NCBI GenBank assembly: GCA_013416485.1
Contig: JACCEO010000004.1
Location: 124,001-188,000 of the forward strand
From: Alcaligenaceae bacterium
GTDB lineage: Bacteria; Pseudomonadota; Gammaproteobacteria; Burkholderiales; Burkholderiaceae_B
Length of the DNA stretch: 64,000 nt
Reading direction: 5' to 3'
Position numbers and translations under genes: made by a program. Shown piece after piece: positions 1 to 64,000 of this stretch (positions are counted from its first letter, which is position 1; each line of letters begins with the position of its first letter). The notes under the pieces are model-generated. The model saw only the letters and a list, made by a program, of their open reading frames with translations, was not told the DNA's origin and searched no databases.

Positions 1-1
1 C

Positions 2-796
2 GTAAGCGCGCGTTATAAACAACTCCTTAAACGTATACAGCAATTGCCCCCTGTAGGTTCACGTCCGTTAACCGTAGGCGGTAGGGTCTCAGGGTGGATC
101 ACCGGCAAAGCTACGGCACACTTACAAGGCCTGCCTGGTATTCATATCGAAGACGAGGCTGTGCATATTGCAGCATCCCAGCATACGCGCCGATCCTTGA
201 ATGGCGTGTTGGCCGATTTGGCCGAAGCCTTGAAAGACACCGGTTGTCTGCGTAGCTGGCGCAACGAGCTGCTGGACGTCTATGGTGAAGGCCGCCGAAT
301 GGCAGTGATAGAGCGAGCCGCAGTGCGGCCACTGGGCTTATTAACGAAAGCGGTGCACCTGAATGCTTGGGCACCCGATGGTTCATTGTGGGTTGCTAAG
401 CGCTCTGATACCAAGTCTACTGACCCCGGTATGTGGGACACTTTGGTGGGTGGTCTGGCAACCGCGGGCGAAAGCCTGGATTTGTCATTGTTGCGTGAAA
501 GCTACGAAGAAGCGGGCCTGTCAGAAGAAGACTTGGCCAACAGAACGCCATTGCGCGTCATCGTGCGTATGCATAAGCGTTTACCCGAGGGGTATCAGGT
601 CGAAGATGCCTTAGTCAGTGATTGTGTGTTGGCCAAGTCAGTTCGCCCACATAATATAGATGGCGAGGTCAGCGAGATCCGTTGTGTGGGTATGCCAGAG
701 CTTTGGTCCATGATACAGGCCGATGCCTTTACCCAAGAGGCTGAGTTAGTGATACTTGAAGGCTTGCAACAGCATATGGGTAATAAGATCAATTAG
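2..796 (+). CDS. Nudix hydrolase, DUF4743-type, 5' partial
   Basis: The reading frame is open to the left edge, so the true start lies outside the window. The TTG at position 44 is probably internal, because the residues before it continue a plausible helical N-terminus. The C-terminal half carries a complete Nudix box (G-x5-E-x7-REx2EExG, starting GGLATAGE and ending RESYEEAGL, about positions 450-525), which binds metal and pyrophosphate in enzymes that cleave nucleoside-diphosphate-linked substrates. An N-terminal DUF4743-like segment followed by Nudix matches plant/fungal/proteobacterial Nudix proteins related to thiamine-pyrophosphokinase-associated forms. The substrate cannot be told from sequence. 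It lies 50 bases upstream of the PhaM-like gene on the same strand. Confidence 0.8.
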   Translation, partial: VSARYKQLLKRIQQLPPVGSRPLTVGGRVSGWITGKATAHLQGLPGIHIEDEAVHIAASQHTRRSLNGVLADLAEALKDTGCLRSWRNELLDVYGEGRRMAVIERAAVRPLGLLTKAVHLNAWAPDGSLWVAKRSDTKSTDPGMWDTLVGGLATAGESLDLSLLRESYEEAGLSEEDLANRTPLRVIVRMHKRLPEGYQVEDALVSDCVLAKSVRPHNIDGEVSEIRCVGMPELWSMIQADAFTQEAELVILEGLQQHMGNKIN

Positions 797-846
797 ACGG
801 CAATCGTAGTTCAGTTTAATCTTGCAAAATCATTTAAGGAGTCATT

Positions 847-1707
847 ATGGGCGCGGAAAACAACAACCCTTTTGTCTTACCGGGATTTGGTCAAAGTGGT
901 GATGCAGCGCAAAACCCTTTAATGGCCAGTATGGACATGATGCGGCGTGCTTGGCAAAATATGGCTGGCGCTACAGGCATGGAGTCTGCTGCCCTAGCAA
1001 CGCCTATGTCGGTCGAAGACCTAGAACGTCGTATTGGCGAGCTTCGCGTGGTCGAGAACTGGCTGCGTATGAATTTATCTATGCTCTCCAGCACGATACA
1101 AGGCATGGAGGTGCAACGCTCTACGATTTCTACCCTGATGTCATTTGCTGCCAGTGCCAGCAACGTGGCAGGCGCAGCAGGTGCAGGTGATACAGCGACA
1201 GCAGGTCCCTCGCCTTTAGAAGTGGTATTGGGTATTAAGCCTGGTGGGGCAGCAACAGCCAGCACACCGCCTGCGCAAACCGCAGAGGCATCACCTGCAC
1301 CTGGCTCTACGGGTTCACACACTGCTACTGCTGACTCGGCCAAAGCCGGTATCGAAGAGGTTGCAGCGGCGGCTCAGGCACGTGCTGAGCACGCAGCTCA
1401 GGCGGCAACTGCGTATGCCGCCTCGGCCGAAACCGCTGTCAAAGGGTGGTGGGATATGCTGCAAAAGCAATTTGATACCTTGGCTACGGCAACAGCAAGC
1501 GGCATGAAAAATGCGGATACCGCGTCGCCCGATAGCACTTTAGGTAAAAAAGCAGCTACGAAAACAGCGCATAAAGCCACAAAATCGGCGAAAGCACCCA
1601 GTAAAACAGCTGCTCGTAAGGCCACTAAGGCCGCAGCACCCGCGGCAACCGCCGCTAAAACCACGACCAAGGTAACGCGTAAGCGTGCCGCTGGGGGAAA
1701 AGCTTAA
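847..1707 (+). CDS. phaM: PhaM-type polyhydroxyalkanoate granule regulatory protein
   Basis: The 286-residue protein starts with a short Asn/Pro/Phe-rich segment (NNPFVLPGF). A helical region follows at about residues 25-110 containing PMSVEDLERRIGELRVVENWLRMNL, a pattern I associate with PhaM proteins of Burkholderiales. The middle is Ala/Thr/Pro-rich and low in complexity. The last 60 residues are a Lys/Ala-rich tail (KKAATKTAHKATKS and similar) resembling histone H1, which in characterised PhaM proteins binds DNA and ties PHA granules to the nucleoid while activating PHA synthase. A Shine-Dalgarno AAGGAG lies at 836-841. It stands only 3 bases upstream of glmU, so the two are probably cotranscribed. 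No PHA synthase gene is visible in the window. Confidence 0.8.
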   Translation: MGAENNNPFVLPGFGQSGDAAQNPLMASMDMMRRAWQNMAGATGMESAALATPMSVEDLERRIGELRVVENWLRMNLSMLSSTIQGMEVQRSTISTLMSFAASASNVAGAAGAGDTATAGPSPLEVVLGIKPGGAATASTPPAQTAEASPAPGSTGSHTATADSAKAGIEEVAAAAQARAEHAAQAATAYAASAETAVKGWWDMLQKQFDTLATATASGMKNADTASPDSTLGKKAATKTAHKATKSAKAPSKTAARKATKAAAPAATAAKTTTKVTRKRAAGGKA

Positions 1708-1710
1708 TCT

Positions 1711-3084
1711 ATGCTGAACATTGTTATTTTGGCCGCAGGCCTGGGTAAAAGGATGCAGTCAGACTTACCCAAAGTCCTGCATCCTATCGCTGGCAAACCT
1801 ATGCTGGCCCATGTAATAGATAATGCCCGCCAATTACACCCTGATCGTATTGTGGTGGTGGTGGGGCATGGTGCAGAGCTAGTGCGTGAAGCATTCGCTG
1901 ATCAAGCCGATCTACACTTTGTGATACAAAACCCACAACACGGTACAGGTCATGCGGTGCAGCAGGCAGTGCCGGCGCTGGTGGATGCTGGCCAGGAAAA
2001 TGATGCGACCTTGGTGCTGTATGGTGATGTGCCTTTAGTACAGGCTGCGACTTTACGGTCGTTGCTGGATGCCCGCTTGCAGGGTATGGCGGTGTTAACT
2101 GAAAACCTAGGGGACCCCACTGGATATGGGCGTATTGTCCGTAATGCCGATGGCGAGGTGCAGCGCATCGTCGAGCACAAGGATGCTAGTGCTCAGGAAC
2201 ATACAATCACCGAAGTCAATACCGGCATATTGGTAGCGCCCACTGCACACCTGAAAGATTGGTTGCTGCGTATTACCAATAACAATGCTCAGGGTGAATA
2301 CTATCTGACCGATATCGTTGGTTTGTCAGTGTCTGATGGTGTTTCTGTGCATGCTGCCCATCCAGGTGCGGCCTGGGAAACATTGGGTGTGAATAGCCGT
2401 GCTCAACAAGCACAACTAGAGCGCCTGTGGCAGGCCGAGCTAGCGCGCCGCTTGCTAGAAGAGGGCGTTACTTTGGCTGACCCCGCTCGCTTTGATCTTA
2501 GGGGCGAACTACGTTGTGGGCGTGATGTTTTTATCGATGTCGGCTGTGTTTTTGAAGGTCAGGTCGAGCTGGCAGATGGTGTACATATAGGCCCGCACTG
2601 TGTGATTAAAAACAGCCGTATCGGGGCCGGAGCACGTATTGATGCCTATAGTCATCTTGAACAGGCAGTCGTAGATACTCAAGCCCGTGTTGGGCCTTAT
2701 GCGCGCTTGCGGCCCTTGGCTCATATTGGTGCTGGTGCTCATGTGGGTAATTTTGTAGAGATCAAAAAAACCCATCTAGGAGCAGGCTCCAAGGCGAATC
2801 ATTTGGCGTATATCGGTGACGCGACTGTGGGCGAACGGGTCAATATAGGTGCTGGCACTATTACGTGTAACTACGATGGGGTCAACAAGTTTGAAACCAT
2901 CATTGAGGATGACGCCTTTATTGGTTCCGACTCCCAATTGGTGGCGCCTGTACGTGTAGGACAGGGTGCGACTTTGGGCGCGGGTACCACTTTGACGCGC
3001 GATGCGCCTGCGCATCAGTTAACCATTACACGTGTGGCTCAAACCACAATTTCTGGTTGGGCACGGCCTACAAAGAAACCTTAA
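1711..3084 (+). CDS. glmU: Bifunctional N-acetylglucosamine-1-phosphate uridyltransferase / glucosamine-1-phosphate acetyltransferase
   Basis: GlmU makes UDP-GlcNAc for peptidoglycan and lipopolysaccharide. The 457-residue length is normal for the family. The N-terminal nucleotidyltransferase opens with [18 protein letters not shown] (the GxGxRM-x-S-x-PK signature), and further substrate-binding segments such as GTGHAVQQA and LYGDVPL follow. From about residue 250 the protein shows the left-handed beta-helix hexapeptide pattern ([26 protein letters not shown]) of the acetyltransferase half. The stop codon overlaps the next start (TAATG at 3082-3086), implying translational coupling with the MFS gene. 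glmS, which makes the precursor glucosamine-6-phosphate, lies about 3 kb downstream. Confidence 0.97.
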
Positions 3085-4487
3085 TGCCAGATCTACCGTC
3101 TACGGCGGCGTCTGAGCTGACGGGCGTAGGGCAGCACGATGGGCTGCCTACCCCTCAGCGCTATTGGGCAGCGTTGGTGTTGCGTCTGGCGATAACCGTT
3201 GTTGTGCTGGATTCGACCATGTCGAATGTGGCCCTGCCCGCCATCGCTTCGGGTTTGGGTATAGACCCCGCGGCGGTGATCTGGGTGGCTATCGCTTACA
3301 ACTTGACCGTGGTGGTGTCATTGTTGCCCTTGTCAGCAGTGGCCGAGCGTATAGGTTTTCAACGTTTATTTATTGCAGGCATCACCTTGTTTATGGTCGC
3401 ATCGGTGGGTGCGGCTTTATCGGGATCGTTGTTGACCTTAATGCTATCGCGAATTGCCCAAGGTTTTGGCTCTGCCATGTTGATGTGTTTATTTGGCGGC
3501 TTGGTGCGTAATATTTACCCACTGAAAAAGCTGGGTATGGGCATTAGCGTTAATGCGATGGTGGTTGGCTTGATGGCTGTCATAGGGCCTGCGGCAGGGG
3601 CCTTTATTTTGCAGATTGCCGCCTGGCAATGGATATTCATAGTCAATGTGCCCATTTGTTTGCTGACCTATATAGGGGTACGGTATTTGCCGGAAATTCC
3701 ACGGACCGCTACCCGTTTTGATTGGGCTGCTGCGGCGTTGGGGGTTCCCGCTTTTGGTTTAGCTATCGTAGGCCTGGAGTCCTTGGTGCGTGATCCCGTC
3801 ATGGCCATATTGTGTTTATTGATAGCAGGGCTGGCGGCTTGGGCCTTGTTGTATCGTTCGCGTACTCAGGTATCACCGTTGGTTCCCTTGGATTTGATGA
3901 GGGTGGTTTCCATACGTTTCGCTGTGGGCGCATCAGCGTTTTCCTTTGCGGCACAAATGTCCGCCTTTGTTGCATTACCCTTTTATTTCCACAGGAGCTT
4001 GAACTATTCGTATGGCGATATTGGCATATTGTTGGGAGCCTGGTCGATAGGGGTGGCAGTGATGGCACCGGTGGCAGGCGTTTTATCAGGCCGATTTTCC
4101 ATTGCAGTGTTGTGTGGCATAGGTGCTGGCAGCATGGCAGCAGGCTTGGTATGGCTGATGCTAATTTCAAGTGATACTGCATTTATCTGGTTGTTTGTCG
4201 CCATGATGCTTAGCGGTGTGGGTTTTGGTTTTTTCCAGACGCCTAATAACAGGGCGTTATTGGCTGGTGTGCCACGTCAACGCAGTGGTGCTGCCGGTGG
4301 TTTGCAAGCCACAACGCGGGTTTTTGGGCAAAGCTTTGGTACGGCGTTAGTTGGTTTAAGCTTTGGTATTAGCCAGGACTATGGCCCTATGCTGGGCATA
4401 GGGGTGGCGGTAGTGTGTGCCTTGGCTGCCGTTGCCATTAATGTGATACGTTACTTGAACCCGGCTTCTGACCCGGAGCTACTATGA
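3084..4487 (+). CDS. MFS transporter, DHA2 (EmrB/QacA-like) family
   Basis: This is a 467-residue integral membrane protein with many hydrophobic segments consistent with 14 helices. Near the N-terminus is the DHA2 motif LDSTMSNVALP (family form LDxTIVNVALP), followed by the loop motif GRI-like AERIGFQRLF and an LSRIAQGFGSAM segment that corresponds to motif B (R-x-x-Q-G). Family members export drugs and other small hydrophobic compounds using the proton gradient. I chose the ATG at 3084, which overlaps the glmU stop by one base, over an upstream GTG/TTG-type start inside glmU. Its own stop overlaps the glycosyltransferase start as ATGA (4484-4487), so the two genes are tightly coupled. The substrate is unknown. 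Confidence 0.88.
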   Translation: MPDLPSTAASELTGVGQHDGLPTPQRYWAALVLRLAITVVVLDSTMSNVALPAIASGLGIDPAAVIWVAIAYNLTVVVSLLPLSAVAERIGFQRLFIAGITLFMVASVGAALSGSLLTLMLSRIAQGFGSAMLMCLFGGLVRNIYPLKKLGMGISVNAMVVGLMAVIGPAAGAFILQIAAWQWIFIVNVPICLLTYIGVRYLPEIPRTATRFDWAAAALGVPAFGLAIVGLESLVRDPVMAILCLLIAGLAAWALLYRSRTQVSPLVPLDLMRVVSIRFAVGASAFSFAAQMSAFVALPFYFHRSLNYSYGDIGILLGAWSIGVAVMAPVAGVLSGRFSIAVLCGIGAGSMAAGLVWLMLISSDTAFIWLFVAMMLSGVGFGFFQTPNNRALLAGVPRQRSGAAGGLQATTRVFGQSFGTALVGLSFGISQDYGPMLGIGVAVVCALAAVAINVIRYLNPASDPELL

Positions 4488-5629
4488 CGACGCATGTGCA
4501 AACTGTGCAGGTAAAGGGGCCGCGCTTGCGCATACTACAGTTAAATTTCGAACGTGGATGGCGTGGCGGTGAACGTCAGACTTTGTTATCTATGCAGGCG
4601 TATCGTGCTGCTGGGCATGAGGTTGTCTTGCTGGCCAGGGCTGGTGGTGACTTAGCAAGCCGGGCCCAAGAAGATGGCTTTATGGTGTACCCATGCTCAG
4701 GCATACCCGCTGTAGGCGGCACCTTGTTGCGATATGGTCGCCAATTTGATGTCTTGCACGCTCAAACGGCCAACATGATGACCTGGCTGGCCTTATTAAA
4801 ACCTTTTCTGCGTGCGCGCATCGTGTTTACCCGACGTACGGCCTTCCCCATCGCTCAGGGGCGTGACCAGCAAACCCGTTGGAAATGGCGGCAGGCTGAT
4901 GTGGTGGTCGCCATTAGTCAAGCGGCAGCTGTAGAACCCAGACGTTTAGGTTTGGATGTCGTAGTTATACCCAGTGCGGTGCAAGCCCAGCCTTTGGATA
5001 GTCAGCACTTGCACGAGTTTGCCAGTCAGTTTGATTTGCCCTTGGCGCCGGATCTAGGGGGTGAGACCGGCTTGCCACGGCAGCACCTATCGGGTCAGCA
5101 TTTTGTGTTGGCAACCGCCGCTGCCATGAGCTCTGAAAAAGACCCTTTGACCTTAATACGTGCTATTCATGCCGTACGACAGGTGCGCGATGATTTCGTA
5201 TTTCTGCATCTGGGGGCGGGTGGCGATATTGAATATGCCGCACGTGAATTGGTGCATGATCTGGGGTTAGAACGGCATTATGTATTTGCAGGCTTTCATC
5301 GTGCTATCGAAGATATCTATCGTTTGATGGATGTGTTTGTTCTTAGTTCTAAGTCCGAGGCTTTGGGCACTAGCGTCTTGGATGCCTTTTTGTATCGGGT
5401 GCCTGTGGTCTCTACTGATGCGGGTGGCTTGAAGGAAAGTCTGGCCCAAGGGCGTGGTTTATTGTGTGCCATAGGTGACCATGAGGCCTTGGCCGCATCG
5501 ATATTGCGCTTGCTGAGTGATGAGTCATTGCGCGTAGATATGGCCGATAAAGCGCACCGTTATGTACGTAGCGAACATGATGTCGAGGTCATGGCCAAGC
5601 GTTACTTGAAAGTCTATACCGCTACCTAA
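4484..5629 (+). CDS. GT4-type glycosyltransferase
   Basis: The 381-residue protein has the GT-B fold layout of family 4 enzymes. It has an N-terminal acceptor domain beginning RILQLNFERGWRGGERQ, with a Gly-rich loop after the first strand, and a C-terminal nucleotide-sugar domain containing LHLGAGGDIEYAARELV and YVFAGF. The catalytic-site segment reads SKSEALGTSVLDAFLYR, the usual SxxEGxxxxxLEA pattern with Asp in place of the second Glu, followed by PVVSTDAGGLKE. It probably transfers a sugar to a cell-surface glycan or lipid. Translation is coupled to the MFS gene through an ATGA overlap. The last 8 bases overlap the convergent Lrp-type gene. Donor and acceptor are unknown. Confidence 0.85.
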   Translation: MTTHVQTVQVKGPRLRILQLNFERGWRGGERQTLLSMQAYRAAGHEVVLLARAGGDLASRAQEDGFMVYPCSGIPAVGGTLLRYGRQFDVLHAQTANMMTWLALLKPFLRARIVFTRRTAFPIAQGRDQQTRWKWRQADVVVAISQAAAVEPRRLGLDVVVIPSAVQAQPLDSQHLHEFASQFDLPLAPDLGGETGLPRQHLSGQHFVLATAAAMSSEKDPLTLIRAIHAVRQVRDDFVFLHLGAGGDIEYAARELVHDLGLERHYVFAGFHRAIEDIYRLMDVFVLSSKSEALGTSVLDAFLYRVPVVSTDAGGLKESLAQGRGLLCAIGDHEALAASILRLLSDESLRVDMADKAHRYVRSEHDVEVMAKRYLKVYTAT

Positions 5630-6110
5630 GATTGGACTGGCGGGGTAGGTCGATACGGGTGTCGAACTTGCTGCGCTGTATAGAGAAAAAACTGCGTACA
5701 TTACGGACATTGACGTCCGATGTGAATACCCTGTGGGCCATAGCATGGTAGGCAGCCATATCGGGAAGTTGTGCAATCAGAATAAAGTCTGGTCCGGGTG
5801 AAACGCGATAGCACTGCAAAATCGCCGATTCGGTGTTGGCTTTGGCTTGAAAGCTGTCGATATGCCCTGCGCTTTGTCGATCTAAGGTAATTTCTATGAT
5901 GGCGGTTAGGCCGTTACCCAGCATCGTGGGGTTCAGAATGGCCACTTGCTTTTGGATGATCCCCGTCTTGATCAAGCGCCTGACACGCCGCAGACATGTG
6001 GGTGGTGAAGCGTGTACTTTTTCCGCTAAATCCAAGTTGGTCAAAGAGCTATCGGATTGCAGTTGTTCCAGTATGCGAAGGTCCAGTTCATCCAAGGAAA
6101 TCGTAGGCAT
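5622..6110 (-). CDS. Lrp/AsnC-family transcriptional regulator
   Basis: The 162-residue protein has the family layout. An N-terminal winged helix-turn-helix (about residues 5-60) opens LDELDLRILEQLQSDSSLTNLDLAEKV and includes the recognition segment SPPTCLRRVRRL. A C-terminal RAM/AsnC effector domain includes YRVSPGPDFILIAQLPD. Members bind amino acids or related ligands, form octamers and wrap DNA at several boxes. A Shine-Dalgarno (AAGGACAAGTA before ATG) supports this start. It is transcribed divergently from glmS, and the shared 150-base region holds repeated GAAAT-N3-ATTTC boxes, which suggests autoregulation and possibly control of glmS. The 3' end overlaps the convergent glycosyltransferase gene by 8 bases. 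Confidence 0.92.
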   Translation of the reverse strand: MPTISLDELDLRILEQLQSDSSLTNLDLAEKVHASPPTCLRRVRRLIKTGIIQKQVAILNPTMLGNGLTAIIEITLDRQSAGHIDSFQAKANTESAILQCYRVSPGPDFILIAQLPDMAAYHAMAHRVFTSDVNVRNVRSFFSIQRSKFDTRIDLPRQSNLR

Positions 6111-6136
6111 TACTTGTCCTTGTAGTCGTATTTATT

Positions 6137-6209
6137 TGAAATTAAATTTCATGATGTCTATTTGTTGAAATAAAATACCATATCAAATAAAAATATGAAA
6201 TCTAATTTC
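6137..6209. promoter_or_regulatory. Array of three Lrp-like boxes between the Lrp gene and glmS
   Basis: Two perfect inverted repeats of the form GAAAT-N3-ATTTC lie at 6138-6150 (extended to a 15-base palindrome at 6137-6151) and 6197-6209. A partial copy, GAAAT-AAA-ATACC, lies at about 6167-6179. Their centres are near 6144, 6173 and 6203, so spacing is 29-30 bases. Evenly phased boxes are what an oligomeric Lrp-family protein would use to wrap DNA. The assignment to the adjacent regulator is inference. Confidence 0.55.
6165..6193 (+). promoter_or_regulatory. Possible sigma70 promoter for glmS
   Basis: TTGAAA at 6165-6170 and TAAAAA at 6188-6193 are separated by 17 bases, giving five of six and four of six matches to the -35 and -10 consensus. 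The region is AT-rich, so a chance match is possible. The candidate overlaps the middle Lrp-like box, so a bound regulator would block it. Confidence 0.3.
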
Positions 6210-6260
6210 TTTTAATGTGCCCCACAATAGACCATCTTCCCAATTTGCAGGAGCAAATCT

Positions 6261-8093
6261 ATGTGTGGCATAGTCGGTGCAGTCGCTCAGCGCGACATTA
6301 CCCCCATTCTTCTTGAAGGGCTTAAGCGCTTGGAGTACCGGGGTTACGATTCCTGCGGTATTGCCTTACATGCGAATGGCGAACTACGTCGGGCACGCAG
6401 CACCGATCGCGTGGCTGAACTAGAACGTGAAGTCGCCAAAGAACAGCTTAGTGGTTTTACAGGTATTGCACACACTCGCTGGGCGACTCATGGCGCACCA
6501 GCTACGCATAATGCCCATCCGCATTTTTCCGGTCGAGATAGCACTCATCCCAGGATTGCTTTGGTTCACAACGGCATCATAGAAAACTACGAGGAACTGC
6601 GTACTGAATTGCAGGCCGCGGGCTACGACTTCTTAAGCCAAACCGATACTGAAGTTATCGCCCACCTGGTTGATTACTTATATAACGGGGATTTGCTGCA
6701 GGCGGTTCAACACGCTATTGGCCGATTGGCGGGCGCCTATGCCATCGCCGTATTTTGCCGCGATGAGCCTCATCGTGTTGTTGGTGCTCGCCACGGCTCG
6801 CCGCTGGTTGTGGGTTGTGGCGTGAACGAAAACTTTCTGGCTTCCGACGCCTTGGCCTTGGCAGGCACTACAGATCAGATCATTTACCTGGAAGATGGTG
6901 ACGTGGTTGACCTGCAACTTGCACGTGTCTGGATTACCAATCATGCAGGTCAGGCCGTAGAGCGACCAATACACACAGTGCATTTGCATACCGCTGCCGC
7001 TGATCTAGGGCCGTACCGCCACTACATGCAGAAGGAGATTTTTGAACAACCGCGCGCCGTTGCTGATACCTTACAAAATATAGAGACCATTAGCCCAGAG
7101 CTGTTTGGTGATCAGGCATATAAGGTTTTCAAAGAAATCGATAATGTCTTGATACTTGCCTGTGGTACCAGCTACTACGCTGGTTTGACCGCTAGGTACT
7201 GGATAGAGTCCCTGGCAAAAATCCCGGTGAATGTCGAAATTGCCAGTGAATATCGTTACCGTGATAGTGTGCCGAATCCACGCACTCTGGTGGTGACTAT
7301 ATCCCAATCAGGTGAAACTGCGGATACCTTAGCTGCGCTTAAACACGCCCATAGTCTGGGTATGACACACAGCCTGACCGTGTGTAACGTGGCGACCAGC
7401 GCTATGGTACGTGAATGCAAATTGGCCTATATCACTAGGGCAGGTATGGAAATAGGGGTGGCATCCACTAAAGCCTTTACCACTCAGCTCACTGCATTGT
7501 TCTTATTGGCATTGGCGTTGGCCCAAACCAAAGATCAACTGACCGAAGAGCGCGAACAAGGATTCCTGAAAGCGTTGCGTCATCTTCCCGTAGCCATTGC
7601 TGCCGTTCTGGCGCTAGAACCACAAATTATTGCCTGGGCAGACCGTTTCGCCAGCAAAGAAAATGCCCTGTTCCTAGGCCGTGGCATGCACTTCCCGGTT
7701 GCCATGGAAGGTGCTTTAAAACTGAAAGAAATCAGTTATATACACGCCGAAGGCTACCCTGCAGGTGAATTGAAGCATGGCCCCTTGGCCCTGGTCACCG
7801 ACCATATGCCGGTGGTTACCGTAGCCCCACGTGACGAGCTGCTGGAAAAACTGAAGTCCAATATGCAGGAAGTTCATGCGCGCGGTGGTGAGCTATACGT
7901 GTTCGCCGATGCCGATACCAAAATAGAACCTAGCGATGATATCCATGTGATACGTATGCCGGAAAATTACGGCAAGCTGTCACCCATTTTGCATACGATA
8001 CCGCTGCAGTTATTGGCGTACCACACTGCCTGCGTCAGGGGTACAGATGTGGACAAACCTAGGAATTTGGCCAAGAGTGTGACGGTGGAGTAG
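6261..8093 (+). CDS. glmS: Glutamine-fructose-6-phosphate aminotransferase (isomerizing)
   Basis: GlmS converts fructose-6-phosphate and glutamine to glucosamine-6-phosphate, the first step towards UDP-GlcNAc. The 610-residue length is standard. The N-terminus MCGIVG supplies the catalytic Cys after Met removal for the class II glutaminase domain. HTRWATHG and HNGIIENY are conserved glutamine-site segments. Two SIS isomerase domains follow, with [18 protein letters not shown] and the hinge [15 protein letters not shown], and the C-terminus [13 protein letters not shown] is typical. The Shine-Dalgarno is AGGAG at 6250-6254. I see no glmS ribozyme in the leader, as expected outside Gram-positive bacteria. 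The last 35 bases overlap the convergent MocR-type gene. Confidence 0.98.
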
Positions 8094-9624
8094 GGGTGGG
8101 TTCATAGTTGTTTGTTGCGGATTTGGAATCAAGTCTGTCTTGCGTCTTCGTGGGACACAATGCGCGTAACACGAGTCTGAGTTTTTTGACCGCAATTTCC
8201 AGCTCGTGTGGGGTGTGGGCGGCGAACCCCATTAGAAAACCGGCCTTGTGCCGGTTTGATGCATGCAGTGGTGTCAGTCCCAGTAGGTCGATCCCGGCAC
8301 GGCATGCTGCCTCTACCGCTTCATGTTCGGGAATATTGTGGATGAATATGCAAGGCATCTGCATGCCTCCGCTAGGCACCCTTGGCTCGACGAAGTCAGC
8401 CAGATGCTGGAGCACCAGTCGTGCCAGCACATCACGCCGTTTGGCATAGACAGCGCGCATGGTGCGTATATGTGCACCGAAGTGACCGCCTTCAATGAAG
8501 CGCGCTAGCGTTAGTTGTGGAATTGGTGCGCTATGCCCATCCAGTAGGGTGCGGGCCACGGTCATGGGAGCTACCAGCGATGGCGGCAGCACCATGTAAC
8601 CGATGCGCAGACCGGGGAATAGTGACTTGGTGAAAGTGCCAATGTAGATCGTCCGTTGGTACGGATCTAGTCCTTGCACGCAGGCGGTGGGCTTGCCAGC
8701 GTAATGGAACTCACTATCGTAGTCGTCTTCTATGATCCAGCCCTGATGTTGCCTAGCCCATTCAATCACGGCCAATCGCCGATCGAGTGCCAGTGTTGCC
8801 CCTGTCGGGAACTGGTGTGATGGTGTCAGGAATACCGCTTTGGCTGCATCATTCAGATGTTCCACCAGCATGCCATTGGCATCCAGTGGCACTGGTACGC
8901 ATTCCAGGCCGGCAGCGTCGAAGGCTTTGCGTGCTCCTTGATATACCGGATCCTCAATAAAGATTTTGTCACCAGAATCCAGTAAAACGTTGGCGCATAG
9001 CGTCATCGCTTGCTGTGAGCTGGTCAGAATCAGTACGCGCTCAGGCGTAGCGTGAGCCCCGCGCTCAAGACTGACGTAATCCGCAATGGCCCGCCGCAAT
9101 GGTTCTAGCCCTTGCGGATCGCTGTGCATCAGCGCCAGTGTTCCATACTCCTTAAATACCTGCCGTTGCAGGCGTTCCCAAGTCTGGAGAGGGAAGTTGC
9201 GTGTTTCCGGTACGCCGGGGGCGAATGGACGCGGCGCCAGAAAGTCGCGCAGGCCACCACCCTGAAACATCATGTTGCCACGTTGACTAAGGCGCAGTGT
9301 TTCATCGGGAATTCTTGTACGTCTTGCCGTGCCGCGCCCTGGCAGACGTTTTGCCCGCTCCGATACGAAGCTGCCGCTACCAACGTGTCGCTCGATGAAA
9401 CCTTCTGCATGTAACTGGCTATAGGCTGATTCAACCGTATCACGGGAAACGCTCAATGACTTCGCCAGCACACGTGAGGCAGGTAGTGGCTTACCCACGT
9501 CAAGTGCGCCGTCGAGGATCAACTGCCTGATGCCACGTTGTATGCGGGCATACAACGGCAAGGCACTATGCGTAGGGTCGCTGACCCAAGCTTTGACGGA
9601 TTCTAGTTGGGCGTGCTTGAACAA
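8059..9624 (-). CDS. MocR/PdxR-family transcriptional regulator (GntR HTH fused to aminotransferase-like domain)
   Basis: The 521-residue protein joins an N-terminal GntR-type winged helix (about residues 20-90: [43 protein letters not shown]) to a fold-type I aminotransferase-like domain. That domain contains [12 protein letters not shown] and [15 protein letters not shown], where the Lys is the expected PLP-binding residue. Such proteins sense PLP or amine ligands and usually control a neighbouring transporter or enzyme. The frame is closed by a TGA just upstream, so the TTG at 9624 is the only nearby start and has no good Shine-Dalgarno. It is divergent from the BenE-family transporter, its likely target. 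The C-terminus runs 35 bases into glmS. Confidence 0.9.
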
Positions 9625-9735
9625 GTGGTCTGTATTGCTTCAAATAAATGGTGGGGAATATCCAGCCATTTTAAGGCTATAAATTCGTTGATCAATGTTG
9701 TTCATAAAATCGCCTTTAGGAGTCACTGTCAGGCC

Positions 9736-10953
9736 ATGTCATCCGTCCCCTTTTCTTCATCTCTTCGTTGGCGCGATCTTACCCATCCCGTTGTGGCCGG
9801 TTTGATCTCGGTCATTGTCAATTATGGCGGGACATTCATCCTGGTGTTCCAAGCCGCCAAGGTGGCTGGTCTTAGCCCAGAGCTGACGGCCTCGTGGGTG
9901 TGGTCAATTTCCATAGGTGTGGGGGTAACAGGGATCTTCCTGAGCTGGGTTTCCAGGGAACCCATCATTACAGCCTGGTCCACACCTGCGGCTGCATTCC
10001 TGGTTACAGCACTGGCGACTACGCCTTATGCGGAAGCCATCGGAGCCTACCTAATTTCAGCGGCAGCCTTTGTGGCATTAGGGCTATCGGGCTGGTTCGA
10101 GCGTGTCATCCGTCTAGTTCCGCCAGGTGTGGCGGCGGGGTTACTGGCGGGTATCCTGCTGCAGTTTGGTATTGGTGCCTTCGGCAGCATGAGTATCGAC
10201 CCATTGCTGGCGGGCCTCTTGATCATTGTGTATGTGGTGCTTAAGCGTTTCACAGCGCGTTATGCAGTGGTGGGCATCCTGGTGCTGGGTCTGGCCTTTC
10301 TGCTGGTTCAGGATAGTGTTGATCTATCGGGTTTGGCCTTGAGGCTGGCCGCGCCGGTCTTCACGATGCCTGTATTTTCACTTAACGCTTTGCTGAGCGT
10401 GGCTTTACCACTGTTCCTGATCACACTGACCGGGCAATATATGCCGGGTATGCTGGTGCTGCGCAATGACGGTTACAGCACCAGTGCCAACCCCATCGTG
10501 ACGGTCACTGGACTGGGCTCCTTGTTAATGGCGCCATTCGGTTCGCACGCATTCAACATTGCTGCAATTACGGCGGCTATCTGTACCGGCCCGGAGGCAC
10601 ACGAAAATCCGGACAAACGTTGGATCGCCGGTATTGCTGCGGGCGTGTTCTACATCGTAGTCGGTGTATTCGGGGTGACCTTAGCTGCTGTCTTTATGGC
10701 GTTTCCAGCAACCTTCATCACTACGCTGGCAGGTCTTGCGTTACTGGGCACTATCGGTGGCAGTCTTGCCAGCGCCATGACGGATGCTAAAACTCGTGAA
10801 GCATCGTTGATTACTTTCCTTGCGGCAGCTGCCAACATTACCTTATTAGGTATTGGCGGCGCGTTTTGGGGGTTGGTGATTGGTTTGGTGGCGTATGTGG
10901 GGCTTAATGGCCAGTTGCCACAAAGGGTGCTGAACTCTGTGAGGGAGCCCTAA
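9736..10953 (+). CDS. BenE-family transporter (benzoate/H+ symporter-like)
   Basis: This 405-residue membrane protein has about twelve hydrophobic segments. It carries BenE-like features: the PIITAWSTPAAAFL segment with helix-breaking Pro, RLVPPGVAAGLLAGILLQFG in the middle, and GSHAFNIAAITAAICTG. The founding member imports benzoate with protons, but family members near MocR-type regulators may carry other compounds. An upstream ORF start at 9607 would overlap the divergent regulator and adds a non-hydrophobic leader, so I prefer the ATG at 9736. AGGAG at 9718-9722 is rather distant, about 13 bases. The gene converges on the IclR-type gene with 8 bases between stops. No benzoate degradation genes are nearby. 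Confidence 0.85.
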   Translation: MSSVPFSSSLRWRDLTHPVVAGLISVIVNYGGTFILVFQAAKVAGLSPELTASWVWSISIGVGVTGIFLSWVSREPIITAWSTPAAAFLVTALATTPYAEAIGAYLISAAAFVALGLSGWFERVIRLVPPGVAAGLLAGILLQFGIGAFGSMSIDPLLAGLLIIVYVVLKRFTARYAVVGILVLGLAFLLVQDSVDLSGLALRLAAPVFTMPVFSLNALLSVALPLFLITLTGQYMPGMLVLRNDGYSTSANPIVTVTGLGSLLMAPFGSHAFNIAAITAAICTGPEAHENPDKRWIAGIAAGVFYIVVGVFGVTLAAVFMAFPATFITTLAGLALLGTIGGSLASAMTDAKTREASLITFLAAAANITLLGIGGAFWGLVIGLVAYVGLNGQLPQRVLNSVREP

Positions 10954-10961
10954 TAGGTTAA

Positions 10962-11741
10962 TTACAATAACTGCTTGGCAATATACTTAGACAAATCCAT
11001 GAGGCGAGGAATCAACTCCTCGTGCAACAAGGTATCCGTAATCATAAATGACGGGCCACTAATAGAAATAATAATTAAATCAGCGTCGTTATCCCATACG
11101 ACAGGGGTAGCGGCAGCGTTGACGTCTGTATTCCACTCACCTATGGATAGGCAATAGCCTTCGGTGTTGAAACGTTGAACCTCCCTGTCTAATGCGCTGA
11201 TGTGTTCTGCGCTGGCCAGGGAAGCATTCTTTTGCTGCAGTGCCGATAACAAATAGTTGCGTTCTTGTTCTGGCAATGCCGCTAAAAAAGCCCTGCCTAT
11301 GGATGTACTAATAATAGGCATGCGCACGCCACGCCCCATTTTTAATGTCATCGTAGTGTCGCTAGAGCAGGCTTCTAGGTACAACATGGATAGCCGATCT
11401 CGGGTGGCTAGGGAAATAAGCGCACCGGTTGCATCGGCAAGTGCCTGCATATGCGGGCGGGCAATATCGGCAATGCGTAGATTTGATAGTGCTGCGTACC
11501 CCAACGCCAAGACAGATGGCCCAACAGAATATTGCCTTTTTTTCGCGTCATGTCGTAGATACCCGAGTTCCACCAAGGTTTTGGTAAGCCGCGAAACCGT
11601 CGACTTGGGTAAGCCAGTGTGCGCAGCCAGTTCGCCATTCGACAGATGGGGTTCACGTGCGGAAAAACACCTAAGCAGCTCTAGGCCACGGGCCAAGGCG
11701 GCTACGTTGGATGATGGGAAACTTCCCTTTAGTTCCGTCAT
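10962..11741 (-). CDS. IclR-family transcriptional regulator
   Basis: The 259-residue protein has an N-terminal winged helix-turn-helix (about residues 12-70: ALARGLELLRCFSAREPHLSNGELAAHTGLPKSTVSRLTKTL). An IclR effector-binding domain follows (about 85-255), with SIGRAFLAALPEQE and a C-terminal SISGPSFMIT segment typical of the ligand pocket. Family members repress or activate adjacent catabolic operons in response to small acids or aromatics. It is divergent from the Liv transporter plus amidase operon starting at about 11.95 kb, and is the obvious candidate regulator. The short leader has a run of T on the plus strand (11755-11765) between the gene and the shared control region. Confidence 0.93.
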   Translation of the reverse strand: MTELKGSFPSSNVAALARGLELLRCFSAREPHLSNGELAAHTGLPKSTVSRLTKTLVELGYLRHDAKKRQYSVGPSVLALGYAALSNLRIADIARPHMQALADATGALISLATRDRLSMLYLEACSSDTTMTLKMGRGVRMPIISTSIGRAFLAALPEQERNYLLSALQQKNASLASAEHISALDREVQRFNTEGYCLSIGEWNTDVNAAATPVVWDNDADLIIISISGPSFMITDTLLHEELIPRLMDLSKYIAKQLL

Positions 11742-11948
11742 GCGGAATTAACCTTTCTTTTTTTTTACAAAATGGAATAGAATTAATCACACATTACACC
11801 AATCACAACTACCCGTCATATCAATAATTACTAAAAGACACCGTCTTAAACGGCACAAGGGGCCATGTGATGGGAGTAAGTCAGTAGTACATGTATGGCA
11901 CGTTCTGCCGCATATATTCAATTTCTTGTATGAATAATGGAGACAAAA

Positions 11949-13133
11949 TTGACAGTTAAAACCAAATTCCTGAAAAAAGGCTTGCTTGCTGTTTTGTGCG
12001 CATCAGCATTTTCGCTGCCTGCAATGGCACAGGTGAAAGTAGGTGTAATCAACAGCCTGTCGGGTAACTTTGCCGCCTTTGGCGAGCGTTACAACACGGG
12101 CATGCTAGTGGCATTGGAAGAAATCAATGCTAACGGCGGTATTAACGGACAAACGCTGGAGTTAATTACACAAGATGACCGTTCTGATGCACAAAGTGCG
12201 TTGGCGGCTGTTGAGTCCTTGAACAAGCAACAGGTCCCCTTGATTATCGGTTCGTATGCCTCTGGCATTACCGGTCCGGTATCTAAAGTCATGACCCGCC
12301 AGAAGATTCCGCTGATAGTGCTGGGTAGTGCTGACGACTCAATCACCAAGCCTGGTTCAGACTGGGTATTTCGTGCAAAACACAACTCCACCATTGTTGC
12401 CAATGTGTACTTTGACTACTTTGACAATCTGCGCAAAAGCAACGATGGCCTGAAAAAAATAGCCATTATGTACGGCAACGGTGCTTGGCCTACTTCCGTC
12501 AGTGAAGAAGGTATACGTCAGGCAGAAAAAAGGGGTTACGAAATTGTTGGCAAGCAGGCGTATGACCAAGGCACCACAGATTTCAGGCCCATACTGAATA
12601 AATTCCGTACAGAAAATCCTGATATCTTGCTGACCAGTTCGTATGCGGATGACGGTATTGCCATCGCTAGACAAATCAAGGAAGTTGGACTGAATACAAA
12701 AGTTGTGGCTATTGACACCGCTTCGTCCATGATCAGCTTTATCGAACAAGTAGGCCCACAAGCTGAAAATATTGTTTCGGCGGTTAGCTGGAGTCCCGAC
12801 GTTAAATACGAAGGTACTCCAGAGCTGTATCAGCGTCTAAAAGCAAAAGCCAAAGAAGAACCTTCATTTTACGAAGCAGAAGGCTATTTGGCATTAACGA
12901 TTGCCGCAGATGCTTTGCGCCGGGCTGATTCTACCGATCGTCAGAAAGTGCGCGATGCTCTTGCCGCAACCAATCTGAAATCGGCGGTTACCGATGTTGT
13001 TTTCCAGGACTACGACGGTTTCAAGGGTCAAAACCCTATCAAAAGCGTGATTATTCAAATTCAAGACGGTAAGCACGCTACTGTTTACCCAGAAAACCTT
13101 GCATCAACAAAAGCAAAACTCTCTGGTGAGTAA
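11949..13133 (+). CDS. Branched-chain-amino-acid-type ABC transporter substrate-binding protein
   Basis: This is a periplasmic binding protein of the Peripla_BP_6 (Liv/HAAT) type, about 394 residues. It has a Sec signal peptide (positive FLKKG, hydrophobic LLAVLCASAFSLP, cleavage after AMA) and then VKVGVINSLSGNFAAFG, the usual first strand. I prefer the TTG at 11949 over the ATG at 11937, because the GGAG at 11939-11942 lies six bases upstream of TTG and nothing similar precedes the ATG. It heads an operon with two permeases, two ATPases and an amidase, so the ligand is probably an amide-containing compound rather than plain leucine. That is inference. A strong hairpin follows the stop codon. 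Confidence 0.92.
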   Translation: MTVKTKFLKKGLLAVLCASAFSLPAMAQVKVGVINSLSGNFAAFGERYNTGMLVALEEINANGGINGQTLELITQDDRSDAQSALAAVESLNKQQVPLIIGSYASGITGPVSKVMTRQKIPLIVLGSADDSITKPGSDWVFRAKHNSTIVANVYFDYFDNLRKSNDGLKKIAIMYGNGAWPTSVSEEGIRQAEKRGYEIVGKQAYDQGTTDFRPILNKFRTENPDILLTSSYADDGIAIARQIKEVGLNTKVVAIDTASSMISFIEQVGPQAENIVSAVSWSPDVKYEGTPELYQRLKAKAKEEPSFYEAEGYLALTIAADALRRADSTDRQKVRDALAATNLKSAVTDVVFQDYDGFKGQNPIKSVIIQIQDGKHATVYPENLASTKAKLSGE

Positions 13134-13144
13134 AGTGATTTAAC

Positions 13145-13182
13145 CAGCGCTGCATGTCCATAGTTACGGGCATGCAGCGCTG
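13145..13182 (+). terminator. Intercistronic hairpin after binding-protein gene
   Basis: CAGCGCTGCATG (13145-13156) and CATGCAGCGCTG (13171-13182) form a perfect 12-bp stem with a 14-base loop, starting 11 bases after the stop codon. Flanking AACC and GGTT can extend it past a small bulge. No U-run follows, so it more likely protects upstream mRNA or reduces read-through into the permease genes than terminates fully. Confidence 0.7.
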
Positions 13183-13246
13183 TCTGGTTTAACCCCATAG
13201 GTTGGACCAGCTCTACTAATTTATTCAGTTTGGCCAAAGGTCTTTT

Positions 13247-14131
13247 ATGATCGATTATGTTTCCTTTTTTCAGAATCTTTCCAATGGGATTCTGATAGGA
13301 GCTGTTTACGCATTGATAGGCGTGGGGCTCACGCTAGTTTTTGGCGTTATGCGTACCATCAACTTCGCCCATGGCGATTTTGTTGTGTTAGGTATGTATT
13401 TTGCCGTGGTCTTAAATAATATGTTCGGATGGGATCCCTATCTGACCTTGGTTTTCGCTATTCCCTTAGGCTTTTTGGTAGGGGCGGCCATACAAAAATT
13501 TGTACTGACACGTGTCATTGATGACAAGCCCGAGACCATGATGTTGGCAACATTGGGTGTGTCTTTGGTCATTGCCAATCTGTTGCTATTGGTTTTTGGT
13601 GGAGAACCAAAATCCGTCAACGTGTCATATGCGTCCAGCACACTGTCGTTGGGTGAAATTAGAATTTCCGTAGTCCTGCTGTTTGCTGGCATAGCAACAT
13701 TTATCGTGATCAGTGCCTTGTACTTGCTGTTAGATAAAACAGAGGTGGGAAGGGCTATTAAAGCGACGGCCGAAAACCGACTTGGTGCAGAGCTGGTCGG
13801 CGTAAATACGAAAAGAATTCAAGCGATTGTTTTTGGTTTAGGTATGGCGTTGGCCGTAACCGCAGGGGTGTCCTTGATTCCTTTGCTGTTTGCATCGCCG
13901 GTTACCACTGGGGCGTTGTTCACACTCAAGGCGTTTGTAGTCACCGTATTGGGTGGGCTAGGACGTATTGGTGCGGCGGTGGTCGGCGGCCTACTTTTAG
14001 GGGTTGTAGAAGTATTGGGTGCGTCTTATTTGGATGCCGCCTACCGCGATGCATACGGTCTTCTGGTGTTCATCGTCGTTTTGTTGGTTAAGCCGGAAGG
14101 TCTCTTTGGTAAGTCGGTGAATAGAGTATGA
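13247..14131 (+). CDS. LivH-type ABC transporter permease
   Basis: The 294-residue inner-membrane permease of the branched-chain amino acid family begins with NLSNGILIGAVYALIGVGLTLVFGVMRTINFAHGDFVVLGMY, the characteristic LivH N-terminus. About eight hydrophobic segments follow. The cytoplasmic coupling segment near KAFVVTVLGGLGRIGAAVVGG and the C-terminal RPEGLFG-like KPEGLFG are family hallmarks. AAAGG at 13236-13240 is its Shine-Dalgarno. The stop overlaps the next gene as ATGA (14128-14131). It forms the transmembrane channel with the LivM-type protein in the putative amide importer. Confidence 0.94.
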   Translation: MIDYVSFFQNLSNGILIGAVYALIGVGLTLVFGVMRTINFAHGDFVVLGMYFAVVLNNMFGWDPYLTLVFAIPLGFLVGAAIQKFVLTRVIDDKPETMMLATLGVSLVIANLLLLVFGGEPKSVNVSYASSTLSLGEIRISVVLLFAGIATFIVISALYLLLDKTEVGRAIKATAENRLGAELVGVNTKRIQAIVFGLGMALAVTAGVSLIPLLFASPVTTGALFTLKAFVVTVLGGLGRIGAAVVGGLLLGVVEVLGASYLDAAYRDAYGLLVFIVVLLVKPEGLFGKSVNRV

Positions 14132-15075
14132 ACAAAAATATCTTGTTTTTTGTTGGCCTTATGGTCGCTGCCGCGCTGTACCCGATTACGTCGTCTGCAT
14201 ATATTACGGTTGGCATTACGGTGTTGTTGTTTGCGGGTTGGGCAACATCCTGGAACTTATTGGGTGGTTGGGCGGGACAGTTAAGCTTAGGGCATGCCAG
14301 TTTCCTTGGATTGGGGGCTTATTTTGTGGCCATAGGGTCATCCCAGTTTGGCTTGGCACCGTGGTGGTCAATATTGTTGGCTATGGGGGCTGCTGTTGTC
14401 ATGGCCTTTGTTTGGGGCAAGCTCACCTTCGGTTTGCGCGGCCCTTACTTTGCGTTGTCGACCATTGCTATTGCTGAAATTCTTAGGCTAGTAGCCATTA
14501 ATGAAGGCTGGCTGACCGGTGGGGCCTCTGGGGTGTTCATTGACACACTGCCAGAACCTTTTGGCATAGATTTGTTCGACAGAACCACTCAATACTACTT
14601 GGCGTTGCTGTATGCAGGCATCACTATTGCCATAACCATATTCATTTCTACACGGCAATTTGGCTATCAACTAAAGGCCGTCCGGGACAATGAAGAAGCC
14701 GCAATGGCAGCGGGAATCAACCCTACGGTAGTTAAGCAGAAAGCCTTTATTCTGTCAGGGGTCCTGACGGCTTTGGGTGGTGGTATCTATGGCATATTTT
14801 TATCCTTCATAGAACCTCATATCATTTTTAATCTACTGATTTCCATACAAATAGCGCTTACGGTCATTATTGGTGGGCGCGGGACCATCTGGGGGCCCAC
14901 GGTGGGGGCCGTGTTGTTAGTGGTTTCTGGTGAAATATTTAGGAACGCCTTTGCACAAGCCAATATGTTGCTTTATGGCGTGCTGATTTTGATCGTCATC
15001 TTGGCATTACCTCGAGGCATTGTCGGAGAGTATGTGCATAAAGTAACAAGGAGAAAATATGCAAACCGTACTTAA
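14128..15075 (+). CDS. LivM-type ABC transporter permease
   Basis: The 315-residue permease is the partner of the preceding LivH-type protein. It contains ATSWNLLGGWAGQLSLGHASFLGLGAY, the standard LivM motif, then LRGPYFALSTIAIAEI. The cytoplasmic loop near KAVRDNEEAAMAAGI contacts the ATPases, and IALTVIIGGRGTIWGPTVGA lies near the C-terminus. Start and stop are both coupled: it overlaps livH by four bases and livG by 17 bases. The protein has roughly eight to ten hydrophobic segments. It lacks the N-terminal extra helices of some LivM proteins, so it is on the short side but complete. Confidence 0.94.
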   Translation: MNKNILFFVGLMVAAALYPITSSAYITVGITVLLFAGWATSWNLLGGWAGQLSLGHASFLGLGAYFVAIGSSQFGLAPWWSILLAMGAAVVMAFVWGKLTFGLRGPYFALSTIAIAEILRLVAINEGWLTGGASGVFIDTLPEPFGIDLFDRTTQYYLALLYAGITIAITIFISTRQFGYQLKAVRDNEEAAMAAGINPTVVKQKAFILSGVLTALGGGIYGIFLSFIEPHIIFNLLISIQIALTVIIGGRGTIWGPTVGAVLLVVSGEIFRNAFAQANMLLYGVLILIVILALPRGIVGEYVHKVTRRKYANRT

Positions 15076-15775
15076 GGCTGATGGCATCAAGGTTCAATAT
15101 GGCGGTCTTATCGCTGTAAATAACGTATCGTTGTCCTTGGAAAAAGGGCAAGTGTTAGGCTTAATCGGCCCCAACGGTGCCGGCAAATCCACCTTGTTTA
15201 ATGCGATTACGGGGTTTGCGCCCATCAACTCAGGGAAAATCACGTTTCTTGATCAGGATGTGACGCACTTGCCGCCCTATGTCAGAACCAGGCAGGGTAT
15301 GGGCCGCACTTTTCAAACTGAACGGCCTTACGAAGATTTAACCGTCTTGGAAAACGTTTTGGTGGCTGCGTTCCTGAAGAACCCCAAACGTAAAGATGCA
15401 GAGCGAGTGGCATTATCCGCGCTGGAAAAAGTCGGCTTGCTGGATAGGGCGTATCAACTGTCATCCGACTTGAACCTGGCCAGATTACGGCGCCTGGAAT
15501 TGGCCAAAGCCTTGGCACTAGAGCCGCAGGTGCTGTTCCTGGATGAAATTATGGCTGGCTTGAATCCGCCCGCCCTAAAGGAAATGATAGAGTTCGTCCG
15601 GACGCTAACAGCAACAGGTATGTCAGTTGTCATGGTCGAACATATTATGGAAGCAATTATTCAGCTTGCGGATCATGTCATCGTTTTGGCCAGTGGAAAT
15701 AAGATAGCGGAAGGGACGGCTTCTGAAGTGATTAATGATGAAAAAGTCATAGAAGCGTATCTGGGGACGGATTAA
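15059..15775 (+). CDS. LivG-type ABC transporter ATP-binding protein
   Basis: The 238-residue ATPase has Walker A GPNGAGKST, a Q-loop around GRTFQTERPYEDLTVLENVL, Walker B VLFLDEIMAGLNP and an H-loop at VMVEHIMEAI. The ABC signature reads LNLARLRRLELAKAL rather than LSGGQ. This degenerate form is usual for one of the two Liv ATPases. It starts within the end of the LivM gene, with AAGGAG at 15048-15053 as a clear Shine-Dalgarno. It pairs with the LivF-type protein immediately downstream to power import. Confidence 0.94.
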   Translation: MQTVLKADGIKVQYGGLIAVNNVSLSLEKGQVLGLIGPNGAGKSTLFNAITGFAPINSGKITFLDQDVTHLPPYVRTRQGMGRTFQTERPYEDLTVLENVLVAAFLKNPKRKDAERVALSALEKVGLLDRAYQLSSDLNLARLRRLELAKALALEPQVLFLDEIMAGLNPPALKEMIEFVRTLTATGMSVVMVEHIMEAIIQLADHVIVLASGNKIAEGTASEVINDEKVIEAYLGTD

Positions 15776-15778
15776 TAC

Positions 15779-16504
15779 ATGAGCACGAATGATGAAGTAA
15801 TCCTAAAAGTTGATGGGATAGATCTTGGTTATGGCACCTTGCAGGTGGTTCATAATGTGTCCCTAGAGGTCAAAAAGAACGAGCTGGTAGGTTTGGTCGG
15901 TGGTAATGGCAGTGGCAAGTCCACCATGCTGCGGGCTGTCTCTGGCATGATCCGGCCCTGGAAGGGCAGTATCTTATTCAAGGGCGAAGAAATTTCCGGC
16001 CTTGAGCCCCATCAGATGGCAGAAAGGGGCCTGGCCCACGTGCCTATGGGTCGCCAGCTTTTTCCTAACCTAACGGTGAAAGACAACATTTTGTTGGGCA
16101 GTTATTTGCCTCGCCTTAGGGCAAATAGGCATAAGAATTTAGATCGGGTCTTTTCATTGTTTCCTGACATCGAAAAGTTTGCCAGTATTGAGGCCGGCGC
16201 ATTGTCGGGTGGACAGCAGCAGATGGTTGCCATCGGTCGTGGCCTGATGCTGGAACCAGACTTGTTAATCATGGACGAGCCTAGCCTAGGCTTGTCACCG
16301 TTGTATGTGAAACAAGTGATGCGGGCCATACGTCAGGTTGCCGATTTGGGCTTCCCGGTGCTATTGGTAGAGCAAAATATTAAACAAGTACTGCAGTTCA
16401 GCCACCGGGCTTATGTGCTTGAAAATGGTCGCTTGGTTCTGGAAGGACCGTCATCAGAGCTAGAAGGGCACCCCTTAATTAGAAAGGCGTATCTGGGCTT
16501 ATAA
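15779..16504 (+). CDS. LivF-type ABC transporter ATP-binding protein
   Basis: The 241-residue ATPase has Walker A GGNGSGKST, the signature LSGGQQQMVAIGRGL, Walker B LLIMDEPSLGLSP and an H-loop replaced by VEQNIKQ, as is common in LivF proteins. The segment GRQLFPNLTVKDNILLG is the typical LivF Q-loop region. It begins three bases after the livG stop without a strong Shine-Dalgarno, so translation is probably coupled. With the preceding genes it completes a five-component importer. The amidase follows 44 bases later. Confidence 0.94.
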   Translation: MSTNDEVILKVDGIDLGYGTLQVVHNVSLEVKKNELVGLVGGNGSGKSTMLRAVSGMIRPWKGSILFKGEEISGLEPHQMAERGLAHVPMGRQLFPNLTVKDNILLGSYLPRLRANRHKNLDRVFSLFPDIEKFASIEAGALSGGQQQMVAIGRGLMLEPDLLIMDEPSLGLSPLYVKQVMRAIRQVADLGFPVLLVEQNIKQVLQFSHRAYVLENGRLVLEGPSSELEGHPLIRKAYLGL

Positions 16505-16548
16505 GTCCTGCACTTACACTATTGGAACTTTTTTCGGAGGTATCGGTA

Positions 16549-17928
16549 ATGAATGATTTGCCATTGGACCCGTTCAGTGAAGGTGGTCTAGAAGGTTTTG
16601 CAAAAGACTTCCGCGCAGGAAAAACAACATCGGAAGCGGTGACTAAAGTCTATTTAGAGCGCATCCAAGCCTTGGATACCAAGCTGGGTGCGTTTGAAAA
16701 CGTGGCCGCCGACAGCGCGCTGGCTACTGCCAGAGCTATGGATTTGTTGATACAGGCTGGCACTGACTTAGGCCCTCTAATGGGTGTGCCGGTTGCAATT
16801 AAAGATGTCTTTGTTATCTCTGGTATGCCCAAGCCCAAGGTAGGTTCAAATATCACGCTGCCAGATGTGATGGGTCCTGCAGAAGCAACATTCATTCACG
16901 CCTTAAGAAGAGCGGGGTGTGTGTTTTTAGGGCAAACCAAAGCCGTGGAATTGTGTTTGGGTATTACTGGACAATCCTCTCCCAGGGGTACGCCTTGGAA
17001 TCCGGTCGATATGGAAAACCATCGTGCTCCAGGTGGATCTAGCTCGGGTTCGGCGGTGGCTATGGCTGCAGGCATGTGTGCATTTGCCATAGGCTCTGAT
17101 TCAGGTGGTTCCGTCCGAGTCCCCGCTGCATTTAATGGTGTGTTTGGTATAAAGACGACAGCAGGATTTTGGCCCGTAGATGGCGCATTTCCGCTGGATC
17201 CCAGAGTCGATACCATAGGCTTAATCACTCGGTCTGCTAAAGACGCCCTGTTAGCGTTCAACACCATATCCGCCGTATTGTTTGGTGGTGAATATCAGCC
17301 GCGTCGCTCTGGTGTACGTCTGGATCGCTTGTGTTTTGGCGTGCCTGAAAATCATTTTGGTGATAACGTTAATCCACAAATTAGCGATGCCTTCCAAAAA
17401 GCCAACCAGCATCTGGCCGCGAAAGGCTGTTTGTTGGAAAGCATAGTTGTTCCTGAAGCCCCCGAGCGTGCCGGGTATTTCCCTGTGTCTATGCCGTCAG
17501 CGCTGCTGTCAATATTAGGGACAGAAAATTTTCAGGCTCAAAAGGATGTGATGGATCCCGTTATTGCAAAACGGATAGAGTCTGGGCTAGATGTAAAAGC
17601 CTATGAATTTCTGGCACTAGAGGACAAAAGGACCAAAAGCAAAGCCGCGGTTGCTGAACGGTTCATAGGGTTTGATGCTTGGGTTAGCCCAACAACGGCC
17701 GATTTTCCTCCATTGGTCTCAGACTTAGAACACCCTCAAAAAGGCATGCAACTGGCGTTGGGTATGACCCAAAATACACAGCCAGCAAATTACCTGGGCT
17801 TATGTGCTGTATCTATGCCCTTGCCCGTCGATGGCTTGCCTATAGGTTATCAACTGATGGGTGCGCCTAATACGGATCAGCGACTCTTAGAAATAGCCGT
17901 GGAAATCGAGACTACGTTCTCGAAATAG
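16549..17928 (+). CDS. Amidase (amidase signature family)
   Basis: This is a 459-residue amidase-signature enzyme that hydrolyses a carboxamide to an acid and ammonia. The catalytic Lys lies in PVAIKDVFV (about residue 85), the cis-Ser in the GGSSSGSAVAMAAGM segment and the nucleophilic Ser in SDSGGSVRVPAAF. I chose the ATG at 16549, which has CGGAGG at 16535-16540, over an ORF start 27 bases upstream. Its place at the end of a Liv-type ABC operon under a divergent IclR regulator suggests that the importer brings in the amidase substrate as a nitrogen or carbon source. The family also includes allophanate hydrolase and GatA. No allophanate-specific C-terminal domain and no gatB/gatC neighbours are present. 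Confidence 0.9.
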   Translation: MNDLPLDPFSEGGLEGFAKDFRAGKTTSEAVTKVYLERIQALDTKLGAFENVAADSALATARAMDLLIQAGTDLGPLMGVPVAIKDVFVISGMPKPKVGSNITLPDVMGPAEATFIHALRRAGCVFLGQTKAVELCLGITGQSSPRGTPWNPVDMENHRAPGGSSSGSAVAMAAGMCAFAIGSDSGGSVRVPAAFNGVFGIKTTAGFWPVDGAFPLDPRVDTIGLITRSAKDALLAFNTISAVLFGGEYQPRRSGVRLDRLCFGVPENHFGDNVNPQISDAFQKANQHLAAKGCLLESIVVPEAPERAGYFPVSMPSALLSILGTENFQAQKDVMDPVIAKRIESGLDVKAYEFLALEDKRTKSKAAVAERFIGFDAWVSPTTADFPPLVSDLEHPQKGMQLALGMTQNTQPANYLGLCAVSMPLPVDGLPIGYQLMGAPNTDQRLLEIAVEIETTFSK

Positions 17929-17933
17929 GGTTG

Positions 17934-18872
17934 TTATGTGGTGCGGGGTGGCCGCACCACGAAACTGACACCTAAAGCGGTGATTGCGGTACCGATAGCG
18001 ATCATCAGGGTAATGGGCTCGTCAAAAAGAGCCCAGGCAATAACGGCGGTTGTGGGTGGTACCAGGTAGAACAGGCTGGCCACAGATGTAGCCGCACCGC
18101 GCTGTATCAATAGGTATAGCAAGGAACTACCGCCCAGTGATAAAACAAGCACAGACCATGCCAGGGCACCGATTAACTCCAAGTTAAGCGTGGCATTAGT
18201 CGATAGCCATTGCATGGGTTCAGTTTCTAATAGGGCGACGGGTATCGTCACCAGAAAGGCCGCTGATAACTGGACTAAATTGGCAGTGCGTACATCGCAC
18301 GGTTGTACAAAGCGCTTTTGGTATAGCGTCCCAATGGTTATGCCCAGTAGCGCAGCGGTAGCCCAGGCCAGACTGGCCAGTTGCACTTCGCCATAACCCA
18401 GTTTGGCCCAGACTACCAACAATAGACCTGCTAGTCCTAGCGCTAATCCTAGCCATTGAACTTTGGCAACATGTTGCCCCCGACTGGATAGCCAGATGGC
18501 AGTAAGTATGGGTTGCAGGCTGACCAGCAGGGCGCTTAGTCCTGCTCCCATGCCTATTTTGATTGCAGCCCAGACGCCGGCAAGGTAGATGCCGTGAATC
18601 AACACACCGGTTACTGCCAGATGCATGCATTGGCGCTGGTTGCTTGGCCACTTAGCACCGCTAAGTAGTGCCCAGATCAAAAAGCAGCCAACCGACAGAG
18701 CATATCGAAAAGACAGAAAGCTCATGGGTGGCGCAGATGGCATACCGTAGCGCGCAACGATAAAACCGGTGCTCCAGACCAGCACAAACACAACAGGGGC
18801 CAGTGCCAACCAACCTGTAGTGCGCGCCGCTGGCTGTGAGGGTGATGGTTCAGTGGCCGCTAGTCTAGTCAT
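17934..18872 (-). CDS. EamA/DMT-family transporter
   Basis: The 312-residue inner-membrane protein has ten hydrophobic segments arranged as two EamA repeats. Hallmarks are VLVWSTGFIVARYGMPSAPPMSFLSFRYAL in the first repeat and SLFYLVPPTTAVIAWALFDEPIT near the end of the second, the conserved PxxAxxxxxxxxxE motif. Relatives export amino acids or other metabolites. It lies 21 bases downstream of the LysM/LytM lipoprotein gene on the same strand, so the two may be cotranscribed. It converges on the amidase with five bases between stops. The substrate is unknown. Confidence 0.88.
   Translation of the reverse strand: MTRLAATEPSPSQPAARTTGWLALAPVVFVLVWSTGFIVARYGMPSAPPMSFLSFRYALSVGCFLIWALLSGAKWPSNQRQCMHLAVTGVLIHGIYLAGVWAAIKIGMGAGLSALLVSLQPILTAIWLSSRGQHVAKVQWLGLALGLAGLLLVVWAKLGYGEVQLASLAWATAALLGITIGTLYQKRFVQPCDVRTANLVQLSAAFLVTIPVALLETEPMQWLSTNATLNLELIGALAWSVLVLSLGGSSLLYLLIQRGAATSVASLFYLVPPTTAVIAWALFDEPITLMIAIGTAITALGVSFVVRPPRTT
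17938..17960. terminator. GC-rich hairpin between converging genes
   Basis: GTGGTGCGG (17938-17946) pairs perfectly with CCGCACCAC (17952-17960) around a five-base loop. It covers the last codons of the EamA gene and sits 10 bases beyond the amidase stop. It lacks a U-run on either strand, so a terminator role is only possible. Coding constraint (repeated Arg, Thr and Pro codons) could also explain it. Confidence 0.35.
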
Positions 18873-18893
18873 TCGAAGGTCGCTTATTGTGTG

Positions 18894-19619
18894 TTATTTG
18901 GGTAGGTAGCGTAAGGCATCTACCGCTTTGCCGTTATAGCGTAGCTCAAAATACAAGTTCACCGCATTACTGCCTGTGTTACCCATAGTGGCTATGGTTT
19001 GTCCTTGTTTAACTTGGGCGCCTTCTTTGACCAATAGGTCTTTGTTGTGTGCATATACCGTTATAAAGTTGGCATCATGATTGACGATAAGCATGTTGCC
19101 ATAGCCACGCAGGCCATTGCCCGAATACATGACCTTACCTCCTGCTGCTGCTTTGATGGGCGAGCCTTCTGCACCTGCGATATATACGGCTTGGCTACTG
19201 GAGGCTGACGCACCACGTCGTGACTTACCTTGGGCTGGCCATACCAGTTTGATGGAGCGTGGTGCAGCCAATGATGGCCCAAGCTTTGGCGCAGTCGGTG
19301 CCACAGGTGCTGTAGATGAGGTCGACCCTGAAGCGGCCGTGCTGGTCCCTGCGACCTTAAGAATTTGACCTACATGGATGGTGTTGACGTTACTTAGATT
19401 GTTTAAACGTCGTAATGACGCGACGCTTTGCCCATGTTTGCGTGCAATCTGTGTCAGGGTGTCACCCTTGACGACTCGGTATTCGCCTTGGGCAATTGGC
19501 TTGGTGGTTCCACATGCAGCGAGTATGGCGGTCATAAACAGAACAGCCAGTAGCCGGGCGTAAGGAACACGCCGGGTGGCGTGTTCTATCGTATGTAAGT
19601 AAGTAGAGAGTGTCAGCAT
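18894..19619 (-). CDS. NlpD-like lipoprotein: LysM plus degenerate LytM (M23) domain
   Basis: The 241-residue protein has an N-terminal hydrophobic segment ending in the lipobox ILAAC (Cys about residue 36), so it is probably a lipoprotein. A LysM peptidoglycan-binding domain follows (about 46-92: YRVVKGDTLTQIARKHGQSVASLRRLNN), then a linker and a C-terminal LytM/M23 domain (about 125-240). The catalytic zinc ligands are largely missing: the first HxGxD motif is absent and the final HxH motif reads NLYFELR instead of LHFEIR. This resembles NlpD/EnvC proteins that activate amidases rather than cut peptidoglycan. No rpoS or surE is adjacent, so it is not the usual nlpD locus. It lies between mipA-like and eamA-like genes. 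Confidence 0.85.
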   Translation of the reverse strand: MLTLSTYLHTIEHATRRVPYARLLAVLFMTAILAACGTTKPIAQGEYRVVKGDTLTQIARKHGQSVASLRRLNNLSNVNTIHVGQILKVAGTSTAASGSTSSTAPVAPTAPKLGPSLAAPRSIKLVWPAQGKSRRGASASSSQAVYIAGAEGSPIKAAAGGKVMYSGNGLRGYGNMLIVNHDANFITVYAHNKDLLVKEGAQVKQGQTIATMGNTGSNAVNLYFELRYNGKAVDALRYLPK

Positions 19620-19697
19620 AGGGTGGTGCAGGTCTAAATAATGTGTATGTGATCACTTTATCAAGAAACCTATCGCTATACACCCATTACGACCAGC

Positions 19698-20477
19698 TTA
19701 GAACGAATACATGATGCCAATATTGCCAAAAAGACTGGTTTTGTCTTCCACAATAGGGCTGTCCGCAGCATCGCCCATCAGGGTTTGTACGCCTAACAAG
19801 GTAATCACGCTCCAGTTTCCGCTAAGTTGGTGATGCCAGGTGCCGTAAACGGACGCTGATTTAAATCCTGACGAAGGCGAGTAGGTGCGTAAACGGCCTT
19901 GGCTTGCTGCCGCTTCGTGATGTTTAACGCCGAAGTGCGTTTTCATGGATTTATCACTGGCCCAAAGCGTACTAACGCCAAAGCGTAGTGTGTCACTGCC
20001 TTCCTGCCACGCTTGGTAGGATCCACGTAGTTCGGCAACGCCGCCATACCCGCTACGCAAGGCTTGGTAATAAGCTGCACCCAGTGAAAAGGGGCCTGGC
20101 CTCCATTCGGTATAGACACCAGCAGCACCATGGAATTTGATATCGTCCATACCTTCTAAGCGCTCGGACTTATCCGCTTTACGGCCTAATCCCATGCCTA
20201 GGAATACGCCAGCGCTCCAGTTTTCGGTCAGGTCGGTTTTTAAACCCATGCTGGGTAACCCTGCGCGTGGAGAAATAAAGAAGTTGCCGTTGCTGTAGTT
20301 GATTAAGGGTACAGGTAGCGCGCGATAGTCTTTAGACCCTTCGTACTTAGGAATAAAGCCCAGACCTAATCCTACGGAGTTTTGAGCGTGTGCACTTGGT
20401 GCTAAAGCAGCGACTGCCAGAGCAATAAGTGACATCAAAACTGGTGATTTAGTGGGGCGCGCTGATGGGGTAGCCAT
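19698..20477 (-). CDS. MipA/OmpV-family outer membrane protein
   Basis: This 259-residue protein has a signal peptide (KSPVLMSLIALAVAALAPSAHA) and then a beta-barrel sequence with alternating aromatic residues. The family segment GLGLGFIPKYEGSKDYRALPVPLINY is present and the protein ends in the outer-membrane-type MYSF with terminal Phe. In E. coli MipA interacts with MltA and PBP1b in murein growth, while other members act as porin-like proteins. I start at 20477 because AAGG precedes that ATG by eight bases. The longer form begins 24 bases upstream and adds residues before the signal peptide. It lies 78 bases upstream of the LysM/LytM lipoprotein gene on the same strand. Confidence 0.9.
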   Translation of the reverse strand: MATPSARPTKSPVLMSLIALAVAALAPSAHAQNSVGLGLGFIPKYEGSKDYRALPVPLINYSNGNFFISPRAGLPSMGLKTDLTENWSAGVFLGMGLGRKADKSERLEGMDDIKFHGAAGVYTEWRPGPFSLGAAYYQALRSGYGGVAELRGSYQAWQEGSDTLRFGVSTLWASDKSMKTHFGVKHHEAAASQGRLRTYSPSSGFKSASVYGTWHHQLSGNWSVITLLGVQTLMGDAADSPIVEDKTSLFGNIGIMYSF

Positions 20478-20662
20478 TGGTAATACCTTAGATAAATACA
20501 AAAACGTGAAAATGAGACGTGATTGTATCTTTTAAGGAATTTAAGACCTGTTATCACCGCGGCATTGTTTAGGGGACTACGAATTATGTACGCTGTACTA
20601 CGGACCATACGGCTGCCCATCATATGTTTTACTAGTGCCTGGTTAATTGTAGGAATAGTAGC

Positions 20663-21790
20663 GTGCTTCATATTGTCAGTGCAGTCATAGGCGTATATAC
20701 GGTTATACGCTTTGTGTTGCCCCTGCCGTGGTGTAAAACAAACAAGGCGTTATTTGCCGCTCTATTGTTTTTGCTTGCCCAGCATCATCTGATCGAAAAG
20801 CGTATCTTTGGCTCTATCGCATCGCCCGAGATGCCTGCGGCGGTAATTATGTTGCTAGGCTGGGCATATGGTGCTGTGTTGCTGCTTGCCATGTTGCTGG
20901 TGATCAGGGATGTGGTTGGCCTGCTGTGCTATGCGTGCTCGCGCAAGCTAGGTAAGGCCTTGCTGTCAGGGCATGGCGTTCTGTATGGCACTGGTTTGCT
21001 GGTGATGCTGTTATCGGGTGTGGGTGTGTGGGAGGCTGTGCGTGTCCCCAGGGTCAAGACGGTAGAAATTACTCTGCCAAATTTGCCGCAAGAATTTGAC
21101 GGATTTCGTGTTGTGCAGCTGACGGATCTACATGCCAGCCGGCTGTTACAGCAGCCCTGGATGGCTGCTGTGGTAGCTAAGGCCAACGCGTTGAACCCTG
21201 ATCTAACAGTGATTACGGGTGATCTGGTGGACGGTACGCCACAAGCCCGAGCAGCGGATGTCGAACCTTTGCGTGCCTTAACTGCACGGTACGGTGTATA
21301 TGCCGTGCCGGGCAATCACGAGTACTACGTCAACTATGTGGGTTGGATGGAAGCATTCAAGCAGTTAGAGCTACCCATGCTGCTGAATGAACATGTGGTC
21401 ATTACTCACAAAGGGAGCAATCTGATACTGGCAGGTATTACAGATAGGGTGGCCTACGCTTATCATGATTTGCCGCCTAGTACGGCTGATGCAGTAAATG
21501 GTGCCATACCATCAGATCCCGTAATACTGCTTAGTCATAGACCGGTAAGTGCACTGGATAATGCAGCAGAAGGCGTCGATTTGCAGCTATCCGGTCATAC
21601 GCATGGTGGACAAATTTATGGTGGGCATTTGTTGGTGCAATGGGCCAATGAAGGCTTTGTGTCTGGGTTGTATCAGGTAGGCACTATGCAAATGTATGTT
21701 AGTAACGGTACCGGTCTTTGGAATGGCTTCCCCATACGTTTAGGGCGGCCCTCGGAAATCACCCAGATCGTATTGCGTTCGGCCATATGA
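20663..21790 (+). CDS. Membrane-anchored metallophosphoesterase
   Basis: The 375-residue protein has four N-terminal hydrophobic segments (about residues 1-125) and a C-terminal calcineurin-type phosphoesterase domain. All metal-ligand motifs are present: LTDLHAS (D-x-H), TGDLVDG (GDxxD), PGNHEYY (GNHE), LSHRP and LSGHTHGGQIYG (GHTH). Relatives such as YkuE/YaeI act on phosphodiesters near the membrane. The start is a GTG with AGGA at 20651-20654. It is divergent from the MipA-type gene across about 185 bases. The physiological substrate is unknown. Confidence 0.92.
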   Translation: MLHIVSAVIGVYTVIRFVLPLPWCKTNKALFAALLFLLAQHHLIEKRIFGSIASPEMPAAVIMLLGWAYGAVLLLAMLLVIRDVVGLLCYACSRKLGKALLSGHGVLYGTGLLVMLLSGVGVWEAVRVPRVKTVEITLPNLPQEFDGFRVVQLTDLHASRLLQQPWMAAVVAKANALNPDLTVITGDLVDGTPQARAADVEPLRALTARYGVYAVPGNHEYYVNYVGWMEAFKQLELPMLLNEHVVITHKGSNLILAGITDRVAYAYHDLPPSTADAVNGAIPSDPVILLSHRPVSALDNAAEGVDLQLSGHTHGGQIYGGHLLVQWANEGFVSGLYQVGTMQMYVSNGTGLWNGFPIRLGRPSEITQIVLRSAI

Positions 21791-21795
21791 CCGAT

Positions 21796-22620
21796 TTAAC
21801 CCAGGTACATACCCGTTACCCGGTTGCGTAGGGCTAATATCGCGCTATACACCGTTAGGGCAGATGTTTTTGGGTTGGATGCCAAGGGTTTGTTTTGCAT
21901 GGTTAGTTCGAATTGACCAAAGGCCCCTTTGGCTTCAACCGTATGTACGTTGTCCGATACGTTAGGGTCAGCGATTAGGCGTACCTGGGTTTGATCCAGA
22001 CCCAGTCCAGCCAATGACACGGTAGCCGCCACATTGGCATTTTTTGGATATAGCGCTGCGGCCTCACGAGCGCAACCTTCAAAGATCACGGTGGCCTGGG
22101 TAACGGCGTCCAGATTCAAATGTTGGTCTGCTGGCGTACCTTTCCAGGAACTAGGCGGCTTGCGACCGGTATAGCGAACCTGATCCAGCCCGCCTATGCG
22201 GGCAGCTGCCAGCGCGTCTATGGCGCCTATCGCGCCTGCAACCAGCTGGGCTTGGGTGTTACCGGTTTGTGCCGCGGCCTCTAGGCGTGCAGGCATGCCG
22301 GGTGCAGATAGGGCACCTATGGAAACAATAATGCAGGGTGTGCCGTGTTCAAGGGCAGGTAATACATGCTGCTCTATAGCCGTATGGCCTGCGGCTTCAA
22401 TGACCAAGTCAATATGCTGTTGGGGTAGGTGGCTTAGTACCTGAACGGCTAGGCCCAGTTTCGCAGTCAGTGCTGTGGCTTTTGCTATTGACCGTTCTGG
22501 CACCACGATGGTGGTGATCTTCAAGTGGGTGTCGGCGTTAAGCAACTCCAGCATAGCAACGGCTATAGCACCGCAGCCTATCAGGGCAATCTTTAAAGGA
22601 GAAGTCGTTAAGTGTGTCAT
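21796..22620 (-). CDS. nadX: L-aspartate dehydrogenase (NadX-like)
   Basis: From the chosen ATG at 22620 the protein is 274 residues, close to the usual 265-270. A Rossmann motif IALIGCGAIAVAML opens the NAD(P)-binding domain. VIEAAGHTAIEQHVLPALEHG and SIGALSAPGM match the family, and SWKGTPAD plus NANVAATVSLAGLGLD are characteristic of the DUF108 aspartate dehydrogenase domain. The enzyme oxidises aspartate to iminoaspartate, feeding NAD synthesis or aspartate catabolism. A longer ORF start at 22698 adds 26 residues that do not resemble the family. No nadA/nadC neighbour is visible. It converges on the metallophosphoesterase gene. Confidence 0.87.
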   Translation of the reverse strand: MTHLTTSPLKIALIGCGAIAVAMLELLNADTHLKITTIVVPERSIAKATALTAKLGLAVQVLSHLPQQHIDLVIEAAGHTAIEQHVLPALEHGTPCIIVSIGALSAPGMPARLEAAAQTGNTQAQLVAGAIGAIDALAAARIGGLDQVRYTGRKPPSSWKGTPADQHLNLDAVTQATVIFEGCAREAAALYPKNANVAATVSLAGLGLDQTQVRLIADPNVSDNVHTVEAKGAFGQFELTMQNKPLASNPKTSALTVYSAILALRNRVTGMYLG

Positions 22621-22820
22621 GGAAGTGTCTAGTTGCTCTATCGGATATATAAGGTAGCCCATGTTGTCTTGAAACTTAACAATAAATAAAGATTGCAACA
22701 GGCGTAGGCTGACTTATCCCTCAGTAACATTGGTATAGTGAATTCAGTGCGTATCGCCAGCTTGGTAGTACGTATTATCACCTTGATCAATCGCTAGTCA
22801 GACTACGCCCAGGAGGCACC

Positions 22821-23210
22821 ATGAGTTTCTTTAGCAAAATTCTTTCCAAACTAGGTATTGGCAGTGCGAATGCTGCCACCACAGAGACCGCAGCCACTGC
22901 AGCAGATGCCGCGACTGCTGATGTCGCAGCACCTGTAGTTGCGATTGCCGTGGTTGATGTCGTCGCACAACTGGAAAAAAGTGCTAAAGCCAATCCCCAG
23001 AAACTCAATTGGCGTACATCTATCGTTGACTTGTTGAAACTGCTGGATATGGATAGCAGCTTGACTGCACGTAAAGAACTGGCCACAGAATTAGCCTGTC
23101 CAGCAGAACTGATGGTGGATTCCGCCGAAATGAATATCTGGTTGCATAAAACCGTGTTGGTGCGTATCGCTGCTAACGGCGGTAATGTGCCCCAGGAACT
23201 TTTGTCCTAA
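22821..23210 (+). CDS. DUF3597 domain protein
   Basis: The 129-residue protein begins MSFFSKILSKLGIG, followed by an Ala/Thr-rich low-complexity stretch (about residues 16-45) and then a conserved helical domain. That domain contains WRTSIVDLLKLLDMDSSLTARKELATELACP and ends in EMNIWLHKTVLVRIAANGG, which I recognise as DUF3597. Function is unknown. DUF3597 proteins share a LysM-associated small-domain history in proteobacteria, but no LysM is present here. AGGAGG at 22811-22816 is a strong Shine-Dalgarno. The DUF937 gene follows after 35 bases, so the pair probably forms one transcript. Confidence 0.82.
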   Translation: MSFFSKILSKLGIGSANAATTETAATAADAATADVAAPVVAIAVVDVVAQLEKSAKANPQKLNWRTSIVDLLKLLDMDSSLTARKELATELACPAELMVDSAEMNIWLHKTVLVRIAANGGNVPQELLS

Positions 23211-23245
23211 GCGCATCGCGTTTTACGTACTTACAGGAGCAGGTC

Positions 23246-23785
23246 ATGCAAATCACTGAAACCTTGGCCCAAATGGGTGGGTTGCGTTCAATAGCGCAGC
23301 AACTGGGCGTTACCGAGGCCCAGGTTACCAGCGGGGCGGATGCTTTGATCCCAGCCATATTAGGTGGGTTTAAACATCAAACCCAGATGCCTGCTGTGGG
23401 GGCTGGTGGTTTGGCTGGCCTGTTCGGTCAATTAGACAGCGGTAACCAGGTGCTGGGCCAAATATTTGGTTCTAAGGATGTGAGTCGGACGGTGGCACAA
23501 AGTGCGTCGGCGCAATCTGGTCTGGATCCTGAATTACTGAAAAAAATGTTGCCTATGCTGGCGATGCTGGTTACTAGTTTTATGGCCAAGCGTAGTGAGG
23601 CTACTGAAGCCACTGCCCCAACGGATACCGCACAAGGCGGTTTAGGTGGCTTGTTAGGTAATTTACTGGGTGGTGGCCAGCCATCAAACAGCCAAGCCGG
23701 TGGTTTAGCGTCATTACTGGATATGAACGGGGACGGTAACGCGCTGGATGACATTATGCGTATGGCGGGTAAATTTATACGTTAG
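23246..23785 (+). CDS. DUF937 domain protein (YidB-like)
   Basis: This is a 179-residue protein. Residues 1-120 form the DUF937 domain: two short helical repeats with QITETLAQMGGLRSIAQQLGVTEAQVTSGADALIPAILGGF and then LLKKMLPMLAMLVTSFMAKR. The last third is Gly/Leu-rich (GGLGGLLGNLLGGGQ) and ends with an acidic DMNGDGNALDDIMRM segment that resembles a single calcium-loop-like sequence. No signal peptide or membrane segment is visible. Function is unknown. It follows the DUF3597 gene by 35 bases and precedes an esterase gene by 36 bases, with AGGAG at 23236-23240 as Shine-Dalgarno. Confidence 0.82.
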   Translation: MQITETLAQMGGLRSIAQQLGVTEAQVTSGADALIPAILGGFKHQTQMPAVGAGGLAGLFGQLDSGNQVLGQIFGSKDVSRTVAQSASAQSGLDPELLKKMLPMLAMLVTSFMAKRSEATEATAPTDTAQGGLGGLLGNLLGGGQPSNSQAGGLASLLDMNGDGNALDDIMRMAGKFIR

Positions 23786-23821
23786 TATCATCGGGTTCAT
23801 TACTTACCCAAGGACCTTGTG

Positions 23822-24766
23822 ATGTTACTCCACCCCCAAGTACAGGCGCTACTGGATCTTACCGTGCAGCGTGGCATACCCCCCACTCATACCCTGTCGC
23901 CTGAACAGGCTCGTAGTGCCTACTTGTTGCGTGGGTCCTTGGTGAATCCGCCATCGCCTCAGGTAGCTTTGGTATGTGAACTGACTGCCGATGGCCCTGC
24001 GGGTCAGATACCGTTGCGTTTATATCGGCCTGTCGATAGCGTAGCTGATCACGTGTTACCGGTGCTGGTTTGGTTTCATGGTGGTGGCTGGGTGATAGGT
24101 GACTTAGATAGTCACGACGTACTGTGTCGTGAGCTGGCGAACCTGTCTGGTTGTGCGGTTGTGGCAGTGGACTATAGGCTGGCACCCGAACACCCCTTCC
24201 CAGCGGCGGTAGATGACGTCATGGCAGCCACACAGTGGGTACATGACCATGCCGCTGATTTACACCTAGACGCTAGTCGACTGGCGGTCGGGGGCGATAG
24301 TGCTGGCGGTAATTTGGCCGCTGTTGTGGCCATCTTGGCACGTGATCAGGGTAATTTGCCGATTGCTTTTCAGCTATTGATTTATCCGGTGACCGACTTA
24401 CAGCAAGGCCATGCCTCGCATACCAGCAATGGTCAAGGCTATTCACTGACTACTGATACGCTTAATTATTTTTATGGTCATTACGTGGTGGCGCCACAGG
24501 CCATTACCGATTGGCGTGCTTCGCCTTTGTTACACGACGATCACACCAACTTGCCGCCAGCGTTGGTCATTACGGCTGGGTATGACCCTTTGCGTGATGA
24601 AGGGCGGGACTACGCGCTTGCCTTGACAGCAGCAGGTGGACGGGCCAGCTATGCGTGTTTCGAGCGCCAAATTCACGGCTTTATTGGCATGGGTGGTGTG
24701 CTTGACGAGGCCAATGCCGCTGTTGCCTTGTGTGCAGGCGAATTGAAGCGGGCGCTTAAGGCATAG
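23822..24766 (+). CDS. Alpha/beta hydrolase, HSL-type esterase/lipase
   Basis: The 314-residue enzyme carries the hormone-sensitive-lipase oxyanion motif HGGGW (in VWFHGGGWVIGD), the nucleophile elbow GDSAGG (in AVGGDSAGGNLAA), the acid YDPLRDEG and the catalytic His in QIHGFIG. It probably hydrolyses short-chain carboxylic esters in the cytoplasm. No signal peptide is seen. GTG at 23819 and ATG at 23822 are adjacent. ATG is preferred because AAGGA at 23810-23814 sits at better spacing. The last 11 bases overlap the convergent Ada-like gene. The physiological substrate is unknown. Confidence 0.93.
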   Translation: MLLHPQVQALLDLTVQRGIPPTHTLSPEQARSAYLLRGSLVNPPSPQVALVCELTADGPAGQIPLRLYRPVDSVADHVLPVLVWFHGGGWVIGDLDSHDVLCRELANLSGCAVVAVDYRLAPEHPFPAAVDDVMAATQWVHDHAADLHLDASRLAVGGDSAGGNLAAVVAILARDQGNLPIAFQLLIYPVTDLQQGHASHTSNGQGYSLTTDTLNYFYGHYVVAPQAITDWRASPLLHDDHTNLPPALVITAGYDPLRDEGRDYALALTAAGGRASYACFERQIHGFIGMGGVLDEANAAVALCAGELKRALKA

Positions 24767-25652
24767 CGGTTTTTATGTGTAGTGCTTCGCGTTCCAGTAA
24801 GGCTTGTTTACGTTCTATTCCCCAGCGGTAACCTGTTAGGTTACCGTCGCTGCGGACCACGCGATGGCACGGTATCGCCACGGCTAACCGGTTGGCGCCA
24901 CAGGCGCTGGCGACGGCACGTATCGCTTTGGGTAAGCCTATGCGTTGGGCAATTTCTGTGTAGGTTGCCGTGGTGCCTACGGGGATATCCCGTAGCGCTT
25001 GCCAGACGCGCTCTTGGAAAACGGTGCCTTGTACGTCCAGTGGCAGGTTTAGACCTAGACCTGGGGCTTCGACCAGCCCGATGACATTGGCGATAGTGTC
25101 TTCAAAGTCAGGATCAGCACCTAATAAATTGGCTTTAGGAAACAGGTCTTGCAAATTATGCACTAGTTGCTCGGGATCATCGTCCATCAGTATGGCGCAG
25201 ACGCCGCGTGGGCTTTGTGCAACCAGTATTGCACCTAACGAGCATTGGCCGATGGCGAAATAAATATCGGTGTTTTTTCCCCCCGAGCGATAGTCTTTGG
25301 GACGCATGCCGAGTCGGTGGGTAACTTCGGCGTAAAAGCTGCTGTTAGATTCAAAGCCTGCATCGTAAATGGCATCGGTGATGGAGGCCTGCTGGTTAGC
25401 CAGTGAACCGCGCATTTTTTGGGCACGGTGAGCTGTCGCATATGCCCTGGGGGTTAAACCAGTAATGGCTTTGAACAGGCGATGAAAATGATAACTACTG
25501 ATATTGGCCTGTTGCGCCAGTTCGGCGAGTGTAGGTGTGTGCTTTGCGCTTTCTATATAGCGGCAGGCGGTTGACACCATTGCGGTGTGGATGGCAAGTA
25601 CGCGAGTTTGAGTAGTCGATGAGCGTTTCATGGCGATGTCCGTTTTAGTCAT
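24756..25652 (-). CDS. Ada-like regulator/methyltransferase lacking the N-terminal Ada domain
   Basis: The 298-residue protein joins an AraC-type helix-turn-helix (about residues 20-115: LAELAQQANISSYHFHRLFKAITGLTPRAY) to an O6-methylguanine-DNA methyltransferase (about 135-295). The active site reads AIPCHRVVRSDG, with the acceptor Cys. The N-terminal zinc domain of E. coli Ada, whose Cys takes methyl groups from phosphotriesters and switches on transcription, is missing. The repair function therefore looks intact, but classical Ada induction cannot operate the same way. It lies 54 bases downstream of alkB on the same strand, and together they form an alkylation-repair operon. The 3' end overlaps the esterase gene. 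Confidence 0.92.
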   Translation of the reverse strand: MTKTDIAMKRSSTTQTRVLAIHTAMVSTACRYIESAKHTPTLAELAQQANISSYHFHRLFKAITGLTPRAYATAHRAQKMRGSLANQQASITDAIYDAGFESNSSFYAEVTHRLGMRPKDYRSGGKNTDIYFAIGQCSLGAILVAQSPRGVCAILMDDDPEQLVHNLQDLFPKANLLGADPDFEDTIANVIGLVEAPGLGLNLPLDVQGTVFQERVWQALRDIPVGTTATYTEIAQRIGLPKAIRAVASACGANRLAVAIPCHRVVRSDGNLTGYRWGIERKQALLEREALHIKTAMP

Positions 25653-25706
25653 CCTATAGGGATACTGTAAAGGCTACGGCGTGCCAAAACACCCTGAAGC
25701 TTGCGA

Positions 25707-26381
25707 TTACATCTTGGTGTTGCTGCTGTTCGGTAAGCCGGCGGTTCTAAAGGTCAGGTTAGTGCGCTGTCGACCTAGTTGTAGGTGGTCGGCGTCTTTA
25801 ATAGGTAAGACACCGTGGTAACGCATGCGATCCACGCCACCCCAAACCACGATATCGCCGTGAAACAGCGGAACACGGGTGGCCTTGTCATTACGCTGAT
25901 GGCCGCCAAACAGGAAAATCGCCGGTATCCCTAACGAGACAGACACGATGGGTTCGTAGTCATTTTTTTCATTCCTGTCTTGGTGCATAGATAATTTACT
26001 GCCTGGCAGATAGCGGTTGATCAGGCAGGCGTCAGGTGCGTATTGGGTAAATTCTGCTGCCTGTGCCGCATCTTGGGCTAAGGCTAAAAATGTTGCTGGC
26101 ATAGCGGGCCAGTCCAGGCCTGACAGCGGATCGCGGCAAGTGTAGCGATAACCCGTGTGATCTGACGTCCAGCCCAGCCTGCCACAGTTGGTTAGCGCGA
26201 CTGACATGGTGTAGCCACCAGGAGTGTGCATGTGGCGAAATGGGGCCTGTTTCTGTATGGGGGCCAGTGCCTGCAGCAATTCAGGCATATAGGGTAGGGC
26301 AAAGCCACGTAGCACATAAGCCTGTTGGCCTAGGCGTTCACGTGTGCCCATTAAGGTGGATTCAAATAAGTCTAAGGTCAT
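25707..26381 (-). CDS. alkB: DNA oxidative demethylase AlkB
   Basis: AlkB uses Fe(II), oxygen and 2-oxoglutarate to remove methyl groups from 1-methyladenine and 3-methylcytosine. The 224-residue length is standard. Seen are the substrate-lid region SVALTNCGRLGWTSD, NRYLPGSKLSMHQDRNE with the HxD iron motif, VSVSLGIPAIFLFGG, the distal iron His in MRYHGV and the 2-oxoglutarate Arg residues in RTNLTFR. It is the first gene of an operon with the Ada-like protein and is divergent from wrbA. A canonical TTGACA (minus strand, about 26440-26445) lies about 60 bases upstream, but no good -10 at 17 bases follows. Confidence 0.96.
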   Translation of the reverse strand: MTLDLFESTLMGTRERLGQQAYVLRGFALPYMPELLQALAPIQKQAPFRHMHTPGGYTMSVALTNCGRLGWTSDHTGYRYTCRDPLSGLDWPAMPATFLALAQDAAQAAEFTQYAPDACLINRYLPGSKLSMHQDRNEKNDYEPIVSVSLGIPAIFLFGGHQRNDKATRVPLFHGDIVVWGGVDRMRYHGVLPIKDADHLQLGRQRTNLTFRTAGLPNSSNTKM

Positions 26382-26502
26382 GATGAGGCTCCGTCGTTAG
26401 CGGATCAACGGGATATTGTTCTTTATATGGAACGCTGAGTGTCAACTTGGCCGTCTAGTCGGTGTATTGTCCATCACTTATCATTACACATATTCCAAAC
26501 AT

Positions 26503-26529
26503 AAACGCAGCTAACTAATAGCTGCGTTT
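26503..26529 (+). terminator. Terminator-like hairpin in the wrbA leader
   Basis: AAACGCAGCTA (26503-26513) and TAGCTGCGTTT (26519-26529) form a perfect 11-bp stem around a five-base loop. They are followed by CTTTATTTT, a fair U-rich tail. It ends only 27 bases before the wrbA ATG, so any wrbA promoter must lie upstream and transcripts must cross it. No upstream plus-strand gene needs a terminator here, because alkB runs the other way. Confidence 0.7.
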
Positions 26530-26556
26530 CTTTATTTTCCTACAGGAGCTATACAC

Positions 26557-27186
26557 ATGGCAAAGGTACTTGTCCTTTATTACTCGGCTTACGGTCATAT
26601 AGAAACTATGGCTAATGCCGTTGCAGATGGTGCACGTGAGGCAGGCGCCAGTGTTGATATTATGCGTGTACCCGAGTTGGTGCCTGAGGATGTCGCTCGT
26701 GCTTCACACTACAAAATGGACCAAGCTGCACCTATCGCTACTGTTAACGATCTGGAAAACTACGATGCCATCATCGTGGGTACAGGTACGCGTTTTGGTC
26801 GTATGTCTTCTCAGATGGCCAACTTTTTGGATCAGGCCGGTGGCTTGTGGGCACGTGGTGCCTTAAACGGCAAGGTGGGCGGTGCGTTTACTGCAACTGC
26901 AAGCCAGCACGGTGGCCAAGAAGTAACGCTGTTTTCCATACTAACCAATCTTATGCATTTTGGGTTGATCACCGTGGGTTTGCCTTACAGTTTTCAAGGT
27001 CAGTTACGCATGGATGAAGTTACCGGCGGCTCACCTTATGGTGCTACCACGTTGACGGATGGTGACGGTTCGCGTCAACCTTCTGAAAATGAATTGGCTG
27101 GTGCGCGCTACCAAGGTATGCATATCGCTCAAATTGCGAACAAACTATTTAGTACCGTAGAAGATATCGAAACCCAGGCAGCATGA
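26557..27186 (+). CDS. wrbA: NAD(P)H:quinone oxidoreductase, WrbA type
   Basis: This is a 209-residue flavodoxin-fold protein. The FMN phosphate loop reads [67 protein letters not shown] is the characteristic WrbA core, and [24 protein letters not shown] is the family C-terminal segment. It reduces quinones by two electrons with NAD(P)H, avoiding semiquinone radicals. CAGGAGC at 26542-26548 is a good Shine-Dalgarno. The hydroquinone reductase gene downstream fits a shared quinone-detoxification role. A terminator-like hairpin lies in its leader. Confidence 0.96.
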
Positions 27187-27260
27187 TCTGATGGTTGATT
27201 CGACCCAGGCTGTGCCTGGGCGATTTGGTTAAGGGATACTACCTTTATAGGGGGGGCATC

Positions 27261-28256
27261 ATGGGTTTGTTAGTGAAAGGTCAGTGGGTGGACCAGTGGT
27301 ATGACACCAGCGCAACGGGTGGTGAATTTGTACGTACTGATCCACAGTTCAGGAACTGGATAACGCCAGATGGGCTTGCTGGGTCCAGTGGCCAAGGCGG
27401 TTTCCAAGCACAGGCTGGGCGCTACCATTTATACGTTTCTCTAGCCTGCCCGTGGGCACACAGAACTTTGATTTTTAGGGCCTTGAAAGGTCTGCAGGAT
27501 ATGGTTAGCGTGTCTGTTGTCAGCCCCTATATGGCTGAGCGCGGCTGGACGTTTGAACCTGGCCCTGACGTAGTGGCCGACCCAGTCGGTGCAGCGCAGT
27601 ATTTGTATCAGGTGTATTTGCGTGCACAGCCTGACTATAGCGGTAGGGTAACAGTACCTATATTGTGGGACTTGCAGCAGAACTGCATAGTCAGTAACGA
27701 GTCCTCGGAAATCATACGCATGTTTAATTCTGCGTTTGATGACATAGGGGCCTTGCCGGGGGATTATGCGCCAACTACCTTATTACCCCAGATTAATGTT
27801 ATCAATGGCTTGGTCTATAACGCCATTAATAATGGGGTCTACAAAGCTGGCTTTGCCACCGAGCAGGCAGTATACGAACGGGAAGTTACGGCCTTGTTCC
27901 AGGCCTTGGATACGTTGGAAGCCCGTTTGTCAGGCCAGCGTTACCTAGCGGGAAATCAGCTTACGGAGGCGGATTGGCGCTTATTCACTACCTTGATACG
28001 TTTTGATGCGGTCTATTACGGCCACTTCAAATGCAATCTTAGGCGCTTGGTAGATTATCCCAACCTATGGGCTTATACACGTGAACTGTATCAATGGCCG
28101 GGTATTGCAGCTACCTTGAATATGCTGCATGTTAAGGAACATTATTACGCTAGCCATGACACCATTAATCCCAATGGCATCGTACCGCTGGGGCCGTTGT
28201 TGGCCTTGGATGAACCGCATGGACGGGGTTTTCTACCATCGATCAGTGCGGTTTAA
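27261..28256 (+). CDS. Glutathionyl-hydroquinone reductase (YqjG/ECM4-type glutathione transferase)
   Basis: The 331-residue Xi-class glutathione transferase has the catalytic Cys in LACPWAHRTLIFRALKGL (about residue 60) and the family segment FVRTDPQFRNWITPDG. SNESSEIIRMFNSAFD is the glutathione-binding loop, and LTEADWRLFTTLIRFDAVYYGHFKCN is in the helical domain. These enzymes reduce glutathionyl-hydroquinones back to hydroquinones. I use the ATG at 27261, preceded by a purine-rich GGGGGG. A longer ORF from 27195 adds residues unlike the family. It lies 74 bases after wrbA, consistent with joint action on quinones. Confidence 0.93.
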   Translation: MGLLVKGQWVDQWYDTSATGGEFVRTDPQFRNWITPDGLAGSSGQGGFQAQAGRYHLYVSLACPWAHRTLIFRALKGLQDMVSVSVVSPYMAERGWTFEPGPDVVADPVGAAQYLYQVYLRAQPDYSGRVTVPILWDLQQNCIVSNESSEIIRMFNSAFDDIGALPGDYAPTTLLPQINVINGLVYNAINNGVYKAGFATEQAVYEREVTALFQALDTLEARLSGQRYLAGNQLTEADWRLFTTLIRFDAVYYGHFKCNLRRLVDYPNLWAYTRELYQWPGIAATLNMLHVKEHYYASHDTINPNGIVPLGPLLALDEPHGRGFLPSISAV

Positions 28257-28382
28257 ATTAGTTACAAAAAACACGCTTAGATTCCGGTTAGGCGGGTAAA
28301 TAACGCGGTAATCCATAGAAAGATAGTTATCCTCCTAGGATATTATGTGCGACTATATATTTTTATACCGTGAAGACTCACC

Positions 28383-30857
28383 ATGATGAATTTGCACATT
28401 CCACCGGCCAGGCGAAGGGGGGTCACTGCCCTTTTAGCTTTAACGGTGTCAGTGTGCGCAGTTGTTATGTTGGTGGCGTTGACTGCGTCCCAGTATGTAT
28501 CTGCCTGGGCTGGTCTGTACCTTCCTATGCACAGTCTCATGGAACTGTTCGCCGTTGTGGTGGCCATGATGATATTTGGCGTGGGATGGCATCAGCCGAA
28601 TAGATCATGGGCTGTGCTAATACTTACTTCGGCGTTTTTTGCGGCAGCTTGGCTAGATGCAGGATATCTGCTGTCAGCCTTAGGGATGCCCGATTTCTTC
28701 GGTCCCAGTTCAGGACAAAAAAGTCTGGCGTTTTGGTTGTCTGCACGGTTGTTGACCGCGTTAGCATTACTGGCGTATGGCTTGTGTTCTTTGATGCGTT
28801 GGGAGCGTAGCGGTAATCGTTACTGGGTCCTAGGTGCTTTCAGTCTGATGGTCTTGTTGGTGTATTGGGGCATATTGCTAGACCCTGATCAACTGCATTT
28901 AGACTTGAATGGTGGCTCTGGCTCACCGACCTTCAGACTGACCATAGAATGGTTGATTATCGGTATATTTAGCCTGGCGGCTTTGTGTTTTTTGCCACAG
29001 GTTTTATTTACCGACAGGCCCAGGGTCACCTATCTGTTGATGGCCACGTTGATCCTGATATTTACCGAGATCCTGGTAATGAGCTTTGCCCAGGCTGGAA
29101 ATACCTACAGGCTGGTTGGGCATGCGTATAAAATCATCGCGTATTTGTTTTTGTACTGGGCTATTTTTGTAGACGCTGTGCGTGAACCGTATTTGCAGTT
29201 GCAGCGGTCACAGCGGTCATTGGCATACAGCGAAAGTAAATTCAGAAGCCTGGTCGAATTTGCGCCAGATGCCGTACTGCTTATGGATGATAGTGGCTAC
29301 ATCAGTACCATGAATCAAATGGCCGAGTCCATGTTTGGTCTACAGCGCTCTGACACCAAAGGTGTTGATGGGCGTAAATTAGTGCCTGACTCGGATACCG
29401 ATCAGACTAGCGTGGAAGTAATGTGCCAGCGCATGTCAGGCGAGTGGTTTCCTGCTGAAATCAGCCGTAGCCGAATGCCTGCAACGAATGGAAGTACGAC
29501 GATTATGCTGGTGGTCCGAGATATTTCGGAACGCAAGCGCATGCAGCGCGCTTTAGTTGATCAGCTGACCCACGATGCGCTGACCGGACTGCCTAATCGC
29601 ACCTTAATTATTCGTAAATTGCACGAAGCCCTGGCCCAAGCAGAAATGCACTCCCAACGTGTAGCAGTACATTTTTTGGATGTGGATTTTTTCAAAAAAA
29701 TCAATGATACCTTTGGCCACAGCCATGGTAATGAAGTTCTGCGTATCTGTGTGCAGCGCCTATCTGCGCTATTACCCAAGGGGGATATCCTAGCGCGTCA
29801 CGGTGGAGATGAGTTCATCATCGTGCAAAACCGGGTTGTCGACAAAGAGCAGGCTAGTGTCATGGCAGACTATTTATTAAGCGCCATGCGCAAACCGTTT
29901 GTCATACGTGGTCACGATGTTTTCCTTAGTGCCAGCATAGGCATGGTGATTTATCCTGATGACGACAAGACCGAAGACGGTCTGCTGCAAAAGGCCAATG
30001 TGGCTATGGGTAGCGCCAAAGAAGAAGGACGGGACACCTATTGCTTCTATACGCCGGACATGGATCAAAGTCTGCGTGAGCGTCTACAAATTGAAGGCTA
30101 CTTACATAACGCGGTCGAAAATCAAGAACTGTTTTTAGAGTACCAGCCTAAAGTTAACTTTAGTACGGGTGCTGTAATTGGGGTCGAGGCCTTACTACGC
30201 TGGAAGCACCCCAGGTTGGGCCTGGTGCCACCAGACCGTTTTATTCCTGTTGCCGAGCATAGCGGCCTGATCGCCAACATAGGTATGTGGGTACTGAACG
30301 AAGCGTGCTCGCAGGTCATTAAGTGGCAAGCCCAGGGCTTACCTGCGTTAAAGATGTCGGTGAATTTATCAGCGCGTCAGTTTCAGCAGCCTGATCTTCC
30401 TGGGCAAATACTGCAGATATTGCAAAGCACTAACCTAGATCCCACCTTGCTCGAGCTAGAGCTGACTGAAAGTACCGTTATGCGCGATACGGGTGCCGCC
30501 GTGATTGCTCTTGAATCACTAAGCCAGTTGGGGCTTAGTTTGTCGATTGATGACTTTGGTACGGGTTATTCTTCCCTAAGTTATTTGAAACAGTTTCCGA
30601 TTCATGTCTTGAAAATTGACCGAATTTTTATCAAAGACGTCATGAATAACCCTGATGATGCTGCCATAGTTCGCGCTATTATTGCCCTTGCGCACGGTAT
30701 GGAACTGGCTGTTGTTGCTGAAGGTGTTGAAACCCTGGAACAGGCTCAATTTTTACACGCTCATGGTTGTGACCATATGCAGGGCTATTATTTCAGTCGG
30801 TCATTGCCCCCTGATGTATTCAGAGATCGCTATCAACAGGGCTTTAAGACACTTTAA
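28383..30857 (+). CDS. Membrane GGDEF/EAL c-di-GMP protein with MASE3-like sensor and PAS domain
   Basis: The 824-residue protein begins with about eight hydrophobic segments (residues 15-270) resembling MASE3, including MHSLMELFAVVVAMMIFGVGW. A PAS domain follows (about 285-390: SKFRSLVEFAPDAVLLMDDSGYISTMN). Then come a GGDEF domain with intact motif ARHGGDEFII (about 475) and an EAL domain with EALLRWKHP, ELTES, DDFGTGYSSL and KIDRIFIKD. Both catalytic motifs look intact, so it could make or degrade c-di-GMP. The inhibitory RxxD site five residues before GGDEF is absent (PKGD instead). ATG codons occur at both 28383 and 28386. The ligand is unknown and no partner gene is adjacent. Confidence 0.9.
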   Translation: MMNLHIPPARRRGVTALLALTVSVCAVVMLVALTASQYVSAWAGLYLPMHSLMELFAVVVAMMIFGVGWHQPNRSWAVLILTSAFFAAAWLDAGYLLSALGMPDFFGPSSGQKSLAFWLSARLLTALALLAYGLCSLMRWERSGNRYWVLGAFSLMVLLVYWGILLDPDQLHLDLNGGSGSPTFRLTIEWLIIGIFSLAALCFLPQVLFTDRPRVTYLLMATLILIFTEILVMSFAQAGNTYRLVGHAYKIIAYLFLYWAIFVDAVREPYLQLQRSQRSLAYSESKFRSLVEFAPDAVLLMDDSGYISTMNQMAESMFGLQRSDTKGVDGRKLVPDSDTDQTSVEVMCQRMSGEWFPAEISRSRMPATNGSTTIMLVVRDISERKRMQRALVDQLTHDALTGLPNRTLIIRKLHEALAQAEMHSQRVAVHFLDVDFFKKINDTFGHSHGNEVLRICVQRLSALLPKGDILARHGGDEFIIVQNRVVDKEQASVMADYLLSAMRKPFVIRGHDVFLSASIGMVIYPDDDKTEDGLLQKANVAMGSAKEEGRDTYCFYTPDMDQSLRERLQIEGYLHNAVENQELFLEYQPKVNFSTGAVIGVEALLRWKHPRLGLVPPDRFIPVAEHSGLIANIGMWVLNEACSQVIKWQAQGLPALKMSVNLSARQFQQPDLPGQILQILQSTNLDPTLLELELTESTVMRDTGAAVIALESLSQLGLSLSIDDFGTGYSSLSYLKQFPIHVLKIDRIFIKDVMNNPDDAAIVRAIIALAHGMELAVVAEGVETLEQAQFLHAHGCDHMQGYYFSRSLPPDVFRDRYQQGFKTL

Positions 30858-31015
30858 TAGGCACAGGCGTTTTTAGTGATGCGACTGTCGTGATAGGTGT
30901 TTACCCTTAGTTGATGCCAGTTCGGTTGCCAAACAAATCATTAATCGCTAGTGTGCTGCCCTGCATAGACGGGATTGCACCGCTAAACCATTATTTTATT
31001 TTCCAGGAGAAGCTC

Positions 31016-32077
31016 ATGCCTCAGTCAACATATTTGCAAGGTGCTTGTGTTTGGCACGGGGCAGACATGGCTCAGGATAATCGATGGGTTAAAAATATTC
31101 CTGCTGCAGCCTTGGAGCAAATTGACGCGGCGCTTGAAGCAAGCAAAGGCCAGGATTGGCGCACAATCAATGCTGATAACTTCAATCTATCGGCGGCCTC
31201 AGCTTTCTTTGATGAAGTCCGTGAAGAGCTTGAAAATGGTTCGGGCATGGTGAAAATCCGCGGCCTTGATGTCAAGCGCTATGATCAAGAACAACTGCGT
31301 CGTTTATGGTACGGCCTAGGTGGCAATTTGGGTGCCTTGCTGTACCAAAATTGCCGTGGCGAGGTAATGCGTGAAATCAAAGATGAAGGCAAGGGCGTAG
31401 GCAGCAAACTGTACGGAGCGACTGTCGATAGTTCAGGAAAGCCGTTTCTGTCTTCCGGTGCTCGTACCCTGTCGCCAGGCGAGCTGCGCTTTCATACTGA
31501 CCGTTGCGATGTGGTTGCTTTGCTGTGCGTACGCCAAGCTTCTGAGGGTGGGGTTAGTAAATTGGCTAGCAGTGCCACTGTCTATAATGAGATCCTTGCG
31601 CGTCGTCCGGATTTGCATGCGCTATTGTGTCAGCCAATTCCCCGCAGTCGTTTTGGTGAAGAAATGGGCGGGGAACATATCGTCTACGATTTGCCTATCT
31701 TCGGCGTACGTGATGGTAAGCTCACTAGCCATTTTTCATTAACGTACATTGAGAATGCGCAAATGTTGCCTGGTGTCCGCAAGTTGACTGATGCTGAACA
31801 TGAAGCCATTCAACTGTTAATGGACGTGGCACAAGAAGTGTGTTTTGAAATGCGTTTTGCGCCAGGGGATATCCAGCTGTTGAACAATCATGTTATTTAT
31901 CATGGCCGCACCGCTTTTAAAGACGACATTAGTACCGGACAAGACCGTACACTAATGCGTTTATGGTTAGGTATGCCTAACTCTCGTGCTTTACCGCCAG
32001 AGCATGCCGTGCTTTGGGGGGATGTCAGTGCAGGCAGGCCGCATGGTGGTATTGCACAACCGGCTACTGTACGTTAA
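31016..32077 (+). CDS. TauD/TfdA-family Fe(II)/2-oxoglutarate-type dioxygenase
   Basis: The 353-residue protein has the TauD-fold iron triad: H160 and D162 in RFHTDRCD and H296 in IYHGRTAF. R311 or R315 is a candidate 2-oxoglutarate ligand. Family members hydroxylate taurine, gamma-butyrobetaine, amino acids and other carboxylates. The sequence does not let me pick one. CCAGGAGAAGCTC precedes the ATG at 31016, so the upstream ORF extension is rejected. It heads an operon with a polar-amino-acid ABC transporter (binding protein, permease and ATPase), so its substrate is probably the imported compound. No reductase partner is present, as expected for this family. Confidence 0.88.
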   Translation: MPQSTYLQGACVWHGADMAQDNRWVKNIPAAALEQIDAALEASKGQDWRTINADNFNLSAASAFFDEVREELENGSGMVKIRGLDVKRYDQEQLRRLWYGLGGNLGALLYQNCRGEVMREIKDEGKGVGSKLYGATVDSSGKPFLSSGARTLSPGELRFHTDRCDVVALLCVRQASEGGVSKLASSATVYNEILARRPDLHALLCQPIPRSRFGEEMGGEHIVYDLPIFGVRDGKLTSHFSLTYIENAQMLPGVRKLTDAEHEAIQLLMDVAQEVCFEMRFAPGDIQLLNNHVIYHGRTAFKDDISTGQDRTLMRLWLGMPNSRALPPEHAVLWGDVSAGRPHGGIAQPATVR

Positions 32078-32185
32078 ATCAACACGTAAAAACCATGAGT
32101 TTTTGGCTTTCTGGACTGTATCGCATCGCGGGTTCAGTTCACCCAGGAAGTCCTCATGACCATTTTCACCACACGGAGACCAGTA

Positions 32186-33064
32186 ATGAAGAACAAAAAT
32201 GATAAACAGGTAAAAACAAGGGCGGTAGGCTTGGGCGCATTGCTCATATCGCTGTGTTCGCTTGGGGCGTTTTCGGCCTCTGCAGCGGCAGCAGGCAATT
32301 ATGGCAATTGCGAAGTTACCGGAGAGCGTGGCAGCATTACGCTACTAACGGTAGTGCCGGGGGCATTGTCCGTAAGGCCAGTGTTGCCTTCCCCAGGTTG
32401 GTGGAACGGTGACTCGCCCGATACCATCAAAGATGGTTTTGAATACTGCATGGCTGCCACTATGGCGCATAGGGCAGGACTGGATAAGGTCAATGTGGTA
32501 ACACGTTCCTTTGCGCAGATATTAACGGGTCAATCCCAGGGTTTCGATATTGCGCTAAGCGAGATCACCATTACTCCAGAACGCCAGAAAGTCGTGGACT
32601 TCACCGTGCCTTATTTCCATTCGGATCAAGGAATCATGGTTAAAAAAGGTGCCAAGGTCACACAAGATAACGTTAAAGCGATGCGTATTGGTGTAAAACA
32701 AGGCACCACCATGCATGATTACGTCACCGAAAAAATCAAACCAGAACAGCCAATTAAGGTATACACCGAAGTGTCTTCAATGTATGCAGCGCTGGCGGCA
32801 GGTCAGGTAGATTTGGTAATCTATGACGCCCCCAACGTACTGGCAGGCGCTAAGCAGTCTAACGGCTTATTCGAGGTCATAGGCCGCTACGAGACAGGCG
32901 AATCCTGGGGTGGCTTGGTGAACAAAGACTCACCGAATTTGAACGCCTTTAATACTTTAATTGACGCCATGAAGGCGGACGGAACGTTCGACAAGTTGGC
33001 CAAAACCTATTTGGTCCCCAGTTTTGGTGCTGATCCAGCCACACTACCTATTTTTACTCCCTAA
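32186..33064 (+). CDS. Polar amino acid-type ABC transporter substrate-binding protein (family 3)
   Basis: This 292-residue protein starts at the ATG at 32186, with CGGAGAC seven bases upstream. A signal peptide (GLGALLISLCSLGAFSASAAAA) is followed by an SBP_bac_3 domain with FDIALSEITITPERQKVVDFTVPYFHSDQGIMVKKG, the central family signature. GVKQGTTMHDYV and AALAAGQVDLVIYDAPNVL are lobe-2 segments. The mature N-terminus contains an unusual insertion (residues about 45-80, rich in Pro, Gly and Trp) before the first helix, which may shape the pocket. It lies between the dioxygenase and the permease in the same operon. The ligand is unknown. Confidence 0.88.
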   Translation: MKNKNDKQVKTRAVGLGALLISLCSLGAFSASAAAAGNYGNCEVTGERGSITLLTVVPGALSVRPVLPSPGWWNGDSPDTIKDGFEYCMAATMAHRAGLDKVNVVTRSFAQILTGQSQGFDIALSEITITPERQKVVDFTVPYFHSDQGIMVKKGAKVTQDNVKAMRIGVKQGTTMHDYVTEKIKPEQPIKVYTEVSSMYAALAAGQVDLVIYDAPNVLAGAKQSNGLFEVIGRYETGESWGGLVNKDSPNLNAFNTLIDAMKADGTFDKLAKTYLVPSFGADPATLPIFTP

Positions 33065-33079
33065 ACGCGACGCAGTACC

Positions 33080-34216
33080 ATGAGCAAAGTAACAAATCCG
33101 GCATCAAGCCAAGCGGCCGTTATCGCTAGAAAGCGGCGACTGGACATGGGGGGTATGCCGGTAGTTCCTGTAGGGCTATTCCTATTTGCTCTGGTGGCGG
33201 CAGCCATCGTGATGTTTGGTAGCTGGTATACCATCATCGCGATGGGTAAGGGCCTAGAAGTGGCTGAAATGTATGGGTGGTGGGTACCCGCTGGATCCAT
33301 ACTGTTAGGGCTGGTGTCTCTTATTGTTGCGCAGCCGGTTATTGGTGCGTTCAAGCAATGTCGGATACTTAGTCGTGCCGCGGCCAACAAAGACGTTGTC
33401 GCCGCGCGCATTGCCCGCACCGAGGCACGTACTCAATGCTGGATCGCGCTAAGCTATGCATTGGCTCAGCTTATTGTTATTTTGTTGTGTCAGTTTTTAT
33501 TGGCAAATAACTACGCTGTTGCCAAGACCTTTTTCTTTGTACCCCTAATCATTAAAACGTTTCCGCTAGTGCTAAGCGCTTTTTGGATTAACGTCAAAAT
33601 TTTTCTTATCTCCGGTGTGCTAGTTTTGATCTGGGGGTTGGTGGTAGCGTTGGCGATGTTTGCGCCTGGAAAGGCAGGCAAGCCTTTGCGCTATATCGCG
33701 ACAGTCTATGTCGATGTCTTTCGCGCCATGCCAGCAATATTGGTCATTTATCTGGTCGGGTTCGGCTTGCCGCTGACCGGTGTGCCCATACTTAAAGACT
33801 TTTCGTTAATCACCTATGTCGTTATCGCGTTAACGCTGACCGTGGGTGCTTACGTCGCAGAAATTTATCGCGCGGGTATACAAAGCATACATTGGAGCCA
33901 AGCCGCAGCGGCGCGCTCTTTGGGGCTGTCTCATATGCAGACCCTACGCTTTGTTGTGGTCCCCCAAGGTGTGCGGCAAATTATTCCGCCATTGCTAAAT
34001 GCGCTGATTGCGCTGCAAAAGGACACGGCCTTAGTCAGTATTGTGGGTGTTACGGACTCGTTCAATCAATCGATGATCATTGCTGGTAACTACTACAATC
34101 TCTCGGCGGCCATATCGGTTGCTTTACTGTTCATCATCATTTCAATTCCCCAGACGCGCTTTGTAGAGCGGATGGCGCAACGTGACCGTGCTCGTATGCG
34201 CGCCACTGCCGGCTAA
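33080..34216 (+). CDS. Polar amino acid ABC transporter permease with N-terminal membrane extension
   Basis: The 378-residue protein is longer than the usual 220-250 residues for this permease type. The C-terminal half (about 165-370) is a standard HisM/GlnP-type domain with FWINVKIFLISGVL, VFRAMPAILVIYLVGFGLP and the coupling loop EIYRAGIQSIHWSQAAAARSLG. The first 160 residues add a basic start and about three extra hydrophobic segments (near residues 27-48, 63-85 and 118-142), separated by a charged loop (RAAANKDVVAARIARTEAR). It begins 15 bases after the binding protein gene and ends 13 bases before the ATPase gene. Confidence 0.9.
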   Translation: MSKVTNPASSQAAVIARKRRLDMGGMPVVPVGLFLFALVAAAIVMFGSWYTIIAMGKGLEVAEMYGWWVPAGSILLGLVSLIVAQPVIGAFKQCRILSRAAANKDVVAARIARTEARTQCWIALSYALAQLIVILLCQFLLANNYAVAKTFFFVPLIIKTFPLVLSAFWINVKIFLISGVLVLIWGLVVALAMFAPGKAGKPLRYIATVYVDVFRAMPAILVIYLVGFGLPLTGVPILKDFSLITYVVIALTLTVGAYVAEIYRAGIQSIHWSQAAAARSLGLSHMQTLRFVVVPQGVRQIIPPLLNALIALQKDTALVSIVGVTDSFNQSMIIAGNYYNLSAAISVALLFIIISIPQTRFVERMAQRDRARMRATAG

Positions 34217-34229
34217 AGGGGCGGGTGAT

Positions 34230-34973
34230 ATGTCGTTTATTGATATTCGTAATATTTCTAAGTCCTATGGTGACTTATCGGTCTTGAATCAGTTGTCCTT
34301 GACGATTCAAGAGCACGATGTAGTGACCTTGATAGGCCCTTCGGGTTCGGGTAAGTCAACATTATTGCGCTGCATTAATGGCCTAGAGCCCATTGCTTCA
34401 GGTGAAATACTGGTCCACGGCGAACGAATTACCGGACCCGGTGTAGACATTAACGTGTTGCGCAGAAATATTGGTATTGTTTTCCAGGGGTATAACCTAT
34501 TCCCTCATATGACCGTGCTGGAAAACATTACACTCGCGCCCATCCAGGTGCTGAAGCTATCTAAAAAAGAAGCAGAAGAAAAGGCGTTGGCACTGCTTAG
34601 CCGTTTCAATCTGGCAGAAAAAGCGAAAGAATATCCTGACCGCATGTCGGGTGGGCAGCAACAACGAGTCGCTATTGTGCGCGCGTTGGCGATGGATCCT
34701 ATGGTGTTACTGCTGGATGAAATTACGTCAGCATTGGACCCGGAGCTTGTATCCGAGGTGCTAAATATTGTGCGGGATGTGGCCGCTGAAGGGATGACCA
34801 TGCTGCTTGCTACTCACGAAATGGGTTTCGCCAAAGAGGTGTCTTCCAAAGTATGCTTTTTGTGTGACGGTACCGTATGCGAGGAAGGGACTCCAGAGCA
34901 AATATTTGGTGACCCACAAAAAGATCGAACTCGTGCGTTTTTGCGTAGCATCCGAGAGGCGAAGCGCATATAA
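34230..34973 (+). CDS. Polar amino acid ABC transporter ATP-binding protein (GlnQ-type)
   Basis: The 247-residue ATPase has Walker A GPSGSGKST, a Q-loop in VFQGYNLFPHMTVLENI, the signature MSGGQQQRVAIVRAL, Walker B VLLLDEITSALDPELV and the switch His in LATHEMGFAKEV. It closely follows the GlnQ/HisP pattern. I use the ATG at 34230, 13 bases after the permease stop and with a GGGGCGGG purine-rich segment upstream, over an ORF start inside the permease gene. It energises the transporter encoded with the dioxygenase. It is the last gene of the operon, and aconitase follows after a 134-base gap. Confidence 0.95.
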   Translation: MSFIDIRNISKSYGDLSVLNQLSLTIQEHDVVTLIGPSGSGKSTLLRCINGLEPIASGEILVHGERITGPGVDINVLRRNIGIVFQGYNLFPHMTVLENITLAPIQVLKLSKKEAEEKALALLSRFNLAEKAKEYPDRMSGGQQQRVAIVRALAMDPMVLLLDEITSALDPELVSEVLNIVRDVAAEGMTMLLATHEMGFAKEVSSKVCFLCDGTVCEEGTPEQIFGDPQKDRTRAFLRSIREAKRI

Positions 34974-35107
34974 ATCCATATGCTTATCTGGCTAGGTAGG
35001 CTGAGTTTTTAGGTCGTTTACCCTACCGGCTAGACAGAGTATCCTATTTAAATGGCTCATCGCGTGCTACCGTGATGTATACAGCATTTAACTTGGAGGT
35101 CAGGCAA

Positions 35108-37921
35108 ATGGCGAGTACCAATAGTTTCAAGGCGCGTAGTGTGCTTAACGTGGGTGATAAGTCCTATGAAATTTACCGGCTGGCGGCCGTTGCTGGACCT
35201 GATGCCGACGTAGCACGCTTACCCTATAGTCTAAAAATTCTTCTTGAAAATCTGCTGCGCACAGAAAATGGCGTAGATATTACCGCTGACGATATTCGTG
35301 CTTTGGCTGCCTGGGATGCCAACGCTGAACCCAGCCGTGAAATTGCCTTCACCCCGGCACGGGTAGTGCTGCAAGATTTTACTGGTGTACCCGCGGTGGT
35401 GGATTTGGCCGCAATGCGTGAGGCGATGGTAGACCTGGGCGGTGACCCCACCCGTATCAATCCTTTAGCACCCGTAGAGCTGGTTATAGACCACTCGGTT
35501 ATTGTTGACTCCTTTGGCAGCACTAGCGCTTTTGCCCGCAACGTTGATATTGAATACCAGCGTAACCTAGAGCGTTATCAGTTCTTGCGTTGGGGTCAAA
35601 CTGCGTTTGATGATTTCAAAGTCGTGCCTCCTGGCACAGGCATAGTCCATCAGGTCAATCTGGAGCACTTATCGCGTGTGGTGTTTACCCAGGAACAGGG
35701 CGGCATTACCGTTGCTTATCCCGATACCTGTGTAGGTACAGACTCGCACACTCCTATGGTGAATGGCTTGGGCGTGGTCGCTTGGGGTGTTGGCGGCATA
35801 GAGGCTGAAGCTGCTATGCTGGGTCAACCTATATCCATGCTAATCCCACGCGTGGTGGGTTTTAAGCTAACGGGGAATTTGCCAGAAGGCGCTACCGCAA
35901 CTGACTTGGTGCTGACCATTACCGAGCGCTTGCGTCAGCACCGTGTGGTAGGTAAATTTGTCGAATTTTACGGGCCAGGTGTTGCTGCTGTGCCGTTGGC
36001 CAACCGTGCCACCATAGGCAACATGAGCCCTGAATATGGTTCTACTATCGCCATCTTTCCTATTGATGACGTTACCCTGAACTACATGCGTTTAACAGGG
36101 CGTTCCGAGGCACAAATTGCTTTGGTCGAAGCCTATTCCAGGGCGCAAGGCCTATGGCACGACGCTGACCTGGAGCCTCGCTATTCTGAACATCTTGAAC
36201 TTGATCTATCCACCGTGGTGCCATCCATTGCTGGACCCAAACGTCCGCAAGATCGTATTTCCTTGGCGGATGCCAAGCTCGCCTTCCGTGGTGCTTTGGC
36301 ATCGTATGTAGATTTGCCCGGCGAGAAAAAACAAGGCTATGACAAGGCTATAGATGAGTCCTTTCCCGCTTCGGATTCCCCAGCCTACAAGGACGCCGAC
36401 GTACGCTCGGCGGCACCTACCGATCATGTCGCCGAAGCACCAGCGGGCGATTCACGTCGTCACGAAGCGGTATCCTTTACCTTGGCTGATGGTAGTCAGT
36501 GTTCTATGGATCATGGCTCGGTTGTGATCGCCGCCATTACTTCGTGTACCAACACCTCTAACCCGGCCGTAATGATGGCGGCCGCTTTATTGGCAAAAAA
36601 TGCTGTCAATAAAGGTCTGACCCGTAAACCTTGGGTAAAAACCAGTTTGGCGCCAGGGTCGCGTGTGGTCACTGACTACTACGATCGTGCGGGTGTTACT
36701 CCTTATTTGCAAGCCCTAGGTTTTGACCTGGTGGGTTATGGTTGTACTACATGTATTGGTAACTCTGGCCCCTTGATTCCCGAAGTTAGTCAAGCCATTG
36801 CCGAGCACGATTTATCTGTGGTGTCGGTGTTGTCGGGTAACCGCAACTTCGAAGGGCGTATACATGCTGAAATCAAGATGAACTACCTGATGTCACCACC
36901 ATTGGTGGTGGCTTATGCCTTAGTAGGAACGATGGACATCGATCTGATGAACGATTCCCTGGGCAACGATAAAGACGGCAACCCTGTTTACCTGAAAGAT
37001 ATCTGGCCTAGTGCTGCCCAAGTCCAGGCTGTCATCGAAACGTCCATTGCGTCCGACATGTTCAAGTCTGGCTATGCCGACGTGTTCGCAGGCGATCAAC
37101 GTTGGCAAGCCCTACCCACTCCCAAAGGTGATATCTTTGAATGGGAAGACACGTCCACTTATGTGCGTAAACCACCGTATTTCGTTGGCATGCCACGTAC
37201 TCCGGATGCTGTTACTGACATCCAAGGTGCACGCGTACTGGCGTTTTTAGGTGATTCCGTCACTACAGACCACATCAGTCCTGCGGGTTCAATAGCACTT
37301 AACTCACCCGCTGCCATTTACTTGACCGAACACGGGGTAGCGCCGGTAGACTTCAACTCTTACGGTTCACGACGTGGTAATCACGAAGTCATGATACGAG
37401 GTACGTTTGCTAATGTGCGTCTGCGCAACCAGTTAGCACCCGGTACAGAGGGGGGCTATACCCGTGACTTCACCAAGCCGGATGGGCCGGTGGCCACTAT
37501 ATTTGATGCTTCTGAAGCGTATCTTGCCGCAGGTACTCCGTTAGTGATATTGGCGGGTAAGGAATATGGGTCGGGATCATCACGCGACTGGGCAGCCAAG
37601 GGCACGGTATTGTTAGGGGTCAGGGCTGTTATTGCCGAATCTTACGAACGCATACACCGTTCCAATTTACTGGGCATGGGTGTGCTGCCGCTGCAATTTC
37701 CAGAAGGCAGTACCGCGGTTAATTTGGGCTTAACGGGTCAGGAAAGCTTTACCATTACAGGCATTACTGCCTTGAACGAAGGCGGTATTCCTGCCACCGT
37801 TCATGTGCAAGCGGGTGATGTCAGCTTCGATGCTTTGCTACGCATAGACACCCCCAGCGAAGCGGCTTATTACCGGCATGGTGGCATCATGCAGTATGTG
37901 CTGCGAGGGTTGTTGGTTTAG
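35108..37921 (+). CDS. acnA: Aconitate hydratase A with an extra central segment
   Basis: AcnA isomerises citrate to isocitrate with a 4Fe-4S cluster. The cluster Cys residues are visible in SCTNTSNP (first) and [12 protein letters not shown] (second and third). [43 protein letters not shown] and [14 protein letters not shown] are strong IRP/AcnA-family segments. The start at 35108 has GGAGG at 35095-35099. At 937 residues it is longer than the 890-905 I expect. The extra length falls near residues 405-450, between [11 protein letters not shown] and the ITSCTN motif, and contains [10 protein letters not shown]. Confidence 0.97.
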
Positions 37922-37947
37922 TGATACCTAGTATTACTGAACAACGT

Positions 37948-38487
37948 CTACCTTAACCGCCTTTCTGCCTGATGCACATCGTCACGAGCATGACGCAGAC
38001 GGCGGTCTAGTTCCCTAAGATCAGAGCGCAGGCGTGAGCGCTCGTCATCGTCTTCGGTTTTGCGCAGACTTTGTTCTTTGCTGCTAATTTCTCGGTCCAG
38101 GCGCTCTACGTATTGTTGAGCTTCATAAACACGATAGCCGCTACGGTAGTTGTCCAGAAACCTGCCTTCCAGTTCAGGAGGGCAGGAGTTTTGGTAGGAT
38201 CTGCCCAAGCGTCCCGCTTCCAGGCCATTTTCTGGAGTGCAATAGCGGCGTATGCCTATGGATCGGCCAGCTTCATATTCCTGCATATTGATGCTTACCC
38301 CAACTTTGCCACAGGCTTCACGATGTTGATCGGCGCGTGAGCGTGGCTGGCCGTGTTGGCCGTCGCGCATGCCTTGTTCATGCCATTGCACAGTGCGGCA
38401 TTCTTCGGGTGACATACTGGCACAGCCACTGATCAGTACGACGGTGGCGATCAGTGCCAGTCGGTAATTGGGTATCCACGTCTGCAT
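37948..38487 (-). CDS. DUF2799 lipoprotein with C-terminal coiled coil
   Basis: The 179-residue protein has a short signal sequence ending in the lipobox LISGC (Cys about residue 22), so it is probably lipid-anchored. MSPEECRTVQWHEQGMRDGQHGQ and EYEAGRSIGIRRYCTPENGLEAGRLG are the DUF2799 repeats, rich in conserved Cys, Trp and Gly. From about residue 125 the protein is highly charged with heptad spacing (RLDREISSKEQSLRKTEDDDERSRL), predicting a coiled coil. Function is unknown. A possible Shine-Dalgarno GGAGAG precedes the ATG. It converges on aconitase with 26 bases between stops. Confidence 0.85.
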   Translation of the reverse strand: MQTWIPNYRLALIATVVLISGCASMSPEECRTVQWHEQGMRDGQHGQPRSRADQHREACGKVGVSINMQEYEAGRSIGIRRYCTPENGLEAGRLGRSYQNSCPPELEGRFLDNYRSGYRVYEAQQYVERLDREISSKEQSLRKTEDDDERSRLRSDLRELDRRLRHARDDVHQAERRLR

Positions 38488-38584
38488 ACTACGCTCTCCG
38501 ATGCTGGTTATTTTGCCTATTATTAGAAAATTGACATGCCTAGGCGGTTGTTTTGGTGATAATAGTACTAAACACGGCCTTAAC

Positions 38585-41185
38585 CTAAGGTGGTGTCGTT
38601 GTCTGCTTTAAGTCATCGGGCGGCCATACGCTTAGGGGCATAGGGCGCATAAATAGGTAACCTTGTAGGGCTTGGCAGCCGTGGCTGAGCAGGAAGTCGG
38701 CTTGTTCTGTCGTTTCTACGCCTTCGGCTACTACTTGTATCCCTAGTTGTTCGGCCATTGCCAATATTAGCTTTACGATGACGGTGCTGTCTGGATCGTG
38801 TGGCGTGTCTTGGGTTAGGCTTTGGTCAATTTTTAGTTCAAATAGGGGTAGGCGCTTTAGGCTACTGAAGTTGGAATAGCCAGTGCCAAAATCATCGATA
38901 GAAAACCGTATACCCAACATAGCTAGGTCAGCCATGCGTGGTAGGGTTTCTTGCAGATTGTGTATAAGTACGCCTTCGGTAATTTCAAAGATCAGCCTAT
39001 GAGCTGGTGCACCCGTGTCTAGCAGAGTACGTTTCACTTGCTGAACAAAGTTGGGTTCGTTGAATTGGTTGGGGCTGACGTTGATAGAAATCGGGTAGCT
39101 GGCATTAGCAATGCGGGGCAGCATCAAGGCCTTGCAGGCCTGCAGCAATGTCCATTCACCTATGCGCACAATAGCGCCGGTTTGCTCTGCGATGGGAATA
39201 AACAAGCTGGGTGGGACCATGCCACGCTCTGGGTGCCGCCAACGTATCAGTAGTTCGGCACCAGTCACTTCACGGGCAGGATTGAACTGGGGCTGTATAT
39301 AAATTTCAAATTGCTGGTCATTGATTGCCTGAGTAATATCGCGTTCTAGGGATAGACGCTCTTCGGTTTCAGACTGCATGCTGGTTTGGTATAGGGTCAC
39401 CCGGTTGCGTCCGGCGGCCTTGGAACGGTACATTGCGGTGTCTGCTTCACGTAGTAGGTCTTCGGTGGACTGTTTACCGCCGTGCAGCATAGTGACGCCT
39501 ATGCTGGCACCAGACCAGAAAGGCTGACCGTCAATTTGAAAAGGCTGGCACAGTGCAATACGAATTTTTTCAGCAATATACATCGCCTTGTTGATGGCGA
39601 TATCGTGTGTTGGTCCTAATTGTGTGAGCAACACGACGAACTCATCGCCACCTATTCGGGCGACAGTATCGTAGCTACGTACAACGCTTTGTAAGCGTTC
39701 GCCCACATGGCACAGCAAGATATCACCGGTCAGGTGACCCCGAGCATCGTTAAGTTTTTTGAAATCGTCCAGATCAATAAACAATACAGCTGAGTTAGCG
39801 TCGCTGTCTTGAGACGCCAACAAGGTTTGATCCAGTTTGGCGAGTAGCAACTGTCGATTAGGTAGTTTGGTCAGGGGGTCGTAATAGGCTAGCTGGTGTA
39901 CGGTATCGCGGGCTGCTTTCAGTTCCGTGATATCAGTGGCTATGCCACAGATGCCGCTGATTTTTCCTTCGGCATTTAACAACGGCAACTTGACGGTGAC
40001 CAGTGATCTGGGGTCATTGTGTTCAGGCAAAGAAACCAGACCGTCCTCGGTGACCACCCGGCCGCCTTGGTTAAGTATGCGTTGATCACTTTCTTCTATG
40101 TTGGTCAGCCCAGCGTGGTTGGTAAAAATTTCGCTATCGGTGCGCCCTATCATGTCAACGGGGCGTAGACCAAGAAAATCATTGGCTTTGTGATTGCAGT
40201 ATTTGTAGCGGAAGTTTTTGTCTTTGATATAGATAAAAGCATCCACGCTTTCCAATATGGTATTTAGCCATATTTCACGTGCTTTGATATGACGTGTTTG
40301 CCGCGCTACTTGGCTTTTCAGTAGTGCGGCTATGCTTAGGGTTAGCAATAACAAAATAACCAAAGCTGCAACACCCCACCAAAACTGCACAGGGATTTGG
40401 CTAGGTGTTTGCGCTTTACCCCAACGCTGCAAAATTGAGTAATAAACGGATTTCGGATCGTCTTGCCAAGCAGCCAGATGCTTGTCGATAGTGGCTAGTA
40501 TCTGGGGGTGGTAGTGTTTTTTTGCTACATAAAACGAGCGGGTGGGTTCGTACATTAAGCTGGTGGCGACTAGGCCATAGCGTGGGGCGTGGGTCTCACC
40601 ATAATAATGACTGGATACGACGGCATCAGCTTGCTTTTGGGCTACTAGGGCAAAGGCGCTTTCTTGGTTAGGCACGCTTAATAAGGTGGCATGCACACCA
40701 AAATTATTAAGTAATGACTTCGTGAAAATATACTGGACTGACGCTGTCAGCGCTACGATGCGCTTGCCTTCCATGTCCAGTACAGAATATATTTTTGTGC
40801 CTGGGTCGGCATATACCTGGGACCAATTATGCAGGGCGGGAACTTCATGAAATCCGTACAGCAAGGCGCGTTCGGGGGTGTAATCCACATCAGGGAGCAG
40901 GTCTATTTCACCACGTTGTAGTTTGTCTATGCATGTCTGCCATTCGCATTCAACCGCTTGTAGATCCCATTGTTCCCGGCGGGCAATCTCTTGCAGAACG
41001 TCGCCTAATATTCCAGCGGGACGCCCGTCTTCCGACAGTAGCAAGTTAGGTGCATTGTCAAAGATGCCAACACGTATGGGTTGGTCGTCAGCCCAAACGG
41101 TGTTGATAGATAGACTAGCCAGTAAACCGATAGCCAACAGGCTACGTTTTATGTACTGTCTGATATAGCGCCGCCAAAAAGTCAT
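38585..41185 (-). CDS. GGDEF/EAL protein with periplasmic SBP-type sensor and PAS domain
   Basis: The 866-residue protein has a signal anchor, then a family-3 solute-binding-protein-like domain in the periplasm (about residues 35-260: IRVGIFDNAPNLLLSEDGRPAGILGDVLQEI, GEIDLLPDVDYTPERAL). A transmembrane helix (WWGVAALVILLLLTLSIAALL) and a PAS domain with its PAC (about 300-420) follow. The GGDEF domain reads ARIGGDEFVVLL with an intact inhibitory site RSYD five residues upstream. The EAL domain has ELLIRWRHP in place of EAL, with DDFGTGYSNF and KIDQSL present. It should couple a small periplasmic ligand to c-di-GMP turnover. No other gene is cotranscribed with it. Confidence 0.92.
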   Translation of the reverse strand: MTFWRRYIRQYIKRSLLAIGLLASLSINTVWADDQPIRVGIFDNAPNLLLSEDGRPAGILGDVLQEIARREQWDLQAVECEWQTCIDKLQRGEIDLLPDVDYTPERALLYGFHEVPALHNWSQVYADPGTKIYSVLDMEGKRIVALTASVQYIFTKSLLNNFGVHATLLSVPNQESAFALVAQKQADAVVSSHYYGETHAPRYGLVATSLMYEPTRSFYVAKKHYHPQILATIDKHLAAWQDDPKSVYYSILQRWGKAQTPSQIPVQFWWGVAALVILLLLTLSIAALLKSQVARQTRHIKAREIWLNTILESVDAFIYIKDKNFRYKYCNHKANDFLGLRPVDMIGRTDSEIFTNHAGLTNIEESDQRILNQGGRVVTEDGLVSLPEHNDPRSLVTVKLPLLNAEGKISGICGIATDITELKAARDTVHQLAYYDPLTKLPNRQLLLAKLDQTLLASQDSDANSAVLFIDLDDFKKLNDARGHLTGDILLCHVGERLQSVVRSYDTVARIGGDEFVVLLTQLGPTHDIAINKAMYIAEKIRIALCQPFQIDGQPFWSGASIGVTMLHGGKQSTEDLLREADTAMYRSKAAGRNRVTLYQTSMQSETEERLSLERDITQAINDQQFEIYIQPQFNPAREVTGAELLIRWRHPERGMVPPSLFIPIAEQTGAIVRIGEWTLLQACKALMLPRIANASYPISINVSPNQFNEPNFVQQVKRTLLDTGAPAHRLIFEITEGVLIHNLQETLPRMADLAMLGIRFSIDDFGTGYSNFSSLKRLPLFELKIDQSLTQDTPHDPDSTVIVKLILAMAEQLGIQVVAEGVETTEQADFLLSHGCQALQGYLFMRPMPLSVWPPDDLKQTTTPP

Positions 41186-41473
41186 GTTTGAATAATGTTT
41201 TTAATGGGATCAGCAGGCAAAGTTAGAGCAGATTAAGGACCACTATACCTTGTTACTAGCAAGTTTAAGCCCAAGTTTGTCGTGATTGTGTCTTGTTGTT
41301 TCTAAATTTATTAAAAATAAAGTCATGTAAGTTGCCTTAGCGTGTGGAATATACCCATTGCAGCTTGTACAACTAGATGGTTATATAGGTCATAGCCACT
41401 TTGTATCTAAGTGCCAGATGATTACCAGTGGTCACTGGTAACAATAGGGGCCACCCCCCAGGAGACAATAATC
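41186..41473. other. Longest noncoding stretch: divergent control region
   Basis: These 288 bases separate the divergent GGDEF/EAL gene and TRAP operon. They contain no convincing ORF or RNA gene. The left half is AT-rich. The right half carries the palindrome at 41422-41441, and a purine-rich CAGGAGAC at the start of the TRAP binding protein gene. Confidence 0.6.
41422..41441. promoter_or_regulatory. Perfect 20-base palindrome upstream of the TAXI-TRAP operon
   Basis: TTACCAGTG-GT-CACTGGTAA has two 9-base arms and a 2-base centre, ending 32 bases before the ATG at 41474. Symmetry and position suggest an operator for a dimeric repressor. It could instead be an RNA hairpin in the leader. No regulator gene is next to the operon. 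Confidence 0.55.
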
Positions 41474-42475
41474 ATGCAAAAACGCTTAAAAAATCCCTTT
41501 AATAAGAAATACTTAACGACAGTAGCTAGTGCTACTGCGCTGTTTGCCATAATGGCTGCACCTTTACCAGCAGCAGCTCAGCAGAAATTTGTCAGCATAG
41601 GTACAGGTGGCGTTACAGGGGTGTATTACGCAGCAGGTGGCGCTATCTGCCGCCTGGTGAATAAAGACCGTGCTCAGCACGGGGTGCGCTGTTCGGTAGA
41701 GTCCACTGGTGGTTCGGTATTTAATATCAATACAATTAAAGCCGGCGAGCTAGATTTGGGTGTCGTCCAATCTGATGTCGGCTATAACGCTTATAACGGC
41801 GATGGGCAGTTCAAAGAGGCGGGTAAGTTTGAAAAACTACGTTCGGTATTTTCCTTACACCCCGAGCCCTTTACCGTGGTTACACGCAAAGAAGCGAACA
41901 TCAAAAATTTTGATGAGCTTAAAGGCAAGCGTTTCAATGTAGGCAATCCTGGGTCGGGTACACGCGCCTCTATGGAACAATTGCTAAAAGCTCGGGGTGA
42001 TGGTCTTGATTTCTTTTCCTTGGCATCGGAACTACGTCCCGATGAACATGGCTCAGCTTTGTGTGATGGAAAAATTGATGGCTTTTTTTACGGCGTAGGT
42101 CACCCATCAGCCAATATCCAGGATCCCACCACTACGTGTGGTGCCAAGCTGACCCCCTTGACTGGCCCCGTAGTCGATAAGCTGGTCGAACAATATCCCT
42201 ACTATGCCAAAGTCAGTATTCCTGGTGGGTTGTATGCCAATAATCCTGACGACACACCTACCTATGGGGTGTTAGCTACCTTTGTAACGTCGTCGGATGT
42301 CCCTGACGAGATGGTGTATTTAGTGGTCAAAGCCGTATTCGAAAACTTTGATGACTTTAAAAAACTGCACCCAGCACTAGGCCATTTGGATGCCAAAGAT
42401 ATGGTCAAAAATGGTTTGTCTGCGCCACTACACCCCGGTGCACAGAAGTACTACAAAGAAAAAGGCCTGTTGTAA
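41474..42475 (+). CDS. TAXI-family TRAP transporter solute-binding protein
   Basis: The 333-residue protein has a signal peptide (basic [10 protein letters not shown], hydrophobic [21 protein letters not shown], cleavage near AAAQQ). Then comes [27 protein letters not shown], the TAXI hallmark. [22 protein letters not shown] and [22 protein letters not shown] are conserved family segments. It delivers a ligand, often a dicarboxylate or amino-acid-like compound, to a fused TRAP permease. I use the ATG at 41474, where GGAG is nine bases upstream. A strong hairpin and the permease gene follow. Confidence 0.94.
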
Positions 42476-42480
42476 GTAGA

Positions 42481-42504
42481 CAGTGGCGCCTTAGGGCGCC
42501 ACTG
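42481..42504 (+). terminator. Intercistronic hairpin after TRAP binding-protein gene
   Basis: CAGTGGCGCC (42481-42490) and GGCGCCACTG (42495-42504) make a perfect 10-bp GC-rich stem with the tetraloop TTAG, starting five bases after the stop codon. No U-run follows. It may stabilise the binding-protein mRNA or lower expression of the downstream permease gene. Confidence 0.7.
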
Positions 42505-42536
42505 CTGCGCTATAAAACCATTACTGGGAATAAAGC

Positions 42537-45176
42537 ATGACAACATCCCCACCATTATCTGCCGCTCAGCAGGAAGCTAACGCCAACCTTGAACAATTAG
42601 TCGCCGATGTCGATCGCGGCGGTCGCGAGGTCGGGGGCTTCCCCGGTGCCGTTCTGTTTATTGGCGCTGTGTTCTGGTCTTTATTTCAGCTGTGGTATGC
42701 CTCGCCGTTGCCATTTTCGCTTAGGCTGGGTATTTTCAACGATACCGAAGCGCGTGCCCTGCATTTGGGTATTGCCATGTTCCTAGGCTATATGGCGTAT
42801 CCGGCACGCAAAAGCTCGCCGCGCGACATCATGCCCTGGTACGACTGGGTGTTGGCACTGGTTGGGGGATTTTGTGGCGCTTATTTGTATTTGTTCTACA
42901 AAGAACTGGCCATGCGTCCTGGCATACCCACGACGATGGATGTGGTGGTGGCGTGCACTGGTCTGGTATTGCTGCTGGAAGTCACGCGTCGTGCTTTGGG
43001 TGCGCCTATGGCAGTGTTGGGTACGGTGTTTGTCGCTTATGCATTGCTAGGGCCCTGGATGCCCGACGCTTTGGCACACCGCGGGGCCTCTATCGAGCGC
43101 CTGATGTCGCATATGTGGTTGACCACAGAAGGTGTATACGGTGTTGCGCTGGGCGTATCCGTTTCGTATATATTTATTTTTGTATTGCTAGGGTCACTAC
43201 TAGATAGATGTGGGGCAGGGAACTACATGATGCAGGTGTCTTTTGCTTTGCTGGGGCATTTGCGTGGCGGGCCAGCCAAGGTGGCTGTGGTGTCGTCTGC
43301 GGTCAACGGCATAGTGTCTGCCTCGTCGGTGGCGAATGTGGTCACAGGGGGTATTTTTACCATTCCCTTGATGAAGCGGGCCGGCTATGGCGGCATACGT
43401 GCAGGGGCCATAGAAACCGCTTCGTCGGTTAATGGGCAAATCATGCCGCCAGTGATGGGGGCAGCCGCTTTCCTAATGATAGAGTACGTCGGCATACCGT
43501 ATACCGATATTATCCGACATGCTATCTTGCCAGCGTCAATTTCCTATATTTCATTGTTCTATATCGTTCACATCGAGGCCTTGAAGCTAGGTATACAACC
43601 TATGATGTCGCCAGGGCAACCGCGCACTCTACTGCAAAAATTGGCAGGTTGGGGCATGGGGATTTCCGGTACGCTGATTGTGGCTGGGCTTATTTACTGG
43701 ATAGGGGTGGGTGTACAGGCGGTGGCAGGTAAAGCCGCCATCTGGATACTACTAAGTTTGTTGGTGGTTTTGTACGTGTGGTTGTTACGCATTGCCGCCA
43801 GTCATCCAGATTTACCCACAGAAATTAACATTACCAACCCGGTTAAACCGGAAACCTGGCCCACGGTGCGGGCCGGTTTGTATTTCCTGATACCCATAGG
43901 TGTTTTGGTTTGGTGTTTGACGGTGGAAATGCTATCGGCAGGCTTATCGGCTTTCTGGGCTGCCATCGCCATGATGATACAAATGGCCACTCAACGGCCA
44001 ATAATCGCCTGGTTCCGCCAACAGCAGCTTGCCTCTGCAGCCCGTCAGGGTATACAGGAAACCATCCAAGGGCTTCAGGAAGGCGCACGCAATATGGTGG
44101 GGATTGCCATCGCGTGTGGAACGGCGGGTTTAATTGTTGGGGCCATCACACTGACAGGCCTGGGTGGACGCATGACGGAATTCGTAGAGATCGTCTCTAT
44201 GGGGAATGTGCTGGTCATGCTGTTCTTTACCGCCGGTGTATGTTTGGTTCTGGGCTTGGGCATGCCCACCACGGCTAATTACATATTGATGGCTACCTTA
44301 ATGGCACCCGTGGTGGTCGAGCTAGGGGCCCAAAGTGGTTTGGTCATTCCCTTGATCGCCGTGCATATGTTTGTGTTTTATTTTGGGATCATGGCCGATA
44401 TCACACCGCCAGTGGGTTTGGCCACGTTTGCAGCAGCGGCAATTTCTGGCGAGGATCCCATTAAGACCGGCATACAGGGAACTACCTATGCCATGCGCAC
44501 TGCTGTGTTGCCCTTTATGTTCGTCTTTAATCCCCTGTTATTACTGATCGATGTACAAGGCTGGGGAGAAACCCTGTTGGTTGTGGTTGGGGCAACCTTG
44601 GCGTCACTGACGTTTGCGGCTGCGACCATGCGTTGGATGCGTGTCAAATGTACTAAGGTAGAAGTCATACTGTTATTTGCAATTACTTTTGCGCTATTTC
44701 GACCCGATTGGTTTATGAACTTTGTCGCGCCTAAGTACGAAGTCAGACCTGGTTCAGAACTCATGCAAATAGCCGCTGACATGCCTCCAGGCGGTCGCTT
44801 GACTGTACAAATGCAAGGAATGAACCTGGAGGGCGACGATTTGGAAAAAACAGTGGCTGTGCCGTTGCAGGCCTTGCCCGCTGATAGCACAGCTACAGGT
44901 GATGCCGCGGCTATGCAACGTTTATCAGCAGCAGGCTTAAGCGTTATGACCTTGGGTGGGCAGGCACAAGTAGTTAGCGTACGTTTTGGTAGTCAGGCAT
45001 ATCGTTCCAGCTGGGAGCAAGGTTGGGATATCACAGAGGTTAAAATACCAAACCCAGAACGCCCCTCTGAATTCTGGACCTATATACCAGCACTGTTGCT
45101 GTTGCTGTTGATCTGGTGGCGACAAGGTGTGCGTTTGCGCGCTTTGGAACACTTGGAGCTTGCAGCCACTACTTAA
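42537..45176 (+). CDS. Fused TRAP transporter permease with C-terminal DUF3394 domain
   Basis: This 879-residue protein fuses the small (DctQ-like) and large (DctM-like) TRAP membrane subunits. About 18-20 hydrophobic segments are visible. Segments such as [52 protein letters not shown] and [20 protein letters not shown] are hallmarks of the DctM domain. The last 190 residues (from about 690) form a DUF3394-like domain with helices flanking a soluble portion that includes [19 protein letters not shown], and end in a final helix ([13 protein letters not shown]). It pairs with the TAXI binding protein and uses an ion gradient. The threonine-catabolism gene kbl follows after 10 bases. Confidence 0.93.
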
Positions 45177-45186
45177 AGGAAATATT

Positions 45187-46389
45187 ATGCAAAACCCCTT
45201 CGTTGTCCACGTAGAGAATCAGCTACAGCAAATACGCACTGATGGCTTCTACAAAGCGGAAAGGGTAATGCAAGGTCAGCAAGCAGCTCAGGTAAACCTA
45301 GCTGATGGCAGTCATTTGTTAAATTTTTGTGCCAATAACTATTTGGGTTTGGCCAACGATGCTAGGTTGATTCAGGCAGCCAAAGATGGCTTGGATGAAG
45401 CTGGCTTTGGCCTGGCGTCGGTGCGGTTTATTTGTGGCACGCAAACTGGGCACAAACAGCTGGAACAATCACTTGCGCGCTTTTTGCGTATGGACGACGT
45501 CATACTGTATTCCAGTTGCTACGATGCCAACGGTGGCTTGTTTGATACCTTGTTTGATGAAAATGATGCCATCATTAGCGATGCCTTAAATCATGCCAGT
45601 ATTATTGATGGCATACGCTTGTGCAAAGCGCAACGTTATCGTTACAGCAATAACAATATGGCCGATTTACGCGCTCAATTGGTTGCGGCAGATGCCGCCG
45701 GCGCACGCTATAAACTGATTGCCACTGACGGTGTATTTTCTATGGACGGTATTATTGCCGACCTTAAATCCATTTGTGATTTAGCCGATGAATTCAACGC
45801 AATGGTTATGGTCGATGACTCTCATGCTGTGGGTTTTGTCGGCAAGCATGGTCGCGGTACACCGGAATACTGCGGGGTTGAGGGCCGGGTTCATATCTTG
45901 ACAGGCACCCTGGGCAAGGCCTTGGGCGGTGCATCAGGAGGGTATACAGCGGCTCATGCTTCTGTGGTTGAGTTGTTGCGCCAGCGTTCGCGTCCGTATC
46001 TGTTTTCTAACACCTTAGCCCCTGCCATCGTTGCCGCATCATTACGTGTGTTGGAGCTATTGCAAAGTACAGAAGGTCAGCAGTTGCGCCAACAAGTGGC
46101 TGCGAATGGACAACAGTTTCGTAGTGCGATGGCAGCGTTGGGCTTTGACTTGGTGCCGGGTGAACACCCCATTATTCCTGTGATGTTGGGCGATGCACAA
46201 TTGGCTGCCAACATGTCGGCTAGGCTGTTGGACGAAGGTGTGTACGTCATCGGGTTTTCTTATCCTGTCGTACCCAAAGGGCAGGCACGCATTCGTACCC
46301 AAATGAGTGCAGCTCACACCCCCGAACAAATACAACAAGTGGTTGCTGCGTTCGCCAAAGTAGGACGTGATCTGGGCGTTATTGTTTAG
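45187..46389 (+). CDS. kbl: Glycine C-acetyltransferase (2-amino-3-ketobutyrate CoA ligase)
   Basis: Kbl cleaves 2-amino-3-oxobutyrate with CoA to glycine and acetyl-CoA, the second step of threonine degradation. The 400-residue length fits. It is an alpha-oxoamine synthase: [50 protein letters not shown] and the PLP-lysine motif [14 protein letters not shown] are all present. ATG at 45187 with AAAGGAAAT upstream is chosen over a start inside the TRAP gene. tdh, which makes its substrate, follows 41 bases downstream, and the TRAP permease precedes it closely. Confidence 0.96.
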
Positions 46390-46430
46390 GCCTTCTATAA
46401 TTTATAGTGAATTTATTATTGGAGGCCGCT

Positions 46431-47459
46431 ATGCGAGCCCTAGTCAAACTTGAACCTGCTCCTGGCCTTACGCTGACTCGGGTCGGTCGCCCAGAGGTCG
46501 GGCACAACGATGTCTTAATCAAGATACGTAAAACTGCCATATGCGGCACCGACATTCACATTTGGAAATGGGATGAATGGGCCAGTCGTACCGTGCCGGT
46601 ACCTATGCATGTGGGGCACGAGTACGTGGGTGAAATCGTCGAAATAGGCCAAGAGGTCAGTGGTTTCAAACTGGGTGACCGAGTGTCTGGTGAAGGGCAT
46701 ATTACCTGTGGGTATTGTAGAAATTGCCGAGCAGGGCGGCGTCACTTATGTCGCAATACGACAGGGGTAGGTGTAGACCGGCCAGGTGCTTTTGCGGATT
46801 ACCTAGTGATACCGGCATTTAATGCTTTCAAAATTCCTGATGATGTCCCCGATGATGTCGCTGCTATTTTTGACCCCTTTGGCAATGCAACGCATACCGC
46901 ACTATCGTTTGATCTGGTGGGTGAAGATGTCCTAATAACCGGTGCAGGGCCTATCGGTGCGATGGCAGCGGCGATTGCACGCCATGTGGGTGCGCGCAAT
47001 GTTGTCATTACTGATGTGAATGACTATAGGCTGAAATTGGCTGAAAAAATGGGTGCCACCCGTACGGTAAACGTAGCAAAGGAATCCCTGCCCGATGTTA
47101 TGCAGGAGTTGGGCATGACTGAAGGCTTTGATGTGGGCATGGAAATGTCTGGCGTGCCTAGTGCATTCACGTCCATGCTAGACAATATGAACCATGGTGG
47201 AAAAATTGCCATGCTAGGCATCTTGCCATCGGGTTTTGGCATAGATTGGACCAAAGTGATTTTCAAGGGCTTGGTCATCAAGGGCATATATGGCCGTGAA
47301 ATGTTTGAAACTTGGTACAAAATGGTGGCTATGCTGCAAAGCGGCTTAGATTTATCGCCCATGATTACTCATCACTTTGGGGTTGATGACTATAAAGCAG
47401 GTTTTGATGCCATGTTGTCTGGGCAAAGCGGTAAGGTGATACTTGACTGGACCCGCTAA
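46431..47459 (+). CDS. tdh: L-threonine 3-dehydrogenase
   Basis: Tdh oxidises L-threonine to 2-amino-3-oxobutyrate with NAD. The 342-residue protein matches the E. coli length (341). It is a zinc-dependent medium-chain dehydrogenase: the catalytic zinc site is in [14 protein letters not shown] and the structural zinc Cys cluster is [15 protein letters not shown]. The Rossmann motif is [30 protein letters not shown] at 46431 has GGAGG at 46421-46425. With kbl it makes a threonine to glycine plus acetyl-CoA pathway. The start of the pseudouridine synthase gene lies within its last 17 bases. Confidence 0.97.
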
Positions 47460-48363
47460 GGCAAGGCCGCGCTCGCCCTTGTCTGTACGTAATGGCGTTA
47501 CCCCCAGCCGAGTCTGGTTGCCACCTGGTCCGTGGCCGACATTGGCTGACTTCCTGTTGGAACGCTTTGTCCATTTATCACCCGATATCTTGTTGGCGCG
47601 TTTGGCACAAGGCGATATCGTGGATGAACATGGCATAGCGCAACAGGGCGATAGCTCTTATATTCCCTTGCGTTGGCTGTGGTATTACCGCGAAGTACCT
47701 CTGGAAACAGTGGTCCCCTTTGACTTGCCTGTGTTGTTTCGCGATCGCTATCTGGTGGCGGTGGATAAACCTCACTTTTTAGCCAGCATACCGGGGGGGC
47801 GTTATTTGCAGGAAACTGCCTTGATACGGCTGCGTCGCGCATTGGATATGCCTGAACTTAGCCCTATACATCGCTTGGACAGGGATACCGCTGGGGTCAT
47901 GTTGTTTTGTGCTGATCCGGCCAGTCGCGGTGCTTACCAAACCTTGTTTCAGTCCCGTGCTGTACACAAAGAATACGAGGCTATCGCGCCCTTGTCCGCT
48001 AAAGTGGCGTTGCCACAGGTATATCGCAGCTGCATACAACAGCGTGCCGGGCACTTCATCATGGATGAGGTACCCGGAGAACCTAACAGCGAAACGGGTA
48101 TTGAATTGATCCATGCCGGTGAATGGGGGCATTATCGCTTACAGCCAATTACCGGACGCAAGCATCAGCTTAGGGTGCATATGGCTGCGCTGGGTGTACC
48201 CATACGGCACGATATGTTTTATCCCATATTGTGCCAGCCTAGCGATACCGATGACTTTGAAAGGCCTTTGCAGTTGTTGGCGCGGGCTATTGCTTTTACT
48301 GATCCGATTAGTGGAGTAGCACGACGCTTTGAAAGCCAACGCAGCTTGCTGGGGGTAGCGTAA
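47443..48363 (+). CDS. RluA-family pseudouridine synthase
   Basis: The 306-residue enzyme has the RluA catalytic motif [13 protein letters not shown] (Asp nucleophile) near residue 145. [15 protein letters not shown] and the [16 protein letters not shown] segment are conserved. It isomerises a uridine in rRNA or tRNA, but which site is not decided. The N-terminal 75 residues hold an S4-like element (LADFLLERF) that may bind RNA. The start is a TTG overlapping tdh by 17 bases, with AAGGT about six bases upstream. A second TTG lies 36 bases later. It converges on the asparaginase gene. Confidence 0.9.
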
Positions 48364-48371
48364 GCGTAGGT

Positions 48372-49367
48372 CTAGGCCTGAAAAAGGTAACGGATTTGCT
48401 GTATGTTGTGGCCTAGCGCTAGGGCCAGCATTAGCAGTATTCTGGCTTTTTGTGGATTCAACGCTGCTGCGCAAATCAGGCCAAGGTCTGAGTCTTGTGT
48501 GCTGGCGCTGACCAGACCAGCACCCACCCTGCTGGCGCGCGCACACATGACGCCATGATGGACAGCGTAAGTTGCCCCTGCCACAGCGCCAGTAGACAGA
48601 CTGCCATTACCAGTGCCTGCAATAATGATCCCACGTGCGCCAGCGGCGACCGATGCAGTATATAAATGCTGTCCGGAATTTTGGTGGTCGTAGATAATGT
48701 CCACCAAAGGCAGTGAGTTCAAGGCAGGGATGTCGAAATAACCGGTGGCTTGGCCTGTGCGTGCTAATGGGGTTTGTGCCATGTGCAACTGCCCATTCGC
48801 GATCAGCCCTAGGCAGCCGTGGTCGGCAGAACGAAAGGCATCAGGCTGGGTGGTATGTGCTTTGGTAACGAATCGGGCAGCATGCACTTGATCGTTCATT
48901 AGCACCATAACGCCTTGTTGATGAGCCAGTGGGGAGCTGGCCAGCAAGACCGCGTTATAGACGTTTAAAGGGCCATCAGGGCTAAGCGCGCTAGCGGGAC
49001 GCATGGCGCCAGTCAGCACCACTGGCTTGCCCAAAGGCAATACTAGATCTAAAAAGTAAGCGGTTTCTTCCAGGGTGTCGGTACCGTGGGTGATGACTAT
49101 GCCATCGATATCTGGACGGCGCAGTGCATCCCGTGCGTGAACGGCGATCAACAACAGCAGCATGTTGCTCATGTCGCGACTATCGACATTGCATAGTTGC
49201 TGGCATTCGATATCTGCCAGCGTATGTAGCTCGGGTATCGCTGTCAGTAGCGAATCAATGTTTTCTGTGACGGTGTAGTCCGCCAGCATGGTTGCATGCT
49301 GGGCGGTAGCGGCAATAGTGCCCCCCGTTCCTAGCACCAGAATGCGTGGGCGAGGGGGGCTAATCAT
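48372..49367 (-). CDS. L-asparaginase (class 1, AnsA/AnsB family)
   Basis: The 331-residue asparaginase hydrolyses asparagine to aspartate and ammonia. Catalytic motifs are GTGGTIAATAQ with the first Thr, and ITHGTDTLEETAYFL with the second Thr, Asp and Lys-side network; VVLTGAMRPASALSPDGPLN follows. No signal peptide is visible, so it is probably cytoplasmic. I use the ATG at 49367, with AGGAAG eight bases upstream, instead of the ORF start at 49463 that runs into gdhA. It lies 13 bases downstream of the glutamate dehydrogenase gene on the same strand, forming a nitrogen-metabolism pair. Type I versus II cannot be decided here. Confidence 0.92.
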   Translation of the reverse strand: MISPPRPRILVLGTGGTIAATAQHATMLADYTVTENIDSLLTAIPELHTLADIECQQLCNVDSRDMSNMLLLLIAVHARDALRRPDIDGIVITHGTDTLEETAYFLDLVLPLGKPVVLTGAMRPASALSPDGPLNVYNAVLLASSPLAHQQGVMVLMNDQVHAARFVTKAHTTQPDAFRSADHGCLGLIANGQLHMAQTPLARTGQATGYFDIPALNSLPLVDIIYDHQNSGQHLYTASVAAGARGIIIAGTGNGSLSTGAVAGATYAVHHGVMCARASRVGAGLVSASTQDSDLGLICAAALNPQKARILLMLALALGHNIQQIRYLFQA

Positions 49368-49380
49368 GCTGGCTTCCTGC

Positions 49381-50670
49381 TTAAGGGTATAGACCGCGCA
49401 CTTCACGGGCCTCAAGGATGCGGGTGCAAGCCGTGATAAAGGCTGCGGTACGCATAGTGACACCGTGTTGTTGTGCTGTACTGGAGATACCTGCGTAGGC
49501 AGCGCGCATCATGTGTTCCAGACGGGTATTGATTTCAGCTTCAGTCCAGAAGAAGCTGGAGAAGTTTTGTACCCATTCGAAATAGCTGACAGTAACACCA
49601 CCGGCGTTGGCCAGAACATCAGGGATAACAGTGATGCCGTTAGCGGTAAGGATGTCGTCGGCTTCTGGTGTGGTTGGGCCGTTTGCACCTTCAACAACAA
49701 TACGGGCACGTACTGAATTGGCGTTGTCTTTATTCAACTGGCCTTCCAGAGCTGCAGGTATTAACAGTTCGGTTTCTAGTGCCCAGAAGTCAGCGGCGCT
49801 GATGTTTTCAGCGTTAGGGCTGCCTAAGATACCACCAGTTTCTTCGGCTTGTTGCATAAGCGCCAGAATGTTCAAACCATTGGCGTTATGCAAACAGGCG
49901 GTGTGATCTTGAACGGCAATGACTTTGGCGCCAGCTTGATGCAAAAGCCGAGCAGCGGTGCCGCCTACGTTACCAAAACCTTGAACGACGACGCGTGCGC
50001 CTTCTATGCTGATACCAGCGTCGCGAGCCGCTTCGCAAGCGACCACAAATACGCCACGGCCTGTAGCCTCAACGCGTCCTAAGCTACCGCCCAGTGACAC
50101 TGGTTTGCCAGTAACAACGCCGCGAGTGGTGGCGCCTACATTCATGGAGTAGGTGTCCATCATCCAGGCCATAGTTTGGCCGTTGGTGTTGACGTCTGGT
50201 GCTGGAATGTCTTTGTCGGGACCTATGATAAGGCCGATTTCAGTGGTGTAACGGCGCGTAATACGCTCGAGTTCACCGCGTGAGTAATTGCGCGGGTCCA
50301 AGCGTATGCCGCCTTTGGCACCACCAAAGGGGATATCGATAGCGGCAGTTTTTACTGACATCCAGGCCGACAATGCCATAACTTCAGGCAAAGTGACGTT
50401 TTGGTGGTAACGCACGCCGCCCTTACCTGGGCCGCGGCTGGTGTTGTGCTGCACGCGGTAGCCTTCGAAGTGGGCAATTTGGCCATTATCCAGTTCGACA
50501 GGTACATCCACAATTAGGGTGCGTTTAGGGCGTTTTAGGGTTTCCACCCAGCGGGTCAGATGACCCAGATAAGGCGTGACGCGCTCTACCTGTTCAAGAT
50601 AGTCACCCCAGGGACCAAGGTGGTCGGGGTGCAAATAAGAAGGCAGCGCGTGCACTGGATTGTCAGACAT
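49381..50670 (-). CDS. gdhA: Glutamate dehydrogenase (Glu/Leu/Phe/Val dehydrogenase family)
   Basis: The 429-residue enzyme interconverts glutamate and 2-oxoglutarate plus ammonia. The catalytic Lys is in [37 protein letters not shown] contains the conserved Asp, and the coenzyme domain has [34 protein letters not shown] and [15 protein letters not shown] are C-terminal family segments. Its length is typical of hexameric NAD- or NADP-dependent enzymes. The cofactor is not resolved. It is the first gene of an operon with the asparaginase gene, which releases ammonia and aspartate. Confidence 0.95.
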
Positions 50671-50809
50671 GGTTCAGGACCTTAGTTGATATGAAAAACA
50701 ATGGGACTGGTGCGCGCCTGTGTACGTGCAGAAGCCACTAATTAGTTGGGAATAAGCAAACCGCTATTCTAGTATTTTATTGGATATCGCCCAATACCTT
50801 GGTTGGGGT

Positions 50810-51484
50810 TTACAAACCATAGTTCTTCAGGCCATCCAGATTCAAGACTTTAACCGCTCCGTATTCTACTTGCAGCATATGGGCGGATTCCAGCGTACGC
50901 AGGGCTTGGTTGGTGCGTTGGCGCGAGATACGTGCCAGATAGCCGATTTCTTCTTGGGTGATGTCCAGTCGCATATCTTCGCATGGATAAAGCAAGGGGT
51001 TGAATAGTTCTGCCAGGCAACGAGCGACTCGGGCATCGGGGGCCAACAGGCGGTCGTGTTCGGCTTTGCCGATAAATTGGCCCACACGCTCATTTAGTTG
51101 ATGCAATAAGTAGCGGTTAAACGGTATGCTGTTATCAAGCAACCAGTTAAACGTGGCCGCCGATAACCGCATTATGACCGAGTCGCGCAGCGCCACTACA
51201 TCGAATTTACGTTTTTCATTTTTCAGCAAACTGCCTTCGCCTATCCAGCCACCAGCAGGTACGCCGGTTAGCGTGGCCAGCTTACCGTCGGGGGTGCCTA
51301 CCGAAACCTTGACCAAACCACTTTTTACACCTAGCCACGTGTGGGCATGCTCGCCTTTGAGCTCTACCATGGCACCAGCCGGATAGCTGGATATGCTGGT
51401 GTCCTTGATGACCCGTAATTGTTGTTCTGGGGTTAAAAGATTGAACCAACCGGCTGCTTCTTGCAATGACTGTGTAAGGTGCAT
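50810..51484 (-). CDS. Crp/Fnr-family transcriptional regulator
   Basis: The 224-residue protein has an N-terminal cyclic-nucleotide-type beta-barrel (about residues 15-130: YPAGAMVELKGEHAHTWLGVKSGLVKV, AGGWIGEGSLL). A C-terminal winged helix follows (about 150-220: DITQEEIGYLARISRQRTNQALRTLE). It has no N-terminal Cys cluster, so it is not an oxygen-sensing Fnr. The effector is unknown, though an acyl-CoA or aromatic compound would suit its place. It is divergent from the ligase/ABC operon at 51.66 kb and has a palindrome in the shared region. AGGG precedes the ATG. Confidence 0.93.
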   Translation of the reverse strand: MHLTQSLQEAAGWFNLLTPEQQLRVIKDTSISSYPAGAMVELKGEHAHTWLGVKSGLVKVSVGTPDGKLATLTGVPAGGWIGEGSLLKNEKRKFDVVALRDSVIMRLSAATFNWLLDNSIPFNRYLLHQLNERVGQFIGKAEHDRLLAPDARVARCLAELFNPLLYPCEDMRLDITQEEIGYLARISRQRTNQALRTLESAHMLQVEYGAVKVLNLDGLKNYGL

Positions 51485-51511
51485 GAGGATTTACCCTAGT
51501 TAAGGCCCGAA

Positions 51512-51527
51512 TGTCATATCCATGACA
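51512..51527. promoter_or_regulatory. Crp/Fnr-type palindrome in the divergent region
   Basis: TGTCAT-ATCC-ATGACA is a perfect inverted repeat. It can be read as TGTCA-N6-TGACA, with the same arm spacing as a Crp site but a changed third-to-fourth base. It lies 28 bases upstream of the regulator ATG and 133 bases upstream of the operon GTG. Autoregulation or control of the operon by the adjacent regulator is likely but unproven. Confidence 0.6.
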
Positions 51528-51659
51528 GTTAGTGTTAGCGTAATTCTTTACCTTGAATACTGTATAAAAATAAAACAAACTTATCAGTAGTGTTTAGATA
51601 CTGTAGTGATTAACACCGGCCATTTAAGCCGGTTTCACAGAGTGCTTAAAGGAGACATC

Positions 51660-53636
51660 GTGGGACAAAACCTGTCTGCACAAGCTACCCAAGCGGGGCC
51701 TGGTACGTTTCCCGCATTGGTGCGCCATCATGCCGCCGTACGTGGGTTGCGGCCCGCCATGCGAGAAAAAGATCTGGGCATATGGCAAACCATGACGTGG
51801 TCCGACCTGGCGCAAAATGTACACTTGCTGGCGCACGGTTTTTCTGCGCTGGGCGTACAAGCCGGCCAGCACATCGCTATTGTAGGCGAGAACCGGCCAC
51901 GGCTTTACCTTTCCATGATGGCTGCACAAGCAATAGGCGCTATTCCTGTGCCGTTATATCAGGATGCGGTCGCTCAGGAAATGCTATTTGTTTTACAAGA
52001 TGCCGACATTCACCTGGCCGTGGTCGAAGACCAAGAGCAGGTCGACAAAATGCTGGAGATCCGTGAAAGTTGCCCCGGCCTGAAATACATTGTCTACGAT
52101 GACCCACGTGGTTTACGTAATTACAACGAAGACGGCTTGCTGTCTTTCGATGCGCTGTTGGAAATGGGGGCTAAGCACAACACCGAGAACCCCAACTATG
52201 TCGATGACCAAACCGCGGCCTTGACCCCTGAAGACACTGCTGCCATGTTTTATACATCGGGCACCACCGGCAAGCCCAAAGGCGTGGTGCTTACACACCA
52301 TGCCCTGATTGACCGCGCCAGAGTCATACAAGAGCTGGAAAACCTGACCGACCACGAAGAAGTCCTGGCTTACCTGCCGCCAGCCTGGATAGGTCAAAAT
52401 ATGTTCTCGTATACGCAGTTTTTGGTCACCGGCTTTACGGTTAACCATCCCGAATCCCCCGAAACCGTGTCCATAGACATGCACGATATCGGGCCAACAT
52501 ATTATTTTGCACCACCCAGGGTCCTGGAAGATTTGTTAACTCACGTCATGATACGTATGGAAGACGCCAGTGCCATCAAGCGCAAGCTATTTCATAGTTG
52601 CATGAATTTAGCGCGTCGCGTGGGTACCCGTATTCTGGATAAAGACAGCGGCATCAGCGCGTGGGATCGTTTCAAGTACCAGATAGGTAATTTCATGGTG
52701 TATGGCCCCTTGCGTAATGCCTTGGGCATGAGCCGAATACGCATTGCCTACACCGCAGGCGAAGCCATAGGCCCCGACTTGTTTACGTTTTACCGTTCCA
52801 TAGGCATTAACCTAAAGCAGTTGTACGGTTCAACCGAAACGTCGGTGTTTGTGTGCGTGCAATCCGATGGTCAGGTGCGTTCCGATAGCGTAGGGCCTCC
52901 TGTTGATGGAGTAGAACTACGCATCGCTGATAACGGCGAAATCCAAATTAAAAGCCCAGGCATGTTCAAGGAGTACTACCGTAATCCTAAAGACACTGCC
53001 GAATCCTACACGGCTGATGGCTGGTACCACACTGGTGATGCGGGCTATTTGGATGTGGACGGCCAATTAAAAATCATTGACCGTGCCAAAGACGTTGGTA
53101 AGTTGGCTGACGGCAGTTTGTTTGCACCTAAATACATAGAAAACAAGCTTAAGTTCTTTCAATTCATCAAAGAAGTCGTCGCCTTTGGCAATGGTATGCC
53201 TGAAGTCTGTGCTTTTATCAATATCGACCTGGAGGCCGTGGGTAACTGGGCCGAACGCCAAGGCTTGCCTTACGCCGGGTACACCGACCTGGCGGCTAAG
53301 CCCGAAGTCTATCAGCTGATTTGCGATTGTGTTGATCAGGTCAATGCTGATTTGGCCACTGACCCCAAACTGGTGGGTTCACAAGTGGCGCGTTTCCTGA
53401 TACTGCATAAAGAACTGGACCCCGATGACGACGAACTCACCCGTACACGCAAGGTGCGTAGGGCATTTATTGCCCAGAAATACGGTGTGCTGGTCGATGC
53501 CTTATTTCAGAATAAGTCTAATCAGTTTATTGAAACCGAGGTCAAGTTTGAAGATGGTCGCTCGGGGGTTATTTCCGCCGATTTGAAAATCGTCAGCGCC
53601 AAGGTATTTCCCAGTAACAAACAGAAGGCTGCGTAA
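51660..53636 (+). CDS. AMP-dependent acyl-CoA synthetase/ligase
   Basis: The 658-residue enzyme belongs to the long-chain acyl-CoA synthetase type. It has the phosphate loop MFYTSGTTGKPKGVVLTH, the adenylate-binding AYTAGEAIGPDLFTFYRSIG and QLYGSTETSVFV, the GWYHTGDAGYLD motif, and an IDRAKDVGKLADG hinge. It activates a carboxylic acid to a CoA thioester through an acyl-AMP. The GTG at 51660 follows AAAGGAGA (51648-51655), so the upstream ORF start is rejected. It is the first gene of an operon with a Liv-type importer and a second ligase-like protein, suggesting that the transporter and ligases handle the same acid. A small hairpin (ACCGGC/GCCGGT, 51615-51633) lies in the leader. Confidence 0.92.
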   Translation: MGQNLSAQATQAGPGTFPALVRHHAAVRGLRPAMREKDLGIWQTMTWSDLAQNVHLLAHGFSALGVQAGQHIAIVGENRPRLYLSMMAAQAIGAIPVPLYQDAVAQEMLFVLQDADIHLAVVEDQEQVDKMLEIRESCPGLKYIVYDDPRGLRNYNEDGLLSFDALLEMGAKHNTENPNYVDDQTAALTPEDTAAMFYTSGTTGKPKGVVLTHHALIDRARVIQELENLTDHEEVLAYLPPAWIGQNMFSYTQFLVTGFTVNHPESPETVSIDMHDIGPTYYFAPPRVLEDLLTHVMIRMEDASAIKRKLFHSCMNLARRVGTRILDKDSGISAWDRFKYQIGNFMVYGPLRNALGMSRIRIAYTAGEAIGPDLFTFYRSIGINLKQLYGSTETSVFVCVQSDGQVRSDSVGPPVDGVELRIADNGEIQIKSPGMFKEYYRNPKDTAESYTADGWYHTGDAGYLDVDGQLKIIDRAKDVGKLADGSLFAPKYIENKLKFFQFIKEVVAFGNGMPEVCAFINIDLEAVGNWAERQGLPYAGYTDLAAKPEVYQLICDCVDQVNADLATDPKLVGSQVARFLILHKELDPDDDELTRTRKVRRAFIAQKYGVLVDALFQNKSNQFIETEVKFEDGRSGVISADLKIVSAKVFPSNKQKAA

Positions 53637-54430
53637 TGAGTCAAGATCGCAACCACCGGATCGGTGACGTTATATTGGACCTGAAAAATATATCGCTGGC
53701 ATTTGGCGGCGTAAAGGCCCTGACCGACATCTCATTTGATGTCAAAGAGCACGAAATTCGTTCCATTATTGGTCCTAACGGGGCGGGTAAAAGCTCTATG
53801 CTGAACGTGATTAATGGGGTTTATACGCCGCAGCAGGGTGAAATTACCTTGTCGGGCAGCAGGTTCAACAAAATGAACTCGCGCCGAGCCGCTGAAATGG
53901 GCATTGCCCGTACTTTCCAGAACCTTGCCCTGTTCAAAGGCATGAGCGTGCTGGATAACATCATGACGGGGCGCAACCTGCGTATGAACAGCGGCATATT
54001 GGCCCAGGCGTTCCGTCTGGGCTCAGCCGAACGCGAAGAGAATGCCAACCGCGAGGTTGTTGAAAACATCATTGATTTCCTGGAGATTCAGGCATTTCGT
54101 AAAACCCCGGTAGGGCGTTTGCCCTACGGCTTGCAAAAACGTGTTGACCTGGGCCGTGCCTTGGCCATGGAACCGCGTATTTTGTTGCTGGATGAACCCA
54201 TGGCTGGCATGAACATCGAGGAAAAACAGGACATGAGCCGTTTCATCCTGGACGTCAACGATGAATACGGCACCACCATTGTTCTGATCGAACACGATAT
54301 GGCAGTGGTCATGGATATTTCCGATCGTGTCGTGGTGCTGGATTACGGCAAGAAAATCGGTGATGGCTTGCCCGACGATGTCCGCAACAATCCAGATGTA
54401 ATTCGTGCCTATCTTGGCGCCAACGATTAA
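53636..54430 (+). CDS. LivG-type ABC transporter ATP-binding protein
   Basis: The 264-residue ATPase has Walker A GPNGAGKSS, a Q-loop in ARTFQNLALFKGMSVLDNIM, a signature read as PYGLQKRVDLGRAL, Walker B ILLLDEPMAGMNIEE and the switch His in LIEHDMAVVMDISD. The insertion RLGSAEREENANREVVENII is usual for LivG proteins. Its ATG overlaps the ligase stop by one base (TAATG), so translation is coupled. It serves the importer enclosed between two CoA-ligase-like genes. Confidence 0.93.
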   Translation: MSQDRNHRIGDVILDLKNISLAFGGVKALTDISFDVKEHEIRSIIGPNGAGKSSMLNVINGVYTPQQGEITLSGSRFNKMNSRRAAEMGIARTFQNLALFKGMSVLDNIMTGRNLRMNSGILAQAFRLGSAEREENANREVVENIIDFLEIQAFRKTPVGRLPYGLQKRVDLGRALAMEPRILLLDEPMAGMNIEEKQDMSRFILDVNDEYGTTIVLIEHDMAVVMDISDRVVVLDYGKKIGDGLPDDVRNNPDVIRAYLGAND

Positions 54431-54445
54431 TCAGGGGAAATCGAC

Positions 54446-55375
54446 ATGGCATTTTTTCTAGAAACCCTGTTTGGCGGCTTGATGACGGGTATGCTGTACT
54501 CGTTGGTGGCGCTGGGGTTTGTGCTTATATTCAAGGCTTCCGGGGTATTTAACTTTGCCCAGGGCGCTATGGTCTTGATCGCCGCCTTGGCGATGGCCAG
54601 GTTCTCGGCCTGGATACCGTTATGGTTCGGCTTTGAAAGCCTACTGCTGGCCAATATCTTGGCGTTTGCAGTGTGCTCCGTCTTTATGTGGCTGATTGCC
54701 GTCGTCATTGAACGCTATGCATTGCGCTATTTGGTCAATCAAGAAGGCACTACGCTACTTATGGCCACTATAGGTATTGCCTACTTCCTGGATGGCATGG
54801 GCCAAATAATCTTCGGCAGCAGCGTCTACACCATAGACGTGGGCATGCCCAAAGATCCAGCTTTCATTATGGAAAGCATGTTTGAGGGCGGCATATTGAT
54901 CAGCCTGGAAGACCTGACGGCAGCTGCCGTTGCGGCCTTGTTGGTGGCGGTGCTGGCGTTCTTCTTCCAGTACACCTCGTTGGGGCGTGCTTTGCGCGCC
55001 GTGGCCGATGATCACCAAGCCGCTCAGTCCATTGGTATACCGCTGAACCGTATCTGGGTCGTAGTCTGGACTGTGGCTGGGTTGGTGGCCTTGGTGGCGG
55101 GGATTATCTGGGGGTCCAAGTTCGGGGTGCAGTTCACCCTGTCAACGGCCGCCTTGCGCGCCTTACCGGTCGTTATATTGGGCGGTCTTACATCCGTACC
55201 TGGTGCCATTATTGGTGGCCTCATCATAGGCGTGGGCGAAAAACTTTCTGAAGTCTACTTAGGGCCTTTTGTGGGCGGTGGCATCGAAATTTGGTTTGCT
55301 TATGTCCTGGCTCTGGTGTTTCTGCTGTTCCGGCCTCAAGGCTTGTTTGGCGAAAAAATCATTGACCGCGTTTAG
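54446..55375 (+). CDS. LivH-type ABC transporter permease
   Basis: This is a 309-residue inner-membrane permease. The N-terminus ETLFGGLMTGMLYSLVALGFVLIFKASGVFNFAQGAMVLIAAL is the LivH pattern with the typical NFAQGAM segment. RALRAVADDHQAAQSIGIPLNRIWVVVW is the cytoplasmic coupling region, and the C-terminus ends in RPQGLFGEKIIDRV. Roughly eight hydrophobic segments are present. It follows the LivG-type gene by 15 bases with AGGGG upstream of the ATG. It is unlike the LivH-type protein at 13.2 kb in much of its length, so the two systems are not a recent duplication. Confidence 0.93.
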   Translation: MAFFLETLFGGLMTGMLYSLVALGFVLIFKASGVFNFAQGAMVLIAALAMARFSAWIPLWFGFESLLLANILAFAVCSVFMWLIAVVIERYALRYLVNQEGTTLLMATIGIAYFLDGMGQIIFGSSVYTIDVGMPKDPAFIMESMFEGGILISLEDLTAAAVAALLVAVLAFFFQYTSLGRALRAVADDHQAAQSIGIPLNRIWVVVWTVAGLVALVAGIIWGSKFGVQFTLSTAALRALPVVILGGLTSVPGAIIGGLIIGVGEKLSEVYLGPFVGGGIEIWFAYVLALVFLLFRPQGLFGEKIIDRV

Positions 55376-55404
55376 TTTACGCACTAAAGAATTAGGTAGC
55401 TACT

Positions 55405-56469
55405 ATGTTTTATCGTGAAAACGGCCAGTTCAAAAGCACGTATCGGTCTGACCAGCAGATTTTCCCAATCCGGCAAGATCGTGTCTTTATCTTAGGTGTG
55501 TTGGCGCTGGCCTTCATCGTTGTGCCATTTATAGCCTCTAATTATTTTCTGCAAGCCATCCTAACGCCATTTTTGATTTTGTCTCTGGCAGCTATAGGCT
55601 TGAATATCCTGGTTGGGTACTGTGGCCAAATCTCTATAGGCTCTGGGGCTTTCATGGCGGTGGGCGCCTATGCGGCCTGGAACTTTGGTGTACGCATGCC
55701 AGCTACCCCCTTGGTTATCCAGATATTGTTGGGTGGGGTGTTTGCAACCTTGGTCGGTGTTGTGTTTGGTGTGCCTAGTTTGCGTATTCGTGGGCTGTAC
55801 TTGGCTGTTACCACGTTGGCCGCACAGTTTTTTGTCGATTGGGCTTTCTTACGCATACCCTTTTTTACCAATTATTCCTCGTCAGGTAACGTATCAGTGC
55901 CACCATTAACGGCGTTCGGTTTGCCCATACAAACGCCCATACAGCGCTATTTGTTTGTACTGGCGTTTGTGGTGGTGTTTGCGTTACTGGCTAAAAACCT
56001 GGTGCGTGGTGCCATAGGGCGACAGTGGATGGCCATACGCGACATGGACGTTGCAGCATCGGTTATTGGTATACGCCCCATTTATGCCAAGTTAACGGCG
56101 TTCGCGGTCAGCTCGTTCATTATTGGCGTGGCAGGTGCGTTGTGGGCCTATATACACCTGGGCTCCTGGGAGCCGCTGGCTTTTGACTTGAATCGTTCCC
56201 TGCAATTGCTGTTTATTGTGATTATTGGCGGTTTGGGCTCCATCGTTGGTAGTTTTTTTGGTGCAGCCTTTATGGTCCTAGTGCCTGTATTTCTTACCAA
56301 TGTACCTGGGTGGTTTGGTTTGCCTCTGGGCATAGATACCGCGTCACATATAGAACATATGGTGTTTGGCGCATTAATTGTGTTTTTCTTGATTGTCGAA
56401 CCACATGGTTTGGCCCGACTCTGGAGCATAGGCAAAGAAAAGCTTCGTATATGGCCATTCCCACATTAG
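55405..56469 (+). CDS. LivM-type ABC transporter permease
   Basis: The 354-residue permease partners the preceding LivH-type protein. GLNILVGYCGQISIGSGAFMAVGAYAAWNFG and RIRGLYLAVTTLAAQF are the standard LivM motifs. WMAIRDMDVAASVIGIRPIYAKLTAFAVSSF is the coupling loop, and LQLLFIVIIGGLGSIVGSFFGAAF lies near the C-terminus. It begins with about 40 polar residues before the first helix. Around ten hydrophobic segments are present. The binding protein gene follows after 91 bases, an order (permease then binding protein) different from the 12-16 kb operon. Confidence 0.93.
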   Translation: MFYRENGQFKSTYRSDQQIFPIRQDRVFILGVLALAFIVVPFIASNYFLQAILTPFLILSLAAIGLNILVGYCGQISIGSGAFMAVGAYAAWNFGVRMPATPLVIQILLGGVFATLVGVVFGVPSLRIRGLYLAVTTLAAQFFVDWAFLRIPFFTNYSSSGNVSVPPLTAFGLPIQTPIQRYLFVLAFVVVFALLAKNLVRGAIGRQWMAIRDMDVAASVIGIRPIYAKLTAFAVSSFIIGVAGALWAYIHLGSWEPLAFDLNRSLQLLFIVIIGGLGSIVGSFFGAAFMVLVPVFLTNVPGWFGLPLGIDTASHIEHMVFGALIVFFLIVEPHGLARLWSIGKEKLRIWPFPH

Positions 56470-56560
56470 TTTTATCGTAGTTAATTTTAGTATCCGGTTA
56501 AGACCAGACCCGGTCAAACCGTCAATAAACGGTGCAACAGACACCAAGGAGGACTCAGAC

Positions 56561-57892
56561 ATGAAACGTTCCTTTAAATTTGCCGCTGCTATGGTGGCTG
56601 TCGTTGGCGCAATGGCAACGGTTGCTACGCCCGCTGCTGCTGCGGCCGACGAGCAGTTTATTCCCTTACTGGCTTATCGCACGGGTTCATTTGCTCCTTT
56701 GGGTATACCCTGGGCCGATGGCAAGATGGATTACCTGAAGCTGGTTAATGCCCGTGATGGTGGTGTTAACGGCGTAAAAATTGTCTACGAAGAGTGTGAA
56801 ACGGCTTACGCCACTGACCGCGGTGTCGAGTGCTATGAGCGTCTAAAAGAAAAACACGGCGGCGCGTCGGGCTTTGATACTCAGTCCACAGGTATTACGT
56901 TTGCGGTCACAGATAAGGCTACCGTCGATGGCTACCCTGTCATCACTATGGGTTATGGCTTGTCGCAGTCGGCTAACGGTGCGGTGTTCCAGTGGAACTT
57001 CCCACTGTTGGGTAACTACTGGACCGCAGCCGATGCCATGATCCAGGATATTGCCCGGCGCGAGGGAGGTGAAGACAAACTCAAAGGCAAGAAAATTGCC
57101 CTGGTTTATCATGACTCGCCCTATGGGAAAGAACCCATACTGCTACTGGAGTCCCGTGCCAAGGCCAATGGCTTTGACTTGCAGCTTTACCCTGTAACAG
57201 CACCTGGCGTACAGCAAAAATCCACCTGGCTACAAATCCGTCAAAGCAAGCCTGACTACCTGCTACTCTGGAGCGCTGGCATCATGACGCCTACCGCGAT
57301 TCGTGAGGCACAGGCTGTAGGTTATCCGCGCGACAAAATGTACGGTATTTGGTGGGCCAGCTCCGAAACCGACGTACAAGACCTGGGGGATGTAGCTAAA
57401 GGCTATAACGGCATCACTATCCATAACAGCCTGGAGCATGGTCGTGTCCACGATGACCTGAAAACCTACGTGTACGATAAAGGTCAAGGCACAGCCGATG
57501 GCGGTAAAGGCGTAGGTTCCCTGGCACATACACGTGGCATGATGATTTCCATGCTGCAAGTGGAAGCCATACGCGCTGCCCAAGAAAAGTACGGCAAAGG
57601 CAAGCACATGACCCCTGAGCAAGTCCGTTGGGGTTTTGAGAACCTGGATCTGACCCAAGAGAAACTGGATGCATTGGGCTTTGGGAAATTGATGCGCCCC
57701 GTGAAAACAAGTTGCCAAGACCACAAGGGCGATGACTGGGCCCGCATCATTCAGTGGGATGGCGCTAAATTCAACTTGACTTCAGATGCTTGGTATCAGG
57801 CCGATAAGAAATATATCGATCCCCTAATCCAAGAGCAAGCCGATAAATACGCTGCCGAGAAAAAAATAACACCTCGCACCTGCGAAAACTAA
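56561..57892 (+). CDS. Liv-type ABC transporter substrate-binding protein
   Basis: The 443-residue periplasmic protein has a signal peptide (RSFKFAAAMVAVVGAMATVATPAAAAA) and a Peripla_BP_6 fold with QFIPLLAYRTGSFAPLGIPWADG and VNARDGGVNGVKIVYEECETAY. A duplicated lobe contains KKIALVYHDSPYGKEPILLLE. It is larger than LivJ/K (about 370 residues), and resembles binding proteins found next to acyl- and phenylacetate-CoA ligases. AAGGAGG precedes the ATG. It probably captures an aromatic or branched carboxylic acid, an inference from its neighbours. A GC-rich hairpin follows its stop codon. Confidence 0.92.
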   Translation: MKRSFKFAAAMVAVVGAMATVATPAAAAADEQFIPLLAYRTGSFAPLGIPWADGKMDYLKLVNARDGGVNGVKIVYEECETAYATDRGVECYERLKEKHGGASGFDTQSTGITFAVTDKATVDGYPVITMGYGLSQSANGAVFQWNFPLLGNYWTAADAMIQDIARREGGEDKLKGKKIALVYHDSPYGKEPILLLESRAKANGFDLQLYPVTAPGVQQKSTWLQIRQSKPDYLLLWSAGIMTPTAIREAQAVGYPRDKMYGIWWASSETDVQDLGDVAKGYNGITIHNSLEHGRVHDDLKTYVYDKGQGTADGGKGVGSLAHTRGMMISMLQVEAIRAAQEKYGKGKHMTPEQVRWGFENLDLTQEKLDALGFGKLMRPVKTSCQDHKGDDWARIIQWDGAKFNLTSDAWYQADKKYIDPLIQEQADKYAAEKKITPRTCEN

Positions 57893-57902
57893 GGTAGCAA
57901 GT

Positions 57903-57930
57903 CCGGTGGGCGCAGCAGTGTGCCCACCGG
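57903..57930 (+). terminator. Intercistronic hairpin after binding-protein gene
   Basis: CCGGTGGGC (57903-57911) pairs perfectly with GCCCACCGG (57922-57930) around a 10-base loop, starting 11 bases after the stop codon and before the livF-type gene. It has no U-run. Position and strength parallel the hairpins at 13.1 kb and 42.5 kb. Confidence 0.7.
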
Positions 57931-57954
57931 TTGAAATGACAGCAGGGACTACTT

Positions 57955-58785
57955 ATGAATGCGAATGTCCAGGCGGAAACGCCGAATATCCTCCTTAGTG
58001 TCAATGGCATAGAGGTCATCTACAACCACGTTATCCTGGTTCTGAAAGGGGTGTCGCTGGTTGTGCCCGAAGGTAAAATCGTGGCATTGCTGGGGGCTAA
58101 CGGAGCGGGTAAAACCACCACCTTGCGTGCTGTGTCCAACTTGCTGAAGGCTGAGCGCGGTGATGTTACCAAAGGCAGTATTGATTATCGTGGCGAACGC
58201 ATAGACCGGCTCACACCGGCTGACCTAGTCAAGCGCGGCGTGATTCAGGTTATGGAAGGACGGCATTGTTTTGCCCACCTGACCATAGAAGACAACTTAC
58301 TCACCGGTGCTTATACGCGCAATATTAGTCGCGGTGAACTGGCAGCATCGTTGGATAGGGTCTACCAGTATTTCCCACGGCTTAAACAGCGACGTAGCAG
58401 CCTGGCTGGCTATACCTCCGGCGGCGAACAGCAAATGGCGGCTGTAGGGCGCGCGTTAATGGCCAATCCCACCATGATCTTGCTGGACGAGCCTTCTATG
58501 GGCTTGGCACCACAAATTGTGGTCGAGATCTTTGAAATTGTGCGCGACCTTAATCAGCGCGAAGGCGTCAGCTTCTTGCTGGCCGAACAGAACACCAATA
58601 TTGCCCTGCGTTATTCCGACTATGGCTACATTCTTGAGAATGGCCGCGTCATGATGGACGGCGAAGCCAAAGAATTGGCTGAAAACGAAGACGTCAAGGA
58701 ATTCTACCTGGGAGTTTCCAGCGGCGAGCGCACCAGCTTCCGCGAGACAAAATTCTATCGTCGTCGCAAGCGTTGGCTGGCGTAA
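57955..58785 (+). CDS. LivF-type ABC transporter ATP-binding protein
   Basis: The 276-residue ATPase has Walker A GANGAGKTT, the signature TSGGEQQMAAVGRAL, Walker B MILLDEPSMGLAPQIV and a Gln-containing AEQNTNIALR switch region. QVMEGRHCFAHLTIEDNLLTGAY is the LivF Q-loop segment with an unusual CFAHLT. The C-terminus carries an extra basic tail of about 25 residues (SFRETKFYRRRKRWLA). It follows the binding protein gene after the hairpin and precedes the second ligase-like gene by 25 bases. Confidence 0.93.
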   Translation: MNANVQAETPNILLSVNGIEVIYNHVILVLKGVSLVVPEGKIVALLGANGAGKTTTLRAVSNLLKAERGDVTKGSIDYRGERIDRLTPADLVKRGVIQVMEGRHCFAHLTIEDNLLTGAYTRNISRGELAASLDRVYQYFPRLKQRRSSLAGYTSGGEQQMAAVGRALMANPTMILLDEPSMGLAPQIVVEIFEIVRDLNQREGVSFLLAEQNTNIALRYSDYGYILENGRVMMDGEAKELAENEDVKEFYLGVSSGERTSFRETKFYRRRKRWLA

Positions 58786-58810
58786 CGGCAACCGCTACTT
58801 AGGGGGCACC

Positions 58811-60085
58811 ATGAGTAACTATTTCGAAGGGCGCGAGTCTGCGTCGCCTGACAAGCGCGAGCAGCTTTTGATGCAGCGCTTACCAGCAGCACTGCAACGC
58901 GCCTGCGAGCGGGCGCCTGCGATAGCACGGCAGCTGCAAGGGGTAGACCTTGCCAGCATCAAACAACGCTCTGATTTGGAACAAATTCCTGTTGTGCGTA
59001 AAAGCGATTTGCTGCAAGCGCAATTGGCCGCGCGCCATGCTAGAACAGACCCTGCAGAATCCGATACCACACGTATTTTTGGTGGCTTTTCGGCCATAGG
59101 CTGGGGGGATGCCGTGCGCGTGTTTTCTTCGCCAGGGCCCATGTACGAACCGGAAAGCAAGCGGCCCGACTACTGGGGCTTTGGGCGTGCCTTGCATGCC
59201 GCGGGTTTTCGCCCTGGTCAACTAATACACAATTGTTTTTCCTATCACTTTACGCCGGCTGGCTCCATGATGGAAACTGCTGGGCACGCTCTGGGCTGCA
59301 CGGTGTTTCCGGGTGGCGTAGGGCAAACTGAAATGCAGGTTCACACCATTGCCGACCTAGCCCCTGTGGGGTATACCGGTACGCCCAGTTTCCTGAAAAT
59401 TATTCTGGAAAAGGCGGCTGAAATGGGGGTGCGTCTGCCGTCTCTGACCCGCGCATTGTTTTCCGGCGAAGCTTTTCCGCCATCCTTATGCGCCTGGTTT
59501 GCGGAACACGGTATAGAAGGCTACCAAGCTTATGGTAGCGCCGACCTAGGCATGATGGCGTATGAAACCTCGGCACGTGAAGGCCTGGTGGTGAACGAAG
59601 ACATCATTCTGGAAATTGTGCGTCCTGGTACGAATCAAGCTGTACCCGATGGCGAAGTCGGTGAAATTGTCGTCACTACCCTGAATCCCGACTACCCGCT
59701 GGTACGCTTTGGCACGGGCGACTTATCCGCCATTATGGCGGGTGTATCGCCCTGTGGGCGTACCAACCAGCGTATCAAGGGCTGGATGGGGCGAGCCGAC
59801 CAGACCACCAAAGTTCGGGGCATGTTTGTGCATCCCGAGCAAATTGCCCAGGTGCTACAGCGCCACCCTGAAGTCAGCAAGGCCAGGTTGGTGGTCAGCG
59901 GTCAGGTAGGTAGCGACGTCATGGTGCTGTACGCTGAATTGGCTCAGGCTAGCGATAGTTATCTACAACAGTTGACGGCATCGGTCCGCGAATTGACCAA
60001 ACTGCGGACCGACATCTTGGCGGTGGAACCGGGCAGCTTGCCTAATGATGGCAAGGTCATCGACGACATACGTAGTTATGATTAG
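58811..60085 (+). CDS. Phenylacetate-CoA ligase-like protein (PaaK family)
   Basis: The 424-residue protein matches PaaK-type adenylate-forming enzymes across its length: QRLPAALQRACERAP, IPVVRKSDLLQAQ, GYTGTPSFLKIILEKAAE, LFSGEAFPPSL, YQAYGSADLGMMAYE, VVTTLNPDYPLVRFGTGDLS and GWMGRADQTTKVRGMFVHPEQ. A C-terminal Lys is present in LPNDGKVIDD. The usual phosphate-binding loop SSGTTGKPT is replaced by FSSPGPMYEPE, so adenylation may be altered or the substrate differs. It is the last gene of the ligase/ABC operon. AGGGGGC precedes the ATG. Activation of an aromatic acid is plausible but not shown. Confidence 0.86.
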   Translation: MSNYFEGRESASPDKREQLLMQRLPAALQRACERAPAIARQLQGVDLASIKQRSDLEQIPVVRKSDLLQAQLAARHARTDPAESDTTRIFGGFSAIGWGDAVRVFSSPGPMYEPESKRPDYWGFGRALHAAGFRPGQLIHNCFSYHFTPAGSMMETAGHALGCTVFPGGVGQTEMQVHTIADLAPVGYTGTPSFLKIILEKAAEMGVRLPSLTRALFSGEAFPPSLCAWFAEHGIEGYQAYGSADLGMMAYETSAREGLVVNEDIILEIVRPGTNQAVPDGEVGEIVVTTLNPDYPLVRFGTGDLSAIMAGVSPCGRTNQRIKGWMGRADQTTKVRGMFVHPEQIAQVLQRHPEVSKARLVVSGQVGSDVMVLYAELAQASDSYLQQLTASVRELTKLRTDILAVEPGSLPNDGKVIDDIRSYD

Positions 60086-60158
60086 GTAAATTAGCGGCTT
60101 AGTCAATGTGCTGATTGCGGTAACATGCCTGAACGGTTAATAATTCATAGGAGTTATC

Positions 60159-61175
60159 ATGCATAAACTGAAAATCGCTGTTGGCTTGCTTGTGACGCTG
60201 GCAGGTATGCAGGCGGCACACGCCGACACCTTAGACATTGTTAAGCAACGTGGTGTGGTGCATTGTGGTGTCACAACAGGGTTTGCTGGCTTTTCCGCCC
60301 CTGATTCCAAAGGGGTATGGCAAGGTCTGGATGTTGATATGTGCAGGGCGGTGGCAGCGGCCGTATTAGGAGATGCCAGCAAGTACAAAGCGGTGCCTTT
60401 AAATGCTCAGCAGCGTTTTACCGCATTGCAGTCTGGTGAAATTGACTTGTTGGCACGCAATACTACTGTGACCCAGCAGCGCGATACCGCTGTCGGGGCA
60501 ATACACATAGGCATTAATTTTTATGATGGTCAGGGGTTTCTGGTGCCTAAATCCTTGGGGGTGACCAGTGCCAAAGACATTAACGGCGCCAGTGTTTGTA
60601 TGCAAACTGGTACATCCAACGAAAACACGATGGCAGACTGGGCCAGGGCCAATAACGTCAGCTATAAGCCAGTGGTGTTAGAACAATTTAACGAAGTAGT
60701 AAATGCGTTCGCTGCTGGTCGTTGTGATGTCTTCACCACAGACGCATCAGGCTTGGCATCCATACGGATTTCCAAGTTAGAAAAACCTGACGACTACATG
60801 GTCTTGCCTGAAATCATTTCCAAAGAGCCTCTAGGGCCTTATGTACGTCAAGGTGATGACCGCTGGCTGAATGTAGTTAAGTGGTCTTTGCATGCGATGG
60901 TGGGTGCCGAAGAGCTGGGTGTTACTTCGGCCAATGTAGACGAGCAATTGAAAAGCACTAACCCGAATATACAGCGCATGTTAGGAGTTACCGAAGGTGC
61001 GGGTAAAAATATGGGTGTTGATGAAAAGTGGGCCTACAACATCATTAAACAGGTAGGTAATTATGGTGAAAGCTTTGAACGTAACGTGGGGCTAGGCAGT
61101 CCACTACAAATTCAGCGTGGCTTGAATGCGCAGTGGACACAAGGCGGTCTAATGTACGCCTTGCCTATACGTTAG
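60159..61175 (+). CDS. AapJ/YhdW-type general L-amino acid binding protein, orphan
   Basis: The 338-residue protein has a signal peptide (KIAVGLLVTLAGMQAAHA) and a family-3 fold: DTLDIVKQRGVVHCGVTTGFAGFSAPD, GLDVDMCRAVAAAVLGDASKYKAVPL and EIDLLARNTTVTQQRDTAVGA. This spacing and FYDGQGFLVPKSLGV match the AapJ/BztA subgroup of general amino-acid ABC transporters. No permease or ATPase genes adjoin it, so it must work with distant components or be a remnant of a dismantled operon. AGGAG precedes the ATG. Its last four bases overlap the convergent bioC-like gene. Confidence 0.92.
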   Translation: MHKLKIAVGLLVTLAGMQAAHADTLDIVKQRGVVHCGVTTGFAGFSAPDSKGVWQGLDVDMCRAVAAAVLGDASKYKAVPLNAQQRFTALQSGEIDLLARNTTVTQQRDTAVGAIHIGINFYDGQGFLVPKSLGVTSAKDINGASVCMQTGTSNENTMADWARANNVSYKPVVLEQFNEVVNAFAAGRCDVFTTDASGLASIRISKLEKPDDYMVLPEIISKEPLGPYVRQGDDRWLNVVKWSLHAMVGAEELGVTSANVDEQLKSTNPNIQRMLGVTEGAGKNMGVDEKWAYNIIKQVGNYGESFERNVGLGSPLQIQRGLNAQWTQGGLMYALPIR

Positions 61176-62119
61176 TCATCTGTCGAGCGTGGCTTGACCG
61201 TAGGGCCTGTTGCTGTGGGGGACCGTTGACGCCCCACAGCGCCCATTGCCATGCGGGCTTCGCCCCGCGTGTGTTCAGCAGCCGAACGCCAGGCATGCCC
61301 ATAAGACACTTCCAGGGTTAAATGTATGGTGCCGTCTTGGTGGCGTTGCTGTTCCAGTGCTTGTAGTAAACGTTGGCGCCATGACTTTCCTACCAAGCCG
61401 GGACGCCTATCTATGCTGGGGTTGCCGCCTAACGCTTGCATGTCTTCCAGTAGTTTTTCCGGAGTGCGGTAGGTCAGGGTAATAATTTCCTGGTCCATGA
61501 CGGGGTCAAGAAAGCCATGATCGATAAGTAGGTCACCAAAGTCATGCATGTCCACAAATTGTGGTGTGGCAGTGCCTAAGTCTGCTTGGGTGATCGCTGT
61601 ACGCAGTTCCGCCAAGGAGCCTGGGCCCATACAAGAAAACATGACCAGTCCGCCCACGCTTAAGGTGCGTCGCCATTCGGCCAGCACTTCATGTGGCTCT
61701 GGGTGCCAGTGCAATGCCATATTCGACCAGATCAAATCCAGGCTTTGTGTAGGCAAGCCAGACTGAGCCATGTCGGCCTGTACGAATTCCAGTGGCAAGG
61801 TGGGTTTATTGCGTAGCTTTTGCCATAACCCAGGTTTGGACTGATAGCGTTGTTTGGCAACAGTCAATAAGGGTAGGCAAGCGTCTAGCCCTATGTAGCT
61901 CAGGTCAGGGTAGCGTGCGCGTAAAGGTTCCAGTGCATGGGCAGCGCCGCAGCCTGCGTCCAGTACGTGTTTGGGATTGATGCGTATATAGCTTAAGCGC
62001 TGCAACATGCGTTGTGCAATTTCACCATATAGAAATTGTGCGGCATCTAGAGGGGCACGACGAGCGAATTGCATGTTGGCATGGGCAGAGCTGACGCGCA
62101 GTGAAGGTGACTGTGACAT
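61172..62119 (-). CDS. bioC: BioC-like SAM-dependent methyltransferase
   Basis: The 315-residue class I methyltransferase has the SAM-binding motif VLDAGCGAAHALEPL (about residue 50), then YIGLDACLPLLTVAKQRY, and motif III-like LDLIWSNMALHWHPEPHEVLAEWRRTL. It ends its core with GGLVMFSCMGPGSLAEL. This pattern is typical of betaproteobacterial BioC, which O-methylates malonyl-ACP to start pimelate synthesis for biotin. The start ARRAPLDAAQFLYGEIAQRML is also BioC-like. No other bio genes are adjacent, so the exact substrate is inferred. It is divergent from comF across 84 bases, a neighbourhood I recognise from related genomes. Confidence 0.82.
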   Translation of the reverse strand: MSQSPSLRVSSAHANMQFARRAPLDAAQFLYGEIAQRMLQRLSYIRINPKHVLDAGCGAAHALEPLRARYPDLSYIGLDACLPLLTVAKQRYQSKPGLWQKLRNKPTLPLEFVQADMAQSGLPTQSLDLIWSNMALHWHPEPHEVLAEWRRTLSVGGLVMFSCMGPGSLAELRTAITQADLGTATPQFVDMHDFGDLLIDHGFLDPVMDQEIITLTYRTPEKLLEDMQALGGNPSIDRRPGLVGKSWRQRLLQALEQQRHQDGTIHLTLEVSYGHAWRSAAEHTRGEARMAMGAVGRQRSPTATGPTVKPRSTDD

Positions 62120-62203
62120 TTACGTGCTCGGGAAGCTGGTGTTGGATGGCGGTATATGCTTAAGATAAGCAGTTCTTAATACGGTTCGCCTGAAGGTCCT
62201 ATT

Positions 62204-62980
62204 ATGGCCTATCTATCCATATGGCGCGAATCCATACCGCGTCTAAAGCAAGGTATTCGCTACTGTACCCAGCATATTCCTTCGGACTGCCCTTTGTGCC
62301 GTTGTTCGGCACGGGGTGGTCGGCTATGCGATAGCTGTAGGCTGTGGGTGACGCAATCTATGAATAGCGGCCAGCCACGCTGTCCTGTGTGCTGCCTGGC
62401 CTTACCCCAGGCAGAGCCTTGCCCTGATTGCGCGTCATTGCAACCGGCTTACGATAAGGTGATTGCCGCTTTTGATTATCACGAGCCTGGCGATCTGCTA
62501 ATTCATCGGTTAAAGTCGCAGCGGAATTTTTCTATGGCGCCTATGCTGGCCGGGTTGTTGGTTCAGGCAATACAGCGGGCGCCGTTATCCTTGGCTAAGA
62601 ATACAATAGTGCTTTGTGTGCCTGCCAGCCGTGCCTCTGTGCTGCGTCGAGGGTTTAACCCCGCTGCTGCTGTGGCTCGTAGTTTGGCTAGCCAACTGGA
62701 CTTGCCATATCAGCCACAGTTATTGCGTCGTGCGCGCGAAGGTGCCAAGCAGGCTCATTTAAGCCGTACTGAACGAGCACGTAGTACCCAGTCGTTATAT
62801 GCCTGTACCGGTTATATTCCTGGCGCCCATATTGCGGTGGTGGACGATGTCCTGACCACGGGCAGCACCTTACAAGGTATTGCCCGTCAGCTGCGGGCGG
62901 CTGGAGCAGCATCGGTGTGTGGACTGGTGCTGGCGCGTACGCCCTATCGACCAGGGGTGTATCCCTTGGATGTTGTTTAA
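62204..62980 (+). CDS. comF: ComF-family phosphoribosyltransferase-like protein
   Basis: The 258-residue protein has two zinc-finger-like CxxC clusters near the N-terminus (CPLCRCSARGGRLCDSC, then CPVCCLALPQAEPCPDC). A type I phosphoribosyltransferase domain follows, with the PRPP-binding motif VVDDVLTTGSTLQGIARQL. ComF proteins are needed for natural transformation in several bacteria, where they act with single-stranded DNA handling proteins. No catalytic role is established. The start ATG at 62204 has weak ribosome-binding signal. It is divergent from the bioC-like gene and is followed by trmL after 37 bases. Confidence 0.9.
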   Translation: MAYLSIWRESIPRLKQGIRYCTQHIPSDCPLCRCSARGGRLCDSCRLWVTQSMNSGQPRCPVCCLALPQAEPCPDCASLQPAYDKVIAAFDYHEPGDLLIHRLKSQRNFSMAPMLAGLLVQAIQRAPLSLAKNTIVLCVPASRASVLRRGFNPAAAVARSLASQLDLPYQPQLLRRAREGAKQAHLSRTERARSTQSLYACTGYIPGAHIAVVDDVLTTGSTLQGIARQLRAAGAASVCGLVLARTPYRPGVYPLDVV

Positions 62981-63017
62981 CTGTAGCCTACCGCCCTGGC
63001 GGATAACGAGTAATCCT

Positions 63018-63488
63018 ATGTTTCATATCGTGCTGGTATCGCCGGAAATTCCACCCAACACAGGCAATGTGATCAGGCTGGCGGCCAATAGCGGATCCAG
63101 TCTGCATTTGATACGGCCTTTAGGTTTTGATTTGGACGATAAAAAGCTTAAGCGTGCTGGGCTGGACTACCACGAGTGGGCCAATATGCAGGTGCATGAC
63201 AGTCTTGAACAGGCGTTTCAGGCAATAGGCGGTGATGCGACTCGACGCTTTGCGTTGACCACGCATGGAAGCCGCTTGCTAGGAAATATACGCTTTCAGC
63301 CTGGTGATGTGTTTGTGTTCGGCCGTGAAACAGCGGGTTTGTCAGCTGAGCAAACCGCATGTTTCCCCCCTGAGCAGCGCTTGCGGCTACCCATGATGCC
63401 GCAGCAACGCAGCTTGAATCTGTCTAACGCCGTGGCAGTCACGGTATACGAGGCGTGGCGTCAAATGGACTACCAGGGCGCTATTTAG
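63018..63488 (+). CDS. trmL: tRNA (cytidine/uridine-34-2'-O)-methyltransferase TrmL
   Basis: This is a 156-residue SPOUT methyltransferase, nearly the size of E. coli TrmL (157). The N-terminus reads MFHIVLVSPEIPPNTGNVIRLAANSGSSLHLIRPLGF, the deep-knot core includes GDVFVFGRETAGLSAE, and the SAM loop ends LRLPMMPQQRSLNLSNAVAVTVYEAWRQ. TrmL 2'-O-methylates the wobble nucleotide of tRNA-Leu. I chose the ATG at 63018. The longer ORF from 62880 runs through comF and lacks any homologous residues. It converges on the Bug-type gene with 12 bases between stops. Confidence 0.96.
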   Translation: MFHIVLVSPEIPPNTGNVIRLAANSGSSLHLIRPLGFDLDDKKLKRAGLDYHEWANMQVHDSLEQAFQAIGGDATRRFALTTHGSRLLGNIRFQPGDVFVFGRETAGLSAEQTACFPPEQRLRLPMMPQQRSLNLSNAVAVTVYEAWRQMDYQGAI

Positions 63489-63500
63489 ACAGGATCAGGT

Positions 63501-64000
63501 TTAGTCTAGCGACAAACCTAAGCGGTTAATGACGGCATCCCAGCGGGCAGTTTCGGCAACTATCATTGCCGTGAGTTCGTCAGGGGTCGATGGTTTGGGG
63601 TCGAAGTACAGATTGGCCATCTTCTGTTTGATGTCGTCTTGCTCAAGGATGCTGGTTACCGCTTGGTTAAGCTTGTCGACAATGTCGCTGGGGGTGGCAG
63701 CGGGTACAAACATGGCATTCCACGATATAGATTCAAAATCTGGGTAACCCGCCGAAGCCATAGTCGGTATACCAGGCAGTAAAGGGCTGGGCTCCAGACT
63801 GGTAATGGCCAAAGCCTTTATCTTATCGCCTTGAACCTGGGGCATAGCAATGCCTGGCACCATAAACCCGGCTTGTATGTCGCCAGCGATCATAGAAGTA
63901 ATAATTTGCGAGAAACCTGGATAAGGGATTTGCATCAGGCTGATGCCGGCGTCATGTTCCAGCATGGCCATAGCCAGATGGGCCGAGCTGCCTGGTCCTA
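63501..64000 (-). CDS. Bug-family (TctC-type) solute-binding protein, C-terminal part
   Basis: The frame is open past position 63971 to the right edge, and the upstream residues continue the family segment GSSAHLA, so the gene is cut by the window. The visible part has IPYPGFSQIITSMIAGDIQAGFM, KIKALAITSLEPSPLLPGIPTMASAGYPDFE and SWNAMFVPAATPSDIVDKLNQAV, the standard Bug C-terminal half. Such periplasmic proteins deliver carboxylates to tripartite tricarboxylate transporters, or act as orphan sensors, and are greatly expanded in Bordetella and relatives. Signal peptide and ligand pocket residues lie outside the window. Confidence 0.9.
   Translation of the reverse strand, partial: GPGSSAHLAMAMLEHDAGISLMQIPYPGFSQIITSMIAGDIQAGFMVPGIAMPQVQGDKIKALAITSLEPSPLLPGIPTMASAGYPDFESISWNAMFVPAATPSDIVDKLNQAVTSILEQDDIKQKMANLYFDPKPSTPDELTAMIVAETARWDAVINRLGLSLD

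Follow-up and report, generated by a model that had tools for sequence, protein, structure and literature searches.

Dioxygenases of the TauD/TfdA family carry an HxD...H iron triad, and an arginine that follows this triad contacts 2-oxoglutarate. The solved structures nearest to the enzyme considered here are TtnM, an Fe(II)/2-oxoglutarate hydroxylase assigned by its entry title to the biosynthesis of the antibiotic tautomycetin (PDB 7n7v), and FrbJ, a phosphonate hydroxylase (PDB 5eqn), followed by a group of oxygenases whose substrates are free alpha-amino acids (KDO1, AsnO, VioC, NapI, and CmnC). The closest described pathway is the proteobacterial route of histidine utilisation (Hut), consisting of HutC, HutH, HutU, and HutI. 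The site footprinted for Pseudomonas HutC has the form TGTA-N2-TACA (PMC12977541). Analysis of a four-gene unit that joins a dioxygenase of this family to an amino-acid-type importer points to a tie between the unit and histidine utilisation, new here, which would place it in histidine metabolism in most of the carriers examined; in the best reading of the sequences, it would be an accessory Hut branch with a TauD-family oxygenase.

A conserved dioxygenase-transporter unit

The window, a stretch of 64,000 nucleotides from an Alcaligenaceae bacterium (genome G000, 2.78 Mb, completeness 99.99), contains four open and complete reading frames in succession on its forward strand. The first (31016..32077, +) encodes a TauD/TfdA-family Fe(II)/2-oxoglutarate dioxygenase of 353 aa, which scores 96.5 bits with PF02668 against a curated cut-off of 27 and is the single match to this protein in the genome. 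It is followed by genes for a family-3 solute-binding protein (32186..33064, +; 292 aa; SBP_bac_3, PF00497, 81 bits), in front of which an additional in-frame ATG lies at 32156, an ABC permease of the polar-amino-acid type (33080..34216, +; 378 aa; BPD_transp_1, PF00528, 68.3 bits), and a GlnQ-like ABC ATPase (34230..34973, +; 247 aa; ABC_tran, PF00005, 125 bits; 297 bits with the GlnQ model, below its cut-off of 379). Some 150 extra residues precede the transport domain of the permease, with TIGR01726 matching at residues 161-265 (56.8 bits, cut-off 42.2), and the family-3 binding protein, 3TM-type permease, and GlnQ-like ATPase together assign the transporter to the polar-amino-acid ABC importers. 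The original prediction of an operon headed by the dioxygenase gene, with gaps of 13-108 bases, was borne out over 31016-34973, the gaps being 108, 15, and 13 bases. A terminator-like hairpin lies 3' of the ATPase gene (34982..35001, +), although such hairpins are about as frequent in shuffled sequence (7 found, 4.9 expected). A promoter scan 5' of the dioxygenase gene revealed no sigma-70-like site, and an Rfam scan of positions 30000-36000 returned no matches. Because the upstream neighbour is presumably a GGDEF/EAL-type gene and the downstream neighbour an aconitase-type gene, both named from their translations, the function of the unit is not readable from its own neighbours in the window.

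The H160/D162/H296 triad is intact, as had been claimed, and these residues together with R311 and R315 are identical in all 45 aligned dioxygenases. A segment from G125 to H160 distinguishes the subfamily: it is 35-36 residues long here, as against 19-25 in 24 related dioxygenases of 28-39% identity. Named dioxygenase equivalogs of NCBIfam (GntD, TmpA, clavaminate synthase, VioC, and the gamma-butyrobetaine and trimethyllysine dioxygenases) gave scores of 21-30 bits, far from their cut-offs of 268-450. No close characterised homologue was found, in keeping with the view that the unit might represent an undescribed module, the nearest solved structures being TtnM and FrbJ at 32% and 26% identity.

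A pattern-based scan of 84,980 species genomes, which detects only relatives sharing an exact stretch of 8 residues, identified 20 orthologues with 77-82% identity after a partial Streptomyces match (L053, 28% over part) was left out of 21 scan loci. Plasmid records contributed two more, with 79% and 76% identity, when 35 of 37 records with less than 60% identity were left out, and the family of the window's organism contributed another two (G151 and G159). The resulting 24 orthologous loci outside the window are not exhaustive, and 11 of them belong to a single genus, Pandoraea; L046 and G156 were taken as one assembly and counted once. The order dioxygenase, binding protein, permease, ATPase is intact in 20 of the 24 loci, two of these with one inserted gene: 11 from Pandoraea, five from Variovorax, and one each from Bordetella sp. 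BOR01, Caballeronia insecticola, G151, and G159. An extra gene follows the dioxygenase in L031 and L039, the L031 copy being annotated as a tripartite tricarboxylate binding protein. This four-gene arrangement is beyond chance and constitutes a real conserved module, so that absence of the order from all relatives, which had been named as grounds for abandoning the idea, was not observed. The proposed coupling of import and oxidation of an amino-acid-like compound is thus upheld by the conserved order but is not strict, as the alphaproteobacterial loci L033 and L034 have the dioxygenase without the transporter, and the gammaproteobacterial metagenome-assembled genomes L035 and L048 have the dioxygenase and binding protein only.

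The spread of the unit is patchy. Within the window's family, four genomes of 268 have it, counting the window's own, while in a sample spanning the order, the only one of 399 genomes with a dioxygenase match at E 1e-90 or better was the window itself; a search for binding-protein relatives in 398 genomes of the phylum gave two matches at E 1e-55 or better, one again being the window. The Pandoraea terrae dioxygenase is 89% identical to that of alphaproteobacterial L033, which suggests transfer of the gene between lineages.

Histidine utilisation genes and HutC-type operators

Listing the flanking enzymes in other genomes, a check that had been proposed along with the original prediction, brought out hut genes beside the unit in related bacteria. 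A hutH gene lies no more than two genes 3' of the unit in five of the 24 loci (L039, L046, L051, L057, and L059). The ATPase gene is followed by hutC and then hutH in L039 and L051 (Variovorax), L046 (Bordetella), and L057 (G159), with hutU next in L039 and L051, and by hutH, hutU, a HutD-like gene, hutI, and hutC in L059 (G151); L031 has a HutC-family regulator alone, with no other hut gene. The HutH, HutU, HutC, and HutI neighbours that were scanned exceed their NCBIfam cut-offs, and the HutD-like neighbour, at 118 bits, does not reach the Ves cut-off of 292. In a HutH tree, the five unit-linked copies fall into one clade together with canonical Variovorax HutH, the linkage label needing two changes. 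Because the unit-linked copies share this clade, the five loci are not five independent events, and their hut linkage may have had one origin.

The association extends to genome content. HutH exceeds its cut-off in 22 of 23 unit-bearing genomes versus 75 of 268 genomes of the window's family, although 11 of the 23 are Pandoraea and the 23 are not independent cases. HutU is present in nine of the ten unit-bearing genomes examined. The exception is the window's genome, in which a profile search found no HutH, HutU, or HutC over cut-off; two hisD matches are present there.

Canonical hut operons were located in three Variovorax genomes (L126, L127, and L130), and their ABC transporter differs from that of the unit, with 30-39% identity. 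These operons bear on a rather improbable explanation, in which the transporter of the unit is a hut-controlled importer of histidine itself and the dioxygenase works in a route apart from HutH, hydroxylating either histidine or a side product. Such an importer would fit a binding protein that looks suited to an alpha-amino acid, and the canonical operons also include an amino-acid transporter; however, hydroxylation of histidine would compete with HutH, whose gene is often next or next but one, and Variovorax CF313 has, besides the unit and a second hutC-hutH-hutU set 3' of it, a canonical hut operon that includes a transporter of its own.

The sequence YGTMTAKACR, which we take to be the consensus of the HutC subfamily operator, is found no more than 150 bases 5' of the dioxygenase gene in 18 of the 24 orthologous loci (all 11 Pandoraea, four Variovorax, Caballeronia, Bordetella sp. 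BOR01, and G159). The same sequence precedes only five of 413 other genes in these loci, as defined by codon-based calls of this analysis, four of them hutH and the remaining one transcribed divergently from the unit in L051. It precedes none of 29 paralogous dioxygenase genes, two of which (L020 and L021) are partial matches, so that the stretch scanned falls inside the gene, and 1000 base shuffles of the promoters yielded a mean of 0.05 loci, with a maximum of one. Of the six loci in which the strict operator is missing from these 150 bases, three have a site with one mismatch (L033, L051, and L059); L033, L034, L035, and L048 have neither adjacent hut genes nor a strict operator. Among 16 stretches of 9-18 kb that surround hutH genes of relatives, 13 contain a looser form of the operator. 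In the two Pandoraea hut loci that were fetched (L128 and L129), the core TGTATATACA lies between hutC and hutU, and it recurs 5' of the unit in the same two genomes (L043 and L036), where the unit and hut genes are not neighbours. With this operator, the units of these 18 loci are candidate members of the HutC regulon, HutC being predicted to bind the sites. The operator evidence bears on regulation, not on chemistry.

In an unlikely alternative, HutC or another GntR-type regulator controls a unit with a non-histidine substrate, the hut link is merely one of regulation or neighbourhood, and the enzyme hydroxylates another amino acid. A GntR-family gene of a different type is situated 5' of the unit in the 11 Pandoraea loci (L037 included) and divergent from it in four Variovorax loci, the organism of the window carries the unit but lacks HutH, HutU, and HutC over cut-off, and the structural relatives of the dioxygenase include lysine, asparagine, and arginine oxygenases. 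On the other hand, L046 and L057 have the operator and HutC with no such GntR gene adjoining the unit, and four of the five other operator-bearing genes in these loci are hutH.

An upstream box of the form TA(G/A)GNN(N)TTT(N)CCC, represented in the window by TAGGTGTTTACCCT (30894..30907, +), was found in 19 of the 24 orthologous promoters and in front of none of the 413 other genes, a pattern that was derived afterwards from the very promoters scored. Box and operator occur together in 17 loci, with the box starting 68-70 bases ahead; it is possibly an activator site. In the window, it is followed after 68 bases by a degenerate HutC-type operator, TGCATAGACG (30962..30971, +), which has one mismatch to the consensus and lines up in the alignment with the intact operators of relatives. 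Because sites with one mismatch are common in the window (17 found versus 15.7 expected) and the box matches five times in it on both strands, only the joint position of the two elements is telling.

Proposed function and candidate substrates

The original prediction stopped short of naming a substrate. The hut neighbours and HutC-type operators now point to histidine metabolism. In the broad reading, to which we assign an even chance, the unit imports a histidine derivative and converts it to a Hut substrate. As an accessory of histidine utilisation, its binding protein, permease, and ATPase would take up a histidine modified on its side chain, the dioxygenase would oxidise the modification so that L-histidine is released, HutH would deaminate this product to urocanate, and HutC would repress the unit until urocanate is present. 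The window's genome weighs against this scheme, having no HutH, HutU, or HutC over cut-off and an operator that is one mismatch off; the product there could be usable only as histidine, which would be salvaged instead of degraded, or the function could have shifted.

Features of the proteins bear on the class of ligand. In the binding protein, R133 and D214 do not vary among 19 orthologues and align with the arginine and aspartate that grip the alpha-carboxylate and the alpha-amino group in glutamine-binding proteins. A betaine or opine is accordingly a less likely ligand than a free alpha-amino acid; because more distant relatives also retain both residues, they inform on ligand class and not on the side chain. 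A structure model of the binding protein reached a pLDDT of 58 and was left out of the analysis. The predicted dioxygenase structure (pLDDT 86.4, pTM 0.87) matches TtnM and FrbJ most closely, then the free amino-acid oxygenases KDO1, AsnO, VioC, NapI, and CmnC; clavaminate synthase and the quaternary-amine oxygenases (gamma-butyrobetaine hydroxylase and TmpA) are about as distant as the latter group. It is quite improbable that the unit acts on a histidine betaine (hercynine, for example), with attack at or near the trimethylammonium group in the manner of those two enzymes. Both TmpA and human gamma-butyrobetaine hydroxylase do come up in the structure comparison, with Z about 22, and the corresponding sequence models match weakly, far under cut-off, yet betaine oxygenases are no nearer than free amino-acid oxygenases, and the invariant D214 would sooner accommodate a free alpha-amino group than a quaternary one.

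Two other assignments were considered and rejected. A taurine/alkanesulfonate system was rejected because a transporter set presumably of the TauABC/SsuABC kind, judging from its translations, lies 3' of the unit in just two of the 24 loci (L038 and L041) and the binding protein is of the amino-acid family. Catabolism of hydantoin, allantoate, or diaminopropionate was set aside as well, since the genes for it, which occur in V. paradoxus VAI-C and close to some of the Pandoraea loci, either diverge from the unit or lie apart from it and do not recur across lineages.

Transporter relatives that occur without the dioxygenase were viewed in seven plasmid records, out of 12 whose binding-protein relative is non-orthologous. 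In Lichenihabitans, gcvT-like, purU, and folD genes precede those of the transporter, and the opposite strand carries metF and genes for an FAD oxidase and an aminotransferase; a set of this kind is typical of folate-dependent demethylation. The others are from Streptomyces (two records, 50%), Agrobacterium (41%), Rhizobium (37%), Ochrobactrum (37.5%), and Shinella (34%), and the neighbours of these six suggest something else or nothing, demethylation genes being confined to Lichenihabitans among the seven. A gene for N-formylglutamate amidohydrolase lies near the Agrobacterium relative.

N-methylhistidine is the leading, though tentative, candidate for the substrate, as the natural compound that most simply accounts for three features: a free alpha-amino acid as ligand, production of histidine by an oxygenase, and a transporter relative beside demethylation genes. 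Hydroxylation of its N-methyl group would lead to demethylation with loss of formaldehyde, and N-demethylation by Fe(II)/2-oxoglutarate enzymes has precedent in AlkB. The unit would then be a dedicated bacterial module, a possibility that we put forward with some doubt, in which a HutC-controlled importer supplies free pi- or tau-methylhistidine and a TauD-family oxygenase converts it to histidine and formaldehyde by demethylation. Muscle turnover in animals yields methylhistidines as end products. In the open papers searched, no bacterial methylhistidine demethylase was found, and bacterial breakdown of methylhistidine was not assigned to genes; within the terms used, no description of the dioxygenase-transporter unit was found either. 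If the proposal is right, the unit would supply the first enzyme, importer, and regulator for bacterial methylhistidine breakdown, extend the Hut pathway to methylhistidine, point to a step at which soil-dwelling and host-associated Burkholderiales release formaldehyde, and reduce a generic 'TauD/TfdA family dioxygenase' annotation to a question for one assay. Should the compound be a different one, placement in the Hut regulon would still narrow it to histidine derivatives.

Comparison with described systems

Among solved structures, TtnM is the top match to the dioxygenase in both sequence (155.6 bits) and fold (Z 33.4, 289 residues at 2.3 Å, 32% identity), but it differs in its role in antibiotic biosynthesis and, as far as the alignment reaches, in being without the long segment that precedes HxD in the window's enzyme; to our knowledge, TtnM adjoins no transporter or hut genes. 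FrbJ, the second match (Z 29.3, 26% identity), has the fold and iron motif in common with the dioxygenase and differs in its phosphonate substrate, to which the unit in the window shows no pointer. KDO1, AsnO, VioC, NapI, and CmnC likewise have the fold in common (Z 21-24), but are only 15-20% identical and hydroxylate or desaturate carbon; we know of no hut link for any of them.

Of the pathways compared, the proteobacterial Hut system is found beside the unit at five loci and has the HutC-type operator in common with it at 18 of 24, whereas the canonical hut stretches that were fetched (L120-L135) are without a match to the window's dioxygenase and those of Variovorax rely on the different ABC transporter described above. 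The transporter of Lichenihabitans psoromatis (L162) resembles that of the unit more closely, with 51% identity in the binding protein and 55% in the permease, and is encoded directly 3' of folD, with genes for folate-dependent demethylation where the unit has its dioxygenase.

A promoter box and a regulator-like gene

The window and the promoters of 19 of the 24 orthologous loci contain a box of the form TA(G/A)GNN(N)TTT(N)CCC (window 30894-30907), which precedes the HutC-type operator (in the window, a site with one mismatch) at constant spacing and is perhaps an activator site. Elsewhere in the window, a 521-aa frame on the minus strand (8059-9624) begins with a GntR-type DNA-binding region, for which the GntR-type match lies at G000:C24:133349-133552 in the same genome; this frame perhaps encodes a MocR-type regulator.

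Hut gene copies in carrier genomes

The canonical hutU of Variovorax CF313 is broken or misassembled, because it is split into two pieces that lie in different frames (L130, the canonical hut stretch, 6539-8261). The other hutU copy of this genome, located behind the dioxygenase unit, is intact up to the contig end. Two further unit-bearing genomes, G151 and G156, each carry a full HutH adjoining the unit and also a divergent HutH-like protein, which adjoins HutU and, at about 305 bits, scores below the HutH cut-off (G151:C1:3148237-3149799 and G156:C22:1098864-1100432).

Gene neighborhoods and reduced forms

Two gammaproteobacterial MAGs retain the dioxygenase and binding protein (L035 11159-12031 and L048 11167-12042), and a matching permease or ATPase was not found within the locus stretches examined. 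In Variovorax paradoxus VAI-C (L031 2732-9740 and 17836-24351), the surroundings of the unit include hydantoinase, carbamoylase, and racemase genes together with another amino acid transporter, and also 5-oxoprolinase-type genes (LamB/YcsF and allophanate hydrolase subunits). Directly 3' of the unit in one Pandoraea genome lies what we take to be a sulfonate/taurine-type ABC transporter set (L038 14101-16941), and another such set occupies the same place in a second Pandoraea genome (L041). On a Lichenihabitans psoromatis plasmid (L162 4658-10656), a dioxygenase-free relative of the window's transporter follows gcvT-like, purU, and folD genes, in that order, a combination characteristic of folate-dependent demethylation.
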